Source of the DNA: Janibacter sp. DB-40
Lineage (GTDB): Bacteria; Actinomycetota; Actinomycetes; Actinomycetales; Dermatophilaceae
Length of the DNA: 64,000 nucleotides
Direction of reading: 5' to 3'
Assembly: GCF_029510815.1 (NCBI RefSeq)
Contig: NZ_CP120360.1
Span: forward strand, 1,116,001 to 1,180,000
Of this stretch, positions 1-64,000 are shown in pieces (within the stretch, counting starts at the first letter, position 1; every line of letters starts with the position of its first letter). Under the pieces are notes generated by a model that had not been told where the DNA came from, searched no databases, and saw only the letters and a list, made by a program, of their open reading frames with translations. The translations under genes and the position numbers were made by a program.

Positions 1-102
1 GTCGGCCGGGCGCTGCGGGCCGAGGACTTCGTCGAGTCGCACCTGTACTCGTGCCGCCGGGTCGAGGGGCTGACCGGAGGACGTGGCCCCGCACGCGACT
101 GA
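1..102 (+). CDS. 3' end of an unidentified CDS (truncated by window start)
   Basis: The first frame is open from base 1 to a TGA at 100-102 and gives 33 residues ending in TGGRGPARD. The other two plus frames give a less gene-like reading. The fragment is too short to assign to a family and no function is proposed. It lies 77 bp upstream of the thioesterase gene on the same strand. Confidence 0.4.
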   Translation, partial: VGRALRAEDFVESHLYSCRRVEGLTGGRGPARD

Positions 103-179
103 GAGCGCGTGCCGACGGGCACGCGGATCGGGTTACCCTTCGGTAGCACCTGTTTTTCTGCACCTGTCGAAGGATCATC

Positions 180-737
180 GTGAACCGTGCCCCGCGCGTC
201 GTCTGGACCGCCCTGACCGCCCGCCGTCGCGGCCGGGTCGCCACCGGAGGGGTAGCCGTGCTCCCGCTGCGGGTGCTGCCCAACGACATCGACCTCGCCG
301 GCCACATGAACAACGGCGTCTACTTCACCATGGCCGACCTCGGTCGCATCGACCTGGCGATCCGGTCCGGTTGGATCCGCGCCCAGGTACGCCACCGTGT
401 CGCGCCGGTCGTCATGCAGGAGACGATGACCTTCCGCACCTCGCTGCAGCCCTTGCAGGCCTTCGAGCTGCACAGCCACCTCGCCGGGTGGGACGGGGTC
501 AGCGTCTTCTACGAGCAGCGGTTCGTGGTCGCCGGCCAGGTGTGCGCGCAGGCGCTGGTGCGCACGCGGTTCCTGCAGCGCGGCACCGGTGTCGCCCCGG
601 CCCGCCTGTGGCAGCTGCTGGGCATCGACCCGCCGCCCTCGCGGGTCCCCGACTGGGCGAAGGGGTGGGGAGACGGCGCCCGTCTGCCGTCACCGCGCGC
701 GGACGCCCCCGCGGGGCCGCCACCCTTCTGGGGCTGA
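180..737 (+). CDS. Acyl-CoA thioesterase family protein (hotdog fold, THEM6/4HBT_2-like)
   Basis: This 185-residue protein resembles the 4-hydroxybenzoyl-CoA thioesterase-like hotdog family. The diagnostic stretch is residues 35-55, with Asp36 and Asp38 followed by HMNNGVYF, where the family carries its conserved D..GH.NN.. signature. A short basic N-terminus and a Pro-rich tail flank the single domain. The GTG start at 180 has a GAAGGA ribosome-binding site at 169-174. The substrate is not evident. The gene converges with the FAD oxidoreductase that ends the type III polyketide synthase run, 23 bp away, so a role in releasing or editing acyl-CoA for that pathway is possible but only an inference. 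Confidence 0.8.
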   Translation: MNRAPRVVWTALTARRRGRVATGGVAVLPLRVLPNDIDLAGHMNNGVYFTMADLGRIDLAIRSGWIRAQVRHRVAPVVMQETMTFRTSLQPLQAFELHSHLAGWDGVSVFYEQRFVVAGQVCAQALVRTRFLQRGTGVAPARLWQLLGIDPPPSRVPDWAKGWGDGARLPSPRADAPAGPPPFWG

Positions 738-760
738 GCGGCGTCACGGTCGTCGCGAGC

Positions 761-1792
761 TCACCGCGCGCGGGCCGGTCGGGCGAGCTGGTTGACCGCC
801 GCGTCGAAGACGGCGGGCACCCCGGCTGCGGCACCGACGATCCCATGACGGACCGGTGGCACGGCGGTGGCCAGGACCAGCCCCCCGGTCAGCAGGTCGT
901 GACGTCGGCGCAGGCGGCGCCAGTCGCCCTCGTAGCGCTGCGGTCGCCCCTCCGCGAGGGCGGCGACCGCGGCCCGGGCCTGCGCCATCCCCAGCGCGAT
1001 GCCCTCGCCGGTGAGCGCGTCGACGTAGCCTGCGGCGTCGCCGACCAGGAGCACCCGCCCGGCGACCCTCGACCGGGACCGTTGCCGCAGGGGGCCGGCG
1101 CCCCGGGTCCGTGAGGTGGCCCGCCCGGCGATGCGCCTGCCCAGCAGCGGGAACTGCGCGAGCAGCTCGGGCATCGGCCGTGGTCCGGAGGTGAGCACGG
1201 CCACCCCGACGACGTCCTCGGCCACCGGGGTGACGTAGGCCTCGCCGGCGCCGGACCAGTGCACCTCGACGTAGGAGGTCCACGGCTCGACCTCGACGTG
1301 GCAGCGCAGCCCGTAGCGTCGATGGCGCGCCGGGGTCCGGCCCAGTCCCAGCAGCCGGCGCACCGGTGAGTGCAGCCCGTCGGCCGCGACGAGGTAGCGG
1401 GTCGGCTCCCCGTCGACGACGAGGTGGTCGCCGCGGTCGAGGACCTCGCGCACCGGGCGGTGGTCGACCTCGATCGCGGCCTCGGCCGCACGGGCACGCA
1501 GGGCGCCGTGCAGCACGGTGCGTCGCACGCCCAGCCCCGTCCCGTACCGGAAGTCCGCCTGCGCCGTCCGTGTCCCGTCGAGGTACCGCACGCCGCGCAC
1601 CGGGTGCCCGTGGGGGTAGACGCCCAGGTCGTCCAGCGCGGCCACCGCACCGGGCATCAGGCCCTCGCCGCACGCCTTGTCGATGTCACCGGTCCGCGGC
1701 TCGCGGACCGCGACGTCCAGCCCGGCCCTGGTGGCGTAGAGCGCCGCGGCGAGTCCGATCGGTCCGCCCCCGGCCACCAGCAGGTCACGCAT
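761..1792 (-). CDS. FAD-dependent oxidoreductase / monooxygenase of the polyketide cluster
   Basis: A 343-residue flavoprotein of the geranylgeranyl-reductase/aromatic-hydroxylase superfamily. The N-terminus carries the dinucleotide-binding motif GGGPIG at residues 8-13. CGEGLMP (41-47) matches the family's conserved Cys-Gly-Glu-Gly stretch, and LLVGDAAGYVDALTGEG (248-264) is the second FAD-binding GD motif. The ATG start overlaps the end of the ICMT-like methyltransferase gene by 8 bp, so it is the last gene of a tightly coupled minus-strand run. By analogy with hydroxylases found beside alkylresorcinol synthases, it may hydroxylate or oxidise the polyketide ring. The substrate is unknown. 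Confidence 0.8.
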   Translation of the reverse strand: MRDLLVAGGGPIGLAAALYATRAGLDVAVREPRTGDIDKACGEGLMPGAVAALDDLGVYPHGHPVRGVRYLDGTRTAQADFRYGTGLGVRRTVLHGALRARAAEAAIEVDHRPVREVLDRGDHLVVDGEPTRYLVAADGLHSPVRRLLGLGRTPARHRRYGLRCHVEVEPWTSYVEVHWSGAGEAYVTPVAEDVVGVAVLTSGPRPMPELLAQFPLLGRRIAGRATSRTRGAGPLRQRSRSRVAGRVLLVGDAAGYVDALTGEGIALGMAQARAAVAALAEGRPQRYEGDWRRLRRRHDLLTGGLVLATAVPPVRHGIVGAAAGVPAVFDAAVNQLARPARAR

Positions 1793-2324
1793 CGACGGGT
1801 CCGGGCTCGGGCAGCGACGCGAGGGCGGCGTCCTCCACGCGCAGCCGCACGGTCAGGAGGATCGCGTTGAGGACGGTGAACGTCACCGCGGTGATCCACG
1901 CGGCGTGCACCATCGGCAGCGCGATGCCCTCGACGACCACCGCCACGTAGTTGGGGTGGGCGAGGACGCGGTAGGGGCCGGTCCGGACCGCGGGCAGGTC
2001 CGGCACCACGATGACCCGGGTGTTCCACCGGGGACCGAGGGTGAGGATGCACCACCAGCGCAGCGCCTGGGAGGCCACGACCAGCGCGAGCATCGACCAC
2101 GCGAGCACCGTCGGTACCTCCGGGCGGCGCACGAAGGCCTCCACCAGCATGGCCACGAGGAACCCGGAGTGCAGCACCACCATCGCCGGGTAGTGCCCGC
2201 GGCCGTACTCGCGCCCACCGCGCGCGAGGCTCCACGCGGCGTTGCGCCGGGAGACCACGAGCTCGGCCAGCCGCTCGAGGGCGACGAGCCCGACCACGAC
2301 GACGAAGGGGGTCAGTCCGGTCAC
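1785..2324 (-). CDS. Isoprenylcysteine carboxyl methyltransferase (ICMT) family protein
   Basis: A 179-residue membrane protein with about four or five hydrophobic segments. The C-terminal half carries the family SAM-binding region: [13 protein letters not shown] (residues 114-126), a hydrophobic helix, and a terminal Arg/Glu-rich RLRVEDAAL (160-168), matching the RHP.Y and E motifs of ICMT/PEMT methyltransferases. The GTG start at 2324 overlaps the stop codon of the type III polyketide synthase (GTGA). Longer in-frame extension upstream is an artefact of reading antisense to the synthase. Family members beside type III synthases O-methylate phenolic lipids; that role here is inferred from context. 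Confidence 0.82.
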
Positions 2325-3406
2325 GGTGCACCGCCCTCCTCGCGGGCGCGCAGCAGGACCAGCTCGGAGCAGAATCCCGGTCCCAGCGCCATGAGCATCC
2401 CGAGGCTGCCCGGCACGGGAGGCCGCTCCCGCAGGGTGTCGGCGAGCACGTGCAGCACCGAGGCGGAGGAGAGGTTGCCGATGTCGGCCAGCGACTCCCG
2501 CGTCAGGGCGAGGTCGTGGTCGCTCAGGTCGAGGGCATCGCGCAGCGCGTCGATGACCTTCGGGCCGCCCGGGTGGCAGACCCACCACCCGATGTCCGCC
2601 CGGGACAGGCCGTGGTCGGCGAGGAAGCCGTCGACGTCCTCGCGGATGTAGCGGCCGACGATCGCGGGTACCTGGGCGTCGAGCACGATCCGCAGCCCGT
2701 GGTGACTGACGTCGAAGCCCATGGTGCGCTCCGAGTCGGGGTAGAGGCGGCTGCGGCTGTCCAGGACCTCGACGGGGCCCTCGGACGCCGTCCCGTCGCC
2801 GCCGCGGGCCACCACGGCCGCGGCACCGTCGCCGAAGAGGCCGCTGGCGACGAGGTTGGGCATCGAGGTGTCGTCGCGCTGCACGGTCAGCGAGCAGAGC
2901 TCGACCGTGACCAGCGCCGCCACCCGACCGGGACGGCCGCCGAGGTAGTCGTGCAGGCGGGCGATTCCGGCGGCCCCGGCGACGCACCCGAGACCGACCA
3001 TCGGGACCCGGCGCACATCGGGCCGCAGCCCGAGCACGGCCGCGATCCGTGCGTCGAGTGACGGGATGGCCAGGCCGGTCACGGTCGCGCAGACCAGCAG
3101 GTCGAGGTCCTCCCGGCGCAGGCCGGCGGCCTCCAGCGCGTCGGACAGCGCCCGGGCGCCGAGGGCCACGGCGTGCTCGAGGAAGAGGTCGTTGGCCTGG
3201 CCGAAGTCCTCGAGCTCGCCGTAACGCGTGATGGGCAGCACCAGGTTGCGGTGCTCCACGCCGGCGTTGGCGTGCAGCCGCCGCAGCACCCGCTGGTCGA
3301 CCTGCCCACGGGCGATGACCTCGGCGAAGGCGTCGGTGATCTCCCCCTGGCTGTGCCGGTGGGGCGGCAGCGCCCCTCGGACGGAGAGCACCTGGGTGGT
3401 CGACAT
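2321..3406 (-). CDS. Type III polyketide synthase (chalcone/stilbene synthase family)
   Basis: A 361-residue type III polyketide synthase, close to the usual 350-400 residues. The full catalytic triad is visible: nucleophile Cys141 in [10 protein letters not shown], His278 in [10 protein letters not shown], and Asn311 in GNLSSASVL. The C-terminal GPG loop (LGPGFCSE) is also present. These enzymes condense an acyl-CoA starter with malonyl-CoA to give resorcinols, pyrones or naphthols. The starter cannot be read from sequence. The ATG follows the reductase stop by 1 bp, with GAGAGG as a ribosome-binding site. The neighbours (UbiA, GGR-like reductase, ICMT, FAD oxidoreductase) suggest the product is prenylated, reduced, methylated and oxidised. 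Confidence 0.93.
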
Positions 3407-3407
3407 G

Positions 3408-4580
3408 TCAGCCTCTCGTCGGCGTCAGCTGGTTGCGGATCAGGCTGCCACCCAGCGAGGCGACGAGGCGAGGCGTCAGCTTGCCGTCCCCGAGCCCGAG
3501 CTCGACCAGGTCGTCGAAGGTGTGCTGGTCCCTGCCCGCGGCAGTGATCCCGGCCTCGACGACCTGCGGGTGGCGGGTCAGCCGTCCCGCCAGCCAGGTG
3601 TGGTGCAGGTGCCGCTCGAGCCGGCTCCGCACCGCGCTCCGGTACCGGGCGCCGGCGGCGACCGGCGCGTGGTCGGCGACGCAGGTCATGGCGGTGCGGC
3701 CCGCGGCGGCACCGGTGGCCACCGCGTAGTAGATGCCTTCGCCGGTCATCGGGTTGACCAGGCCGGCGGCGTCGCCGGCGTAGAGGACGGGGCCGCCGGG
3801 CTGCTCGGTCCGCCACCCCCAGCCCGAGAGCGGGAGGTGGTGGCCGCGCCACCGCTCGGCCTGCGGGACGGTCCCCGGCAGCAGCTGCTCGAGCTGCTCG
3901 AGCAGCACGCTCCGCGAGGGCTGCCGCGGGCCACCGAGGATCTCCCCGTAGCCGACGTTGGACAGCTCGTCGCCGCGGTCGAAGGCCCACGCGTAGGACG
4001 GTTGGGTCCGCCCCTCGCCGTACCGGATCAGCTGGCGCCCGGCTCGCCCGGGCGGGGTCGGTGCATAGCCGCGGATCGCGATGGCCTGCCGTACGCGGCG
4101 AGGACCGACCAGGGCGGTGCGGACCGCCGAGCGCGCACCGTCGGCGGCCACGACGACCCGGGCCCGGATGTGGTCGTCGAGCACGACGGCACCGTCCTCG
4201 ACCCGGACGTCCCGGACCCGGTGCCGCACCAACCGCGCGCCCGCGGCCACCGCGTGGTCCACGAGCCGGGCGTCGAAGACCTCGCGCGGGACCACCCGGA
4301 CCGCCCGCGCCATCCGCCCGTCGACGGTGCGTCGACCCCGCGAGAGCTCCAGGCGCTGCAGGGGCCGCCAGCCGTCCACGACGTCGGCGGCACCCAGGGG
4401 AGTGAGGACGTCCAGCACGTGCGGGGCGATGCCGTCCCCACAGCTCTTGTCGCGGGGGAAGCCTGCCCGGTCCAGCAGCAGCACGCGTGCGGTGGGATCC
4501 TGGGCCAACGCCGCCAGGGCCGCGGTCGAGCCGGCGGGTCCGGCGCCGACGACGGCGAGGTCCCAGGTCTCCTCGCTCAT
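3408..4580 (-). CDS. Geranylgeranyl reductase family FAD-dependent oxidoreductase
   Basis: A 390-residue flavoprotein of the geranylgeranyl/digeranylgeranylglycerophospholipid reductase family. Visible motifs are VVGAGPAG at 10-17, [10 protein letters not shown] at 44-53, a [11 protein letters not shown] stretch at 144-154, and [15 protein letters not shown] at 268-282. Such enzymes saturate isoprenoid double bonds, as in menaquinone or archaeal lipids. The ATG at 4580 overlaps the ubiA stop (ATGA), and the next gene starts 1 bp after this stop. Sitting between a UbiA prenyltransferase and a type III synthase, it most likely reduces the prenyl chain of the product. That pairing is an inference. 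Confidence 0.87.
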
Positions 4581-5431
4581 CCGGCCGCCACCACCAGCAG
4601 CAGCACGTCCAGCACCGCGATGCCGATCGCTGCCCGGAAGGGGACCCGGCCACGGGCGACCAGCGCGAGCCCGGCGAGGGCGACGACCGCGACGAGCACG
4701 AGCGCCACGACCGGCCGGGGCACCTGCCGGGCTCCCACGGCGACCACCACCGATGCGGTGGTCAGGGCGGCGACGGCCAGGACCGACGCGGCACGGGCAC
4801 CGATCCGGTGCGGCAGGCCCCGGACACCGGTCGCCTCGTCGTCCGCGAGGTCCGGCAGCGTGTTCAGCAGGTGCGCGCCGACGCCGAGGAGCGCCCCGGC
4901 GGCGACGATCCACCATGATGGCGCTCCGGAGCCCGGGGCGGCGAGGGTGACGAAGACGGGCAGCCCCCCGAAGGCGAGGGCGTAGGGCAACCACGACCAC
5001 GCCGTGGCCTTGATGCCCAGGTTGTAGGCCCAGGCCGCGGCGACGCACCCCAGGTGCACCGCCCCGGCCACGAGGCCGCAGGCCAGGGACAGCACCACGG
5101 TCGCCGCGATCGCCCCCGCGCACGCGAACCGCGCCACCGGGAGCGGCAGCTCACCGGTGGCCAGGGGCTTGTCGGTCCGACCGACGGCACGGTCACGGCG
5201 GGCGTCGAGGAGATCGTTGCCCCATCCGATCGACAGCTGCCCGGTGAGGACCGCGGCCGTCACGAGCGCGGCCCGCCCGGGAGCCAGACCGGTCGACACG
5301 GCGAAGGCCGCCGCCAGCAGGGTCACCGCCAGTGCCGGACCCGGGTGGGCGGCGCCGAGCAGCGCCGACCAGACGCGGGGGGAGGTGGACGGACGGCCGG
5401 TCCCGAGCAGGCTGCGGGATTCGCTGCTCAC
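4577..5431 (-). CDS. UbiA family prenyltransferase
   Basis: A 284-residue polytopic membrane protein, about 8-9 helices, with both Asp-rich UbiA signatures: NDLLDARRD at residues 72-80 and DLADDEATG at 194-202. These bind Mg-diphosphate of the isoprenyl donor. The GTG start at 5431 is preceded by GGAG 6 bp upstream. The gene begins 49 bp after the cobJ stop and leads the overlapping ubiA-GGR-PKS-ICMT-FAD run. Menaquinone (MenA) or heme O (CtaB) paralogues cannot be fully excluded, but the neighbours favour prenylation of the polyketide product. No prenyl diphosphate synthase lies in the window. Confidence 0.87.
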   Translation of the reverse strand: MSSESRSLLGTGRPSTSPRVWSALLGAAHPGPALAVTLLAAAFAVSTGLAPGRAALVTAAVLTGQLSIGWGNDLLDARRDRAVGRTDKPLATGELPLPVARFACAGAIAATVVLSLACGLVAGAVHLGCVAAAWAYNLGIKATAWSWLPYALAFGGLPVFVTLAAPGSGAPSWWIVAAGALLGVGAHLLNTLPDLADDEATGVRGLPHRIGARAASVLAVAALTTASVVVAVGARQVPRPVVALVLVAVVALAGLALVARGRVPFRAAIGIAVLDVLLLVVAAG

Positions 5432-5480
5432 CGGCGGCTCCTTCGGATCGGTGTCACGGACCGCGTCCGCAGCCCGGGTC

Positions 5481-7102
5481 CTACCCGCGGGAGGGGCGGG
5501 CATGCGATGACGCGTCCGCGGGTCCGGTCCGGGACGGGTTGTCCACCCCCACCCTGCTCCCCAGCGAGCGGGGCGTCCAGACCCAGCCGTCCGCGGTGAC
5601 GCGCGTGGTCGAGGCGCCGATGACGACGAGGCACCCCATGTCGACGGCGTCGACGTCGAGCCCACCGAGCGTGGTGACGACGACGGCCTCCTCGTCGCGC
5701 CCCACGTGGCGGGCGACGACGACCACCCGGTCGGGGCCGACCGCGTCGACGAGCAGGTCGCGCGCGGCGCCGAGGGTCTCCGGGCGGGAGCGCGACCGCG
5801 GGTTGTACAGCGCGACCGAGACGTCCCGTGAGACGAGCGCGGTGAGCCGGTCGGCGAGCACCTCCCACGGCTTGAGGTTGTCGCTGAGGTTCACCAGGGC
5901 GTGGTCGCCGCCGAGGACGGCGCCGACGAGCGCGCTCGCGGCGTGCGCGGCGGTCACGCCGGGCACCACCCGCACCCGGACGTCCGCGTAGCCGGGGTCG
6001 TCGACGACGGCGACCTCCCGGGACTCGAAGAGCGCCGTCGCCATCCCGAAGACCCCCGCGTCCCCGCCGGAGACGAGCGCGACCTCGTCCCCGGAGCGGG
6101 CCAGGTCGAGTGCGAGCCGGCCGCGGTCGGTCTCCACGCCGTTGCCCGAGGCGTGCCGCGCCAGCCCCTCCCGCTGCGGCACTCGGGCGACGTAGGGGCC
6201 GTAGCCGACGACGTGGTCGACCCCGGCGAGGACCTCGGCCGCCTCGGGGTGAGCCAGCGGTCCGGCCCGGGGCCGAGACCGACGACGTGCACGGTGCCGG
6301 GGGACGAAGGGGGCGTGAGGTCGCCCTCGTCGGTGGTCGCGGTCAGCCGTGCGAAGTCGGCCGCCCGCCCCGCCGCGTCGTCGCGCAGCCCTTCCCCCGG
6401 GACGACGACGAGCGACATGTAGGGCACCCGTCCCTCGTCCACCTCGGCGGCGGGCAGGACGACCTCCCCCGTGCCGGAGGCTCGCTCGACGTAGACGGCA
6501 CGCTCGAGCACGCCGGCCCGGCGCAGCGCCTCGCGCACGCCGGCGAAGGTGCGGCCGAGCTTCATGATGATCGCCGCATCGGTGTCGGCGAGCCGTCGGG
6601 CCAGCTCGGTGACGGGCAGCGTGCCGGGCAGGACGGTCAGGGTGTCCTCGTGGCGGCACAGCCCGGTGGCGACGGCCGCCGTGGCCGCCGACAGCGAGGT
6701 GATGCCCGGGACCACCTCGGTGGGGTAGCGGGGGCTGAGCCGGTCGTGGACGTACATGAAGGACCCGAAGAACAGCGGGTCCCCGACGGCGAGGACCACG
6801 ACCGTGCGCCCCGCTGCCAGGTGCGCCTCGAGACGGTCGGAGCACTCGTCGTAGAAGTCGGCCAGCGCCCCGTAGTAGCCGCGCGGGTGGTCGGTGAAGC
6901 CGGTCGTCACCGGGTAGCGCAGCTCCTCCTCGACGACACCCTCGGGGATGAGGTCGGCTGCGATGGACCGCGCCATCGACTGCTTGCCGGTGCCCGCGTG
7001 GTAGGCGACGACGTCGGCCCCGGCGATGAGCCGCGCGGCCTTGAGGGTGATCAGCTCGGGGTCGCCGGGGCCGACGCCGACACCGTAGAAGTGCGCGCTC
7101 AT
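5481..7102 (-). CDS. cobIJ: Precorrin-2 C20-methyltransferase / precorrin-3B C17-methyltransferase fusion (CobIJ), split by a -1 frameshift
   Basis: Two SAM-dependent tetrapyrrole methyltransferase domains read as one protein once a single base is restored. The CobI half runs from ATG 7102 (FYGVGVGPGDPELITLKA, then AVGDPLFFGS). The CobJ half begins at VHVVGLGPGPDRW and continues in the shifted frame with VVGYGPYVARVP, VSGGDAGVFGM and ALYNPRS. The break is at the GGGG run 6246-6249; five Gs would rejoin the frames. CobI adds the C20 methyl to precorrin-2 and CobJ contracts the ring of precorrin-3B. CobIJ fusions are normal in actinobacteria, so this is either a homopolymer error or recent inactivation. 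The ATG overlaps the cobH stop. Confidence 0.85.
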
Positions 7103-7767
7103 GCCAGCTCGTCCGGGTTCGCGAGGGCGTTGAGCGCGGCGGCGGCCATCGCCGACCCGCCGCGTCGGCCGTGCACGACGAGCCAGGGCACGGGGCCGCC
7201 GGGCAGCTCGTGCCCGGCCAGGGCGGCCTTCGACTCGGCCGACCCGACGAAGCCGACCGGCATCCCGATGATCGCGGCCGGGCGCGGCGCCCCGTCGTGG
7301 AGCATCTCGAGCAGGTGGAACAGGGCGGTCGGCGCGTTGCCGATGGCCACGACCGACCCCTTGAGCCGGTCCGCCCACAGGGACACGGCGGCAGCGGCGC
7401 GGGTGGTCTCCCACTCTCGGGCCAGGTCCGGCACGGAGCCGTCGCGCAGGGTGCAGACCACCTCGTTGTCCGCGGGCAGCCGCCGTCGGGTCACCCCCGA
7501 GGCGAGCATGTGGCTGTCGGTGAGGATCGGCGCCCCGGCGGCCAGCGCCGCGTGCGCGGCGTCGGCGACGCCGGGGTGGGCGGCGACGTCGCGGGTGATC
7601 GCGACGTCACCGGCGGCGTGGATGATCCGCACCGCGGCCCCGTGCAGGCTCGGCGGCAGCGCGGACAGGTCGGCCTCGTTGCGGATCGTCGCGAAGGAGC
7701 GGCGGTAGATCTCTTGGCCGTCGGTGACGTAGTCGTAGCGCCGCGGGGGCTGGATGAGCACGGTCAT
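7099..7767 (-). CDS. cobH: Precorrin-8X methylmutase CobH
   Basis: A 222-residue CobH/CbiC-family enzyme that moves the C11 methyl of precorrin-8X to C12, giving hydrogenobyrinate. Visible features are YRRSFATIRNEADL near residues 21-34, the catalytic histidine in VRIIHAAGDVAIT (His50), LTDSHMLASGV, and the C-terminal GMPVGFVGSAESK stretch. The length is typical. The ATG at 7767 overlaps the cobG stop and the stop overlaps cobI (ATGA), so cobG-cobH-cobIJ are translationally coupled. A longer upstream extension of the frame lies inside cobG and is not used. Confidence 0.93.
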   Translation of the reverse strand: MTVLIQPPRRYDYVTDGQEIYRRSFATIRNEADLSALPPSLHGAAVRIIHAAGDVAITRDVAAHPGVADAAHAALAAGAPILTDSHMLASGVTRRRLPADNEVVCTLRDGSVPDLAREWETTRAAAAVSLWADRLKGSVVAIGNAPTALFHLLEMLHDGAPRPAAIIGMPVGFVGSAESKAALAGHELPGGPVPWLVVHGRRGGSAMAAAALNALANPDELA

Positions 7768-8951
7768 CGGTCCTTCTCGGGTCGTGGGGAGCGTTGTGCG
7801 GCAACGATGTCCGCAGCGGTCGACGGGTTCAGGGAGATGTTGTGCGGGCGAGCGGGGTGGCCGCAGGAGCGGTCGCACCCGATGACGTGCACGGGTGGTC
7901 CGTCGATGTCGACGAAGGGGGCCGCCTCCCGCGCGATCCGGCGCGTCCGCGTCGTCGTGCGGCCGCACGAGGGTGCCCCGGCGCAGGCGGTCAGGACCGT
8001 CCAGGGGGAGTCGGCACTCGTCGCGAACCCCGCGGCCGCGAGGTCGTCCGCGTGCGCGGCGCCCCCGGGCACGACGACCGACCGCCACGGGGTGGTGCGC
8101 AGGGTGGTTTCGAGGCTCGGCCGCGGGCGGCCTCGCACCTCAGCCACCGATGCACGTCGGCTGAGGTGTGAGGAGCTCTGCGACGAGCCTCGAAGCCCGG
8201 AGAGCACCTCGGCCATCTCCGGAGTGAGCACCCCCAGCGGCACGAGGGCGACGAGGTCGTCACCGTGGACTCCCGGTGCCGGTGGCCCACCGGGAGCGGG
8301 CGCGAAGGGGGTGCCCCCCGGCAGCAGGTCGGCCCGATCGGCCGCGGGCAGGTCCCGCACGTTCCACGTGCGCTCGTCGGTACGCCTCGCGAGGAAGCGC
8401 CGGGCGGCGTCGAGAGCGCACCCGACGGCATCGGCGCGGGCGACCACGACGCCTTTGCTGTCGACGACGACGCGAGCGGACCCCCCTTCGTCCACGATCG
8501 CGACGTCCCACGGCTCGGCCAGGACCGGCCCGTCCGGCTCGGCGACGGCCATCAGGAACCGCCCGGGCAGTCCCGCGAGGTCCGGGTCGGCGAGGAGTCC
8601 CGCGTCGAGTTCGGCGACGAGGTCGTCCAGCACGCCCGCCGGGTCGGCGACGATGTTGCGGGCCCTGTCGTGGGCGCCGGACGGGACCAGGCCGAGGGCG
8701 TCGACGGCGGCGACCAGCTCGCGGGGGAGCGGATCCGGCAGGCCGCGCAGCTGGACGCTCCCGCGGGAGGTGAGCGTGATGTCCGGGTCACCGAATCGCG
8801 TTGCGAGGGAGGAGATCTCGCCCAGCGTCGACGCCTCGATCCGACCACCGGGGAAGCGCAGCCGAACCATGGCGCCGTCCGCGGAGACGAAGGGCGCCAG
8901 CAGTCCCGGGCAGCGGTCGGCACCGTCCCGGGAGGGCGAAGGGGTGGACAC
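7764..8951 (-). CDS. cobG: Precorrin-3B synthase CobG
   Basis: A 395-residue protein with the nitrite/sulfite-reductase half-domain fold used by CobG, which makes precorrin-3B from precorrin-3A with O2. The C-terminal metal-binding motif C-x5-C ... C-x3-C is intact (Cys323, Cys329, Cys359, Cys363) and should bind the Fe-S centre. The N-terminal ferredoxin-like repeat includes ITLTSRGSVQLRGLP. Residues about 251-283 are low-complexity and Ser/Arg-rich and are encoded by two REP-like palindromes (see repeats), an in-frame insertion relative to the usual domain linker. The GTG start at 8951 was chosen because further upstream the frame is antisense to the riboswitch and cobN. Confidence 0.85.
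   Translation of the reverse strand: MSTPSPSRDGADRCPGLLAPFVSADGAMVRLRFPGGRIEASTLGEISSLATRFGDPDITLTSRGSVQLRGLPDPLPRELVAAVDALGLVPSGAHDRARNIVADPAGVLDDLVAELDAGLLADPDLAGLPGRFLMAVAEPDGPVLAEPWDVAIVDEGGSARVVVDSKGVVVARADAVGCALDAARRFLARRTDERTWNVRDLPAADRADLLPGGTPFAPAPGGPPAPGVHGDDLVALVPLGVLTPEMAEVLSGLRGSSQSSSHLSRRASVAEVRGRPRPSLETTLRTTPWRSVVVPGGAAHADDLAAAGFATSADSPWTVLTACAGAPSCGRTTTRTRRIAREAAPFVDIDGPPVHVIGCDRSCGHPARPHNISLNPSTAADIVAAQRSPRPEKDR
8103..8148. repeat. REP-like palindromic element inside cobG, copy 1
   Basis: A 46-bp imperfect palindrome starting GGTGGTTTCGAGGCTC and ending CGCACCTCAGCCACC. It is the reverse-orientation counterpart of the intergenic element at 62798-62845. It lies wholly inside cobG and keeps the frame open. 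Confidence 0.75.
8159..8197. repeat. REP-like palindromic element inside cobG, copy 2 (inverted relative to copy 1)
   Basis: A degenerate 39-bp copy beginning GGCTGAGGTGTGAGG and ending GAGCCTCGAAGCC, in the same orientation as the 62798 element and opposite to copy 1, from which it is separated by 10 bp. The pair resembles a BIME-type doublet. Confidence 0.65.
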
Positions 8952-9044
8952 GGGGTCGCAGCATACGCAGGGTCCGGTGGTGCGGTCCTTGTCCTCCGTG
9001 TCGGTCGCGGCTCTAATGGGGGGAGACCGTGCCGGGAGGGCCGC

Positions 9045-9263
9045 ATGCTGGATGTCCTGACAGCCGTACTGATCCTCGTGCTCGTCGGCGTGTGGCTGGC
9101 GGCGTTGGGCCGCTCGACCATGCCGCGCGCCGAGCGGCTGCCGGTGGGCGAGTGGCGGGTGCCCGAGGTCCTCGCGAACATCGCCATCGGGTACCGGCAG
9201 CTGGTGGCGGTGCACGAGCGGATGAGGTGGACGGCCGGCAGGCGCGACCGCCCGGGTGGGTAG
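9045..9263 (+). CDS. Small single-pass membrane protein, hypothetical
   Basis: A 72-residue ORF with ATG at 9045 and a GGGAGGG ribosome-binding site at 9034-9040. Residues 2-20 form one hydrophobic helix (LTAVLILVLVGVWLAAL), followed by a basic, Arg-rich cytosolic-type tail. I do not recognise a family. It sits in the gap between divergent cobG and the cobalamin riboswitch, and its stop lies at the 5' edge of the riboswitch, so it is not itself expected to be under riboswitch control. The good ribosome-binding site and the membrane helix support a real gene. Confidence 0.55.
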   Translation: MLDVLTAVLILVLVGVWLAALGRSTMPRAERLPVGEWRVPEVLANIAIGYRQLVAVHERMRWTAGRRDRPGG

Positions 9264-9400
9264 GCTGCGCTCGGCAGATCCAGACGGAACCCGGTGCGAA
9301 CCCGGGACGGTCCCGCCACTGTGAGCGATCGATTCGCGAGTCAGAAACGTCGGATCCGCTGGCCCGTGCACACGGCGCGGGTCCCTTTCGACCGCGGGGC
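9264..9400 (+). promoter_or_regulatory. Cobalamin (AdoCbl) riboswitch upstream of cobN
   Basis: The conserved core is readable: GGAACCCGGTG followed by GAACCCGGGACGG, TCCCGCCACTGTGA (the B12 box region, about 9311-9324), and a distal GTCAGAAA segment. The element lies 30-165 bp before the cobN GTG and should repress cobN and bluB-cobT when cobalamin is plentiful. A GC-rich stem (GCGGGGC ... GCCCCGC-like, about 9394-9412) lies just before the AAGGAG ribosome-binding site, consistent with translational control. Boundaries are approximate. Confidence 0.88.
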
Positions 9401-9428
9401 GCGGAACCCCGCTCAAGGAGCGCCCGAC

Positions 9429-13102
<3,674 letters not shown>

Positions 13103-13103
<1 letters not shown>

Positions 13104-14854
13104 TGTCCGACGAAGGGGGTGCCCCCCGGTACGCGCGACCCGTCCCCACCGTCGGGGACGTGAGCAGCGCCGCGCAGCGGCGGGAGGATCCCACCGGCTG
13201 GGCGATGGGGGAGACGGTGACCGAGGCGCTCGCCGCGGTGGTCGCCGGGCGGCGGGACATCCGCCGCTACCGACCCGACGCCGTGCCCGAGGACCTGCTC
13301 ACCGCCGTCCTCGAGGCCGGCCACCGCGCCCCCAGCGTCGGCCACTCCCAGCCGTGGCGCTTCGTCGTCGTCACCGACCCCGCCACCCGTGACCGGGCCG
13401 CGGCGATGGCCGACAGGGCGCGTCTGGAGCAGGCGGAGCACCTGGCCTCCGAGCGCGCCGCCCGCATGCTCGACCTCAAGCTCGAGGGCCTGCGCGAGGC
13501 CCCGGTGGGGGTCGTCGTCGCCTGTGACCGGCGCACACCCGCGACCGGTGTCCTGGGCCGGGCGACCTTCCCCGACGCGGACCTGTGGTCCTGCGCCACC
13601 GCGATCGAGAACATGTGGCTCACGGCCAGGTCGCACGGTCTGGGCATGGGCTGGGTGACGCTCTTCGACCCCGACGAGCTGGCCGACCTGCTCGGCCTGC
13701 CCGAGGGCGTCGTCACCCTCGGCTGGTTGTGCCTGGGTTGGCCGGACGAGCGGCCGCCCTCGCCCGGGCTGGAGCGGGCGGCGTGGTCGCGGAGGACACC
13801 GCTCGACGAGGTCGTCATCCGCGACCGGTGGCCCGCGGACGAGGGCGCGCCGCGACAACCCGTCTCGCACCTGCGGGCACCCGCGGGCGAGAGTCTGGTC
13901 CGCGCCACCGACGCCGCCGACGAGCTGCTCTCGCCGCCGGAGTCGCTCGGGGTGCTCGACCGGGCGCTCGACCGCACGGTCGCGGTGGGTGCGGACGGCA
14001 TCACCGGCGGCACGCTCGTGCTCGCCGGGGCCGACCATCCGGTGACCGACCTCGGGGTCAGTGCATTCCCCGCCTCGTCGACGAGCGACGTGCTCACCGC
14101 GAGCGTCGCGGGGACGTCTCTCGGTGTCGCCACGGCGGCGGGCGCCGGTCTCGCCGTCGTCCCGGTGGACGCGGGCGTGACCACCCGGGTCGCCGGCGCC
14201 CGGGACGCGCGCCCGTCCGGCCCGCGGGGTGACCTCGCCACGACCGACGCGATGACCGTCGCCGACGCCGAGGCCCTCGTCGCGGCCGGTCGGGGGATCG
14301 GCGCCGAGGCAGCGGCCTCGGGCCTCGTCTGCCTCGGCGAGGTCGGTGTCGGCAACACCACCGTCGCCGCCGCACTCGCCTGCGCCCTGCTCGACCTCGA
14401 GCCCCAGGACGCCGTCGGCCTCGGGTCCGGCTCCGACGCGGCGATGGTCGCGCGCAAGCGCGAGGTCGTGGCTGCGGCCCTCGCCCGGGTGAGGGGGCAG
14501 GCCGGGTCGCCCGGCCCCCTTCGCCTCCTGGCCGCTGTCGGTGGCCCGGAGATCGCGCTGCTGACCGGCGTCACCCTCGGTGCCGCCGCGGCGGGTGCGC
14601 CCGTCGTCCTCGACGGCCTTGCCGCCTCGCTGCCCGGGGTCATCGCCGCACGTCTCGAGCCGGGGGTGCAGGGGTACCTGCTCGCCGGGCAGGTCAGTCG
14701 CGAGCGGGCCCACGCCCTCGTGCTGCGCGAGCTCGGTCTGGAGCCCCTGCTCGACCTGCGGCTGCGGGCCGGTGAGGGAGTCGGCGCCTGCCTCGCCGCC
14801 TCGATGCTCCTGCAGGGACTGGCGGTGCGCCGCGTCGCCGCCCGCACCCGCTGA
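13103..14854 (+). CDS. bluB-cobT: BluB-CobT fusion: 5,6-dimethylbenzimidazole synthase / nicotinate-nucleotide-DMB phosphoribosyltransferase
   Basis: A 583-residue bifunctional protein. Residues about 35-230 are a nitroreductase-fold BluB domain (RRDIRRYRPDAVP, HRAPSVGHSQPWRF, GLGMGWVTLFDP), which cleaves reduced FMN to make the lower ligand DMB. Residues about 250-583 are CobT, which forms alpha-ribazole phosphate: VTTRVAGARDARP, GEVGVGNTTVAAAL, and the catalytic-base region RAGEGVGA with Glu558. The start shares one base with the cobN stop, so the two are coupled under the riboswitch. The fusion joins two consecutive lower-ligand steps in one polypeptide. Both domains look complete. Confidence 0.92.
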
Positions 14855-14885
14855 CCACCCGGGCGACAGGTGGCCGGCACGTCGG

Positions 14886-14891
14886 TAGATT
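14886..14891 (+). promoter_or_regulatory. -10 box (TAGATT) for the hydrolase-Arr gene
   Basis: TAGATT ends 7 bp before the ATG at 14899, which would place the transcript start at or next to the start codon (leaderless). No Shine-Dalgarno sequence is present. Confidence 0.55.
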
Positions 14892-14898
14892 CGTCGCG

Positions 14899-15819
14899 AT
14901 GACGGTTCTCTTCCTGCACGGTGCCGGCGGCTTCGAGGACGACCGGGTGATGGTCGATGCCCTGCGGGCGGGGCTCGACGAGGAGGTGCTCGCGCCCGAC
15001 CTCGACGAGGGCGAGACGACCCACGAGGCGTGGTCGCAGCAGATCAGCGAGCACCTGGGCGCAGACGTCGACGTGGTCGTCGGCCACTCCTTCGGCGGTT
15101 CGACGGTGCTCAGGATGCTCACCGAGCGCGACCCGGGGATCCGCCGCCTCATCCTCCTCGCCGCCCCCGACTGGGGACCGGACGGCTGGGACGTGCCCGA
15201 GCTCGCCCTGCCCGACGACGCCGCCGACCGGCTCCCCGCGGGCGTCGAGATCGAGCTGCACCACTGCCTCGACGACGAGGTGGTGCCCATCAAGCACCTG
15301 TACCTGCTCGCCGCGCGGCTACCCGAGGCCCTGGCGAGGTACCGCCACCACGGCGGCCACCAGTTCCTCGCGCCCGCGATCGACGCGATCGTCCGGCGGG
15401 TGCTCGGCCCCCGCGAGGTCGAGGACACCGGTCCCTTCTTCCACGGCACCCGGGCCCACCTGCAGGTCGGCGACCTGCTGGAGCCGGGGCGTGACTCCAA
15501 CTACGGCGCGCGTCAGCGGGCCAACTTCATCTACCTCACCGCGACCCGGGATGCCGCGGTCTGGGGCGCGGAGCTGGCCCTCGGCGAGGGGCCTCCTCGC
15601 CTGTACGAGGTGCGACCCACCGGCGTGATCGAGGACGACCCCAACCTCACCGACCAGCGGTTCCCGGGCAACCCCACGCGCTCCTACCGCACCCGGGAGC
15701 CGCTGCGCGTCGTGGGTGAGGTCACCGACTGGGAGCCGCACCCACCCGAGGCCGTGCAGCGGATGCGCGACGGGGTCGCCGACCTGTCCCGCCGCGGCAT
15801 CGAGGCGATCAACGACTGA
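14899..15819 (+). CDS. Alpha/beta hydrolase fused to rifampin ADP-ribosyltransferase (Arr) domain
   Basis: A 306-residue two-domain protein. Residues 1-170 are an alpha/beta hydrolase of the small RBBP9/YdeN type, with LFLHGAG at 4-10, nucleophile Ser64 in VVGHSFGG, acidic candidates Asp125/126 and a His-rich stretch at 150-154. Residues 178-285 are an Arr domain: GPFFHGTRAHLQVGDLLEPG with His182, Tyr212 in NFIYLTATRDAAVWGAEL, and EDDPNLTDQRFPGNPTRSYR with Asp246/247, the residue types that form the NAD and rifamycin site in Arr enzymes. Arr transfers ADP-ribose to a rifamycin hydroxyl. The gene appears leaderless and overlaps cobF tail-to-tail by 11 bp. Confidence 0.9.
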   Translation: MTVLFLHGAGGFEDDRVMVDALRAGLDEEVLAPDLDEGETTHEAWSQQISEHLGADVDVVVGHSFGGSTVLRMLTERDPGIRRLILLAAPDWGPDGWDVPELALPDDAADRLPAGVEIELHHCLDDEVVPIKHLYLLAARLPEALARYRHHGGHQFLAPAIDAIVRRVLGPREVEDTGPFFHGTRAHLQVGDLLEPGRDSNYGARQRANFIYLTATRDAAVWGAELALGEGPPRLYEVRPTGVIEDDPNLTDQRFPGNPTRSYRTREPLRVVGEVTDWEPHPPEAVQRMRDGVADLSRRGIEAIND

Positions 15820-16642
15820 GCCCTGCTCGGGGCGGCGTGAGCGCGTAGACGTCCATCACCCAGCCGTGCTCCTCGCGCAGCCGGGCACGCAGGTCGACGA
15901 TCTCGTCGATGACGTCGGCCAGGCGCCCGGAGCGCAGCTCCTGCTGGGGCATGCCGACGTAGGCGCCCCAGTGGATGACCGTGTCCGGGTGGGTGTGGGC
16001 GATCTCCCGGCAGTGCAGGTGCCCGTCGAGCATGACGACCACCGTGCCGAGATCCAGCCCGGCGGACTCCGCACGGGTCCACTCGTCGACGAGCCGGCGC
16101 CCGGTCGTGACGTGGACGGGTTCACCGACGCGGTGCAGCACGATCCCGTGGGCGGCGGCGAGGGTCTGGAAGGCGGAGATCCCCGGGATGACCCGGACCG
16201 TGGTGGGGAGGCGCTCACCGATCGCGTCGACGACGCGAATCGTGCTGTCGTAGAAGGCCGGGTCCCCCCACACGAGGAACCCGACGACCGCGTCCGCGGG
16301 CAGCTCCTCGATGACCCGCACGTAGGCGTCGGTCCGTGCGGCGTGCCAGTTGCGCACTCCCTGCGCGTACGCGCCGGAGTCGCGCTCGGCGTCGGGGCCG
16401 CGCCTCGGGTCCGGCACGGTGACGAACTCGTATGGGTGGTCGGCCGGGACGAAGCGGTCGCAGATCGCGCGTCGCACGGCGACCAGCTCGTCCTTCGCGT
16501 CGCCCTTGTCGGCGACGAGGAAGACATCGACCTCGGCCAGCGCCTCGGCGGCCTCGGCGGTCACGTGACCGGGGGACCCGGCGCCGATGCCGATCACCCG
16601 GATTGATCGAACGCTGCCGGGGCGGGCCGTCGGGTTCCTCAT
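15809..16642 (-). CDS. cobF: Precorrin-6A synthase (deacetylating) CobF
   Basis: A 277-residue SAM-dependent methyltransferase that methylates C1 of precorrin-5 with loss of acetate, in the aerobic cobalamin route. Visible motifs are VIGIGAGSPGHVT, LVADKGDAKDELVA, GFLVWGDPAFYDS and VIPGISAFQTLAAAHGI, in CobF order. The ATG at 16642 overlaps the cobQ stop (ATGA), so cobQ-cobF form a two-gene minus-strand unit. The 3' end overlaps the convergent hydrolase-Arr gene by 11 bp. Confidence 0.93.
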   Translation of the reverse strand: MRNPTARPGSVRSIRVIGIGAGSPGHVTAEAAEALAEVDVFLVADKGDAKDELVAVRRAICDRFVPADHPYEFVTVPDPRRGPDAERDSGAYAQGVRNWHAARTDAYVRVIEELPADAVVGFLVWGDPAFYDSTIRVVDAIGERLPTTVRVIPGISAFQTLAAAHGIVLHRVGEPVHVTTGRRLVDEWTRAESAGLDLGTVVVMLDGHLHCREIAHTHPDTVIHWGAYVGMPQQELRSGRLADVIDEIVDLRARLREEHGWVMDVYALTPPRAGLSR

Positions 16643-18105
16643 GGGGTTGCCCCGACCATGGCCACCAGGGCCTCTATGTCGACGTGCGTCTCCAGGGCGT
16701 CGGCGAGGGTGTCGACCATGCGCTCCCGTCGTGCGGCGAAGGGGGTCCCCCCGGCGGGTGCGCGCCAGCCCGACCCGGTGGTGGTCGCCACGTCGGCCAG
16801 GAGCGCGTGCCGGAAGTCGTCGCACTCCAGCGTTCCGTGCCAGATCGACCCGCGGACGGGGCCGAGCGCGTGCCCGCCCGGGAAGTCCTCACCACCGGCC
16901 GGTGTCACGACGCCGTGATGGATCTCGTAGCCCTCGACCGGGTGCCCGCGCCAGCCTCCGGACGGGCGGGCGAGGACCTTCTCCTCGCGGAAGTCGACCC
17001 GTCCGGGGAGCAACCCGAGGCCGGGTACCGCTGGGGGAGAGGGGTGCTCCCCCCCTTCGTCCTCCACGCCGTCGACGATCTCGTCGGTGAGCATCTGGTA
17101 CCCGCCGCAGATGCCCAGGACGGGCGCCCCGCGTCGCGCTCGCTCGACGACGACGTCCGCGAGGCCCGTCCGCCGCAGCCATGCCAGGTCCGAGACCGTC
17201 GCCCGCGAGCCGGGCAGCACGAGCAGGTCCGCCTCCCGGGCGGTGTCGACGTCCCGCGTCACCCGCACGTCCACGCCCGGCTCCGCGGCGAGTGCATCGA
17301 CGTCGGTGGCGTTCGAGGTGCGCGGCAGCCGGACCACCGCGACCGAGAGCTGCCGGTCCGACGTCCCACCGCCGTGCCCCCACGCGCCCACCGAGAGACC
17401 GTCCTCGGAGTCCAGCCACACGTCCTCGAGCCACGGCAGCACCCCGAGGGACGGCATCCCCGTGCGGCGGGTGACCTCCGCCAGACCCGGCTCGAGCACC
17501 GTGGCGTCCCCGCGGAACTTGTTGATGACGTACGCCGCCAGCAGCGGCCGGTCCTCGTCGGACACCAGCGCCCACGTCCCGTACAGCGCCGCGAGCACCC
17601 CACCGCGGTCGATGTCACCGACGAGCACTGTCGGCATCGAGAAGCGTTGCGCCAGACCGAGGTTGACGTAGTCGCCGGCACGCAGGTTGATCTCCGCGGG
17701 AGAGCCAGCACCCTCGCAGACGATGACGTCGTGGGAGGCGGACAGCTCCTCGTACGCGCCGAAGGCGGCGTCGGCGAGGTGCTGCCGGCCGGTCGCGTAC
17801 TCACCGGCACGCAGCTGCCCGGCGGGTCGACCGCGCACGACGACGTGGGCACGCCGGTCGCTGCCGGGCTTGAGCAGGACCGGGTTCATCGCCGACGTCG
17901 CCTCGACGCCGGCCGCCTGCGCCTGGAGGTACTGCGCCCGACCGATCTCGGAGCCGTCGCGGCAGACCATGGAGTGGTTCGACATGTTCTGGGCCTTGTA
18001 CGGCGCGACCGCCAGGCCGCGCCGGGCGAGGACACGGCACAGGCCCGTGACGACGAGGGACTTCCCCGCATCGGAGGAGGTTCCGGTGATCAGCAGTCCG
18101 CTCAC
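16639..18105 (-). CDS. cobQ: Cobyric acid synthase CobQ
   Basis: A 488-residue glutamine-dependent amidotransferase that amidates peripheral carboxylates of adenosylcobyrinic acid a,c-diamide. The N-terminal ATPase domain has GTSSDAGKS (8-16), PYKAQNMSNHSM (35-46) and the CEGAGSPAEINL loop. The C-terminal GATase1-like domain has the nucleophile Cys333 in LGICGGYQML and His423 in IWHGTLE. The length is typical. The ATG at 18105 is divergent from the histidine phosphatase gene 38 bp away, so the two probably share a promoter region. Confidence 0.95.
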   Translation of the reverse strand: MSGLLITGTSSDAGKSLVVTGLCRVLARRGLAVAPYKAQNMSNHSMVCRDGSEIGRAQYLQAQAAGVEATSAMNPVLLKPGSDRRAHVVVRGRPAGQLRAGEYATGRQHLADAAFGAYEELSASHDVIVCEGAGSPAEINLRAGDYVNLGLAQRFSMPTVLVGDIDRGGVLAALYGTWALVSDEDRPLLAAYVINKFRGDATVLEPGLAEVTRRTGMPSLGVLPWLEDVWLDSEDGLSVGAWGHGGGTSDRQLSVAVVRLPRTSNATDVDALAAEPGVDVRVTRDVDTAREADLLVLPGSRATVSDLAWLRRTGLADVVVERARRGAPVLGICGGYQMLTDEIVDGVEDEGGEHPSPPAVPGLGLLPGRVDFREEKVLARPSGGWRGHPVEGYEIHHGVVTPAGGEDFPGGHALGPVRGSIWHGTLECDDFRHALLADVATTTGSGWRAPAGGTPFAARRERMVDTLADALETHVDIEALVAMVGATP

Positions 18106-18130
18106 GAGCCGCCACTCTACGAGCGCGGGC

Positions 18131-18136
18131 TAGCGT
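18131..18136 (+). promoter_or_regulatory. -10 box (TAGCGT) for the histidine phosphatase gene
   Basis: TAGCGT lies 7 bp before the GTG at 18144, which favours that codon over the GTG at 18135 (the latter overlaps the box) and implies a leaderless transcript. Confidence 0.5.
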
Positions 18137-18143
18137 GGACCCC

Positions 18144-18746
18144 GTGAGCCCCACCCGCGTGCACCTGATCCGTCATGGGGAGTCCACCTGGAACCGTGAC
18201 GGGATCATCCAGGGTGCCCACCGGGGGTCGGGGGAAGCGGTCCTCACCGAGGTGGGTCGCACCGATGCCGCCCGCGCCGGCCTGGCACTGGCCGCCCTCC
18301 TCGGGGCCCCGGGCGGGCACCGCTCGCTCTCCCTGTGGAGCAGCGACCTGCTGCGTGCGCTGCAGACCGCCGAGATCATCTCCGTGGCGCTGCGCCCGGG
18401 CGGCTGGAGCGCCTCCGTGCGTAACGAGGCCGGTCTGCGGGAGCAGGCACTCGGGGACCTGGAGGGCGAGCGCGCCGACACGCTGCGTGCGCAGGAGGTC
18501 CCCGCGGGCCAGCACATCAGCGAGGTCCGCTGGGGTGGTGGCGAGTCGATGCGCGATGTCCACGACCGGGTCGGGGAATGGTTCGCCCCCGCCCTGATCG
18601 AGCAGCCCGAGCACCTCGTCGTCATCAGTCACGAGCACACGATCCGGGCCGCGCTCGCCTGGCTGCGGCAGCGCTCGTGGCGCGACATCGACTGGGACGA
18701 GCCGATCGGACCCGGCACGATCACGACCTTCGACGTCGTCGACTGA
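18144..18746 (+). CDS. Histidine phosphatase family protein
   Basis: A 200-residue protein of the phosphoglycerate-mutase-like branch. The catalytic RHG motif is at residues 10-12 (VHLIRHGEST), a conserved acidic region follows (LREQALGDLEGE), and the second histidine is in VVISHEHTIRAAL. The start at GTG 18144 is preferred because a TAGCGT -10 box overlaps the alternative GTG at 18135. Position next to cobQ raises the possibility of alpha-ribazole-phosphate phosphatase (CobC-like) activity, but the family is too broad to decide from sequence. Confidence 0.85.
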   Translation: MSPTRVHLIRHGESTWNRDGIIQGAHRGSGEAVLTEVGRTDAARAGLALAALLGAPGGHRSLSLWSSDLLRALQTAEIISVALRPGGWSASVRNEAGLREQALGDLEGERADTLRAQEVPAGQHISEVRWGGGESMRDVHDRVGEWFAPALIEQPEHLVVISHEHTIRAALAWLRQRSWRDIDWDEPIGPGTITTFDVVD

Positions 18747-18772
18747 CCGCACCGCGGCGTCGACACAGAGGA

Positions 18773-20761
<1,989 letters not shown>

Positions 20762-20859
20762 GCCTCCACCGTCTCACCATGGCGGCTGTCGGGGATATGC
20801 GCACCCGTGCGGTTGGCCCGTGGGTCGGGTGTCGGACCTGGACCGGATCGATCTGCCGA

Positions 20860-20927
20860 GGGTGACGTCGAAGTTCACGCCTGGCCCACGACATACCGTG
20901 GGCCAGGCGTGAAGATCGACGTCACCC
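20860..20927. repeat. Long palindromic repeat, upstream copy (31-bp arms)
   Basis: Arms 20860-20890 and 20897-20927 pair over 31 bp with 2 mismatches around a 6-nt loop (ACATAC). The arms start GGGTGACGTCGA and end CTGGCCCACG. A 65-bp core (20862-20926) is repeated directly at 21902-21966 with 3 differences. The copy ends 54 bp before the start of the AbiEi/DUF559-like gene. Confidence 0.9.
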
Positions 20928-20981
20928 ATGGCTGTGGACAACTGACGGCGCGGTCAGGGGGGCGCCCGGCACGATGAGGCG

Positions 20982-21905
20982 ATGGACCCACAGATCGCGA
21001 CCGTCCTCGGGACGAATCACGACGTCACCTCCACGCGACACCTCCTCGCCCGGGGCGTCGCCCGCCGGGACATCGACCACGCACTGCGTACCGGTGGCCT
21101 GGTGCGGGTGAGACGCAATGCCCTCGTGCGCGGCTCGACCTGGCGCGAGTCGGCGCCGTGGGAGCGTCATGCGCTTCGGGCCCGGGCGGTGATGGCCGGA
21201 GCGAGCCGGGGGAATGCGGTGGTGCTGACCCACCACAGCGCGTTGGCACTCCACGGGATATCGCTGCACGACGTCGATGACCGGGTCCACCTGGCGAGGA
21301 CGGACACGACCCGGGGTCGATCGGATGCCGTCGTGTGCAGCCACCGTCATGTCCCCGAGAGCCAGGTCACCACGGTGGGCGCCGTGCGGGTGGCGACCGT
21401 TGCAGCAGCGTGCCTGCAGGTGGCGGCGCAGTCGGGTGTGGAGTCCGGGCTCGTCAGTCTCGACGACGCGCTCCACCGGCGGCTCTGCCGGTGGACCGAC
21501 GTGGAGTCGGCGTTCACGGACCTGAAGCTGGCCACGTGGTCTCGTGCCGCCAGACAGGTGATGGCTCTCGCCGATGGTCGGACCGAGTCCGCAGCCGAGT
21601 CCCGGACCCGGTGGGCCTTCCATACGCTGGGGTTCCGGCAGCCGACACCGCAGGTGGAGATCCATGACGGGGACGGGGTCTTCGTCGCGCGGGTGGACTT
21701 CCTCTACGAGGACCTGAAGCTGATCGTCGAGGTCGACGGCCTCGGCAAGTACCGGAGTCCGCAGGACCTCGTCGCCGAGAAGCTGCGCGAAGACCGATTG
21801 CGCGAGCTCGGCTACGCGGTCGTGCGTCTGACCTGGGCCGACCTGGACGATCACGTGGTCGTGCAGCGCAAGGTGCTCGACGGGGTTGGTCGAGCGGCAG
21901 CGTGA
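20982..21905 (+). CDS. AbiEi-type winged-helix + DUF559 (PD-(D/E)xK, Vsr-like) protein
   Basis: A 307-residue protein. Residues about 5-60 resemble the AbiEi-antitoxin-type DNA-binding N-terminus (TSTRHLLARGVARRDIDHAL, then VRVRRNALVRG). Residues about 205-300 resemble the DUF559 nuclease-like domain: ARVDFLYEDLKLIVEVDG with Asp239, Glu250 and Asp252, then LREDRLRELGYAVVRLTW, a PD-(D/E)xK arrangement. The middle has an HH-SALALHGI stretch common to this group. The function is unproven. No AbiEii nucleotidyltransferase partner is adjacent. The gene is bracketed by two direct copies of a 65-bp palindrome, the second overlapping its stop codon, which suggests a self-contained cassette. Confidence 0.78.
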   Translation: MDPQIATVLGTNHDVTSTRHLLARGVARRDIDHALRTGGLVRVRRNALVRGSTWRESAPWERHALRARAVMAGASRGNAVVLTHHSALALHGISLHDVDDRVHLARTDTTRGRSDAVVCSHRHVPESQVTTVGAVRVATVAAACLQVAAQSGVESGLVSLDDALHRRLCRWTDVESAFTDLKLATWSRAARQVMALADGRTESAAESRTRWAFHTLGFRQPTPQVEIHDGDGVFVARVDFLYEDLKLIVEVDGLGKYRSPQDLVAEKLREDRLRELGYAVVRLTWADLDDHVVVQRKVLDGVGRAAA

Positions 21906-21966
21906 CGTCGAAGTTCGCGCCTGGCCCACGACATACCGTGGGCCGAGCGTGAAGATCGACGTCACC
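21902..21966. repeat. Long palindromic repeat, downstream copy
   Basis: This 65-bp segment is 62/65 identical to 20862-20926 and in the same orientation, exactly 1040 bp downstream. It begins GTGACGTCGAAGTTC and includes the TGA stop (21903-21905) of the AbiEi/DUF559-like gene. It lies between that gene and the convergent antibiotic-kinase-like gene and could also act as a bidirectional terminator. Confidence 0.9.
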
Positions 21967-21985
21967 TGCCCGCCGGTCGCTTGCC

Positions 21986-22882
21986 TCAGTCGCCGAGTGC
22001 CTTGATGATCGAGATCGCGAGCGAGACCCGGTCCTGGTCATCGTCCTCGAGCGCCCAGATCGCGTTGACCACCTCGCGCAGCGCCGCGACCGGCCGGACG
22101 ACGTCCTCGTCGAGACGGGCCACGTCGCACGTGACCTCGACCCGCCGTCGCACCGACCACCGCAGCGACGCACCCGTCCCCATCTCCTCGGCGCGGTTGG
22201 CCAGCAGGGGCGCGACCTCCCACGCGGGGTGCCCGTTGACGGGCTTGGGGTCGATCGCGACCCAGTCGGTGCCGTCGGAGAGGACATTGGCGTAGTGCAG
22301 GTCGCCGTGGAGGAGGCGCACCTCCTCACCGTCCAGGGAGCGAAGGGTGGACCTCGCCCTCCCGAGGACCTGCCGGGGCAGCCGTCGGCCGGCCGGGCGG
22401 GACAGGATCTCCGCCACCCGGGGCGCCAGTGCCGGCACCTGCGGGAGCGGGGCGACGTGCAGGTCGGCGTACAACCCCGCGACGACGGCCACGGCCTCCT
22501 CGTCCCACGGCTGCGACAGGTCCTCGGTCGTCAGCCGCTCGAGCAGCAGGACCGAGCGACGCGGGTCGGCGGACAGCAGACGCACCGCCGAGCGGCCGTC
22601 CCAGGCCCGCAGGGCGAGGTGCTCACCCTCCGCCTCCGTGTGCGGCCACCCGAGCTTGAGCGCGGCCCGCCCGTCGGTCCCTCGCACGGGCAGCACGAGC
22701 GAGCACCGGCCGCTCGTCGGTGCCCCGTCGACCTCGAGGGACCACTCGTCGAGCACGTCCGCGAGCAGGTGGGGGAGGGCGGCCACCCACGCGGCCCCGG
22801 ACGGACCCCCTTCGGCCCCGAGCCCGGCCATGCGCTCGGTGAAGGCAGCGGGTACGAGCGCCGCCGCGTCCTCGACCCTCAC
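21986..22882 (-). CDS. Aminoglycoside/hydroxyurea antibiotic resistance kinase family protein
   Basis: A 298-residue kinase-like protein of the aminoglycoside 6-O-phosphotransferase / hydroxyurea kinase family (APH(6)-like). The catalytic loop HGDLHYAN is at 192-199 and the metal-binding Asp211 is in AIDPKPVNGHP. Lys76 in AALKLGWP is the likely ATP-binding lysine. The length fits the family (about 300). The GTG at 22882 overlaps the stop of the DUF4439 gene (GTGA), so the two are co-translated. The antibiotic substrate, if any, cannot be read from sequence; many chromosomal members have no known resistance role. Confidence 0.83.
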   Translation of the reverse strand: MRVEDAAALVPAAFTERMAGLGAEGGPSGAAWVAALPHLLADVLDEWSLEVDGAPTSGRCSLVLPVRGTDGRAALKLGWPHTEAEGEHLALRAWDGRSAVRLLSADPRRSVLLLERLTTEDLSQPWDEEAVAVVAGLYADLHVAPLPQVPALAPRVAEILSRPAGRRLPRQVLGRARSTLRSLDGEEVRLLHGDLHYANVLSDGTDWVAIDPKPVNGHPAWEVAPLLANRAEEMGTGASLRWSVRRRVEVTCDVARLDEDVVRPVAALREVVNAIWALEDDDQDRVSLAISIIKALGD

Positions 22883-23724
22883 GAGTCGGTCGGGTCGTCC
22901 CCGTAGAGGACCGGGACCTCCAGCGGGAAGAGGTCGCGGGAGAGCCGTTCGGCGGTGACCATCCACTGGGGGACCTCGAGGGCGGCGCTCCGGTCCCCGC
23001 CCAGGCGGGGGAAGGTGCCCGCGTACGCCGCCAGCAGCCGCTCGAAGCTGCGTCGACCGAGCTCCCGGCCCTCCTCGGCGGTCAGCTCGTGGGGCACGTC
23101 GTAGCCCAGGGGTGCGGGCTTGACCGCCTCGCCCGCTGCCGTGGTCTGGCGCACGCTCAGCCGGTGCAGGCCCTTCGCGGCCTCGAGGACCTGCGTCGAG
23201 ACCCGCTCGTCGGTGGCCCTCGCGGCGATGAGGTCCAGCGCGTAGATCGTGGCCAGGGTGGCCCGCAGGGCGTCGGCCGCGGCCTCGCGTGCCTGCCAGG
23301 CCTCGGTGCCGGGCTCGCTCCACAGCTCCTCGTCGCCCGTGACGATCCGGTGGGTCGCGGTCAGCCGGCCGACGAGGGGGAGCACCCCGGGCCCGCAGTC
23401 GCGGATCGACCCCTCGAAGGCGGAGACGACCTCCCCGCTCGTGGCCGGGGCCGTGACGTCTGCCACGAGGTCCTGCGGGACCTGGGCCTCGAGGAGCGCC
23501 TGCCGCAGCAGCTCGGCCCGCTCGTCGGCGTACTGCTCGTCACTGTCCTCGAGCGCACCCAGCATCGCGAGCAGGGCCGACTCGCCGGGGATCGGCTCCC
23601 GCGTCGGGACGAACGGGATGCGCGGCGCGTCGTCCTCCAGGCGGACCCCGCAGCCGGTCAGGGTCGTCACGCCGGCGGCGAGGGCACCGGCGAGGACGAG
23701 TCGGCGACTGGGCGGGACGAGCAC
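22879..23724 (-). CDS. DUF4439 ferritin-like-domain lipoprotein
   Basis: A 281-residue protein beginning with a Sec/lipobox signal: two Arg, a hydrophobic segment LVLAGALAAGVTTLTGC, with the lipidated Cys in LTGC near residue 25. The C-terminal half (ARATDERVSTQVLEAAKG and the preceding helix) is helical and matches the DUF4439 domain, which is often found upstream of and divergent from rimP in actinobacteria, as here. The GTG at 23724 is the start that best places the signal peptide. The function is unknown. Confidence 0.78.
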   Translation of the reverse strand: MLVPPSRRLVLAGALAAGVTTLTGCGVRLEDDAPRIPFVPTREPIPGESALLAMLGALEDSDEQYADERAELLRQALLEAQVPQDLVADVTAPATSGEVVSAFEGSIRDCGPGVLPLVGRLTATHRIVTGDEELWSEPGTEAWQAREAAADALRATLATIYALDLIAARATDERVSTQVLEAAKGLHRLSVRQTTAAGEAVKPAPLGYDVPHELTAEEGRELGRRSFERLLAAYAGTFPRLGGDRSAALEVPQWMVTAERLSRDLFPLEVPVLYGDDPTDS

Positions 23725-23765
23725 GGGGACGATCTTCGCACGAGGCAGCGCGTGTCGTTCATGAC

Positions 23766-23771
23766 TAGAGT
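23766..23771 (+). promoter_or_regulatory. -10 box (TAGAGT) of the rimP-nusA-ylxR operon
   Basis: TAGAGT lies 38 bp before the rimP ATG. Unlike most start-proximal -10 boxes in this window it leaves a leader of about 30 nt, and a GGAAGG ribosome-binding site follows. Confidence 0.5.
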
Positions 23772-23809
23772 GTCGGCCCAGCACGGCAACTCCACACGGA
23801 AGGCTTCCC

Positions 23810-24379
23810 ATGGGTCTGGACCAGGACGTCCACGAGCAGGTGTCCGCGGCGCTGGGTGACGACTTCACCGTCGACGCGGTGACGGTGACCCCGGCCGGTC
23901 GGCGGCGCGTTGCCCGCATCACGGTCGAGCGGCCCGTCGAGGAGGTCGTCGGCGACAGCCCGATCGAGCCGTTGACCCTCGACGAGATCTCCGACGTCAC
24001 CCGGCTGGTCAGCGACGCACTCGACGCGAGCGACGTGATGGGCAGCCAGCCGTACACCCTCGAGGTCTCCACGCCCGGCACGGACCGCCCGCTGACCGAG
24101 CCGGTGCACTTCCGCCGCGTCGTCGGCCGGATGGTCACGCTCTCCCTCCGAGGCTCCTCCGCCGCACCTCAGGACGGCGCCCCCACCGACGGTGAGCAGA
24201 CCGGCCGGGTCCTCGCCGTCACCACGGACGGTGTGGACCTGCACGTCAAGGGCACGAAGAAGAAGCAGCCGCACACCGCCCACATCCCCTTCGCGGAGAT
24301 CACCAAGGGCGTGGCCCAGGTGGAGTTCTCCCGACCCCAGAACCCGTCGGTGGATGCCGACACCGAGATGGAGGCCTGA
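23810..24379 (+). CDS. rimP: Ribosome maturation factor RimP
   Basis: A 189-residue RimP, needed for late assembly of the 30S subunit. It has an N-terminal alpha/beta domain (ALGDDFTVDAVTVTPAGRR, then VTRLVSDALDASD and TLEVSTPGTDRPL) and a C-terminal SH3-like domain (TTDGVDLHVKGTKKK). The ATG at 23810 follows GGAAGG. It precedes nusA by 3 bp, the canonical rimP-nusA-ylxR-infB order. Confidence 0.95.
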   Translation: MGLDQDVHEQVSAALGDDFTVDAVTVTPAGRRRVARITVERPVEEVVGDSPIEPLTLDEISDVTRLVSDALDASDVMGSQPYTLEVSTPGTDRPLTEPVHFRRVVGRMVTLSLRGSSAAPQDGAPTDGEQTGRVLAVTTDGVDLHVKGTKKKQPHTAHIPFAEITKGVAQVEFSRPQNPSVDADTEMEA

Positions 24380-24382
24380 TCC

Positions 24383-25480
24383 ATGGACATCGACATCCAC
24401 GCCCTCAAGGCGCTCGAGCGCGAGCGTGAGATCCCCTTCGACGTCCTCGTGGACGCGATCGAGGCGGCCCTGCTGGGCGCCTACCACCGCACGGAGGGTG
24501 CCTACAAGCACGCCCGTGTCGAGCTGGACCGCAAGCACGGGCACGTCATCGTCTGGGCCCGCGAGGAGCACCTCGTCGAGGAGGAGGTCCCGGTCGAGCC
24601 GACCGAGGGGGAGCCCCCGCCGGTCGACGAGGACGGCAACCCGCTGATGCGCACGCGCACGCGCCGGGAGCAGGGCCCGGAGTTCGAGGACACCCCGGAG
24701 AACTTCGGCCGCGTCGCCGCCGCGACGGCCCGCCAGGTGATCACCCAGCGCATGCGTGACCTCGAGGACGAGGCGGTCATGGGTGACTTCCGCGGCCGTG
24801 AGGGCGACATCGTCGCCGGCGTCATCCAGCAGAGCCCCAACCCGCGCCACGTCACCGTCGACTTCGGCACGGTGGAGGGCATCCTCCCGTCGGCGGAGCA
24901 GGTGCCGGGCGAGGTGTACAACCACGGGGACCGCATCCGCGTGTACGTCGTCTCGGTCAAGCGCGGCATGCGCGGCCCGGAGATCACCCTCTCGCGCACG
25001 CACCCCAACCTCGTGCGCAAGCTCTTCGCCATGGAGGTCCCGGAGATCGCCGACGGTTCCGTCGAGATCGCCGCGCTGGCCCGCGAGGCCGGCCACCGCA
25101 CCAAGATCGCCGTCCACTCCAACATCCCCGGGCTCAATGCCAAGGGCGCGTGCATCGGTGCGATGGGCGCCCGGGTGCGTGCGGTGATGTCGCACCTGCA
25201 GGGCGAGAAGATCGACATCGTCGACTACTCGCAGGACCCGCAGCAGTTCATCTCCGCGGCCCTGTCACCCTCCAAGGTCCAGTCGGTCACGGTCGTCGAC
25301 CCCGGGCTGCGCTCGGCCCGCGTCGTCGTGCCCGACTACCAGCTCTCGCTCGCCATCGGCAAGGAGGGGCAGAACGCCCGCCTGGCGGCCAAGCTCACCG
25401 GATGGCGCATCGACATCCGCCCGGACACGGCTCCGGACGTCAGCGGCGGGGTCGCCGTCCCGGGACAGTCCCCGGGGTGA
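24383..25480 (+). CDS. nusA: Transcription termination/antitermination factor NusA
   Basis: A 365-residue NusA with an N-terminal RNAP-binding domain (residues 1-130), an S1 domain ([20 protein letters not shown]) and two KH domains ([38 protein letters not shown]). The actinobacterial form lacks the C-terminal acidic repeats of the E. coli protein, so the length is normal. It binds RNA polymerase and RNA to modulate pausing and termination. Its stop overlaps the ylxR GTG. Confidence 0.96.
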
Positions 25481-25902
25481 CCGATCCCGATCGGATAGGC
25501 GGTAGAGTGGTGGAGGTCGCTCGGACTGGACTCCAGTGCGAGGCACCCCCGACAGGCCCGATCAGGACCTGTATCGGGTGCCGAGGACGGGATAGCCGAT
25601 CGACACTGCTGCGCATCGTCGTGGTGACGGATGATCGTGGGTCGACCACGGCGGTCCCGGACCCGCGCCGACGTGTGCCGGGTCGTGGGGCGTGGCTCCA
25701 CCCCGACATCGCCTGCCTGGAGCTCGCCGTCCGGCGGCGGGCCTTCTCCCGAGCGTTCCGACGCCGGGTGGATGGGACCGACGCCGTTCGTGACTGGCTC
25801 GAGGACGAGCGCAGCAGCAACCAGCACGTATCGACCAACCGTACGCACAGAACCGAGAGCGGGTTTGACGCTGATGAGCACCCGATGAGTACTCAGCAAT
25901 GA
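25477..25902 (+). CDS. ylxR: YlxR family RNA-binding protein (DUF448)
   Basis: A 141-residue protein containing the compact YlxR domain: [20 protein letters not shown] near residues 30-50, then [15 protein letters not shown] and [11 protein letters not shown]. The GTG at 25477 overlaps the nusA stop (GTGA). A start nearer the domain cannot be excluded, because the first 25 residues are not conserved in the family. The protein is a conserved companion of nusA and infB and is thought to bind nucleic acid. Confidence 0.85.
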
Positions 25903-25923
25903 GCATTCACCTCAACTGACGAC

Positions 25924-25959
25924 GGTCCGCGCCTTCTCTCAGGTACGGACCAGAGAAGG
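25924..25959 (+). promoter_or_regulatory. Two interleaved helices covering the infB ribosome-binding site
   Basis: GGTCCG (25924-25929) can pair perfectly with CGGACC (25946-25951), and CCTTCTCT (25932-25939) with AGAGAAGG (25952-25959). The second helix covers the AGAAGGAG ribosome-binding site of infB. With no bases between 25951 and 25952 the helices are interleaved and probably compete, giving a possible translational switch. Confidence 0.5.
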
Positions 25960-25965
25960 AGAAAC

Positions 25966-28857
25966 GTGGCCAAGGTCCGTGTCCACGAGCTCGCCAAGGA
26001 GCTCGGGGTTTCCAGCAAGGCCCTCCTCACCCACCTGGGTGACATGGGGGAGTTCGTGAAGTCGGCGAGCTCGACGATCGAGGCGCCGGTCGTGCGCAAG
26101 GTGAAGGACAACCCACCTGAGCCCGACCCCAAGGCGAAGAAGGCTGCCGCGAAGCCCGCGGCCAAGCCCTCGCCCGCCAAGCCGGGACCGGCCAAGCCGG
26201 CCCCCCAGGCGCCGGCCGCCGAGGCACCCGCCGCAGAGGCACCCGCGGAGCCGGCGGCTCCCGCCGAGCCGTCCCAGCCCGCTGCTGCGCCGACTCCGAC
26301 GCCCGGCCCCGCGGCGCCCAAGCCCGGCCCGGCCGCTCCCGAGCAGCCGGCCGCCGAGAAGCCCGCTGCCCCCGAGGAGAAGCCTGCTGCCCCGGAGCAG
26401 CCGGCGGCCAAGAAGTCCGACGAGGGCGCGAGCCCGGCTGCCAAGCCGGGCCCCAAGCCCGCGACCCCCGGTCCGCGTCCGACGCAGGCCAAGCCGGGCG
26501 GCGGCGGCCGTCCGGGCCCGCGCCCGGGCAACAACCCCTACGCCTCCAACCAGGGCATGGGCACCCGTCGCGAAGGGGGCGGCAGCGGCGGTCCCCGTCC
26601 GGGCAACAACCCCTTCGCCTCCAGCCAGGGCATGCCCCGTCCGGGGCAGCGTCGTGACGGTCAGCGGCCCGGACCCCGTCCGGGCGGCGCCGGTGCCGGT
26701 GCCGGCCAGCGTCCGGGTGGCGCAGGCGGCGGTGCCGCCGCCGGCGGGCCGCGCCCGTCCCCGGGGATGATGCCGTCCAGCTCGGCCGTCCCGCGTCCGG
26801 GCCAGCGGCCCGGTGGTCGCGGCGGTGCCGCCGCCGGCGGTCGTGGCCGTCCCGGTGGTGGCCCCGGCGGTCGTCCCGGTGGTGGTGGCGGTGGCTACCG
26901 CGGTGGTCCCGGCGGTCGTGGCGGCACCCAGGGTGCCTTCGGCCGTGGCGGCGGCAAGCGCAAGCAGCGCAAGTCGAAGCGCGCGAAGCGGGCAGAGTTC
27001 GAGCAGATGCAGGCGCCCTCGGTCGGCGGCGTCGTCGTCCCCCGCGGCGACGGCACCACCAAGATCCGTGTGCGTCAGGGCGCCTCGATGACCGACTTCG
27101 CGGAGAAGATCGACGCGAACCCGGCATCGCTGGTCACCGTGATGTTCAACCTCGGTGAGATGGCCACGGCCACCCAGTCGCTGGACGAGGACACCTTCCA
27201 GCTGCTCGGTGCCGAGCTCGGCTACGTCATCGAGATCGTCTCGCCGGAGGAGGAGGAGCGTGCGCTCTTCGAGTCCTTCGACGTCGACCTCGACTTCGGT
27301 GTCGATGTCGAGGACGACCAGGACCTCGAGGCCCGCCCGCCGGTCGTGACCGTCATGGGTCACGTCGACCACGGCAAGACGCGACTGCTCGACGCGGTGC
27401 GCAACGCCGACGTGGGCGCGAGCGAGGCCGGTGGCATCACCCAGCACATCGGTGCCTACCAGATCCACACCGAGCACGAGGGCCACGAGCGTGCGCTGAC
27501 CTTCATCGACACCCCGGGTCACGAGGCGTTCACCGCCATGCGTGCCCGTGGTGCGAAGGTCACCGACATCGCGATCCTCGTCGTCGCGGCCGATGACGGC
27601 GTCATGCCGCAGACCATCGAGGCGCTCAACCACGCCCAGGCGGCGGAGGTGCCGATCGTCGTCGCCGTCAACAAGGTGGACGTCGAGGGCGCCGACCCGG
27701 CGAAGATCCGTGGTCAGCTGACCGAGTACAACCTCGTGGCCGAGGAGTACGGCGGCGACACGATGTTCGTCGACGTCTCCGCCAAGCAGGGTCAGAACAT
27801 CGACTCGCTGCTCGAGGCCGTCCTGCTCACCGCCGACGCGGCCCTGGACCTGCGCGCCAACCCCGAGCGGGACGCCCGCGGTGTCGCGATCGAGGCCAAC
27901 CTGGACAAGGGCCGCGGCGCCACGGCGACCGTCCTCGTCCAGTCGGGCACGCTCAACGTCGGTGACGCGATCGTCACCGGCTCGGCCTACGGCCGCGTGC
28001 GCGCCATGCTCGACGAGCACGGCAACCAGGTGAAGGAGGCGGGTCCGTCCCGCCCGGTCCAGGTGCTCGGGCTCTCGTCCGTGCCGCGGGCCGGCGACAC
28101 CTTCGTCGTCGCCCCCGACGACCGCACCGCGCGCCAGATCGCCGAGAAGCGTGAGGCGGCAGACCGTCAGGCGAGCCTGGCCAAGGCCCGCAAGCGGATC
28201 AGCCTCGAGGACCTCGACCAGGTCATCGCCGCAGGCAAGATCGACACCCTCAACCTCATCATCAAGGGTGATGTGTCGGGTTCGGTCGAGGCGCTCGAGG
28301 ACGCGCTGCTGCAGATCGACGTCGGCGACGAGGTCGACCTGCGGATCATCGACCGCGGCGTCGGTGCGATCACGCTGAACAACATCAACCTGGCCATGGC
28401 CTCCGACGCGATCATCCTCGGCTTCAACGTGCGGGCCGAGGGGCAGAACGCCGAGGTCGCCGAGCGCGAGGGCGTGGAGATCCGTTACTACGGCGTGATC
28501 TACCAGGCCATCGAGGAGATCGAGCAGGCCCTCAAGGGCATGCTCAAGCCGGAGTACGAGGAGGTCGAGCTCGGCTCGGCGGAGATCCGCGAGGTGTTCC
28601 GCTCCAGCAAGTTCGGCAACATCGCCGGTTCGATCGTCCGCAGCGGCCTGATCAGGCGCGGCGCCAAGGCGCGCATCACCCGCGAGGGTGTCGTGCTCAC
28701 CGAGGGCCTCGAGCTGACCGGTCTGCGTCGCTTCAAGGAGGACGTCACCGAGGTCCGTGACGGCTTCGAGTGCGGTATCAACCTCGGCAGCTTCAACGAC
28801 GTCCGTGAGGGTGACCTGATCACCACCTACGAGATGCGCGAGAAGCCCCGCGACTGA
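25966..28857 (+). CDS. infB: Translation initiation factor IF-2
   Basis: A 963-residue IF-2, which delivers initiator tRNA to the ribosome in a GTP-dependent way. Residues 1-55 are the IF2-N domain. Residues about 60-350 are a long Pro/Ala/Gly/Arg-rich disordered region, as in other high-GC actinobacteria. The G domain starts near 460 ([35 protein letters not shown]), followed by domains II-IV ending [18 protein letters not shown] sequence. The GTG at 25966 has AGAAGGAG at 25955-25962 inside a possible inhibitory hairpin. A strong terminator follows. Confidence 0.96.
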
Positions 28858-28873
28858 TCGACGGGCGCGAGCC

Positions 28874-28915
28874 TCGAAGGGGGGTCGGCAGCGAGAGCTG
28901 ACCGACCCCCCTTCG
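28874..28915 (+). terminator. Terminator hairpin after infB
   Basis: CGAAGGGGGGTCGG pairs with CCGACCCCCCTTCG, extended by CAGC/GCTG with a one-base bulge, around a GAGA loop. There is no T-tract, as is common in actinobacteria. It lies 16 bp after the infB stop. Confidence 0.8.
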
Positions 28916-28943
28916 CGTGCCCCCGAACACCCCTCGGGATGCG

Positions 28944-28949
28944 TAGGGT
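28944..28949 (+). promoter_or_regulatory. -10 box (TAGGGT) for the DUF4190 gene
   Basis: TAGGGT ends 6 bp before ATG 28956, consistent with leaderless transcription and supporting 28956 as the true start of the frameshifted gene. Confidence 0.5.
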
Positions 28950-28955
28950 GTGCGC

Positions 28956-29548
28956 ATGACGACGCCACCCCCACCACCGCCCGGACCGGGCGGAAACCCT
29001 CCCTACGGCTCCGCCGAGGACCCGACGGGGAGCCTCCCCGGGGACCGGGGCCGGCGGGCCCGCCGCAAGGCCCTCCCACCGGCCCGCCCCAGGGTTCGCC
29101 CGCGGGGCCGCCGCCCCCGCCCGGCTCGCCACCGCCGCCTCCGGGGTCGCCGGCGCAGCCGCCCTACACCGGCCCCGCCGGACCGCCCTACGGCGGCCAG
29201 CCGTACCAGGGCCAGTCGCCCTACGGTGCGGGTGGGCAGCCGCCGATGACCCCGCCGCCGGCACCCGGCAGCGGTGGTGGCCAGGGGGACAACAGCTCCA
29301 GGATCATGTCGATCGCCTCCCTCGTCGTCGGCGTCATCGGCCTGTGCTCGTGCATGTGCTTCGTCGGCGCGATCGCCGCGATCGTGCTCGGCGTGCTGGG
29401 CAAGAAGGGCGCCGAGAGGACGGGTGACGCCAGCAGCCGCACGATGGCACTGATCGGCCTCGGGCTCGGTGTCGCCGGGATCGTCGTCGGCATCGGGTGG
29501 TGGATCTGGATGCTCGTGTCGGCCTCCAGCGGATACACCACGTACTGA
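28956..29548 (+). CDS. DUF4190-type Pro/Gly-rich membrane protein, apparently frameshifted
   Basis: From ATG 28956 the frame reads a Pro/Gly-rich start (TTPPPPPPGPGGNPPYG), then switches at the GGGG run 29027-29030 into Arg-rich nonsense. Adding one G continues smoothly into PPQGPPTGPPQGSPAG, YGGQPYQGQSPYG and the 100-residue tail from 29246. That tail has two hydrophobic helices separated by GKKGAERTGDASSRTMA, the DUF4190 pattern. The corrected product has about 197 residues: a disordered N-terminus plus two membrane helices. If the shift is real, translation could restart at ATG 29246. The function is unknown. Confidence 0.7.
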
Positions 29549-29559
29549 CCGCACGACGA

Positions 29560-29593
29560 GCAGTGCCCCCGATCACGCGGCCGGGGGCACTGC
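29560..29593 (+). terminator. Terminator hairpin after the DUF4190 gene
   Basis: GCAGTGCCCCCG and CGGGGGCACTGC pair perfectly over 12 bp around a 10-nt loop, 11 bp after the stop codon. Confidence 0.8.
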
Positions 29594-29631
29594 CCGTGCC
29601 GACGGCGTCGCCCGCCGCGCCGTTCGTCGCA

Positions 29632-29637
29632 TACCGT
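29632..29637 (+). promoter_or_regulatory. -10 box (TACCGT) of the rbfA-truB unit
   Basis: TACCGT lies between the DUF4190 terminator and rbfA. It leaves a leader of about 33 nt containing the CCGGAGG ribosome-binding site. Confidence 0.45.
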
Positions 29638-29676
29638 GGGGTCGTCCCCACCCCAGCCCCTCACCGGAGGTGTGCC

Positions 29677-30126
29677 ATGGCCGACCCGGCCCGCGCCCGC
29701 AAGATCGCCGACCGCATCAAGGAACTCATCGCAGCCAACCTCGAGCAGGTCGTCAAGGACCCCGACCTCGGGTTCGTCACGATCACCGACGTGCGTGTCA
29801 CCGGTGACCTCCAGCATGCCTCGGCCTTCTACACCGTCTTCGGCGACGAGGCCCAGCGCGAGCGGACCGCGGAGCTGCTCGAGGCCAACCGCGGCCGGCT
29901 GCGCTCCTTCGTCGGGCAGCGGCTGGGCATCCGCCTGACCCCGACCCTGGAGCTCATCCCCGACGCCCTCCCGGAGAACGCGTCGCACATCGACGAGCTC
30001 CTGCGCTCGGCCAAGGAGCGCGACGAGGACCTCGCCCGGTCGCGCAGCGCCGCCCGGCCCGCCGGTGACCCCGACCCGTACCGCACGAAGGGGGACGACG
30101 AGCAGTCCCCAGCCGCGCCGGAGTGA
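29677..30126 (+). CDS. rbfA: Ribosome-binding factor A
   Basis: A 149-residue RbfA, a KH-fold 30S maturation factor. Recognisable sequences are RKIADRIKELIAANLEQ, DPDLGFVTITDVRVTGDLQH and LRSFVGQRLGIRLTPTLEL. The C-terminal 30 residues are acidic and disordered. The ATG at 29677 has GGAGG 6 bp upstream. The stop overlaps the truB GTG. Confidence 0.95.
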   Translation: MADPARARKIADRIKELIAANLEQVVKDPDLGFVTITDVRVTGDLQHASAFYTVFGDEAQRERTAELLEANRGRLRSFVGQRLGIRLTPTLELIPDALPENASHIDELLRSAKERDEDLARSRSAARPAGDPDPYRTKGDDEQSPAAPE

Positions 30127-31064
30127 GCGACGGACTGGTCGTCGTCGACAAGCCTGCCGGCTGGTCGAGCCACGACGTCGTCGCCCGCAGCCGTCGGCTG
30201 TACGGCACTCGCAAGGTCGGTCACGCCGGCACCCTCGACCCGATGGCCACCGGCGTCCTCGTCCTCGGGGTCGGCCGGGGCACCAAGCTGCTCACCTTCC
30301 TCGTCGGCGCCGACAAGGCCTACACGGCCACGATCCGTCTCGGACAGGCGACGATCACCGACGACGCCGAGGGCGAGGTCACGGCCACCGGTGGGGTGGC
30401 CGGCCTCGACCGGCACGCGCTGGAGGCGGCGATCTCCCGGCTCACCGGGGACATCGAGCAGGTGCCGAGCGCCGTCAGCGCCATCAAGGTCAAGGGCGAG
30501 CGGTCCTACGCCCGGGTGCGTGCGGGGGAGGACGTCGAGCTGCCGGCCCGTCCGGTGACCGTCACCCGCTTCGACCTGCTCGACGTGCGCGAGGCGAGCG
30601 CGGAGAGCATGACCGGGCCCGGCGGTGTCGTCGGTGTCCTCGACGTCGACGTCGAGGTGGAGGTCTCCTCGGGTACGTACGTGCGCGCGCTCGCCCGCGA
30701 CCTGGGCGCCGACCTGGGCTCCCACGGCCACCTGACCGCCCTTCGTCGCACCCGCGTCGGTGGCCTGACCCTGGCCCACGCACACACCCTGGAGTCGCTG
30801 ACCGCCCTGCGTGACGACGGCACCGAGCCGGCGGACATGCCCATGACGCCCCTGGCCGACGCCGCCCGCGCGGCACTCGTCCAGCGAGAGCTGACCGCCG
30901 AGCAGGCGCGCTCGCTCGGCTTCGGGCAGCGGATCCCCAGCGCCCAGCCGGGCCGGGAGGAGCCCGTGGGGGCCTTCGCCCCGGACGGCTCGCTCGTCGC
31001 CGTGCTCGACGAGACCCGTCCCACGGCGCGTGCCCACGTCGTCTTCGCGCCGGCCAGTTCGTAG
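30123..31064 (+). CDS. truB: tRNA pseudouridine(55) synthase TruB
   Basis: A 313-residue TruB that converts U55 to pseudouridine in the T-loop of tRNAs. The catalytic Asp39 lies in GHAGTLDPMATGVL. Further family sequences are VDKPAGWSSHDVV, KGERSYARVRAGE and the SSGTYVRALARDLG loop. The C-terminal third contains a PUA-like extension (RSLGFGQRI). The GTG start at 30123 overlaps the rbfA stop (GTGA). Confidence 0.96.
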   Translation: MSDGLVVVDKPAGWSSHDVVARSRRLYGTRKVGHAGTLDPMATGVLVLGVGRGTKLLTFLVGADKAYTATIRLGQATITDDAEGEVTATGGVAGLDRHALEAAISRLTGDIEQVPSAVSAIKVKGERSYARVRAGEDVELPARPVTVTRFDLLDVREASAESMTGPGGVVGVLDVDVEVEVSSGTYVRALARDLGADLGSHGHLTALRRTRVGGLTLAHAHTLESLTALRDDGTEPADMPMTPLADAARAALVQRELTAEQARSLGFGQRIPSAQPGREEPVGAFAPDGSLVAVLDETRPTARAHVVFAPASS

Positions 31065-31067
31065 AGT
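31062..31067 (+). promoter_or_regulatory. -10 box (TAGAGT) for ribF
   Basis: TAGAGT overlaps the truB stop codon (TAG, 31062-31064) and ends 8 bp before the ribF GTG. No ribosome-binding site is visible, consistent with a leaderless ribF transcript. Confidence 0.5.
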
Positions 31068-31075
31068 GGGTCCCC

Positions 31076-32026
31076 GTGCAGCAATGGACATCCCCGAGTG
31101 ACACCCCGTCGCAGCTGAAGCCGTGCGTGGCGACCTTCGGCAACTTCGACGGGGTGCACCGCGGTCACCGCGCGATCCTCGACGAGCTGGTCCGCCAGGG
31201 CCGCGAGCGCGAGCTGCCGGTCGTCGTCGTCACCTTCGACCCCCACCCCGTCGAGGTGATGCACCCCGAGCGCGCGCCCGAGCTGATCGCCCCGGGCAGT
31301 CTGCGCGACGACTTCCTGCGGCAGGCGGGCATCGACGGGGTGCTCGTCCTGCCCTTCACCGCGGAGTTCGCCCAGACCTCCGCCGTCGACTACGTCGTCG
31401 ACACCTTCGTCACCGGTCTCGGCGCCGCTGCCCTCGTCGTCGGGGCCGACACCAAGGGCTTCGGCGCCGGCTACACCGGGGACGTCTCGCTGATCCGCGA
31501 GCTCGGGGAGCAGCACGGCTTCGACGTGGTCGTCATCGAGGACCAGGGCGACGACGAGCGCTGGTCCTCGTCCGCGGTGCGCACCCACCTGGCCGCTGGT
31601 GAGGTGGAGGCCGCCGCCGAGATCCTCGACCGTCCGCACCGGGTCGTCGGGACGGTCGTGCACGGCCACCACCGCGGCCGCGACCTCGGCTACCCGACCG
31701 CGAACCTCGGCAGCGACACCCTCGGCCTCGTGCCGAGCGACGGCGTCTACGCCGGCTGGCTCACCCGCCTCGACCTGCCCGAGGGGAGCGCGGACCGGCG
31801 CCTGCCCGCCGCGATCTCGGTGGGCACCAACCCGACCTTCGACGGGCAGGTGCGCGTCGTCGAGTCCTACGTCCTCGACCGCACGGACCTCGACCTCTAC
31901 GGCGAGCTGGTCGCCGTCGACTTCGTCGGCCACGTGCGCCCGACCCTGCGCTTCGACTCGATCGACGAGCTGCTCGAGGCCATGGCCCGGGACGTCGACA
32001 CGACACGGGCGATCCTGGCGCCGTGA
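31076..32026 (+). CDS. ribF: Bifunctional riboflavin kinase / FAD synthetase RibF
   Basis: A 316-residue RibF that phosphorylates riboflavin to FMN and adenylylates FMN to FAD. The N-terminal nucleotidyltransferase domain has TFGNFDGVHRGHRAIL and TFDPHPVEVM. The C-terminal riboflavin kinase domain has GHHRGRDLGYPTANL, DGVYAGWLT and SVGTNPTFDG. The GTG at 31076 lacks a Shine-Dalgarno sequence but follows a -10 box, suggesting leaderless translation. It overlaps rodA by GTGA. Confidence 0.95.
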   Translation: MQQWTSPSDTPSQLKPCVATFGNFDGVHRGHRAILDELVRQGRERELPVVVVTFDPHPVEVMHPERAPELIAPGSLRDDFLRQAGIDGVLVLPFTAEFAQTSAVDYVVDTFVTGLGAAALVVGADTKGFGAGYTGDVSLIRELGEQHGFDVVVIEDQGDDERWSSSAVRTHLAAGEVEAAAEILDRPHRVVGTVVHGHHRGRDLGYPTANLGSDTLGLVPSDGVYAGWLTRLDLPEGSADRRLPAAISVGTNPTFDGQVRVVESYVLDRTDLDLYGELVAVDFVGHVRPTLRFDSIDELLEAMARDVDTTRAILAP

Positions 32027-33195
32027 CCGCGCGGAGGCGCGGCTGGGACCTCGCCGGTCTGCTGCGCTCCGACCTCGTGCTCGTCGCGGCCGCGCTGACC
32101 GCCTCGGGCCTGGGGGCCCTGCTGGTGCACTCCGCGACGCGGGCCGAGGTCGGCTCGGCCTACCTCGTGCGGCATCTGCTCAACCTCGCCATCGGGGTGG
32201 CCATCGCCCTCGTCGCCGTCCGGTTGGACCGCTCGATGCTGCGCGCCCTGGCGCCGGTGGTCTACCTCGCGGGCATCCTCGGGCTCGTCCTCGTGCTCAC
32301 CCCCCTCGGCGTGGAGGTCAACGGCTCGCGCTCGTGGATCCGGGTGCCGGGGGGCTTCTCCCTCCAGCCCAGCGAGCTGGCGAAGGTCGGGCTGTGCGTC
32401 GCCCTGCCGATGCTGCTCGCCCCCGCCGCCGAACGGCGCCAACGCCCCCGCCCGCGCGAGATCCTCCTCGCGGGGCTGGTCACCGGGGTCCCGGTCCTGC
32501 TCGTCATGGCCCAGCCGGACCTCGGGTCGGCCCTGGTGCTCGTGGCGCTCGCGCTCGGTGTGCTCGTCATCTCCGGGGCCGCGTGGCCGTGGCTGCTCGC
32601 CGTCCTCGTCGCCGGTGTCGCCGCCGTGGTGACGGCGTTCACCACGCCCGTGCTCAGCCCGTACCAGCGCGACCGGCTCACCGCCTTCCTCGACCAGGGG
32701 ACGGATCCGCAGGGGATCGGGTACCAGACCCGGCAGGTGCGGGCCGCGATCTCCGAGGGCGGCTGGGGCGGACAGGGCCTGCACTCGGGCGAGCTGACGA
32801 GCGCGGGCGCCATCCCCTTCCAGGAGACCGACTTCATCTTCTCGGTGGCGGGCGAGGAGCTCGGCTTCGTCGGCGCCGCCTTCGTCATCGGCCTCCTCGG
32901 CCTCGTCGTGGCCCGGATCGCGCTCGCGGGCACCCGCAGCGTCGACCCCTTCGTCCAGCTCGTCTGCTGGGGTGTCGCGGCGTGGTTCGCCGTGCAGTCG
33001 GTGGAGAACATCGGGATGAACCTGGGCCTCCTCCCGGTGACGGGACTGCCCCTGCCCTTCCTCTCCTACGGAGGGTCGTCGATGTTCGCCTGCTGGGCGG
33101 CGGTCGGCATCGTGATCGCGGTCACGACCGAGCACCGGGGTCGACCCGGGCAACACACGCGCACAAGGGATCTGGTGCACCAGCGTCCGGCCTGA
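32023..33195 (+). CDS. rodA: FtsW/RodA/SpoVE family peptidoglycan polymerase, RodA type
   Basis: A 390-residue SEDS-family protein with about 10 membrane helices. Motifs include GSRSWIRVPGGFSLQPSELAK, MAQPDLGSALV, the large extracellular loop ending FQETDFIFSVAGEELG (with the catalytic-type Asp), and PFLSYGGSSM near the C-terminus. SEDS proteins polymerise glycan strands from lipid II. RodA rather than FtsW is preferred because dcw genes are absent. The GTG overlaps ribF. A partner class B PBP is not adjacent. Confidence 0.9.
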   Translation: MTARRRGWDLAGLLRSDLVLVAAALTASGLGALLVHSATRAEVGSAYLVRHLLNLAIGVAIALVAVRLDRSMLRALAPVVYLAGILGLVLVLTPLGVEVNGSRSWIRVPGGFSLQPSELAKVGLCVALPMLLAPAAERRQRPRPREILLAGLVTGVPVLLVMAQPDLGSALVLVALALGVLVISGAAWPWLLAVLVAGVAAVVTAFTTPVLSPYQRDRLTAFLDQGTDPQGIGYQTRQVRAAISEGGWGGQGLHSGELTSAGAIPFQETDFIFSVAGEELGFVGAAFVIGLLGLVVARIALAGTRSVDPFVQLVCWGVAAWFAVQSVENIGMNLGLLPVTGLPLPFLSYGGSSMFACWAAVGIVIAVTTEHRGRPGQHTRTRDLVHQRPA

Positions 33196-33298
33196 CCGCC
33201 GGGGTCACCAATGGGTGAACATGTGGACAGGTGGGTGACAATCGACGTACCGGTGGGTCATGATGCGCTCACCGAACGCCCACAAAGGAGTGGCCACC

Positions 33299-35155
33299 GT
33301 GCCTGACACCATCCCCCGCACCCCCGCCGACGAGCACTTCGACGCCAGTGTGTTCGAGGACCGCGCACCGAGTGTGGGTCACCTGCTGCGGCAGCGCATC
33401 GCCGACACCCCCGAGAGCACTGCCTACTCCTTCCCGGCGGGCATCGCCTGGGACGAGTTGACCTGGGCACAGCTCGGGGACCGGGTCTGGTCGCTCGCCG
33501 CCGGCCTCGTCGACCTCGGCGTCCAGCCCGAGGACCGCGTATCCCTCGCCTCGAGCACCCGGATCGAGTGGGTGCTGAGTGATTACGCGATCATGGCCGC
33601 GGGCGCGGCGACGACGACGATCTACCCGACGTCGATCAGCGACGACGTCGCCTTCATCCTCGACAACTCCGGCTCCAAGGTGGTCATCGCCGAGGACGCG
33701 GAGCAGGTCGGCAAGATCCGCGAGGTCCGCGACGCGATCCCGGGTGTGACCCATGTCGTGGTCATCGACCCCGAGGGTGTCGAGCTGGATGACTGGGTGC
33801 TCACCTTCGCCGACCTCGAGGAGCGCGGCGCGGCTCGCCTCGCGGCGGAGCCGGGGCTCGTCGACGCCCGGATCGACGGCACCGGACCCGACTCGCTCGC
33901 GACGATCATCTACACCTCGGGCACCACCGGGCGGCCGAAGGGGGTGCGCCTGCAGCACCGGACGTGGACCTACCAGGGCGCGGCCATCCGGGCGAACGGC
34001 ATGCTCACCCCGGAGGACGTGCACTACCTCTGGCTGCCCCTGTCCCACGTCTTCGCCAAGGTGCTCCTGCTCATCGCCACCGATGTCGGCATGCAGACCG
34101 CCGTCGACGGGCGCATCGACAAGATCGTCGACAACCTCGGTGAGGTCCGCCCGACCTTCATGGCGGCGGCACCGCGCATCTTCGAGAAGGTCTACGCCAA
34201 GATCTCGCTGGGCATGGAGGAGGAAGGGGGAGCGAAGGCCAAGATCTTCGACTTCGCCTCCCGGACGGCCCGGGAGTACTCCCGTGCCCTGTCCGAGGAC
34301 CGCAAGCCCGGGTTGGTCCTGCGCCTGAAGCACTCCATCGCCGACAAGCTCGTCTTCGCCAAGGTGCGGGAGCGGTTCGGCGGCCGGATCCGCTTCTTCA
34401 TCTCCGGCTCGGCCGCGCTCAACCAGGACATCGCGCACTGGTTCAACGGCGCCGGCCTGCAGATCCTCGAGGGCTACGGCCTCACCGAGACCTCGGCCGC
34501 GGCGACGGTCAACCGGCCCTACGCCCTGCGGGTCGGGTCCGTCGGCTGGCCCACCCCCCAGTCGGAGATCAAGGTCGCCGAGGACGGGGAGCTGCTCGTC
34601 CGCGGCGAGCACGTCATGGAGGGGTACCACGACAACCCCGAGGCGACGGCCGAGGTGCTCACGGAGGACGGTTGGTTCCACACCGGCGACATCGGCGAGA
34701 TCGACGAGCGCGGCTTCGTCAAGATCACCGACCGCAAGAAGGACCTGTTCAAGACGAGCAACGGCAAGTACGTGGCGCCCTCGCTCATCGAGTCGACCTT
34801 CAAGGGCCTGTGCCCCTACGTGGGCCAGCTGCTCGTCCACGGCGAGTCGCGGCAGTTCGTCACCGCGCTGGTCACCCTCGACGAGGAGGCCATCCGGCCC
34901 TGGGCGGAGGCCAACGGCCTCGGCGACGCGAGCTACACCGAGATCGTCTCCTCGCTGCAGGCGCGCGAGATGGTCCAGTCCTACGTCGACGAGCTCAACG
35001 CCGGCCTCAACCGGCACGAGCAGATCAAGAAGTTCCACATCCTCGGCCGCGACCTCACCGTCGAGGACGGCGAGCTCACCCCGAGCCTGAAGATGCGCCG
35101 CAAGGTCGTCGCCGACAAGTTCAGGGGGGACATCGAGGAGATGTACCCGAGCTGA
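33299..35155 (+). CDS. Long-chain fatty acid-CoA ligase (AMP-binding, FadD15-like)
   Basis: A 618-residue acyl-CoA synthetase. The P-loop YTSGTTGRPKG is near residues 205-215. A6/A7 regions are present (GYGLTETSAAATVNRP; GWFHTGDIGEIDERGFVKITDRKKDLFKTSNGKYVAP, here spanning about 457-493), and the catalytic lysine is near the C-terminus. It activates long-chain fatty acids to CoA thioesters. The GTG at 33299 was chosen because AAAGGAG at 33284-33290 is 8 bp upstream; the ATG at 33260 lies before that site. The length and motif order match mycobacterial FadD15-type enzymes. Confidence 0.93.
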   Translation: MPDTIPRTPADEHFDASVFEDRAPSVGHLLRQRIADTPESTAYSFPAGIAWDELTWAQLGDRVWSLAAGLVDLGVQPEDRVSLASSTRIEWVLSDYAIMAAGAATTTIYPTSISDDVAFILDNSGSKVVIAEDAEQVGKIREVRDAIPGVTHVVVIDPEGVELDDWVLTFADLEERGAARLAAEPGLVDARIDGTGPDSLATIIYTSGTTGRPKGVRLQHRTWTYQGAAIRANGMLTPEDVHYLWLPLSHVFAKVLLLIATDVGMQTAVDGRIDKIVDNLGEVRPTFMAAAPRIFEKVYAKISLGMEEEGGAKAKIFDFASRTAREYSRALSEDRKPGLVLRLKHSIADKLVFAKVRERFGGRIRFFISGSAALNQDIAHWFNGAGLQILEGYGLTETSAAATVNRPYALRVGSVGWPTPQSEIKVAEDGELLVRGEHVMEGYHDNPEATAEVLTEDGWFHTGDIGEIDERGFVKITDRKKDLFKTSNGKYVAPSLIESTFKGLCPYVGQLLVHGESRQFVTALVTLDEEAIRPWAEANGLGDASYTEIVSSLQAREMVQSYVDELNAGLNRHEQIKKFHILGRDLTVEDGELTPSLKMRRKVVADKFRGDIEEMYPS

Positions 35156-35163
35156 CGCGACGT

Positions 35164-35251
35164 AGCCACCCGGACGAGGTCGGGGTCGCCCCGACTCAGG
35201 GAGTGAGGAACGAACGACCAAGGGGCGGCGCCGGGCCTCGTCAGGGTGGCG
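35164..35251. repeat. Nested inverted repeats in the fadD-radical SAM intergenic gap
   Basis: GCCACCCGGACGAGG (35165-35179) is complementary to CCTCGTCAGGGTGGC (35236-35250) with 1 mismatch. Between them sits a perfect 7-bp hairpin GTCGGGG/CCCCGAC (35179-35195). The structure could terminate fadD transcription. A second related pairing, CCGGACGAGGTCGGGGT with ACCCCGATCTCGTCAGG about 35270-35286, is possible. Confidence 0.55.
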
Positions 35252-35290
35252 ACCTCGACTCGGGGCCCCAACCCCGATCTCGTCAGGACT

Positions 35291-35320
35291 TTGGGAGGGG
35301 GTGGCCAGCCCCCGTACCCT
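35291..35320 (+). promoter_or_regulatory. Promoter of the radical SAM gene (TTGGGA - 18 bp - TACCCT)
   Basis: TTGGGA at 35291-35296 and TACCCT at 35315-35320 are 18 bp apart. The -10 box ends 6 bp before ATG 35327, so the mRNA is probably leaderless. Confidence 0.6.
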
Positions 35321-35326
35321 TGGCCC

Positions 35327-37306
35327 ATGAGCGGTGAGACGATCTTCCCTGCCCTCGAGCCCCTGCTCGAGAAGGTCAGCAAGCCCATCCAGTACGTCGG
35401 CGGCGAGCTGAACTCCACGGTCAAGGAGTGGCAGGTCGGCGGTCACGGGCCCGGGGGCGAGGAGCTGACCGTGCGCTGGGCCCTGATGTACCCCGACGCC
35501 TACGAGGTCGGCGTCCCCAACCAGGGCGTGATGATCCTCTACGAGGTGCTCAACGAGCGCCCGGACGCGCTCGCGGAGCGCACCTACGCCGTCTGGCCCG
35601 ACATGGAGGCCCTCCTGCGGGAGCACGGCCTGCCGCAGTTCACCGTCGACGGGCACCGCCCGGTGGGTGACTTCGACGTCTTCGGCCTGAGCTTCTCCAC
35701 CGAGCTCGGCTACACCAACATGCTCACCGCCCTGGACCTCGCGGGCATCCCCCTGCACAGCAGCGAGCGCACCGACGAGCACCCGCTGGTCATCATGGGT
35801 GGCCACGCCTCCTTCAACCCCGAGCCGGTGGCCGACTTCGTCGACGCCGCGATCGTCGGCGACGGCGAGGAGGCCGTGCTCGCCGCGACCGACATCATCG
35901 GAGAGTGGAAGGCGCAGGGCCGTCCCGGTGGCCGGGTCGAGGTGCTGCGTCGTCTCGCCGCGACCGGCGGCGTCTACGTGCCCGCCTTCTACGACGTCGA
36001 CTACCTGCCCGACGGGCGCATCCAGCGCGTGGTGCCGACCGAGTCGGGCGTGCCGTGGCGCGTGGACAAGCACACGGTCATGGACCTGGACGAGTGGCCG
36101 TACCCGAAGCAGCCCCTCGTGCCGCTCGCGGAGTCGGTCCACGAGCGGATGAGCGTGGAGATCTTCCGCGGCTGCACCCGCGGCTGCCGCTTCTGCCAGG
36201 CGGGCATGATCACCCGACCGGTGCGCGAGCGCTCGATCACCGGTATCGGCGAGATGGTCGAGCAGGGTCTGCAGGCCACCGGCTTCGAGGAGGTGGGCCT
36301 GCTCTCGCTCTCCAGCGCCGACCACTCCGAGATCGGCGACGTGGCGAAGGGGCTCGCCGACCGCTACGAGGGCACCAACACCGGTCTGTCGCTGCCGAGC
36401 ACGCGCGTGGACGCCTTCAACATCGACCTGGCCAACGAGCTGACCCGCAACGGTCGCCGGTCCGGGCTGACCTTCGCGCCCGAGGGCGGCTCGGAGCGCA
36501 TCCGCAAGGTGATCAACAAGATGGTCACCGAGGAGGACCTCATCCGCACGGTCTCCGCCGCGTACGGGGCGGGCTGGCGCCAGGTGAAGCTCTACTTCAT
36601 GTGCGGCCTGCCCACGGAGACCGACGAGGACGTCCTGCAGATCGCCGAGGTCGCCAAGCGCGTCATCGAGACCGGCCGCGAGGTCGCCGGCCACAACGAC
36701 ATCCGCTGCACCGTCTCCATCGGTGGCTTCGTGCCCAAGCCGCACACCCCCTTCCAGTGGTCGCCGCAGCTGGGCGCCGAGCAGACCGACGAGCGCCTGC
36801 ACAAGCTGCGCGACGCGATCCGCGCCGACAAGCGCTACGGCCGCTCCATCGGGTTCCGCTACCACGACGGCCGGCCGGGCATCGTCGAGGGGCTGCTCTC
36901 GCGCGGTGACCGCCGCGTCGGTCGGGTCATCGAGCAGGTGTGGCGCGACGGTGGTCGCTTCGACGGCTGGAGCGAGTACTTCTCCTACGACCGCTGGATG
37001 GCCGCGGCGGAGAAGGCCTTCGAGGGCACCGGCGTCGACGTCGACTGGTTCACCACCCGTGAGCGCGAGGAGGCCGAGGTCCTGCCCTGGGACCACATCG
37101 ACTCCGGGCTGGACAAGGAGTGGCTCTGGCAGGACTGGCTGGACGCCCTCGACGAGACCGAGGTCGAGGACTGCCGCTGGACCCCGTGCTTCGACTGCGG
37201 TGTCTGCCCGCAGATGGGCACCGACATCGAGATCGGCCCCACGGGCAAGCAGCTGCTGCCGCTGACCGTCCTCGGCTCCGGCAAGGAGTCGATGGTGCGC
37301 TCCTGA
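35327..37306 (+). CDS. B12-binding-domain radical SAM protein, TIGR03960 family
   Basis: A 659-residue protein. The N-terminal 200 residues resemble a cobalamin-binding Rossmann region (ALMYPDAYEVGVPNQG; LVIMGGHASFNPEP). The radical SAM core has the cluster motif C-x3-C-x2-C in FRGCTRGCRFCQAGM and later TFAPEGGSERIRKVINK. The C-terminus carries Cys-rich CFDCGVCPQMG. Substrate unknown; the family is typically paired with a DUF2344 protein upstream of rne in actinobacteria. Here the DUF2344 gene follows one gene later. Initiation at ATG 35327 is supported by the promoter position. If cobalamin is bound, the nearby cob genes could supply it. Confidence 0.88.
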   Translation: MSGETIFPALEPLLEKVSKPIQYVGGELNSTVKEWQVGGHGPGGEELTVRWALMYPDAYEVGVPNQGVMILYEVLNERPDALAERTYAVWPDMEALLREHGLPQFTVDGHRPVGDFDVFGLSFSTELGYTNMLTALDLAGIPLHSSERTDEHPLVIMGGHASFNPEPVADFVDAAIVGDGEEAVLAATDIIGEWKAQGRPGGRVEVLRRLAATGGVYVPAFYDVDYLPDGRIQRVVPTESGVPWRVDKHTVMDLDEWPYPKQPLVPLAESVHERMSVEIFRGCTRGCRFCQAGMITRPVRERSITGIGEMVEQGLQATGFEEVGLLSLSSADHSEIGDVAKGLADRYEGTNTGLSLPSTRVDAFNIDLANELTRNGRRSGLTFAPEGGSERIRKVINKMVTEEDLIRTVSAAYGAGWRQVKLYFMCGLPTETDEDVLQIAEVAKRVIETGREVAGHNDIRCTVSIGGFVPKPHTPFQWSPQLGAEQTDERLHKLRDAIRADKRYGRSIGFRYHDGRPGIVEGLLSRGDRRVGRVIEQVWRDGGRFDGWSEYFSYDRWMAAAEKAFEGTGVDVDWFTTREREEAEVLPWDHIDSGLDKEWLWQDWLDALDETEVEDCRWTPCFDCGVCPQMGTDIEIGPTGKQLLPLTVLGSGKESMVRS

Positions 37307-37364
37307 CGCGCCGAGCCTCGGGACACCCCTCCACGGGAGGCGGGCGAAGGGGGACAATCGCCTC

Positions 37365-40232
37365 ATGACCGCGTCGACCCACGAGATCACCGAGGCCCTT
37401 CGTCGCGCCGGGGTCGCCGATGCCCGCACCGACGCGCTGACGGTGGGGATGTACTCCACCGACGCGTCGCTGTACCGGGTGCCCCCGCGAGCCGTCGTCC
37501 TCCCGCGGGAGACGGGCGAGATCGAGGCGACGCTCGCCGTCGCCCGTGACCTGGGCGTCCCGCTGACCGCCCGTGGCGGCGGGACCTCGTGCGCGGGCAA
37601 CGCCGTCGGCCCGGGCATCGTCGTCGACACCTCGCGGTACATGAACCGCGTCCTCGAGGTCGACGTGGACGATGCCGGCGACGGCTCGGCCCTGGTGGAG
37701 TCCGGCGCCGTCCACGCCACCCTGCAGGCCGAGGCCCGGCGCGTCGGGCTGCGTTTCGGCCCCGACCCGAGCAGCCACTCCCGGTGCACCGTCGGGGGCA
37801 TGATCGGCAACAACGCCTGCGGCAACCGCGCCCTCGGCTACGGCCGCACGAGCGACAACATCCTGGCCATGGACCTGCTCACCGCGGCGGGATCGCACCT
37901 GACGGCGACCACGGGAGTAGCGGGGGGACCCCCTTCGCTCACCGGTGACGACGCCCTGGTGACCCGGCTGACCGAGCTGCGTGACGCCCACCTGGAGACG
38001 ATCCGCACCGAGTTCGGCACCTTCGGGCGGCAGGTCTCCGGCTACGCCCTCGAGCACCTCGCGCCCGAGCGCGGCCTGGACATCGGTCGCATGCTCGTCG
38101 GCTCCGAGGGCACGCTCGCGATGGCCACCCACGCCCGGGTGCGGCTCGTCAGCGACCCGCCGGCCACCGCGCTGGCCGTCCTCGGCTTCCCCGACATCTA
38201 CGCTGCGGGCGACGTCGCCCACCTGCTCAAGGGACTCGGAGCGGTCGCCGCCGAGGGCATCGACTCCCGCATCGTCGACGTCGTGCGCGTCCGGCGCGGG
38301 CCGCAGGCCGTCCCGGACCTGCCACGGGGCGCCGCCTGGATGCTCGTCGAGGTCCCGGGGGAGACCACGGCCGACGCGGTCGCGTCCGCCGAGCGCATCT
38401 GCCGGGAGATCGACTCGCTCGACGCCCGCGTCGTGACCGACCCCGCCCAGGCCCGCTCGCTGTGGAGGATCCGCGAGGACGGCGCCGGCCTGTCCGCGCG
38501 CTCGCAGCGCGACCGTCCCGCCCACGCGGGGTGGGAGGACGCGGCCGTGCCGCCGGCGAGGCTGGGGGACTACCTGCGCGCCTTCGACGACCTCCTCGAG
38601 GAGCACGACGTCCAGGGCCTGCCCTACGGCCACTTCGGGGACGGCTGCCTGCACATCCGCCTCGACATCGAGCTCGACACCCCCGGCGCGCAGGAGCGCT
38701 ACCGCTCGCTCGTGGAGGAGGCCGCCGACCTCGTCGCGGCCCACGGCGGGTCGCTGTCGGGGGAGCACGGGGACGGCCGTGCCCGCTCGGCGCTGCTGCC
38801 GCGGATGTACGGGCCGGAGACGATCGCCCTGTTCGGTGCGGTCAAGCACGCCTTCGACCCGACGAACCTGCTCAACCCCGGCGTGCTCGTCGACCCGGCA
38901 CCGGCCGAGGCCGACCTGCGCATCCCCGCCGCGCACAAGGTGGCCGTGCCGCTGGCCTTCGGCTACCCGGAGGACGGCGGCGACTTCAGCCAGGCCGTCC
39001 ACCGCTGCACCGGCGTCGGCAAGTGCCGCGCCGCGGGGACGTCGACGACGGTCATGTGCCCGAGCTACCAGGCGACGGGGGAGGAGAAGGACTCCACCCG
39101 CGGCCGCGCCCGGGCCCTGCAGGAGATGCTCAACGGCACGACGGTCACCGGCGGTTGGCGCTCCCCGGAGGTCCACGAGGCCCTCGACCTGTGCCTGTCC
39201 TGCAAGGGGTGCGCCAGCGACTGCCCGACCGGTGTCGACATGGCCACCTACAAGTCCGAGGCGCTGCACCAGACGTGGAAGGGTCGCCTCCGGCCGCGCA
39301 GCCACTACTCGCTCGGCCGGCTGCCGCAGCTGGCCCGGATCGCCTCGCGCGCACCGCGGCTGGTCAACGCGATGACCTCGCTGCCGGGGCTGAAGAAGCT
39401 CACCCTGCCGGCGGCCGGCGTGGACCCGCGGCGCAACCTGCCGACCTTCGCGCCGGAGACCTTCCGCACCTGGGCCCGGCGCGAAGGGATGATCGCCTCC
39501 GCCCCGCAGATGGCCCGCGCTGACCACCCGGTCGCGCTCTTCGTCGACTCCTTCACCGACCACTTCTCACCGCACGTCGGCCGCGCGACGGTGGCGGTCC
39601 TGCGGGAGGCGGGGTTCTCCCCCTTCGTCCCGGCGGAGGCGATGTGCTGCGGCCTGACGCTGATCTCCACCGGTCAGCTCGACGCGGCGAAGTCCACGCT
39701 GGACGACGCCGCGCGGGTGCTCGCCCCGGCGACGCACGCCGGCATCCCGGTGCTCGGGATGGAGCCGAGCTGCACGGCCGCCCTGCGCCACGACCTCCCG
39801 CGACTCGTCGACTCTGCCGCGGCCCGCACGGTCTCCACCAACGTGCGCACGGTCGCCGAGCTGCTCGGCACCGCCATCGACGAGGGCCGGTGGAGCGCGC
39901 CCGACCTCACCGGGACCGAGGTCGTCGCCCAGCCGCACTGCCACCAGCACGCGGTGATGAGCTGGAGCGCCGACGAGGCGCTGCTGGCGCGCACCGGCGC
40001 CACGGTGACCCGACTGGGCGGCTGCTGCGGGCTGGCGGGCAACTTCGGGGTCGAGCTCGGGCACTACGACGTCTCGGTCCAGGTGGCCGAGCTGCAGCTG
40101 CTCCCGGCGATCCGGCAGGCGGGCACCGACACGGTCCTCCTCGCGGACGGCTTCTCCTGCCAGACGCAGATCGCGGACCTGTCCGAGCGCGAGGGCGTGC
40201 ACCTGGTCGAGCTCCTCTCGCGCGACGCATAG
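37365..40232 (+). CDS. FAD-binding and (Fe-S)-binding oxidoreductase (YdiJ/GlcD-GlcF-like fusion)
   Basis: A 955-residue fusion. Residues about 1-530 are a FAD-linked oxidase of the glycolate oxidase/D-lactate dehydrogenase type (TARGGGTSCAGNAVGPG; CTVGGMIGNNACGNRALGYG; YGHFGDGCLHIRL; SGEHGDGRARS). Residues 540-955 are an iron-sulfur/heterodisulfide-reductase-like half: CTGVGKCRA with a following Cys near VMCPSYQ, CLSCKGCASDCPTGVDM near 610, and two CCG segments (MCCGLTLIS, GGCCGLAGNFG). It probably oxidises a 2-hydroxyacid and passes electrons to the respiratory chain. The substrate is uncertain. It separates the usually adjacent radical SAM and DUF2344 genes. Confidence 0.9.
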   Translation: MTASTHEITEALRRAGVADARTDALTVGMYSTDASLYRVPPRAVVLPRETGEIEATLAVARDLGVPLTARGGGTSCAGNAVGPGIVVDTSRYMNRVLEVDVDDAGDGSALVESGAVHATLQAEARRVGLRFGPDPSSHSRCTVGGMIGNNACGNRALGYGRTSDNILAMDLLTAAGSHLTATTGVAGGPPSLTGDDALVTRLTELRDAHLETIRTEFGTFGRQVSGYALEHLAPERGLDIGRMLVGSEGTLAMATHARVRLVSDPPATALAVLGFPDIYAAGDVAHLLKGLGAVAAEGIDSRIVDVVRVRRGPQAVPDLPRGAAWMLVEVPGETTADAVASAERICREIDSLDARVVTDPAQARSLWRIREDGAGLSARSQRDRPAHAGWEDAAVPPARLGDYLRAFDDLLEEHDVQGLPYGHFGDGCLHIRLDIELDTPGAQERYRSLVEEAADLVAAHGGSLSGEHGDGRARSALLPRMYGPETIALFGAVKHAFDPTNLLNPGVLVDPAPAEADLRIPAAHKVAVPLAFGYPEDGGDFSQAVHRCTGVGKCRAAGTSTTVMCPSYQATGEEKDSTRGRARALQEMLNGTTVTGGWRSPEVHEALDLCLSCKGCASDCPTGVDMATYKSEALHQTWKGRLRPRSHYSLGRLPQLARIASRAPRLVNAMTSLPGLKKLTLPAAGVDPRRNLPTFAPETFRTWARREGMIASAPQMARADHPVALFVDSFTDHFSPHVGRATVAVLREAGFSPFVPAEAMCCGLTLISTGQLDAAKSTLDDAARVLAPATHAGIPVLGMEPSCTAALRHDLPRLVDSAAARTVSTNVRTVAELLGTAIDEGRWSAPDLTGTEVVAQPHCHQHAVMSWSADEALLARTGATVTRLGGCCGLAGNFGVELGHYDVSVQVAELQLLPAIRQAGTDTVLLADGFSCQTQIADLSEREGVHLVELLSRDA

Positions 40233-40235
40233 GCT
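40230..40235 (+). promoter_or_regulatory. -10 box (TAGGCT) for the DUF2344 gene
   Basis: TAGGCT overlaps the stop codon of the FAD/Fe-S gene (TAG at 40230-40232) and ends 8 bp before ATG 40244, suggesting a leaderless transcript. Confidence 0.5.
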
Positions 40236-40243
40236 TGACGCCC

Positions 40244-40975
40244 ATGGCCAAGCAACGCACCCCCGAGGGGCCGCCCCCGCAGCCGCCGGTCCAGAAGCTG
40301 CGCATCCAGTACGCCCGGCGCGGGCGGCTGCGCTACTCCTCGACCCGTGACTTCGGTCGGGCGCTGGAGCGGGCGCTGCGCCGCTCCGGGGTGCCGATGG
40401 CCTACTCGGCCGGGTTCCACCCGCACCCGAAGATCTCCTACGCCAACGGTGCCCCCACGGGGGCGGCGAGCGAGGCGGAGTACTTCGAGATCTCGGTGAC
40501 CGAGCAGGTCGACCCTGCCGCCGTGGCCGCGGCCCTGGACGAGGCGCTGCCCGAGGGCCTGGACATCGTCACGGTCGTCGAGGCGCGCCCGGGTTCGCTC
40601 GCGGACCGGCTGCAGGCCAGTCGCTGGGAGCTGCGCTTCCCGGGCGTGGAGCCGGCGGAGCTGGAGACGGCGGTCGCCGGATTCCTCGCCGAGGAGCGCA
40701 TCGAGGTCGAGCGGATGTTCAAGAGGGGGATGAAGTCCTACGACGCGCGCGGGCCGGTCGAGTGGGCGCGTACCGGGGTCGCCGAGGACGGCTGTGCGAT
40801 ACTGAAGATGGTCGTGCGGCACACCACACCTGCCGTACGCCCCGACGACGTCCTCAGCGCGATCACCGCTGCCACCTCGTTCGCGCCGCCGCGGTCGCCG
40901 ATCGCGACCCGGTTGGCGCAGGGGATCTGGAGCAGCGAGACCGAGAGCGTGGCCGATCCACTGGCCACCGACTGA
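40244..40975 (+). CDS. TIGR03936 family radical SAM-associated protein (DUF2344)
   Basis: A 243-residue protein whose N-terminal domain matches DUF2344: KLRIQYARRGRLRYSSTRDF, ALRRSGVPMAYSAGFHPHPKI, SEAEYFEISVTE, and PEGLDIVTVVEARPGSLAD. The family accompanies, or is fused to, the TIGR03960 radical SAM protein, here encoded 2.9 kb upstream. Its molecular role is unknown. The next gene is rne, in keeping with the usual order. Confidence 0.9.
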   Translation: MAKQRTPEGPPPQPPVQKLRIQYARRGRLRYSSTRDFGRALERALRRSGVPMAYSAGFHPHPKISYANGAPTGAASEAEYFEISVTEQVDPAAVAAALDEALPEGLDIVTVVEARPGSLADRLQASRWELRFPGVEPAELETAVAGFLAEERIEVERMFKRGMKSYDARGPVEWARTGVAEDGCAILKMVVRHTTPAVRPDDVLSAITAATSFAPPRSPIATRLAQGIWSSETESVADPLATD

Positions 40976-41140
40976 GTCGCCGTCGGCCCCGTGGGGGTGC
41001 CGCGCACGGCGCGAGCCACCTCGAGGTAACACGGACTTGCTTCCGCGGGCCACCTGAGCCCGCGAACGCCGCGCCAGCGGCCTGGTCGCACCCTGCGAGG
41101 TGCCGGTGTGGGGCAGGGTCGCCGGCGCTGGAGGTGCCGC

Positions 41141-43963
<2,823 letters not shown>

Positions 43964-43967
43964 CCCG

Positions 43968-44026
43968 CCGTCGAGGGCCCTGCCGGAGCGCGCAGTCGCG
44001 TTTTGCGGCGGCAGGTCCCTCGACGG
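43968..44026 (+). terminator. Long hairpin between rne and rplU
   Basis: CCGTCGAGGGCCCTGCCG pairs with CGGCAGGTCCCTCGACGG (one mismatch) around a 23-nt loop, starting 4 bp after the rne stop. It likely terminates rne transcription. The rplU -35 box falls in its loop and 3' arm. Confidence 0.65.
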
Positions 44027-44032
44027 TAGTCT
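44003..44032 (+). promoter_or_regulatory. rplU-rpmA promoter (TTGCGG - 18 bp - TAGTCT)
   Basis: TTGCGG at 44003-44008 and TAGTCT at 44027-44032 are spaced 18 bp apart. They leave a leader of about 100 nt before rplU, long enough for ribosomal-protein feedback control, although no known leader motif was recognised. Confidence 0.5.
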
Positions 44033-44140
44033 CTACCCTTGGTGCGCCCACCGCGTGGACGCTTCGTGCCCTCGGGCGTGAGGACTGTCTGCCGGTCAGA
44101 CCAGAGCGAGTGCGCCGGAAACGAAAGTGAGTTCCCACTG

Positions 44141-44449
44141 ATGTACGCGATCGTTCGCGCAGGTGGCCGCCAGGAGAAGGTCTCCGTCGGCGACACCATC
44201 ACCATCAACTCGATCAAGGGCAACGCCGGTGACAGCGTCGACCTGAAGCCGATCCTCGTCGTCGACGGCTCCACCGTCACCTCCGACGCCGACGCGCTGG
44301 CCAAGGTCAGCGTGACCGCCGAGGTCGTCGGGGCCGCCAAGGGTCCGAAGATCGTCATCACCCGGTACAAGAACAAGACCGGTTACCGCCGTCGCCAGGG
44401 TCACCGTCAGCCGCTGACCCAGCTGAAGATCACCGACATCAAGGCCTGA
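44141..44449 (+). CDS. rplU: 50S ribosomal protein bL21
   Basis: A 102-residue bL21 of normal length. It opens [18 protein letters not shown] and ends [20 protein letters not shown], with the conserved [20 protein letters not shown] stretch. It binds 23S rRNA. The ATG at 44141 was chosen because homologues start at MYAIV; upstream in-frame codons are leader. rpmA follows 25 bp downstream. Confidence 0.97.
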
Positions 44450-44474
44450 GCCTTCCAAGAGAGGAACCACTGAC

Positions 44475-44738
44475 ATGGCATCCAAGAAGGGCGTGTCCTC
44501 GACCAAGAACGGTCGCGACTCCAACTCCCAGCGCCTCGGTGTGAAGCGCTACGGTGGCGAGGTCATCGGCACCGGCCAGATCATCGTCCGCCAGCGCGGC
44601 ACCCACTTCCACCCCGGCGACAACGTCGGTCGCGGCGGTGACGACACGCTGTTCGCCCTCGCCGACGGCGAGGTGCAGTTCGGCTCCAAGCGCGGTCGCA
44701 AGACCGTGAGCATCGTCCCGGCTGGTTCCGCCGGCTGA
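44475..44738 (+). CDS. rpmA: 50S ribosomal protein bL27
   Basis: An 87-residue bL27 with [39 protein letters not shown] and [19 protein letters not shown]. It contacts the peptidyl transferase centre. It is preceded by AGAGAGGA as a ribosome-binding site. The N-terminus has no Firmicutes-type cleavable extension. A terminator follows, so rplU-rpmA form a unit separate from obgE. Confidence 0.97.
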
Positions 44739-44755
44739 CGCGACACACTGCGTGA

Positions 44756-44794
44756 GACGAAGGGGGCGGGTCCTGTCGACCTGCCCCCTTCGTC
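44756..44794 (+). terminator. Terminator hairpin after rpmA
   Basis: GACGAAGGGGGCGGGT pairs with ACCTGCCCCCTTCGTC with one G:C mismatch around a 7-nt loop. Both arms contain the CGAAGGGGG word that is frequent in the window. Confidence 0.8.
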
Positions 44795-44828
44795 GTCCCA
44801 TCCAGCCAGAAGTAGAAGAGGTGAGGTC

Positions 44829-46337
44829 GTGACGACCTTCGTAGACCGGGTCACCCTGCATGTCGAGGCCGGCAAGGGTGGTCACGGTGTCGCCTCCGTC
44901 CACCGCGAGAAGTTCAAGCCGCTCGGTGGACCGGACGGCGGCAACGGCGGTCACGGCGGTGACGTCGTGCTCGTCGTCGACCCGCAGGTGACGACCCTCC
45001 TCGACTACCACCGCAGCCCGCACCGTCGCGCGAGCAACGGTGCCCCCGGTGCCGGTGACGAGAAGAACGGCGCCAACGGCGAGGACCTCGTCCTGCCCGT
45101 GCCCGAGGGCACCGTCGTGACCGACAGCCGGGGCGACGTGCTCGTCGACCTCGTCGGTCCCGGGGCGCGCTTCGTCGTGGCCACGGGCGGACGCGGTGGC
45201 CTGGGCAACCGTGCGCTGGCCAGCCGCCGACGCAAGGCACCCGGTTTCGCGCTGCTCGGCGAGCCGGGCGAGGCCACCGACGTCGTGCTGGAGCTGAAGT
45301 CGCTCGCGGACGTCGCCCTCATCGGCTTCCCGAGCGCCGGCAAGTCCTCGCTCGTCTCCGTGCTCTCGGCGGCCAAGCCGAAGATCGCCGACTACCCCTT
45401 CACCACGCTCGTGCCCAACCTCGGCGTCGTCACGGCCGGCGACGTGCGCTACACCGTCGCCGACGTGCCCGGCCTCATCCCGGGGGCTAGCGAAGGGCGT
45501 GGCCTCGGCCTGGAGTTCCTGCGCCACGTCGAGCGGTGCTCGGTGCTCGTCCACGTCATCGACTGCGCGACCCTCGAGCCGGGCCGCGACCCGATGACCG
45601 ACCTCGACGTCATCGAGGAGGAGCTGTCGGCCTACGTCGCCGACGAGACGCTCGGTGGCCAGCCGCTGTCGGAGCGCACCCGCATCGTCGTGCTCAACAA
45701 GGCCGACGTCCCCGAGGCCCGTGAGCTCGCCGAGATGGTCAAGCCGGACCTGGAGGAGCGGGGCATCGAGGTCTTCATCGTCTCGGCCGTGGCGCACCAG
45801 GGGCTGAAGGAGCTGACCTTCGCCATGGCACGCCACGTGGTCGAGGCGCGCAAGCAGATCGAGACCGATGTCAGCCCGCAGCGGGTCGTGCTGCGGCCCA
45901 AGGCCGTCGACGACTCCGGCTTCGTCGTGCGCAGGGAGACCACGCACGAGGGCGAGGTCTTCCGCGTCATCGGCGCCAAGATCACCCGCTGGGTCCACCA
46001 GACCGACTTCGCCAACGACGAGGCGATCGGCTACCTCGCCGACCGGCTCAACCGGGCCGGCGTCGAGGAGGAGCTGACCAGGGCCGGCGCCGTCGCCGGG
46101 TCCACCGTGCTCATCGGGCCCGAGGACAACGCCGTCGTCTTCGACTGGGAGCCCACCCTCGTCGGTGGCGCCGAGCTGCTCGGTGGCCGTGGGCAGGACC
46201 TGCGCCTGGACGAGAACACCCGCCGCACCACCGGCGAGCGTCGTGAGGAGTTCCACGCCCGCAAGGACGCCCAGACCGCCGCGCGCGACGAGCTGCGCGC
46301 GGAGCGGGAGTCCGGCCACTGGGTCGAGGACGAGTGA
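44829..46337 (+). CDS. obgE: GTPase ObgE/CgtA
   Basis: A 502-residue Obg GTPase. The N-terminal glycine-rich OBG domain spans 1-160 ([39 protein letters not shown]). The G domain has [26 protein letters not shown] and NKAD. The C-terminal OCT domain includes [21 protein letters not shown]. It functions in 50S assembly and stress response. The GTG at 44829 follows GAGGTGAGG. The stop overlaps proB (GTGA). Confidence 0.96.
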
Positions 46338-47458
46338 AGCCCGAGCGCGCGCGCCGGGTCGTCGCCGAGGCGCGACGTCTCGTCGTCAAGGTCGGCTCGT
46401 CCTCCCTGACCAGCGCTGCCGGGGGAGAGCTCGACGTCGCCCGATTGACCGCTCTGGTCAACGCCCTCGCCGCGCGCCACACCGCGGGCACCGAGGTCGT
46501 CCTCGTCTCCTCGGGCGCGATCGCCGCCGGCATCGGCCCGCTGGGGATGGCCACCCGTCCGCGTGACCTGGCCCGCCAGCAGGCCGCGGCCAGCGTCGGG
46601 CAGGGCGTGCTGCTGTCCGCCTACGACGCGGCCTTCGGCCGGCACGGGCACACGATCGGCCAGGTGCTGCTCACCGTCGACGACGTCACCCGGCGCACCC
46701 ACTACACCAATGCCCGGCGCACCCTGGACTCGCTGCTCGGGATCGGTGTCGTCCCGATCGTCAACGAGAACGACACGGTCGCCACGGACGAGATCCGCTT
46801 CGGCGACAACGACCGGCTGGCCGCGCTCGTCGCCCAGCTGATCCGCGCCGACGCACTCGTGCTGCTCACCGACGTCGACGCGCTGTACACCTCGTCGCCG
46901 CACGACCCCGGCGCCGAGCGGGTGCCCGTCGTGGAGGACCCCAGACAGCTGGCGCAGATCTCCATCAGCGGCACCGGGTCGGCCGTCGGCTCGGGTGGCA
47001 TGACCACCAAGGTCGAGGCGGCGACCATCGCGCACGCCGCGTGCATCCCGACGGTCCTCACCTCCGCCGATCAGGTCTGCGAGGCGATCGACGGGGAGGA
47101 CGTCGGCACCGTCTTCCTCCCCGGGGAGCGCTCCCGCGGCTCGCGCGGGCTGTGGTTGGCCTACGCGACCTCGCCCCGCGGCTCGGTGCAGATCGACGAA
47201 GGGGCGGTCACCGCCCTTCGCGAGCGGGGCCGCTCACTGCTGCCGGCGGGGATCACCGGGGTCACCGGCTCCTTCACCGACGGCGACCCGATCGACGTCA
47301 TCGGGCCCGACGGCGTGGTCGTCGCCCGTGGGTTGGTCAACTACACCTCCGGCGAGCTGCCGCACCTCATGGGCCGCTCGACCAGGGAGCTGGCCGCTGC
47401 CATCGGCCCGCAGTACGAGCGTGAGGTCATCCACCGGGACCACCTCGCGATCCTGTGA
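46334..47458 (+). CDS. proB: Glutamate 5-kinase ProB
   Basis: A 374-residue glutamate 5-kinase, the first step of proline synthesis. The amino-acid kinase domain has [38 protein letters not shown] and [18 protein letters not shown]. The C-terminal PUA domain spans about 285-365. The GTG start overlaps the obgE stop. proA, the next step, lies 1.9 kb downstream beyond two minus-strand genes. Confidence 0.96.
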
Positions 47459-47464
47459 CCACGG

Positions 47465-48373
47465 TCAGCGGGTGCGCCGCAGGCGCTGCACCCCCGCGAG
47501 CAGGTGGTCGTTGAGTCGTGGCGCGCCCGGGGCCATCGGCCGGTCGTGCGTGCCCCGCAGGGTCCACGCCGTCGCCTCGAGCTGTTTGGTCAGCTCACCG
47601 GGGTGGGCGGCCCACAGGCGCGCCAGGCGAGCGAGCTGGCGGGCGCGGCCGCGCAGCAGCGCGGCCGGGGCGATGTCGGCGTCGTGCACCAGGTCGAGGC
47701 GGAACCGTTCGGCGACGAGGCGTGGGTGCACCCGCACGCCCGTGGACGTGTTGAGCAGGTTGTTCCCGTGCAGCACCTGGGCCCACATCACGGGGGCGGC
47801 CACCTCACGCAGGGGTGCGTGCCCGCGCGCGCGGGCGTGCTTGGCGGCGTAGACGGTCAGCGGCGGCTGCCCCGGCCGCCGGGCCTCGATGAGGGACAGG
47901 AAGGGGCTGGAGAGGACGTTGGTGCGGTGCACCGCACCCGAGCGCTCGATCTGCACGCCCCGGGGGAAGTTGACGAAGAGACGGTCCTGACCGGCCAGCT
48001 GGTGCTGCACGCGGGCCATGAAGTCCACCGCGATCGCGTCGTCGCTGTCCAGGCGCGTGGTGATCAGGTGCGGTCGGGACGAAGGGGGCAGCAGGTGCGC
48101 GAAGGTCTCCCGCCGCCACGGCTCGTGGGTCCATACGGGGGTGAAGGCCCCCTCGGACAGGCGGGTGACCTCGGCGCGGAAGTCGTCGGAGCAACGGTCG
48201 TCGAGCAGGACGAGCCAGGTGAAGGGCGCCGCCCCCTGCTGGGAGAGGACCGAGGGCAGGCAGGCGTCGACGAAGAAGCCGAGCCGGTAGAACAGCCAGT
48301 CCTCCGTGGGGGGAGGCGCGCCCGGGTCCAGCACCGCGCTGAAGCGAGTCAGCAGCGCATGGTCCGCGTCCAC
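47465..48373 (-). CDS. Putative rhamnosyltransferase-like glycosyltransferase
   Basis: A 302-residue protein resembling the GT-A-type putative rhamnosyltransferase family (PF11316-like). Recognisable features are [10 protein letters not shown] at the N-terminus, [13 protein letters not shown], and the acidic [15 protein letters not shown], which would bind the metal and nucleotide-sugar. The C-terminus is Arg-rich. The GTG start is at 48373. Sugar donor and acceptor are unknown. It lies with pdxY on the minus strand, interrupting the proB-proA pair. Confidence 0.72.
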
Positions 48374-48397
48374 GACCGGCCTTCCTCGCTGCGGGCC

Positions 48398-49255
48398 TCA
48401 GCGCACCCGCGTGACCTCGAACTGCATCCGCGGGTCGGCGTAGACCTCCTGCGCCTGGACGAGCTGCAGCTCACGGCGGCCGGAGTCGAGGGTCGTGCTC
48501 AGCAGGTCGAAGACCGAGGAGACCGTCCGGCCGAGCGCCTCGGGCAGCGAGCGCGAGCGCACCCAGTGGCTGGTGAAGAGGGCGGCGGTGACGTCACCCG
48601 AGCCGTTGGCCTTCAGCGGCAGGTGCGGCGTCTGCACGATCCACGCCTCGTCGTCGTGGCAGGCGAGCATCTCGATGGTGCCCTCGGGGCGGTCCGGTCG
48701 CAGCACGGAGGTCACGAGGATCGTGCTCGGGCCGATCTCACGGGCCCGGTCGACCGAGGCGAGCGTCTCCTCGAGCGTGTGCGGCTGCGTGTCGGTCAGG
48801 TAGCCCAGCTCGAACTGGTTCGGCGTGATCAGGTCCGCCTTCGGGGCGACCTTCTCGCGCAGCAGCACCGGGATCGACTCGTGGACGAAGCAGCCGGACT
48901 TCTCGTTGCCCATGACCGGGTCGCAGGCGTAGATCGCCTCGGGGTTGGCGGCCTTGACCTTGGCGACGGCCTCGAGGATCGTCGCGCCGATGCCCTCACC
49001 GCCCTGGTAGCCGGACAGGACCGCATCGACCTCGCCGAGGGCATCGCGCTCGCCGATGCCGGTGATGACGTCGGCGACGTCCGCCGGGTCCATCAGGGGA
49101 CCGCGCCAGGCGCCGTAGCCGGTGTGGTTGGAGAAGTTGACCGTGTGGACCGGCCACACCTCGACACCGAGGCGCTGCATCGGGAAGACGGACGCGGAGT
49201 TGCCGACGTGTCCGTACGCGACGTGGGACTGGATGGACAGGATCGTCGTGGTCAC
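48398..49255 (-). CDS. pdxY: Pyridoxal kinase PdxY
   Basis: A 285-residue PdxK/PdxY-type ribokinase-fold enzyme that phosphorylates pyridoxal in the B6 salvage pathway. Visible motifs are [59 protein letters not shown] and the anion-hole [14 protein letters not shown] with the catalytic Asp. The GTG at 49255 is supported because IQSHV lies about 8 residues in, as in homologues. It is divergent from proA, 72 bp away. Confidence 0.93.
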
Positions 49256-49315
49256 CCGGGCATTCTTCCACTGCCCACCTCCCGGACCGTCATCGGCGGG
49301 GGGAGCGATCCCTTC

Positions 49316-49321
49316 TACTCT
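49316..49321 (+). promoter_or_regulatory. -10 box (TACTCT) for proA
   Basis: TACTCT ends 6 bp before the proA ATG at 49328, with no Shine-Dalgarno sequence, consistent with leaderless transcription and a promoter separate from proB. Confidence 0.55.
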
Positions 49322-49327
49322 GGTGGC

Positions 49328-50593
49328 ATGACCGACAGCACCTCCGTCGTCCGTGACCTGGCCGAGCGGGCCCGCGTCGCCTCCCGCCGGCTCGCGCTGC
49401 TCACCCGGGCGGAGAAGGACGCGGCGCTCCTCGCCCTCGCCGACGCGCTCGACGCGGCCACCGAGGAGGTCGTCGCCGCCAACGGCGAGGACCTGGCGCG
49501 GGGACGCGAAGGGGGGATGGCCACCGGTCTCCTCGACCGCCTGACGCTGGACGCCGACCGTGTCGCCTCCGTCGCGCAGGCCCTGCGCGACGTCGCGGCC
49601 CTGCCCGACCCGGTGGGGGAGGTCGTGCGCGGCTCGACCCTGGCCAACGGCCTGCAGATCCGCCAGGTCCGCGTGCCGATGGGCGTCGTCGGCATGATCT
49701 ACGAGGCGAGGCCCAATGTCACGGTCGACGCGGCCGGGCTCGGGCTGAAGTCCGGCAACGCGATGATCCTGCGGGGCGGCTCCGCCGCGGCGAGCACCAA
49801 CCGCGCGCTGGTCGCCGCCCTTCGCTCCGCCCTGGCCGCGCACGGGCTGCCGCAGGACGCCGTCCAGCTGCTCGAGGGCGACCACGACGCGGTCAAGGCG
49901 CTGATGACCGCCCGTGGCCTGGTCGACCTGCTCATCCCGCGCGGGGGAGCGGGCCTGATCCGGGCCGTCGTCACCGAGTCGACCGTGCCCGTGATCGAGA
50001 CGGGCGTCGGCAACTGCCACGTCTACGTCGACGCCGGCGCCGACCGGGACAAGGCACTGGCCATCACCCTCAACGCCAAGACCCACCGGCCCAGCGTGTG
50101 CAACGCCGCAGAGTCCCTCCTCGTGCACTCGAGCATCGCCGGGGAGTTCCTGCCCCGCGCGCTCGCCGACCTGGCGGCCGCCGGCGTGACGCTCCACGGC
50201 GACGAGCGCACCGTCGAGCTGGCGCCCGAGGGGGTCGAGGTCCTCCCGGCCACCGACGAGGACCACGACTGCGAGTACCTGGCGCTGGAGATGTCGGTCG
50301 CGGTCGTCGACGACGTGGACGCGGCGATGGAGCACGTGCGCCGGCACGGCTCGGGGCACACCGAGGCCATCGTCACCGAGGACCGGGCGGCCGCCCGCCG
50401 GTGGACCGCCGAGGTCGACGCGGCCGCCGTGCTCGTCAACGCCTCGACGCGCTTCACCGACGGTGGGGAGTTCGGCTTCGGCGCGGAGATCGGCATCTCG
50501 ACGCAGAAGCTGCACGCCCGCGGCCCGATGGCACTGCCGGAGCTGACGACGACGAAGTGGATCGTCGAGGGGGACGGGCAGGTCCGCGCCTGA
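49328..50593 (+). CDS. proA: Gamma-glutamyl phosphate reductase ProA
   Basis: A 421-residue aldehyde-dehydrogenase-fold enzyme that reduces gamma-glutamyl phosphate to glutamate semialdehyde. Conserved sequences are [55 protein letters not shown], the catalytic-Cys region [16 protein letters not shown] and [17 protein letters not shown]. The length is normal. A terminator follows directly. Confidence 0.97.
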
Positions 50594-50597
50594 CGCA

Positions 50598-50632
50598 GGA
50601 CGAGGGCCCTCCCTCCGGGAGAGCCCTCGTCC
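50598..50632 (+). terminator. Terminator hairpin after proA
   Basis: GGACGAGGGCCCTCCC pairs with GGGAGAGCCCTCGTCC, with one mismatch, around a short loop, starting 4 bp after the stop codon. Confidence 0.8.
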
Positions 50633-50922
50633 GCTTGGGTGCGAGCCACGATCCTGCGGCGACAGCAGCACGGCGTCGTGGCACGAGGCCGCGACGTCGC
50701 GGTGACACGTGGACCAGGAGGTGCCGACGCAGCGGTCGCCAGGGCCAGCACGGTGCGGCCCGTGCAGGCATGCCGACGTCGTTATCCCTGTGGTCCGTTG
50801 GCCGTGCACCCCCCTCTGGAAGTGGCGATCACGACCGCGGTGTGAGGACTGTTCTACGCCGATTCGGCGCTCGGTGGCAACAGTTGTCGGCCACGATCTG
50901 TGAACGGCCACCACACACAGCC
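50633..50922. other. Intergenic stretch without a recognised gene
   Basis: Between the proA terminator and the DnaA-box-like cluster no ORF with a plausible start and family match was seen on either strand. It includes the AT-richer segment GTTATCCCTGTGGTCC near 50780. Short open frames here read as low-complexity Arg/Ser/Pro sequence. Confidence 0.5.
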
Positions 50923-51006
50923 GTGTCCACAGGAACATCGCGCTTCCTCGTGGTCGTCCACATGGCTGTGGACGGGAACGGTGGACAAGGTCGGTGGACA
51001 AGGTCG
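50923..51006. promoter_or_regulatory. Cluster of five DnaA-box-like 9-mers upstream of the nadD unit
   Basis: Relative to TTGTCCACA (reverse TGTGGACAA): GTGTCCACA at 50923-50931 (1 mismatch), TCGTCCACA at 50954-50962 (1), TGTGGACGG at 50967-50975 (2), GGTGGACAA at 50980-50988 (1) and GGTGGACAA at 50993-51001 (1). The second and third form an inverted repeat CGTCCACA/TGTGGACG. The last two lie in a 13-bp tandem repeat (50981-51006). Confidence 0.5.
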
Positions 51007-51043
51007 GTGACGACGGGGGCGCCGGCCCTCGCGCGCGGGCCGG

Positions 51044-51049
51044 TAGGAT
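51044..51049 (+). promoter_or_regulatory. -10 box (TAGGAT) for the small membrane protein-nadD unit
   Basis: TAGGAT ends 7 bp before ATG 51057, favouring that codon over ATG 51048 (which overlaps the box) and implying a leaderless transcript. Confidence 0.55.
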
Positions 51050-51056
51050 GGCCGCC

Positions 51057-51299
51057 ATGCTGAGTATCGCCCTGCCCCTCCTCGCCGGGGCCGAGACCCA
51101 CGTCGAGCTCCCGGTCCCGCCGTTCGTCTACGGCCTGATCGCCCTGGCCGTCTTCGCGATGATGCTGGGAGCCCTCTTCGCCGTCCGCCAGGCCTCGACG
51201 AAGCTGCCGCGCCGGGAGAACACCGTGGCGCACGGGGCCCCGCACGCCTACGAGGGCAAGGGCGTCTACGGCCACGGCGACGACGAGGCCCACCGCTGA
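51057..51299 (+). CDS. Small single-pass membrane protein, hypothetical
   Basis: An 80-residue protein. Residues about 20-45 form one membrane helix ([21 protein letters not shown]), with a short N-terminal segment and a His/Gly-rich soluble tail ([21 protein letters not shown]). It is not assigned to a named family, but similar small genes precede nadD in related actinobacteria. The ATG at 51057 sits 7 bp after a TAGGAT box. The stop (51297-51299) is only a few bases before or within the nadD start region. Confidence 0.7.
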
Positions 51300-51322
51300 G
51301 CAAGCGCCCCAGGCGGCTGGGC

Positions 51323-51898
51323 GTGATGGGTGGGACCTTCGACCCCATCCACCACGGCCACCTCGTGGCGGCCAGCGAGGTCCAGTCGCTGTACGAGCTC
51401 GACGAGGTCGTCTTCGTGCCCACCGGCAAGCCGTGGCAGAAGGCGCACGCGGAGGTATCGCCGGCCGAGCACCGCTACCTGATGACGGTGGTCGCCACGG
51501 CGTCCAACCCGCGCTTCACCGTCAGTCGGGTCGACATCGACCGTGAGGGGCCGACCTACACGATCGACACCCTGCGTGACCTGCGCGAGCAGCGGCCCGA
51601 CGACGAGCTGTTCTTCATCACCGGTGCCGACGCTCTCGCGCAGATCCTGTCCTGGAAGGACATCGACGAGCTGTGGGAGCTGGCGCACTTCATCGGCGTC
51701 ACCCGCCCCGGCTACCACCTCAGCGAGTCCGGACTGCCCCGGCACCGGGTGACCCTGCAGGAGGTGCCGGCCATGGCGATCTCCTCCTCCGACTGCCGTG
51801 CGCGGGTCGCCGACGGCGAGCCGGTCTGGTACCTCGTGCCGGACGGCGTCGTGCAGTACATCAGCAAGTACGAGCTCTACACCGACGACCGGGAGTGA
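51323..51898 (+). CDS. nadD: Nicotinate-nucleotide adenylyltransferase NadD
   Basis: A 191-residue NadD that adenylylates nicotinate mononucleotide in NAD synthesis. The nucleotidyltransferase motif [12 protein letters not shown] is at the N-terminus, with [14 protein letters not shown] and the [10 protein letters not shown] motif near the C-terminus. The first ATG/GTG codons (51323, 51326) abut the GGTFDP motif, while the frame remains open back to a CTG at 51296, overlapping the upstream stop as CTGA and giving an [12 protein letters not shown] N-terminus typical of homologues. The true start may be that CTG. Confidence 0.93.
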
Positions 51899-51908
51899 CC
51901 GACAGACC

Positions 51909-52298
51909 GTGGTAGCCACCCAAGAGGCCATCGACCTCGCCAAGATCGCGGCGCATGCCGCCCATGACAAGCTCGCGACGAGCATCACCGGACTCGACGT
52001 GTCCGGCCAGATGCCCCTCACCGACATCTTCCTCATCGTCTCCGCGGACAACGAGCGCCAGGTCCAGGCGATCGTCGACGCCGTCGAGGACGAGATGCGG
52101 GAGAAGGCGCAGGCCAAGCCGCTGCGCCGCGAGGGCAACGGCCCCGGCCGCTGGGTCCTGCTCGACTTCGGCGACGTCGTCGTGCACGCGCAGCACGACG
52201 AGGAGCGCGACTTCTACGACCTCGAGCGCCTGTGGCGCGACTGCCCGCACCTCGACCTCGGTGTCGTCGGCTCGGAGCAGGAGCAGGGCGGAGCGTGA
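51909..52298 (+). CDS. rsfS: Ribosomal silencing factor RsfS
   Basis: A 129-residue RsfS (RsfA/Iojap family), which binds uL14 on the 50S subunit and blocks subunit joining. Conserved sequences are KLATSITGLDVSGQMPLTDIF, SADNERQVQAIVDAVED, RREGNGPGRWVLLDFGDVVVH and YDLERLWRDCPHLDL. The GTG at 51909 lies 10 bp after nadD. The stop overlaps the next gene (GTGA). The nadD-rsfS-phosphatase order is shared with mycobacteria. Confidence 0.95.
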   Translation: MVATQEAIDLAKIAAHAAHDKLATSITGLDVSGQMPLTDIFLIVSADNERQVQAIVDAVEDEMREKAQAKPLRREGNGPGRWVLLDFGDVVVHAQHDEERDFYDLERLWRDCPHLDLGVVGSEQEQGGA

Positions 52299-52990
52299 GC
52301 GAGGTGACCCGCTCCCTCGCCGCCGAGGCCACCACCGGCCGGGCGAAGGGGGAGCCCCGCCGCCTCGTCGTGCTCCGGCACGGCCAGACCGTCGCCAACG
52401 CCCGGGGGATCTGGCAGGGCCAGCTCGACCACGAGCTGTCCGAGCTGGGCCACGAGCAGGCGCGCGCCGCTGCCGCGGCGATCTCCTCCCTTCGCCCCTC
52501 GCGGGTGGTCTCCTCCGACCTCTCCCGCGCCCACGTCACCGCGCAGGAGGTCGCCTCCGCCAGCGGCGGGCTCGACGTCAGCCTCGACGAGCGCTGGCGG
52601 GAGATCCACGCCGGTGGCTGGCAGGGGCTGACGGCCGACCAGGTGTACTCGCAGTACCCGGAGGACGCCGACAAGCTGCTCACCGGTGAGGACTTCCGGC
52701 GCGGAGGCCACGGCGAGTCCCTCGCCGACGTCGCCGCGCGCACCCGTGCGGCCCTCGACGAGCTCATCGCGACGATGGACCCCGGGGAGTGCGTCGTCAT
52801 CGCCACGCACGGCGTCACGGGCCGCTCCCTCGTCGCCGAGCTCGTCGGCATCGACCAGTCGCTCGCCTGGCGTGCGCTCGGGGGCTTCGGCAACTGCCAC
52901 TGGGCCGTCGTCGAGGAGGGCAGCACCCCCGCCACCGGCCGCAGCGGCTGGCGCATCGCGCAGTGGAATGCCTCCGCGGAGGGGCTCTGA
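52295..52990 (+). CDS. Histidine phosphatase family protein (glucosyl-3-phosphoglycerate phosphatase-like)
   Basis: A 231-residue phosphoglycerate-mutase-like phosphatase. The catalytic motif is LRHGQTVANARGIWQG, the acidic loop WREIHAGGWQGLT, and the second His is in VVIATHGVTGRSL. In mycobacteria the gene after rsfS is glucosyl-3-phosphoglycerate phosphatase (GpgP, Rv2419c), and the synteny suggests the same activity here. Family membership is clear, the substrate is inferred from position. The GTG at 52295 overlaps the rsfS stop. Confidence 0.85.
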   Translation: MSEVTRSLAAEATTGRAKGEPRRLVVLRHGQTVANARGIWQGQLDHELSELGHEQARAAAAAISSLRPSRVVSSDLSRAHVTAQEVASASGGLDVSLDERWREIHAGGWQGLTADQVYSQYPEDADKLLTGEDFRRGGHGESLADVAARTRAALDELIATMDPGECVVIATHGVTGRSLVAELVGIDQSLAWRALGGFGNCHWAVVEEGSTPATGRSGWRIAQWNASAEGL

Positions 52991-52999
52991 AACGCCGAT

Positions 53000-53030
53000 T
53001 TGGATAACGGTGGGTGCGTCAGGTTAAACT
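53000..53030 (+). promoter_or_regulatory. tRNA-Ala promoter (TTGGAT - 19 bp - TAAACT)
   Basis: TTGGAT at 53000-53005 and TAAACT at 53025-53030 lie in a locally AT-rich stretch just after the phosphatase gene and 34 bp before the mature tRNA. Confidence 0.6.
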
Positions 53031-53063
53031 CTCGCAGTCCCCTTCACGGGGGATCCCACACTC

Positions 53064-53136
53064 GGGGCTGTAGCGCAGTTGGTAGCGCACCTCCATGGCA
53101 TGGAGGGGGTCAGGGGTTCGAATCCCCTCAGCTCCA
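53064..53136 (+). tRNA. tRNA-Ala (anticodon GGC)
   Basis: A 73-nt cloverleaf: acceptor GGGGCTG/CAGCTCC (one G-T pair), D arm GCGC..GCGC, anticodon stem CCTCC/GGAGG around loop ATGGCAT with anticodon GGC, and T arm AGGGG/CCCCT with TTCGAAT loop, discriminator A. The 3' CCA is not encoded. It reads GCC codons, the commonest Ala codon at this GC content. Confidence 0.95.
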
Positions 53137-53143
53137 CAGTGGC

Positions 53144-53177
53144 ACGAAGGCCCGGACCGATCGGTCCGGGCCTTCGT
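53144..53177 (+). terminator. Perfect 17-bp palindromic terminator after tRNA-Ala
   Basis: ACGAAGGCCCGGACCGA is followed directly by its exact reverse complement, 7 bp after the tRNA 3' end. The next gene's -10 box starts 2 bp later. Confidence 0.8.
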
Positions 53178-53179
53178 CG

Positions 53180-53185
53180 TACCGT
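53180..53185 (+). promoter_or_regulatory. -10 box (TACCGT) for the DUF488 gene
   Basis: TACCGT ends 6 bp before ATG 53192 and there is no ribosome-binding site, so a leaderless transcript is likely. Its -35 region would lie in the tRNA terminator. Confidence 0.5.
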
Positions 53186-53191
53186 GGGCGC

Positions 53192-53734
53192 ATGAACACG
53201 ATCCACACGATCGGTCACTCCACGCGACCGATCGAGGAGTTCATCGAGCTGCTCACCGACCAAGGTGTCACGCGGGTCGTGGACATCCGCACGGTGCCCA
53301 AGTCCCGGCACAACCCCCAGTACTGGGGTGATGCGCTCGAGGCGTCCCTGGCGGACGCCGGGCTCGGCTACTCCTACGTCAAGGCGCTCGGGGGACTGCG
53401 GCCCAAGCACGCGGACTCGCCCAACACCGCCTGGCGCAACACCTCCTTCCGCAACTACGCCGACCACATGCTCACCGACGAGTTCGGCTCCGGCCTCGAG
53501 GAGCTGATGGCGCTGGCGGAGGACGACTCGTGCGCGATCATGTGCGCCGAGGCCGTGCCGTGGCGCTGCCACCGCCGGCTCGTCGCCGACGCCCTGCTCG
53601 TGCGCGGTTACACCGTCCTGGAGATCATCTCCGGGGGCAGGCCGAAGGAACACGAGCTGACCCCCTTCGCCGTCGTCGAGGGGACGCGGGTGACCTATCC
53701 GGGCAGCGACGAGGGGGAGCCGGCCGGGGAGTGA
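53192..53734 (+). CDS. DUF488 family protein
   Basis: A 180-residue DUF488 protein with the family signature IHTIGHSTRPIEEFIELL at the N-terminus, VVDIRTVPKSRHNPQY, LGGLRPK and a Cys pair in IMCAEAVPWRCHRRLVAD. The function is unknown; the CAE...CHR motif is characteristic. It is followed by a convergent AhpD-like gene 3 bp away. Confidence 0.9.
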   Translation: MNTIHTIGHSTRPIEEFIELLTDQGVTRVVDIRTVPKSRHNPQYWGDALEASLADAGLGYSYVKALGGLRPKHADSPNTAWRNTSFRNYADHMLTDEFGSGLEELMALAEDDSCAIMCAEAVPWRCHRRLVADALLVRGYTVLEIISGGRPKEHELTPFAVVEGTRVTYPGSDEGEPAGE

Positions 53735-53737
53735 GGC

Positions 53738-54313
53738 TCAGCGGGCCTGCGAGTGGTACTCGTGGTTGGGCACCATCCCCAGCGCGCTGGAGACGCGGTT
53801 GGTCATGTTGAACATGCCGATGACCTGGACCGCCTCGAGGATCTCGTGCTCGTCCATGCCGGCCGCGCGCATCGGCTCCAGGTCGCCCTCGTCGACCGAC
53901 CCCGGGGCGCGCGTGAGCAGCTCGGCGTACTCGGCCATCGCCTGCTGGCGCTCGTCCAGCTCGGCCTGGCGCCAGTTGACCGCGACGAGGTCGGCCGTCA
54001 CCGGGTCACCGGAGTACTCGCGCAGGGCGGCCCCGTGGGAGACGACGCAGTAGGTGCACCGGTTGATCCCGCTGACGACGACGGCGAGGAGCTCACGCTC
54101 GGCGTTGGTCAGGTGGCCCTCCTTGTTGACCAGGAGGTTGAAGTACTTCCACCACGCCTCGAACTGCGCGCCGTTGAGGGCCTGTGCTCGGAAGACGTTG
54201 GGGATGAAGCCGAAGGCCTCACGGGACTTCTCCCACAGTCGCTGGACGCCCTCGGGGACGTCCTCGACGCCCGGGACACGGAGGAAGGAGATCGGACGCG
54301 ATGTGTCAGCCAT
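53738..54313 (-). CDS. Carboxymuconolactone decarboxylase/AhpD-like peroxidase-related protein
   Basis: A 191-residue AhpD-fold protein of the uncharacterised peroxidase-related enzyme type. The redox CxxC lies in [15 protein letters not shown], and the following helix contains [26 protein letters not shown]. Such proteins use the Cys pair and a nearby His as a disulfide reductase or peroxidase. The gene is divergent from the cupin gene, with a shared region that holds a GTGA-N5-TCAC palindrome. Confidence 0.87.
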
Positions 54314-54364
54314 GACGGCAACCTACTCCGACCGTCAATTTACCCAGCCACAATAGTGAAAAAT

Positions 54365-54383
54365 GTGATGAGGTCACTACGCT
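54365..54383 (+). promoter_or_regulatory. Candidate operator (GTGA-N5-TCAC) abutting a -10 box (TACGCT) before the cupin gene
   Basis: GTGA (54365-54368), 5-nt spacer, TCAC (54374-54377), then TACGCT (54378-54383) immediately. The palindrome lies in the promoter spacer between divergent AhpD-like and cupin genes, in the most AT-rich 60 bp of the region. A regulator bound here would block the promoter. Confidence 0.45.
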
Positions 54384-54413
54384 GGCCCCAACGCCCCCAC
54401 CCAAGGAGATGTC

Positions 54414-54752
54414 ATGAAGTCGCAGTCACTGACCGAGCTGGCGCAGGAGCACCTGGCGAAGGCCCACGCCGGCAGCGCCGGCCGCAGTGCCATCACCGTC
54501 CACGGTCGTCACGACTACGTCCTGCGCCAGACGCTCGTCGCCCTCGTCGGGGGCGAGGCGCTCGCCCCGCACGACAGCCCGCAGGAGGCGACCCTGCAGG
54601 TCCTCTCCGGCAGGGTGCGCCTGGAGACCGGTGAGGAGTCGTGGGAGGGCGGTCCCGGCGACCTGCTCATCATCCCGCCGCAGCGCCACGACCTGCTCGC
54701 GCTGGAGGACTCCGCGGTGCTGCTGAGTGTCGGCACCGGCAGCAACACCTGA
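54414..54752 (+). CDS. Small cupin-domain protein
   Basis: A 112-residue single-domain cupin. The two cupin motifs are recognisable as LAPHDSPQEATLQVLSGRVRL and GGPGDLLIIPPQRHDLLALED. The usual His/Glu metal ligands are only partly conserved, with His53 and His89-type residues present. AAGGAG at 54403-54408 precedes the ATG by 5 bp. The sequence EEATLQ-like pattern matches LuxR-associated or stress cupins, but no substrate can be named. Confidence 0.82.
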   Translation: MKSQSLTELAQEHLAKAHAGSAGRSAITVHGRHDYVLRQTLVALVGGEALAPHDSPQEATLQVLSGRVRLETGEESWEGGPGDLLIIPPQRHDLLALEDSAVLLSVGTGSNT

Positions 54753-54754
54753 GG

Positions 54755-55219
54755 GTGGCCACGAACCGCTCGGGTGTCGTGGCGGCACCCGGCCCGGTGA
54801 TGGTCGCCGTGGGCTGGGTCGCCGTGGTCCTCGGGGGACTCGTCGCCGCGGTCACCGGTCCCTTCGACTGGACGAAGGGGAGCTGGGCCGCGGCCTACCT
54901 CGTGCTCGTGGTCGGCGCGGCCCAGTACGCCATGGGGCGGAGGCATCCGGCCGGTCCTCCACCCGACCGCCCGGGGTGGGCCCAGCTGGCCGGGTGGAAC
55001 CTCGGCAGCCTCCTCGTCATCGGCGGCACCCTCGTCGCGACCCCGCTGCTCGTCGACCTGGGGTCGGTGCTGCTCGTCGTGGCGCTGGCGCTCGCGCTGC
55101 GGGGGGACCTGCAGGGACCGGCGCGCGCCGCCCGGGTGACGTGGGCGTACCGCGCGATGCTGCTCGTGCTGCTCATGAGCATCCCGATCGGGATCGTGCT
55201 CTCCCACCTGCGCAGCTGA
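54755..55219 (+). CDS. Four-helix membrane protein, hypothetical
   Basis: A 154-residue protein with four predicted membrane helices (VAVGWVAVVLGGLVAAVTG; AAYLVLVVGAAQYAM; LLVIGGTLVATPLLVDLGSV; AMLLVLLMSIPIGIVLSHL). I do not recognise a functional family. The GTG at 54755 lies 2 bp after the cupin stop, with GAGGG overlapping as a possible ribosome-binding site, so the two genes are probably co-transcribed. Confidence 0.75.
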   Translation: MATNRSGVVAAPGPVMVAVGWVAVVLGGLVAAVTGPFDWTKGSWAAAYLVLVVGAAQYAMGRRHPAGPPPDRPGWAQLAGWNLGSLLVIGGTLVATPLLVDLGSVLLVVALALALRGDLQGPARAARVTWAYRAMLLVLLMSIPIGIVLSHLRS

Positions 55220-55241
55220 GCGGTCCGCCCCCGTCGTCCGG

Positions 55242-56144
55242 TCAGAGCCGCAGCAGCCGGGCGGCGTTGTCGTGCAGCACCGCCCGCGCCCACTCGTCCC
55301 CGAGGCCGAGCCCGATGACGGCGTCGACCGCCTCGAGGTACGGGTAGGGGATGTTGGGGAAGTCGCTGCCGAAGAGCACCCGGTCACCCAGTGCGCGCAG
55401 GTCGTCCAGACGGTCGGTGGGGAAGGGGGTGGCCTCCTCGGTGAAGGCCGTGAACGCCATCGTCGTGTCCAGGTGGACGCGCGGGTGCTCGGCGCAGATG
55501 TCGAGGAACTCGCCGTAGTCGGGCATGCCCATGTGCGCGATGACGAGCGTGAGCTCGGGGTGGCGGGCCAGCAGCCGGCGCACCGCCTGCGGCCCGGTGA
55601 AGGTCCCCGGCGCCGGACCGTTGCCCGCGTGCGTGATGACCGGCGTGCCCGCCTCCTCCAGCACGGTCCACACGTCCTCGAGCAGCGGGTCGGCCATGTC
55701 GTAGTCGCCGACCTGCACGTGCACCTTGAACAGCTGGGTCCCGCTCGCGATCGCGCTGCGCACCTCGTCGGCGGCGCCCGGCTCGGGGTAGAAGGTCGCC
55801 GAGCGCAGCACGTCCGGGTGGTCGTCGGCGAAGTCGCCGGACCACGCGTTCAGCCATGCGGCCATGCCCGGCTTGTGCGGGTAGTTCAGCGACGGGAAGG
55901 CGCGCACGCCGAAGGAGCGCAGCGTCGCCAGGCGCTCCTCCTCGCTGGTGCGGTAGGCGATCGGCCACGGCCGACCGATGAGCGGTCCGGCCGAGTCAAA
56001 GTACGCCCACACCTTGTCGAGCACGCGCTGCGGCATGAAGTGCGTGTGCACGTCGATGATCCCGGGCAGGTGGAGGGAGTCCACCCGCGCCCTGATCCGT
56101 GCGGCCTCGTCGGCAGGGGGCGCGTACGTCGTCGGGCTGTCCAT
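55242..56144 (-). CDS. Amidohydrolase family protein (TIM-barrel)
   Basis: A 300-residue amidohydrolase-2-type protein. The metal motif HTH is in GIIDVHTHFMPQ, further ligands are candidates in FKVHVQVGDYDM, VITHAGNGP and LVIAHMGMPDY, and the catalytic Asp lies in VLFGSDFPNIPYPY. Members hydrolyse or decarboxylate aromatic or cyclic acids (ACMSD-like). The substrate cannot be named. The ATG is at 56144 and the gene is divergent from the glycosyltransferase gene. Confidence 0.87.
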   Translation of the reverse strand: MDSPTTYAPPADEAARIRARVDSLHLPGIIDVHTHFMPQRVLDKVWAYFDSAGPLIGRPWPIAYRTSEEERLATLRSFGVRAFPSLNYPHKPGMAAWLNAWSGDFADDHPDVLRSATFYPEPGAADEVRSAIASGTQLFKVHVQVGDYDMADPLLEDVWTVLEEAGTPVITHAGNGPAPGTFTGPQAVRRLLARHPELTLVIAHMGMPDYGEFLDICAEHPRVHLDTTMAFTAFTEEATPFPTDRLDDLRALGDRVLFGSDFPNIPYPYLEAVDAVIGLGLGDEWARAVLHDNAARLLRL

Positions 56145-56275
56145 GGCGCCACCCTAGGAGGCACTCGGACCGACCCCTCGAGGGGGACGACGACTGCGAC
56201 CCCGTCAGCCGCCATCGCCGCGATCCTGCCGGTGGGTCGGGGTGATCCACACACGCTGGTGGGCGCGATGCTGGT

Positions 56276-56281
56276 TACTCT
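56276..56281 (+). promoter_or_regulatory. -10 box (TACTCT) for the glycosyltransferase gene
   Basis: TACTCT lies 38 bp before GTG 56320, giving a leader of about 31 nt that contains an AGGGGAGA ribosome-binding site. Confidence 0.45.
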
Positions 56282-56319
56282 GTCCGGGTCAGCAGCACCG
56301 ATCGACAGGGGAGAAGCGC

Positions 56320-57327
56320 GTGATCTGCACCGTCAGCACCATCAAGGACTCCATCGCCAACGTCACCCGCTTCGTCGAGGAGAACCTCGCCGCCGGTGCG
56401 GACCATCTCTTCATCTTCTCGGAGGGTGGGGACCACGACGTCCTGACCTATCTCGAGGGTCACCCGCACGTCACAGTCGTCGATGCCGATGCGGTGAATC
56501 GTCGTGTCGCCCAGCCGGAGAACCTCAACACCCGACAGACGATCAACGCCAACCGGATCAACTGGTTGCTCGCCGACATCGACAGCGCCGAGTGGCTCTT
56601 CCACCTTGATGGTGATGAGATCCTCGACATCGACAAGGAACGCCTCCTCGCCCTCGGCCCCGATGTCGCGACGGTCCGTCTGGTGCCCAAGGAGTCCGTC
56701 AGCTCCTCCGACGCCGGTTACCGCGGGTACTTCAAGCGACTGTTGTCGAAGGAGGAGCTGGCGCTGCTGACACTCTTTGGCGTCATCGACGAGGCCATGA
56801 ACAGTGTCTACTTCCACGGTCACGTCTCGGGGAAGGTGGGACTGCGCCCGTCGAGAGCCCATGGGGTGCACATTCACGACGTGAGCCTTCTCGGTGAGGA
56901 GGGGACGACGGAGGACTTCCGGGCGGACTGGTTGCACGTCCTGCACTACGACTCGCTCAGTCCTGAGGAGTACCTGCGCAAGTGGAGCGTCAACGCGGCC
57001 GGAACGCCGCACAACTTCCGCGGGCGGAGGAAGCTCATCCATGCCGCGATGAGTGGCCTGGTGAAGAACGAGCGGATCGACGAGAACACGAAACGTGAGT
57101 ACATGCTCGAGATCTACCGGCGCGAGATCGAGGACGACGCCCCGTCCCTGGAGAAGTTCGGGCTGCTGGAGAGGGTCGAGCCCCGGAATTACCGTCCCGG
57201 TTCCTTCAGTCGGCGAGAGCTGGATGCGATGACTGCGGTGCTGCCGCGACTGCTCGAGGCGGAGCCGCGGTACTTCCAGCCGCGCAAGACCGAGTACGAC
57301 CCGGCAGAGCTGATGGCGACGATCTAG
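56320..57327 (+). CDS. Glycosyltransferase family 2-like protein
   Basis: A 335-residue protein resembling GT2-like sequences of the PF13704 type (Glyco_tranf_2_4). It opens VICTVSTIKDSIANVTRFVEE, has DHLFIFSEG, and a DxD-like LFHLDGDEILDID motif for metal and nucleotide-sugar binding. The middle contains HGHVSGKVGLR. GTG 56320 follows AGGGGAGA. Codon use is visibly less GC3-biased than its neighbours (GAT, AAT and GGT codons are common), suggesting recent acquisition. The acceptor is unknown. Confidence 0.78.
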   Translation: MICTVSTIKDSIANVTRFVEENLAAGADHLFIFSEGGDHDVLTYLEGHPHVTVVDADAVNRRVAQPENLNTRQTINANRINWLLADIDSAEWLFHLDGDEILDIDKERLLALGPDVATVRLVPKESVSSSDAGYRGYFKRLLSKEELALLTLFGVIDEAMNSVYFHGHVSGKVGLRPSRAHGVHIHDVSLLGEEGTTEDFRADWLHVLHYDSLSPEEYLRKWSVNAAGTPHNFRGRRKLIHAAMSGLVKNERIDENTKREYMLEIYRREIEDDAPSLEKFGLLERVEPRNYRPGSFSRRELDAMTAVLPRLLEAEPRYFQPRKTEYDPAELMATI

Positions 57328-57406
57328 GAGGGTGCAGCAACGCGTCCGCGGTCGCTGACGCGGCGTTGTCGACGAACGTGGCCGCGGGGGCGTGAGGGCG
57401 GGCAAG

Positions 57407-57412
57407 TACTCT
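57407..57412 (+). promoter_or_regulatory. -10 box (TACTCT) for leuS
   Basis: TACTCT ends 36 bp before the leuS ATG. The short leader (CCGGGAGA as a ribosome-binding site) leaves no room for a T-box. Confidence 0.45.
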
Positions 57413-57448
57413 GACCGGTGACCCTCAACCCCGGGAGACACAGCACTG

Positions 57449-60349
<2,901 letters not shown>

Positions 60350-60368
60350 CCCTCCTCCGTACCGGCTC

Positions 60369-61409
60369 CTACTGCGCGCGCGGCCTGAGCCGTGCGTTCG
60401 GCAGCGCCGGAGCAGGAAGGGGGGCGGGCTGGTTCGGCGGGAAGGTGCCGAACTGCGGGTACCGGACGCCGTCGCCGTAGGTCCCGGACTCGGCGGCCGA
60501 GACGGCGGCGGGGAACTGCTCGGCGCCGATCTCGGTCTGCCAGGCCTCGCGGTGGGCGACGATCTCGTCGTGGCTACGGCCGACGAAGTTCCACCACATG
60601 ACGATCTGCTCGCCGAAGGGCCGCCCGCCCACGAGGATCGCGCGGACCGGCTCGTCCCCGGCCTCCAGACGGATCGTGCCGGGGCCGCCCTCGGGCAGGT
60701 GGGCGAGCTCGGTCGGGGCGACGGGCTGCCGGTGTCCATCGACGACGAGGGTCAGCTCGCCGGAGTCGACGAGGACGCCGTGCTCGAAGTCGGTGTCCAC
60801 CTCGAGATCGACGCTCTCACCGGCCCGGACGTCGATCTGGGCTGCGAGGGCCTCCACCCGCGTGCGCACGGGTGAGGTGATCCCGGCGCAGGTGCCGAGA
60901 TAGGTCATGACCGCGCCGCCGGGGACCTCGGCCCGCTCGGCGACGTGGTGCTGTGACCCGGGCGCCGAGTGACGTACCGCGTCCGGCAGCGCGTACCAGA
61001 GCTGCACCCCGTGGAGCGTCGTGGTGTCGGCGGAGGAGAACTCCGAGTGCGAGACCCCGGTGCCCGCGATCATCAGGTTGACCTCGGCGGGGCGCACGAC
61101 GTTGGCGAAGTCCGTGGAGTCGATGTGCTCGATGCGCCCCTCGAAGAGCAGCGTCACCGTGGCCAGGCCGGTGTGCGGGTGCCGCGGCACCGACATCCCG
61201 CCGCTGCTGGCGACGTCGTCGGGCCCGAAGTGGTCGACGAAGCACCACGGGCCGATGAGGCTGCGCCTGCGCTGGGGCAGGGTGCGCCGCACCTTCATCG
61301 CCCGCGGGCCACCGAGGGGGACCTCACGGGCGGTGATGATCTCGACGGCATCGGCGCACGTGACGTGCTCGCCCTCGTACTCGACCGGGTCGATCTCGGT
61401 GTTGCTCAT
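60369..61409 (-). CDS. Pirin family protein
   Basis: A 346-residue bicupin of the pirin family. The N-terminal cupin has the metal-binding pattern FVDHFGPDDV, PHPHTGLATVTLLFEGRIEH-type histidines and VNLMIAGTGVSHSE. The C-terminal pirin_C domain includes GGRPFGEQIVMWWNFVG. Some members act as quercetinases or redox regulators; the role here is unknown. The ATG overlaps the stop of the AhpD-like gene (ATGA), which suggests a redox-related pair. Confidence 0.93.
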   Translation of the reverse strand: MSNTEIDPVEYEGEHVTCADAVEIITAREVPLGGPRAMKVRRTLPQRRRSLIGPWCFVDHFGPDDVASSGGMSVPRHPHTGLATVTLLFEGRIEHIDSTDFANVVRPAEVNLMIAGTGVSHSEFSSADTTTLHGVQLWYALPDAVRHSAPGSQHHVAERAEVPGGAVMTYLGTCAGITSPVRTRVEALAAQIDVRAGESVDLEVDTDFEHGVLVDSGELTLVVDGHRQPVAPTELAHLPEGGPGTIRLEAGDEPVRAILVGGRPFGEQIVMWWNFVGRSHDEIVAHREAWQTEIGAEQFPAAVSAAESGTYGDGVRYPQFGTFPPNQPAPLPAPALPNARLRPRAQ

Positions 61410-61879
61410 GGCTCTCCTCGCCGCCTGACGGGGTGTTCGGAGAGGATGGAGACGCGGTTGTAGGCGTTCATGGTCACGGCGGCCCACTCCACGGCGGTGA
61501 AGGCCTCGTCGCCGAGGGTGTCGTGCGCGGAGCGCAGCCGCGCCCGTCGCACCTCGACGTCGGGGAGGGAGGTGGTCACCTCGGCGATCTCGAGCACGGC
61601 GCACTCGACGACGTCGAAGAGGGTGGACTCTCGCCACGCGGGCAGCTGCGCGATGCGCTGGCTCGTCGCGCCCGCCTCCTGGGCCTTCCGGGTGTGCAGG
61701 TCCAGGCAGAACGAGCAGCCGTTGAGCTGGGAGATGCGCACGTTCATCAGCTCGAGCGTCTGGCGGTCCAGCCCGGCGGCCTCCGCGGTGGCCGAGACCG
61801 TCATCGCGAGGGAGTTCAGCGCCTTCCAGGCGTCGGGGTCGGATCGGTCCAGGAAGGGCAGACGGTCACGGGAGGACAT
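61406..61879 (-). CDS. AhpD-like carboxymuconolactone decarboxylase family protein
   Basis: A 157-residue AhpD-fold protein with the redox motif CSFCLDLHTRKAQEAG, followed by helices typical of the family (EVTTSLPDVEVRR, DEAFTAVEWAAVTMNAYNR). The Cys pair and downstream His form the usual disulfide-based active site. It is the first gene of a two-gene unit with pirin. A second AhpD-like protein is encoded at 53738-54313. Confidence 0.9.
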   Translation of the reverse strand: MSSRDRLPFLDRSDPDAWKALNSLAMTVSATAEAAGLDRQTLELMNVRISQLNGCSFCLDLHTRKAQEAGATSQRIAQLPAWRESTLFDVVECAVLEIAEVTTSLPDVEVRRARLRSAHDTLGDEAFTAVEWAAVTMNAYNRVSILSEHPVRRRGEP

Positions 61880-61921
61880 GCCCGCAGGCTAGCCCGGACC
61901 GCTGATCGGGTCGCTCCTCGA

Positions 61922-61927
61922 TATCCT
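61922..61927 (+). promoter_or_regulatory. -10 box (TATCCT) for degV
   Basis: TATCCT ends 6 bp before GTG 61934 with no ribosome-binding site, indicating a leaderless transcript and selecting GTG 61934. Confidence 0.55.
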
Positions 61928-61933
61928 CACCTC

Positions 61934-62791
61934 GTGAACATCGCCGTCGTCACCGACTCCACCGCGTCGCTGACCGAGGACCTCCGCAGCCGGCACGGGA
62001 TCACCGTCGTGCCCCTGCACGTGGTCGTCGACGGTGTCGACCGCGCCGAGGGAGAGGGCGCGGACACCGGGTGGGTCGTGGAGGCGCTGCGCGCCAAGGC
62101 GGACCTCAACACCTCCCGGCCGACCCCGGCGGCCTTCCTGCAGGCGTACCAGCAGGCGGCGAAGGGGGGAGCCGACGCGATCATCTCGGTGCACCTGAGC
62201 GGTCACCTGTCGGGCACGGCGGACTCCGCTCGCTCCGCCGCACCCGAGTCCCCGGTGCCGGTGCACGTCGTCGACTCGCAGCTGATCGGGATGGCCCTGG
62301 GGTTCGCCGCGATCGGTGCCGCGCGGGACGCCCGGGCCGGGTACGACGTCGACGACGTCCTCGAGCGCCTGGAGCGCCGTTGCGCGGCCTCGTCGATCCG
62401 GCTGGTCGTGCACAGCCTCGAGCGGCTGCGTCGGGGTGGCCGCATCGGCGGCGCGGCGGCGCTGCTGGGCTCGGCCCTGGCGATGAAGCCGCTCCTGCAC
62501 GTCGTCGACGGCGAGGTCCAGCCGCTGGAGCGGGTGCGCACGGCCGGCAAGGCGATCGCCCGACTGCAGGCGCTGACGGAGGCCGACTGCGACGCACTGC
62601 CCGACTGGGCCGACGGCGCCGACGTCGCCGTGCACCACATCGACGCGGGGGAGAGGGCCGAGCTGCTGGCTGCGAACCTGGCGCAGCACGTCGACGGTGA
62701 CGTCGACCTGGCGACCCTCAGCGCCGTCGTCGCCGCGCACGTCGGCCTCGGCACCGTCGGTGTCGCCGTGAGCCCGCGCCCCCGCGACTGA
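61934..62791 (+). CDS. DegV family fatty-acid-binding protein
   Basis: A 285-residue DegV protein. The family start AVVTDSTASLTEDLRSRHGI and the lipid-binding loop SVHLSGHLSGTADSAR are present, then VHVVDSQLIGMALGFAA, ERLRRGGRIGGAAALLGSAL and PLLHVVDGEVQPLERVRT. DegV proteins bind fatty acids and deliver them to fatty acid kinase in Firmicutes. The start at GTG 61934 is fixed by a -10 box 6 bp upstream. It precedes the comEA-comEC competence genes, a common actinobacterial order. Confidence 0.93.
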   Translation: MNIAVVTDSTASLTEDLRSRHGITVVPLHVVVDGVDRAEGEGADTGWVVEALRAKADLNTSRPTPAAFLQAYQQAAKGGADAIISVHLSGHLSGTADSARSAAPESPVPVHVVDSQLIGMALGFAAIGAARDARAGYDVDDVLERLERRCAASSIRLVVHSLERLRRGGRIGGAAALLGSALAMKPLLHVVDGEVQPLERVRTAGKAIARLQALTEADCDALPDWADGADVAVHHIDAGERAELLAANLAQHVDGDVDLATLSAVVAAHVGLGTVGVAVSPRPRD

Positions 62792-62797
62792 CTTCTC

Positions 62798-62845
62798 GGT
62801 GGTTGAGGTGCGAAAGCCGCCTGCGGCTTGAGCCTCGAAACCACC
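62798..62845. repeat. REP-like palindromic element between degV and comEA
   Basis: A 48-bp element opening GGTGGTTGAGGTGCGA and closing GAGCCTCGAAACCACC around a GCCGC/GCGGC core. It matches the two elements inside cobG and lies 6 bp after the degV stop, so it could also act as its terminator. Confidence 0.75.
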
Positions 62846-62924
62846 ACCGCTCCACAACCACCCACGGCTGACCGGCCGATCCACAGCGCAACGCGACACC
62901 GACCCCGCACACCCCGTGCCTCCC

Positions 62925-62930
62925 TAGCGT
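62925..62930 (+). promoter_or_regulatory. -10 box (TAGCGT) for comEA
   Basis: TAGCGT ends 7 bp before ATG 62938. No ribosome-binding site is visible, suggesting a leaderless comEA-comEC transcript. Confidence 0.5.
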
Positions 62931-62937
62931 CACGGGC

Positions 62938-63751
62938 ATGAGCCCACGTGCCAGCGAGCCCTCCGCCCGGGTCGCCGAGATCCTCGACCACGACCGTGAC
63001 CCCGCGGTGCTCGAGCTGCCCTCGACCGTGGCGACCGGTCGCTACTCGGTCAGTCGCCAGGCCGTCATCGGCATCGCCCTCGTCGTGGCGGTCGCGGTTG
63101 CGGTGCTCGGTGGCCGCTACCTCATGGCGCGCCAGGACGCTGCTCCCCAACCTGTCGCGGCCGTGTCCGACGAGGGGACCGCAGCGCCTTCGCCGGACAG
63201 GAGGCTGACGGCGAGGGCAGTGGCGCCGGAGCAGGCGGATCGGCCCCGACGCCGGGCGCCGAGCCGGACGGGGCAGCCGGCTCGGCCGCCGCCGCACCAT
63301 CTGCGGCACCCGACGTCACCGTCCACGTCGTCGGTGAGGTCGAGAGCCCGGGGATCGTCTCGCTGCCGGGGGCTCGCGCGTCGCGGACGCGTTGGAGGAC
63401 GCGGGCGGCGAGACCTCCAAGGCCGACCTGACCGGGGTCAACCTCGCCCGCGAGCTCGTCGACGGTGAGCAGGTCGTCGTGCCGAAGCCGGGGGAGACTC
63501 CCGTCGCGGCCGCGCCTCCGACCGTGCCGGGCAGCCCCGCAGGGCCGGCCTCGCCGGACGCCCCGGTCAACCTCAACACCGCCGACCTGGCCACGCTCGA
63601 GACGCTGCCGGGTGTCGGTCCGGTCCTGGCGCAGCGGATCATGGACTGGCGCCTGGAGCACGGGCAGTTCGTCGCCGTCGAGGAGCTCGGCGAGGTCAGC
63701 GGCATCGGCGACAAGACCTACGAGCAGCTCGCCCCCAAGGTCACCGTGTGA
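62938..63751 (+). CDS. comEA: Competence protein ComEA, broken by two -1 frameshifts
   Basis: The N-terminus is in one frame: a cytosolic segment, then the membrane helix AVIGIALVVAVAVAVLGGRYL. It continues in a second frame after GGGG 63174-63177 (GEGSGAGAGGSAPTPGAEPD, then VTVHVVGEVESPGIVSLPG, a SLBB-like region), and in a third frame after the G-run 63368-63372 (SRVADALEDAGGETSKADL, then NTADLATLETLPGVGPVLAQ, the DNA-binding HhH domain). Adding one G at each run restores a protein of about 271 residues with the normal ComEA order. It would bind incoming DNA at the membrane. Confidence 0.85.
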
Positions 63752-64000
63752 CGTCGCCGCAGCCGGTCCTCGACCTGCGGCTGCTCCTGCCGTGCCTCAC
63801 CGCGTGGGCGATCGGGGCGTGGGCACTGTCCTGGTCGGGTGCCCAGCGCGCCACCGGGGCCGCCGTCGCCCTCGCCGTGCTGGCCGCGCTCGTGGCCGCG
63901 GGCGTGCGCTACCGCGGTCGGCACGCCCGGGCGTCGTGGCGTCGGGACGGTCCCGGCGTGCTCGCGCTGACCCTCGTCGCGACCGTGCTGGTCCTGGGCA
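63748..64000 (+). CDS. comEC: ComEC/Rec2 family DNA uptake channel protein, 5' end (truncated by window)
   Basis: The GTG at 63748 overlaps the comEA stop (GTGTGA region) and the frame stays open to the window end, giving 84 residues. It begins TSPQPVLDLRLLLPCLTAW and contains two or three membrane helices (AIGAWALSW; VALAVLAALVAAG; VLALTLVATVLVLG), matching the N-terminus of ComEC. The assignment rests mainly on position after comEA and on the membrane profile. Confidence 0.85.
   Translation, partial: MTSPQPVLDLRLLLPCLTAWAIGAWALSWSGAQRATGAAVALAVLAALVAAGVRYRGRHARASWRRDGPGVLALTLVATVLVLG

Follow-up and report, generated by a model that had tools for sequence, protein, structure and literature searches.

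A family of AbiEi/Vsr-type nuclease genes bracketed by their own palindromes in Actinomycetota, and its possible kinship of design with REP/RAYT systems

RAYT genes are single-copy, vertically inherited genes that are flanked by palindromes of their own and spread them (PMC8049555, PMC3733652), and they are reported not to be seen on plasmids (PMC8049555). The antitoxin AbiEi is likewise connected with inverted repeats; it binds two 23-bp inverted repeats lying 3 bp apart in its own promoter (PMC7319586). Vsr-like homing endonucleases such as I-Bth0305I go under the family name EDxHD (PMC6083498). Among the matches listed in the open-access literature, as far as their titles and abstract openings go, DUF559 or AbiEi-nuclease genes are never tied to palindromes. 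Here we describe a locus of Janibacter at which an AbiEi-like domain, a Vsr-like nuclease domain and a pair of long palindromes come together, follow the same arrangement through related genes of Actinomycetota, and weigh several models of how it may work.

The window locus and its protein

The window, by which we mean the whole stretch of 64,000 nucleotides that was analysed, carries on its plus strand a gene of 307 aa (20982..21905) that stands between two palindromes not assigned to a strand. The upstream palindrome (20860..20927, from palindrome scan and fold) has 31-nt arms and a 6-nt loop and lies 54 bp from the start codon, while the downstream one (21902..21965) has 29-nt arms, a loop of the same size, and overlaps the stop codon at 21903-21905, which the first-pass annotation had already placed within it. 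The same annotation had reported two near-identical bordering repeats, and these were recovered with 62 of the 65 claimed nucleotides identical at a distance of 1040 bp; at its full extent the direct repeat (20859-20926 and 21899-21966) measures 68 nt, is 94% identical and keeps this spacing. Its hairpins with arms of about 30 bp hold in length, although the arms are imperfect and only 83-89% complementary. As single-stranded DNA the upstream copy folds at -42.1 kcal/mol (z -12.3) and the downstream copy at -33.6 kcal/mol (z -9.0), and in each case 0 of 200 shuffles were as good. A 20-nt arm pattern with up to three mismatches has four matches in the window, all of them at the two palindromes (shuffles 0/100), and a palindrome scan of the 64 kb at a score of at least 15 returned the first copy, a hairpin at 53144 and nothing else, the downstream palindrome scoring 14 and so falling under the cut-off of 15. 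Rfam gave no family at gathering score at the window palindromes, and a consensus scan found no terminator-like site at the locus. As to the remainder of the window, the hairpin at 53144-53177, its sole other palindrome of score 15 or above, is perfect and follows a tRNA match (53064-53136, RF00005), a Cobalamin riboswitch match is located at 9286-9348 (RF00174, 42.9 bits), and an ORF at 16639-18105 resembles a cobyric-acid-synthase, as named from its translation.

Both neighbours of the unit lie on the minus strand and serve as locus markers in relatives. They match Thioredox_DsbH/DUF255 (left, 18773..20761) and the APH_6_hur kinase family (right, 21986..23323), so that neither an AbiEii (DUF1814) toxin gene adjoins the window gene nor a HUH/Y1 tyrosine transposase stands beside its palindromes.

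The structure model of the window protein (pLDDT 95.6) divides it into two halves. Residues 2-198 (20985..21575, plus strand) form an AbiEi-antitoxin-like DNA-binding half with the predicted fold of AbiEi antitoxins (6y8q, Rv2827c) including a winged-helix N-terminus, and the AbiEi model matches residues 13-191. Residues 202-307 (21585..21902, plus strand), which contain E206, D239, E250 and D252, form a nuclease half whose modelled fold comes nearest to the homing endonuclease I-Bth0305I (3r3p), with a DUF559 match at residues 238-288 that is barely over the cut-off. I-Bth0305I itself is found in an intron context. The AbiEi profile, the DUF559 profile and the fold comparison agree on the winged-helix N-terminus and Vsr-like domain originally proposed for this protein. 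As to its proposed residues Asp239, Glu250 and Asp252, 42 aligned proteins, that of the window among them, show D239 and E250 as invariant and a conservation of 90% or more for D252. In the Janibacter set D239 is kept in 75/75, E250 in 74/75 and E206 in 73/75 proteins (64/64 and 63/64 for D239 and E250 in bracketed genes). Conserved acidic residues of this kind are what an active nuclease of the restriction-endonuclease fold would be predicted to retain. Family genes are under purifying selection, with dN/dS of 0.14-0.33 in seven orthologue pairs (in-house script). Searches with Pfam (42 members) and PADLOC (6) and the fold comparison returned AbiEi plus a DUF559/MTES_1575/Vsr-like nuclease and no transposase family, NCBIfam had no match for six family proteins, and matches to the window protein were absent from phages and limited to a single weak one on plasmids.

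Bracketing across the family

Seventy-five family genes, counted as distinct loci retrieved from the matches with a few weak or partial matches left out, were collected from 16 Janibacter genomes. A repeat common to both flanks, mostly palindromic and mostly 45-130 bp long, was found at 64 of them with blastn at E<1e-5 and at 59 with E<1e-8. Corresponding counts were 11/300 and 5/300 for uncurated ORFs (250-400 codons, delimited from stop to stop) and 1/29 and 0/29 for DUF222 nuclease genes, from which one further locus was excluded for its short flank. At 1e-5, 12 of 285 random window intervals had a flank-shared repeat, and 13 of 300 mismatched pairs of upstream and downstream flanks from different family genes gave a match, partly because relatives share repeat types. 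The looser E<1e-3 was unspecific (64 of the 285 random intervals), which is why 1e-5 and 1e-8 are quoted. Palindromy within single flanks (53/75 upstream and 49/75 downstream sides of family genes at 1e-5) was rejected as a measure in favour of repeats shared between both flanks, because random intervals score as well (44/285 upstream sides at 1e-5). Eleven of the 75 genus genes are without a repeat pair, yet all eleven retain E206, D239 and E250.

Within the order, 56 of the 59 genomes sampled contain the family, with up to 17 matches per genome, and within the phylum 24 of 60 do. With gene boundaries set by the best HMM domain, 53 of 64 named loci outside Janibacter are bracketed (Serinicoccus, Ornithinimicrobium, Kribbella, Rhodococcus, Knoellia, Arthrobacter and others), as are 25 of 29 order-level loci (best match from each of 29 genomes) and, in the phylum-wide draw, 10 of 21 plus 3 of 4, where five of the eleven misses among the 21 are partial genes. 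From these counts 6 of the 70 non-Janibacter named loci and two phylum loci were excluded for short flanks, ten named Janibacter loci (eight bracketed) were kept out as duplicates of the genus set, and some order-level and named loci may come from one and the same genome. These counts support bracketing by palindromes, with different sequences at different genes, as a property of the whole family.

Several individual members deserve mention. The partial members L370 and L372 (AbiEi half only) and L371 and L373 (nuclease half only) are unbracketed, too few to conclude from. At L072 (G011) the family gene is distributed over two overlapping ORFs, apparently frameshifted, and related repeats still flank it. 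Flanks of the L025 group (L050-L053, L059, L063) have a further, small hairpin outside the large one, with the sequence GGGTCACCC or a variant of it, and the two hairpins together make inverted terminal copies of 84-92 bp.

The window's own genome (G000) contains nine family genes, all with an adjoining repeat; eight are flanked on both sides, and at L027 both copies lie upstream of the gene. Identity to the window gene is 20-38% for seven of the eight others. No cross-matches were seen among the repeats of the eight genes compared; the paralogues at 742157 and 1578454 have bracketing palindromes of entirely different sequence, and L026 is flanked by tandem arrays, not a simple palindrome. The unit of these arrays, a short sequence with CCTAAGCAGTTGC, has 30 occurrences in 1.26 Mb of G000, counting those on both sides of L026, and is the most abundant of the own-genome family repeats compared. 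The window palindrome is present at six places in the genome, two at the gene and four solo, the latter beside unrelated genes, where inspection of the ORFs showed no recognisable family gene in the vicinity; over the portion of the genome that was examined, the L028 repeat has one solo copy and the L021 repeat none. Flanking palindromes that are also dispersed through the genome are the arrangement of a REPtron. The first-pass annotation had proposed a genome-wide search for the palindrome, asking if copies stand around DUF559 genes and counting many copies at unrelated sites against a cassette, and the search returned both: a pair at a DUF559-type gene and the four solo copies away from the family.

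A de novo scan covered 1.264 Mb (38%) of this genome in stretches chosen to hold all nine family genes or known solo copies, hence a non-random sample, and found 133 long palindromes with 12 multicopy families; it was strict, so that less perfect brackets were missed. A copy lies at a family gene in five of the 12, namely all four families with 5 copies and one of the three with 4, and in none of the other seven, several of which resemble terminators. Pairs of similar palindromes 300-3000 bp apart numbered four, of which three bracket a family gene (window, L024, L025). The fourth was rejected as a bracket; it spans more than one ordinary ORF and resembles terminators.

Evolution of flanks and loci between species

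Repeats of the window group are 0.84 identical within a locus versus 0.55 between orthologues, with 0 of 55 between-orthologue pairs reaching the lower within-locus value, and three other groups give 0.86/0.57 (0/6 reaching it), 0.86/0.68 (2/45) and 0.86/0.45 (0/15), the within-locus figures being biased upward because the best cross-hit defines the repeat and only bracketed genes enter. Unrelated repeat pairs have an identity of 0.50. Judged from these alignments, the two flanks of each gene evolve in concert. Their relative orientation is direct in 32 of 64 cases, inverted in the other 32, and not constant from one orthologue to another; in G006 the upstream palindrome is more mismatched. 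Similarity of the proteins and similarity of the palindromes are modestly correlated (Mantel r 0.28), and 0 of 2000 permutations gave a value as high.

In the L025 group, 93.5% of cells pair across 17 hairpins that are not independent, since both flanks of the same loci are included, and 11 of 20 pairs changed on both sides. Its covariation score was reached by 0 of 500 shuffles, and slid structures score lower. Hairpin arms, as read from this one group, change by compensation. Counts of the L025-class repeat, in which strands are mixed, are highest in the gene-bearing G015 (35) and G008 (32), amount to 3-11 in five genomes without an L025-clade gene (G003, G011-G014) and are 0 in G002; G003 carries L050, whose repeat is of L025 class and whose protein falls just outside the L025 clade.

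All genomes compared are species representatives, and events are visible only at a coarse distance. The orthologue of the window gene occupies the window locus in 10 of 16 species and another locus in G001, G005 and G011; in G003 the contig ends there. Where the gene is missing, the window locus holds about 30 bp in G004, about 400 bp in G001 and G005, about 1.1 kb of other sequence in G011, and in G002 a short sequence with a solo palindrome of an unrelated kind; none of these five sites, inspected by eye, holds the cognate palindrome. At the MaoC locus 21-26 bp separate the matched ends of the neighbours in G009, G010 and G012, other sequence fills the site in G003, G004 and G011, and G001 has a solo palindrome of non-cognate sequence; again none of the empty sites inspected by eye contains a cognate copy. 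At the HisC locus G001 has kept one L026-type unit (by eye), and when six gene-free sites there were scanned for palindromes, G002 and G009 showed unrelated hairpins and the other four nothing that reached the score of the scan. Empty sites with a single copy, as predicted for a cassette, are therefore represented by G001 at HisC, of L026 type, and are absent from the other sites inspected. Synteny conserved without the repeats, named beforehand as an argument against a cassette, does occur, in that L032 and L039 (window locus), L044 (MaoC) and L068 (HisC) lack the pair. Excision to a single-copy scar was considered and set aside as having too little support, given solo palindromes of other sequence in G002 and G001 and one L026-type unit. 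The solo palindromes of G002 at L112 (1404-1453) and L140 (2623-2672) form a two-copy family of 92% identity and stand at two loci where other species carry a nuclease unit.

L026 of G000 and its closest relative L076 of G006, which is slightly under the bracket threshold, have different genes around them, and their alignment runs from one repeat to the other and no further. Over the aligned part of these two genomes (399 of 832 windows with matches) there are 23 length differences of 35-600 bp, and five of them are by eye family-type repeats: an L027-type repeat at 49648 and L026-type repeats at 140688 and 999584 in G000 only, and a window-type palindrome at 1004770 and an L061/L064-type repeat at 740482 in G006 only. 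Inspection by eye of repeat and unit junctions, which species-level distance blurs, showed no clean target-site duplication; at one differing site the two aligned segments overlap by 2 bp. The G006 orthologue of L024 has lost its downstream palindrome by a deletion that also removed the last codons. Of the cassette first proposed, the unit of protein plus palindromes endures, with its family-wide brackets, its presence or absence as a whole and the shared ends of L026 and L076, whereas a simple cut-and-paste cassette fits less well.

A proposed mechanism, its rivals and the nearest known systems

We put at even odds the model that the gene and its two palindromes make up one unit of a system like REP/RAYT, with a nuclease as its enzyme in place of a tyrosine transposase. 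The model draws on the bracketing, the gene-specific repeats, the concerted flanks, compensation in one group, low-copy solo palindromes that vary between species, the conserved nuclease site and the purifying selection on the genes. Two AbiEi-like halves would sit on the palindrome together, each monomer on one arm, in the manner of AbiEi on its two 23-bp inverted repeats; by this analogy two long arms with a short loop would make a natural AbiEi-type site, and recognition of the palindrome by the protein is a well motivated assumption in which we have considerable confidence. The Vsr/I-Bth0305I-like half would then nick or cut the palindrome, a putative activity to which we give somewhat better than even credit, probably restricted to an extruded or single-stranded hairpin because intact sites reside in the host chromosome. 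Repair from the other copy may homogenise the two flanks and occasionally deposit a copy elsewhere, so that gene and palindromes would change together under mainly vertical inheritance. Concerted evolution of copies 1 kb apart could be expected from repeated cutting and templated repair, and the same repair could produce the flips in orientation, as a palindrome pairs either way round. By such joint change of protein and palindrome the system would repeatedly evolve new recognition sequences, mostly of 45-130 bp.

The strongest competitor is an autoregulated nuclease, in which the palindromes are AbiEi-type operators of the gene's own promoter, the downstream copy is a looping operator or a terminator, and the nuclease has its target elsewhere, for example phage DNA. 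The promoter site of AbiEi (PMC7319586) is much like the arms and loop found here, the N-terminal half matches AbiEi and the upstream palindrome lies 54 bp from the start codon. Operators do not, however, call for solo copies away from any family gene or for direct and inverted copies in equal number (32 versus 32 of 64), and the consensus scan found no terminator-like site at the window locus; we regard this explanation as unlikely, at perhaps one chance in four. Should the palindromes be operators only, the system drops to a variant of AbiEi autoregulation.

Less probable by about half is an element like an insertion sequence, with the palindromes as its ends and the whole unit moving by cut-and-paste or copy-and-paste. 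Against it stand the lack of a clean target-site duplication by eye, with the 2-bp overlap at one site, a locus occupied in 10 of 16 species and repeat orientations that differ among orthologues; furthermore, no recent full-length copy of the window gene was seen, the seven other own-genome genes compared being merely 20-38% identical. A classical homing endonuclease gene within its own target would agree with the fold nearest to the nuclease half, but it is highly improbable, as the palindrome is absent as an intact target from empty sites and the occupied locus has two intact copies, not one interrupted. Equally slight are the chances that the palindromes are host repeats or terminators beside which the genes merely insert: solo palindromes do adjoin unrelated genes and, within the stretches scanned, seven of the 12 multicopy families are not represented at any family gene, but the correlation of repeat and protein similarity, the concerted flanks and the unbracketed DUF222 nuclease genes speak against it.

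We return to the REP/RAYT-like reading, which fits better than a simple cut-and-paste cassette. With slightly less assurance than we give to the model above, and thus tentatively, we propose that palindromic repeat elements of a new class are widespread in Actinomycetota, with an AbiEi/Vsr-type fusion that homogenises its own palindromes and seeds solo copies. If true, such an element would stand beside REP/RAYT as an independent counterpart, its fusion protein would be a candidate for the type of enzyme behind palindromic repeat families that have none assigned, palindromic repeats would be maintainable by a nuclease instead of a transposase, and AbiEi-DUF559 fusions, found in 56 of the 59 sampled genomes of the order, would gain a concrete and testable role. 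More than 100 natural pairs of protein and DNA site, co-diversified, would help in working out how domains of this kind recognise long palindromes.

How does the unit compare with described systems? Type IV AbiE shares with it the AbiEi fold of residues 2-198 and the expectation of long inverted-repeat sites, and differs in that no AbiEii toxin gene adjoins the window gene, a nuclease domain is fused instead, and repeats stand on both sides. I-Bth0305I (3r3p) resembles the modelled nuclease half in its Vsr-like catalytic fold, whereas here intact palindromes flank the gene and empty alleles are without them. CGTC-tagged REPs are palindromic repeats reported without a dedicated transposase, but they are short and are reported from five phyla excluding Actinobacteria (PMC3733652), and no sequence link to them emerged here. 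REP/RAYT systems (REPtrons, REPINs) and TIRtrons share a vertically inherited gene, flanking palindromes or terminal repeats of its own, and dispersed solo copies (PMC3733652, PMC8049555). Their REPs measure 20-40 bp (PMC3733652) while the repeats here are mostly 45-130 bp and of low copy, no common tetranucleotide tag was noticed by eye in these repeats, and the REP/RAYT enzyme is a HUH tyrosine transposase where we find an AbiEi and Vsr-like nuclease fusion. In a rating that depends on the inferred steps, the anatomy of the unit is nearest to the REPtron, and since its enzyme belongs to none of the families tested it would represent a new kind.
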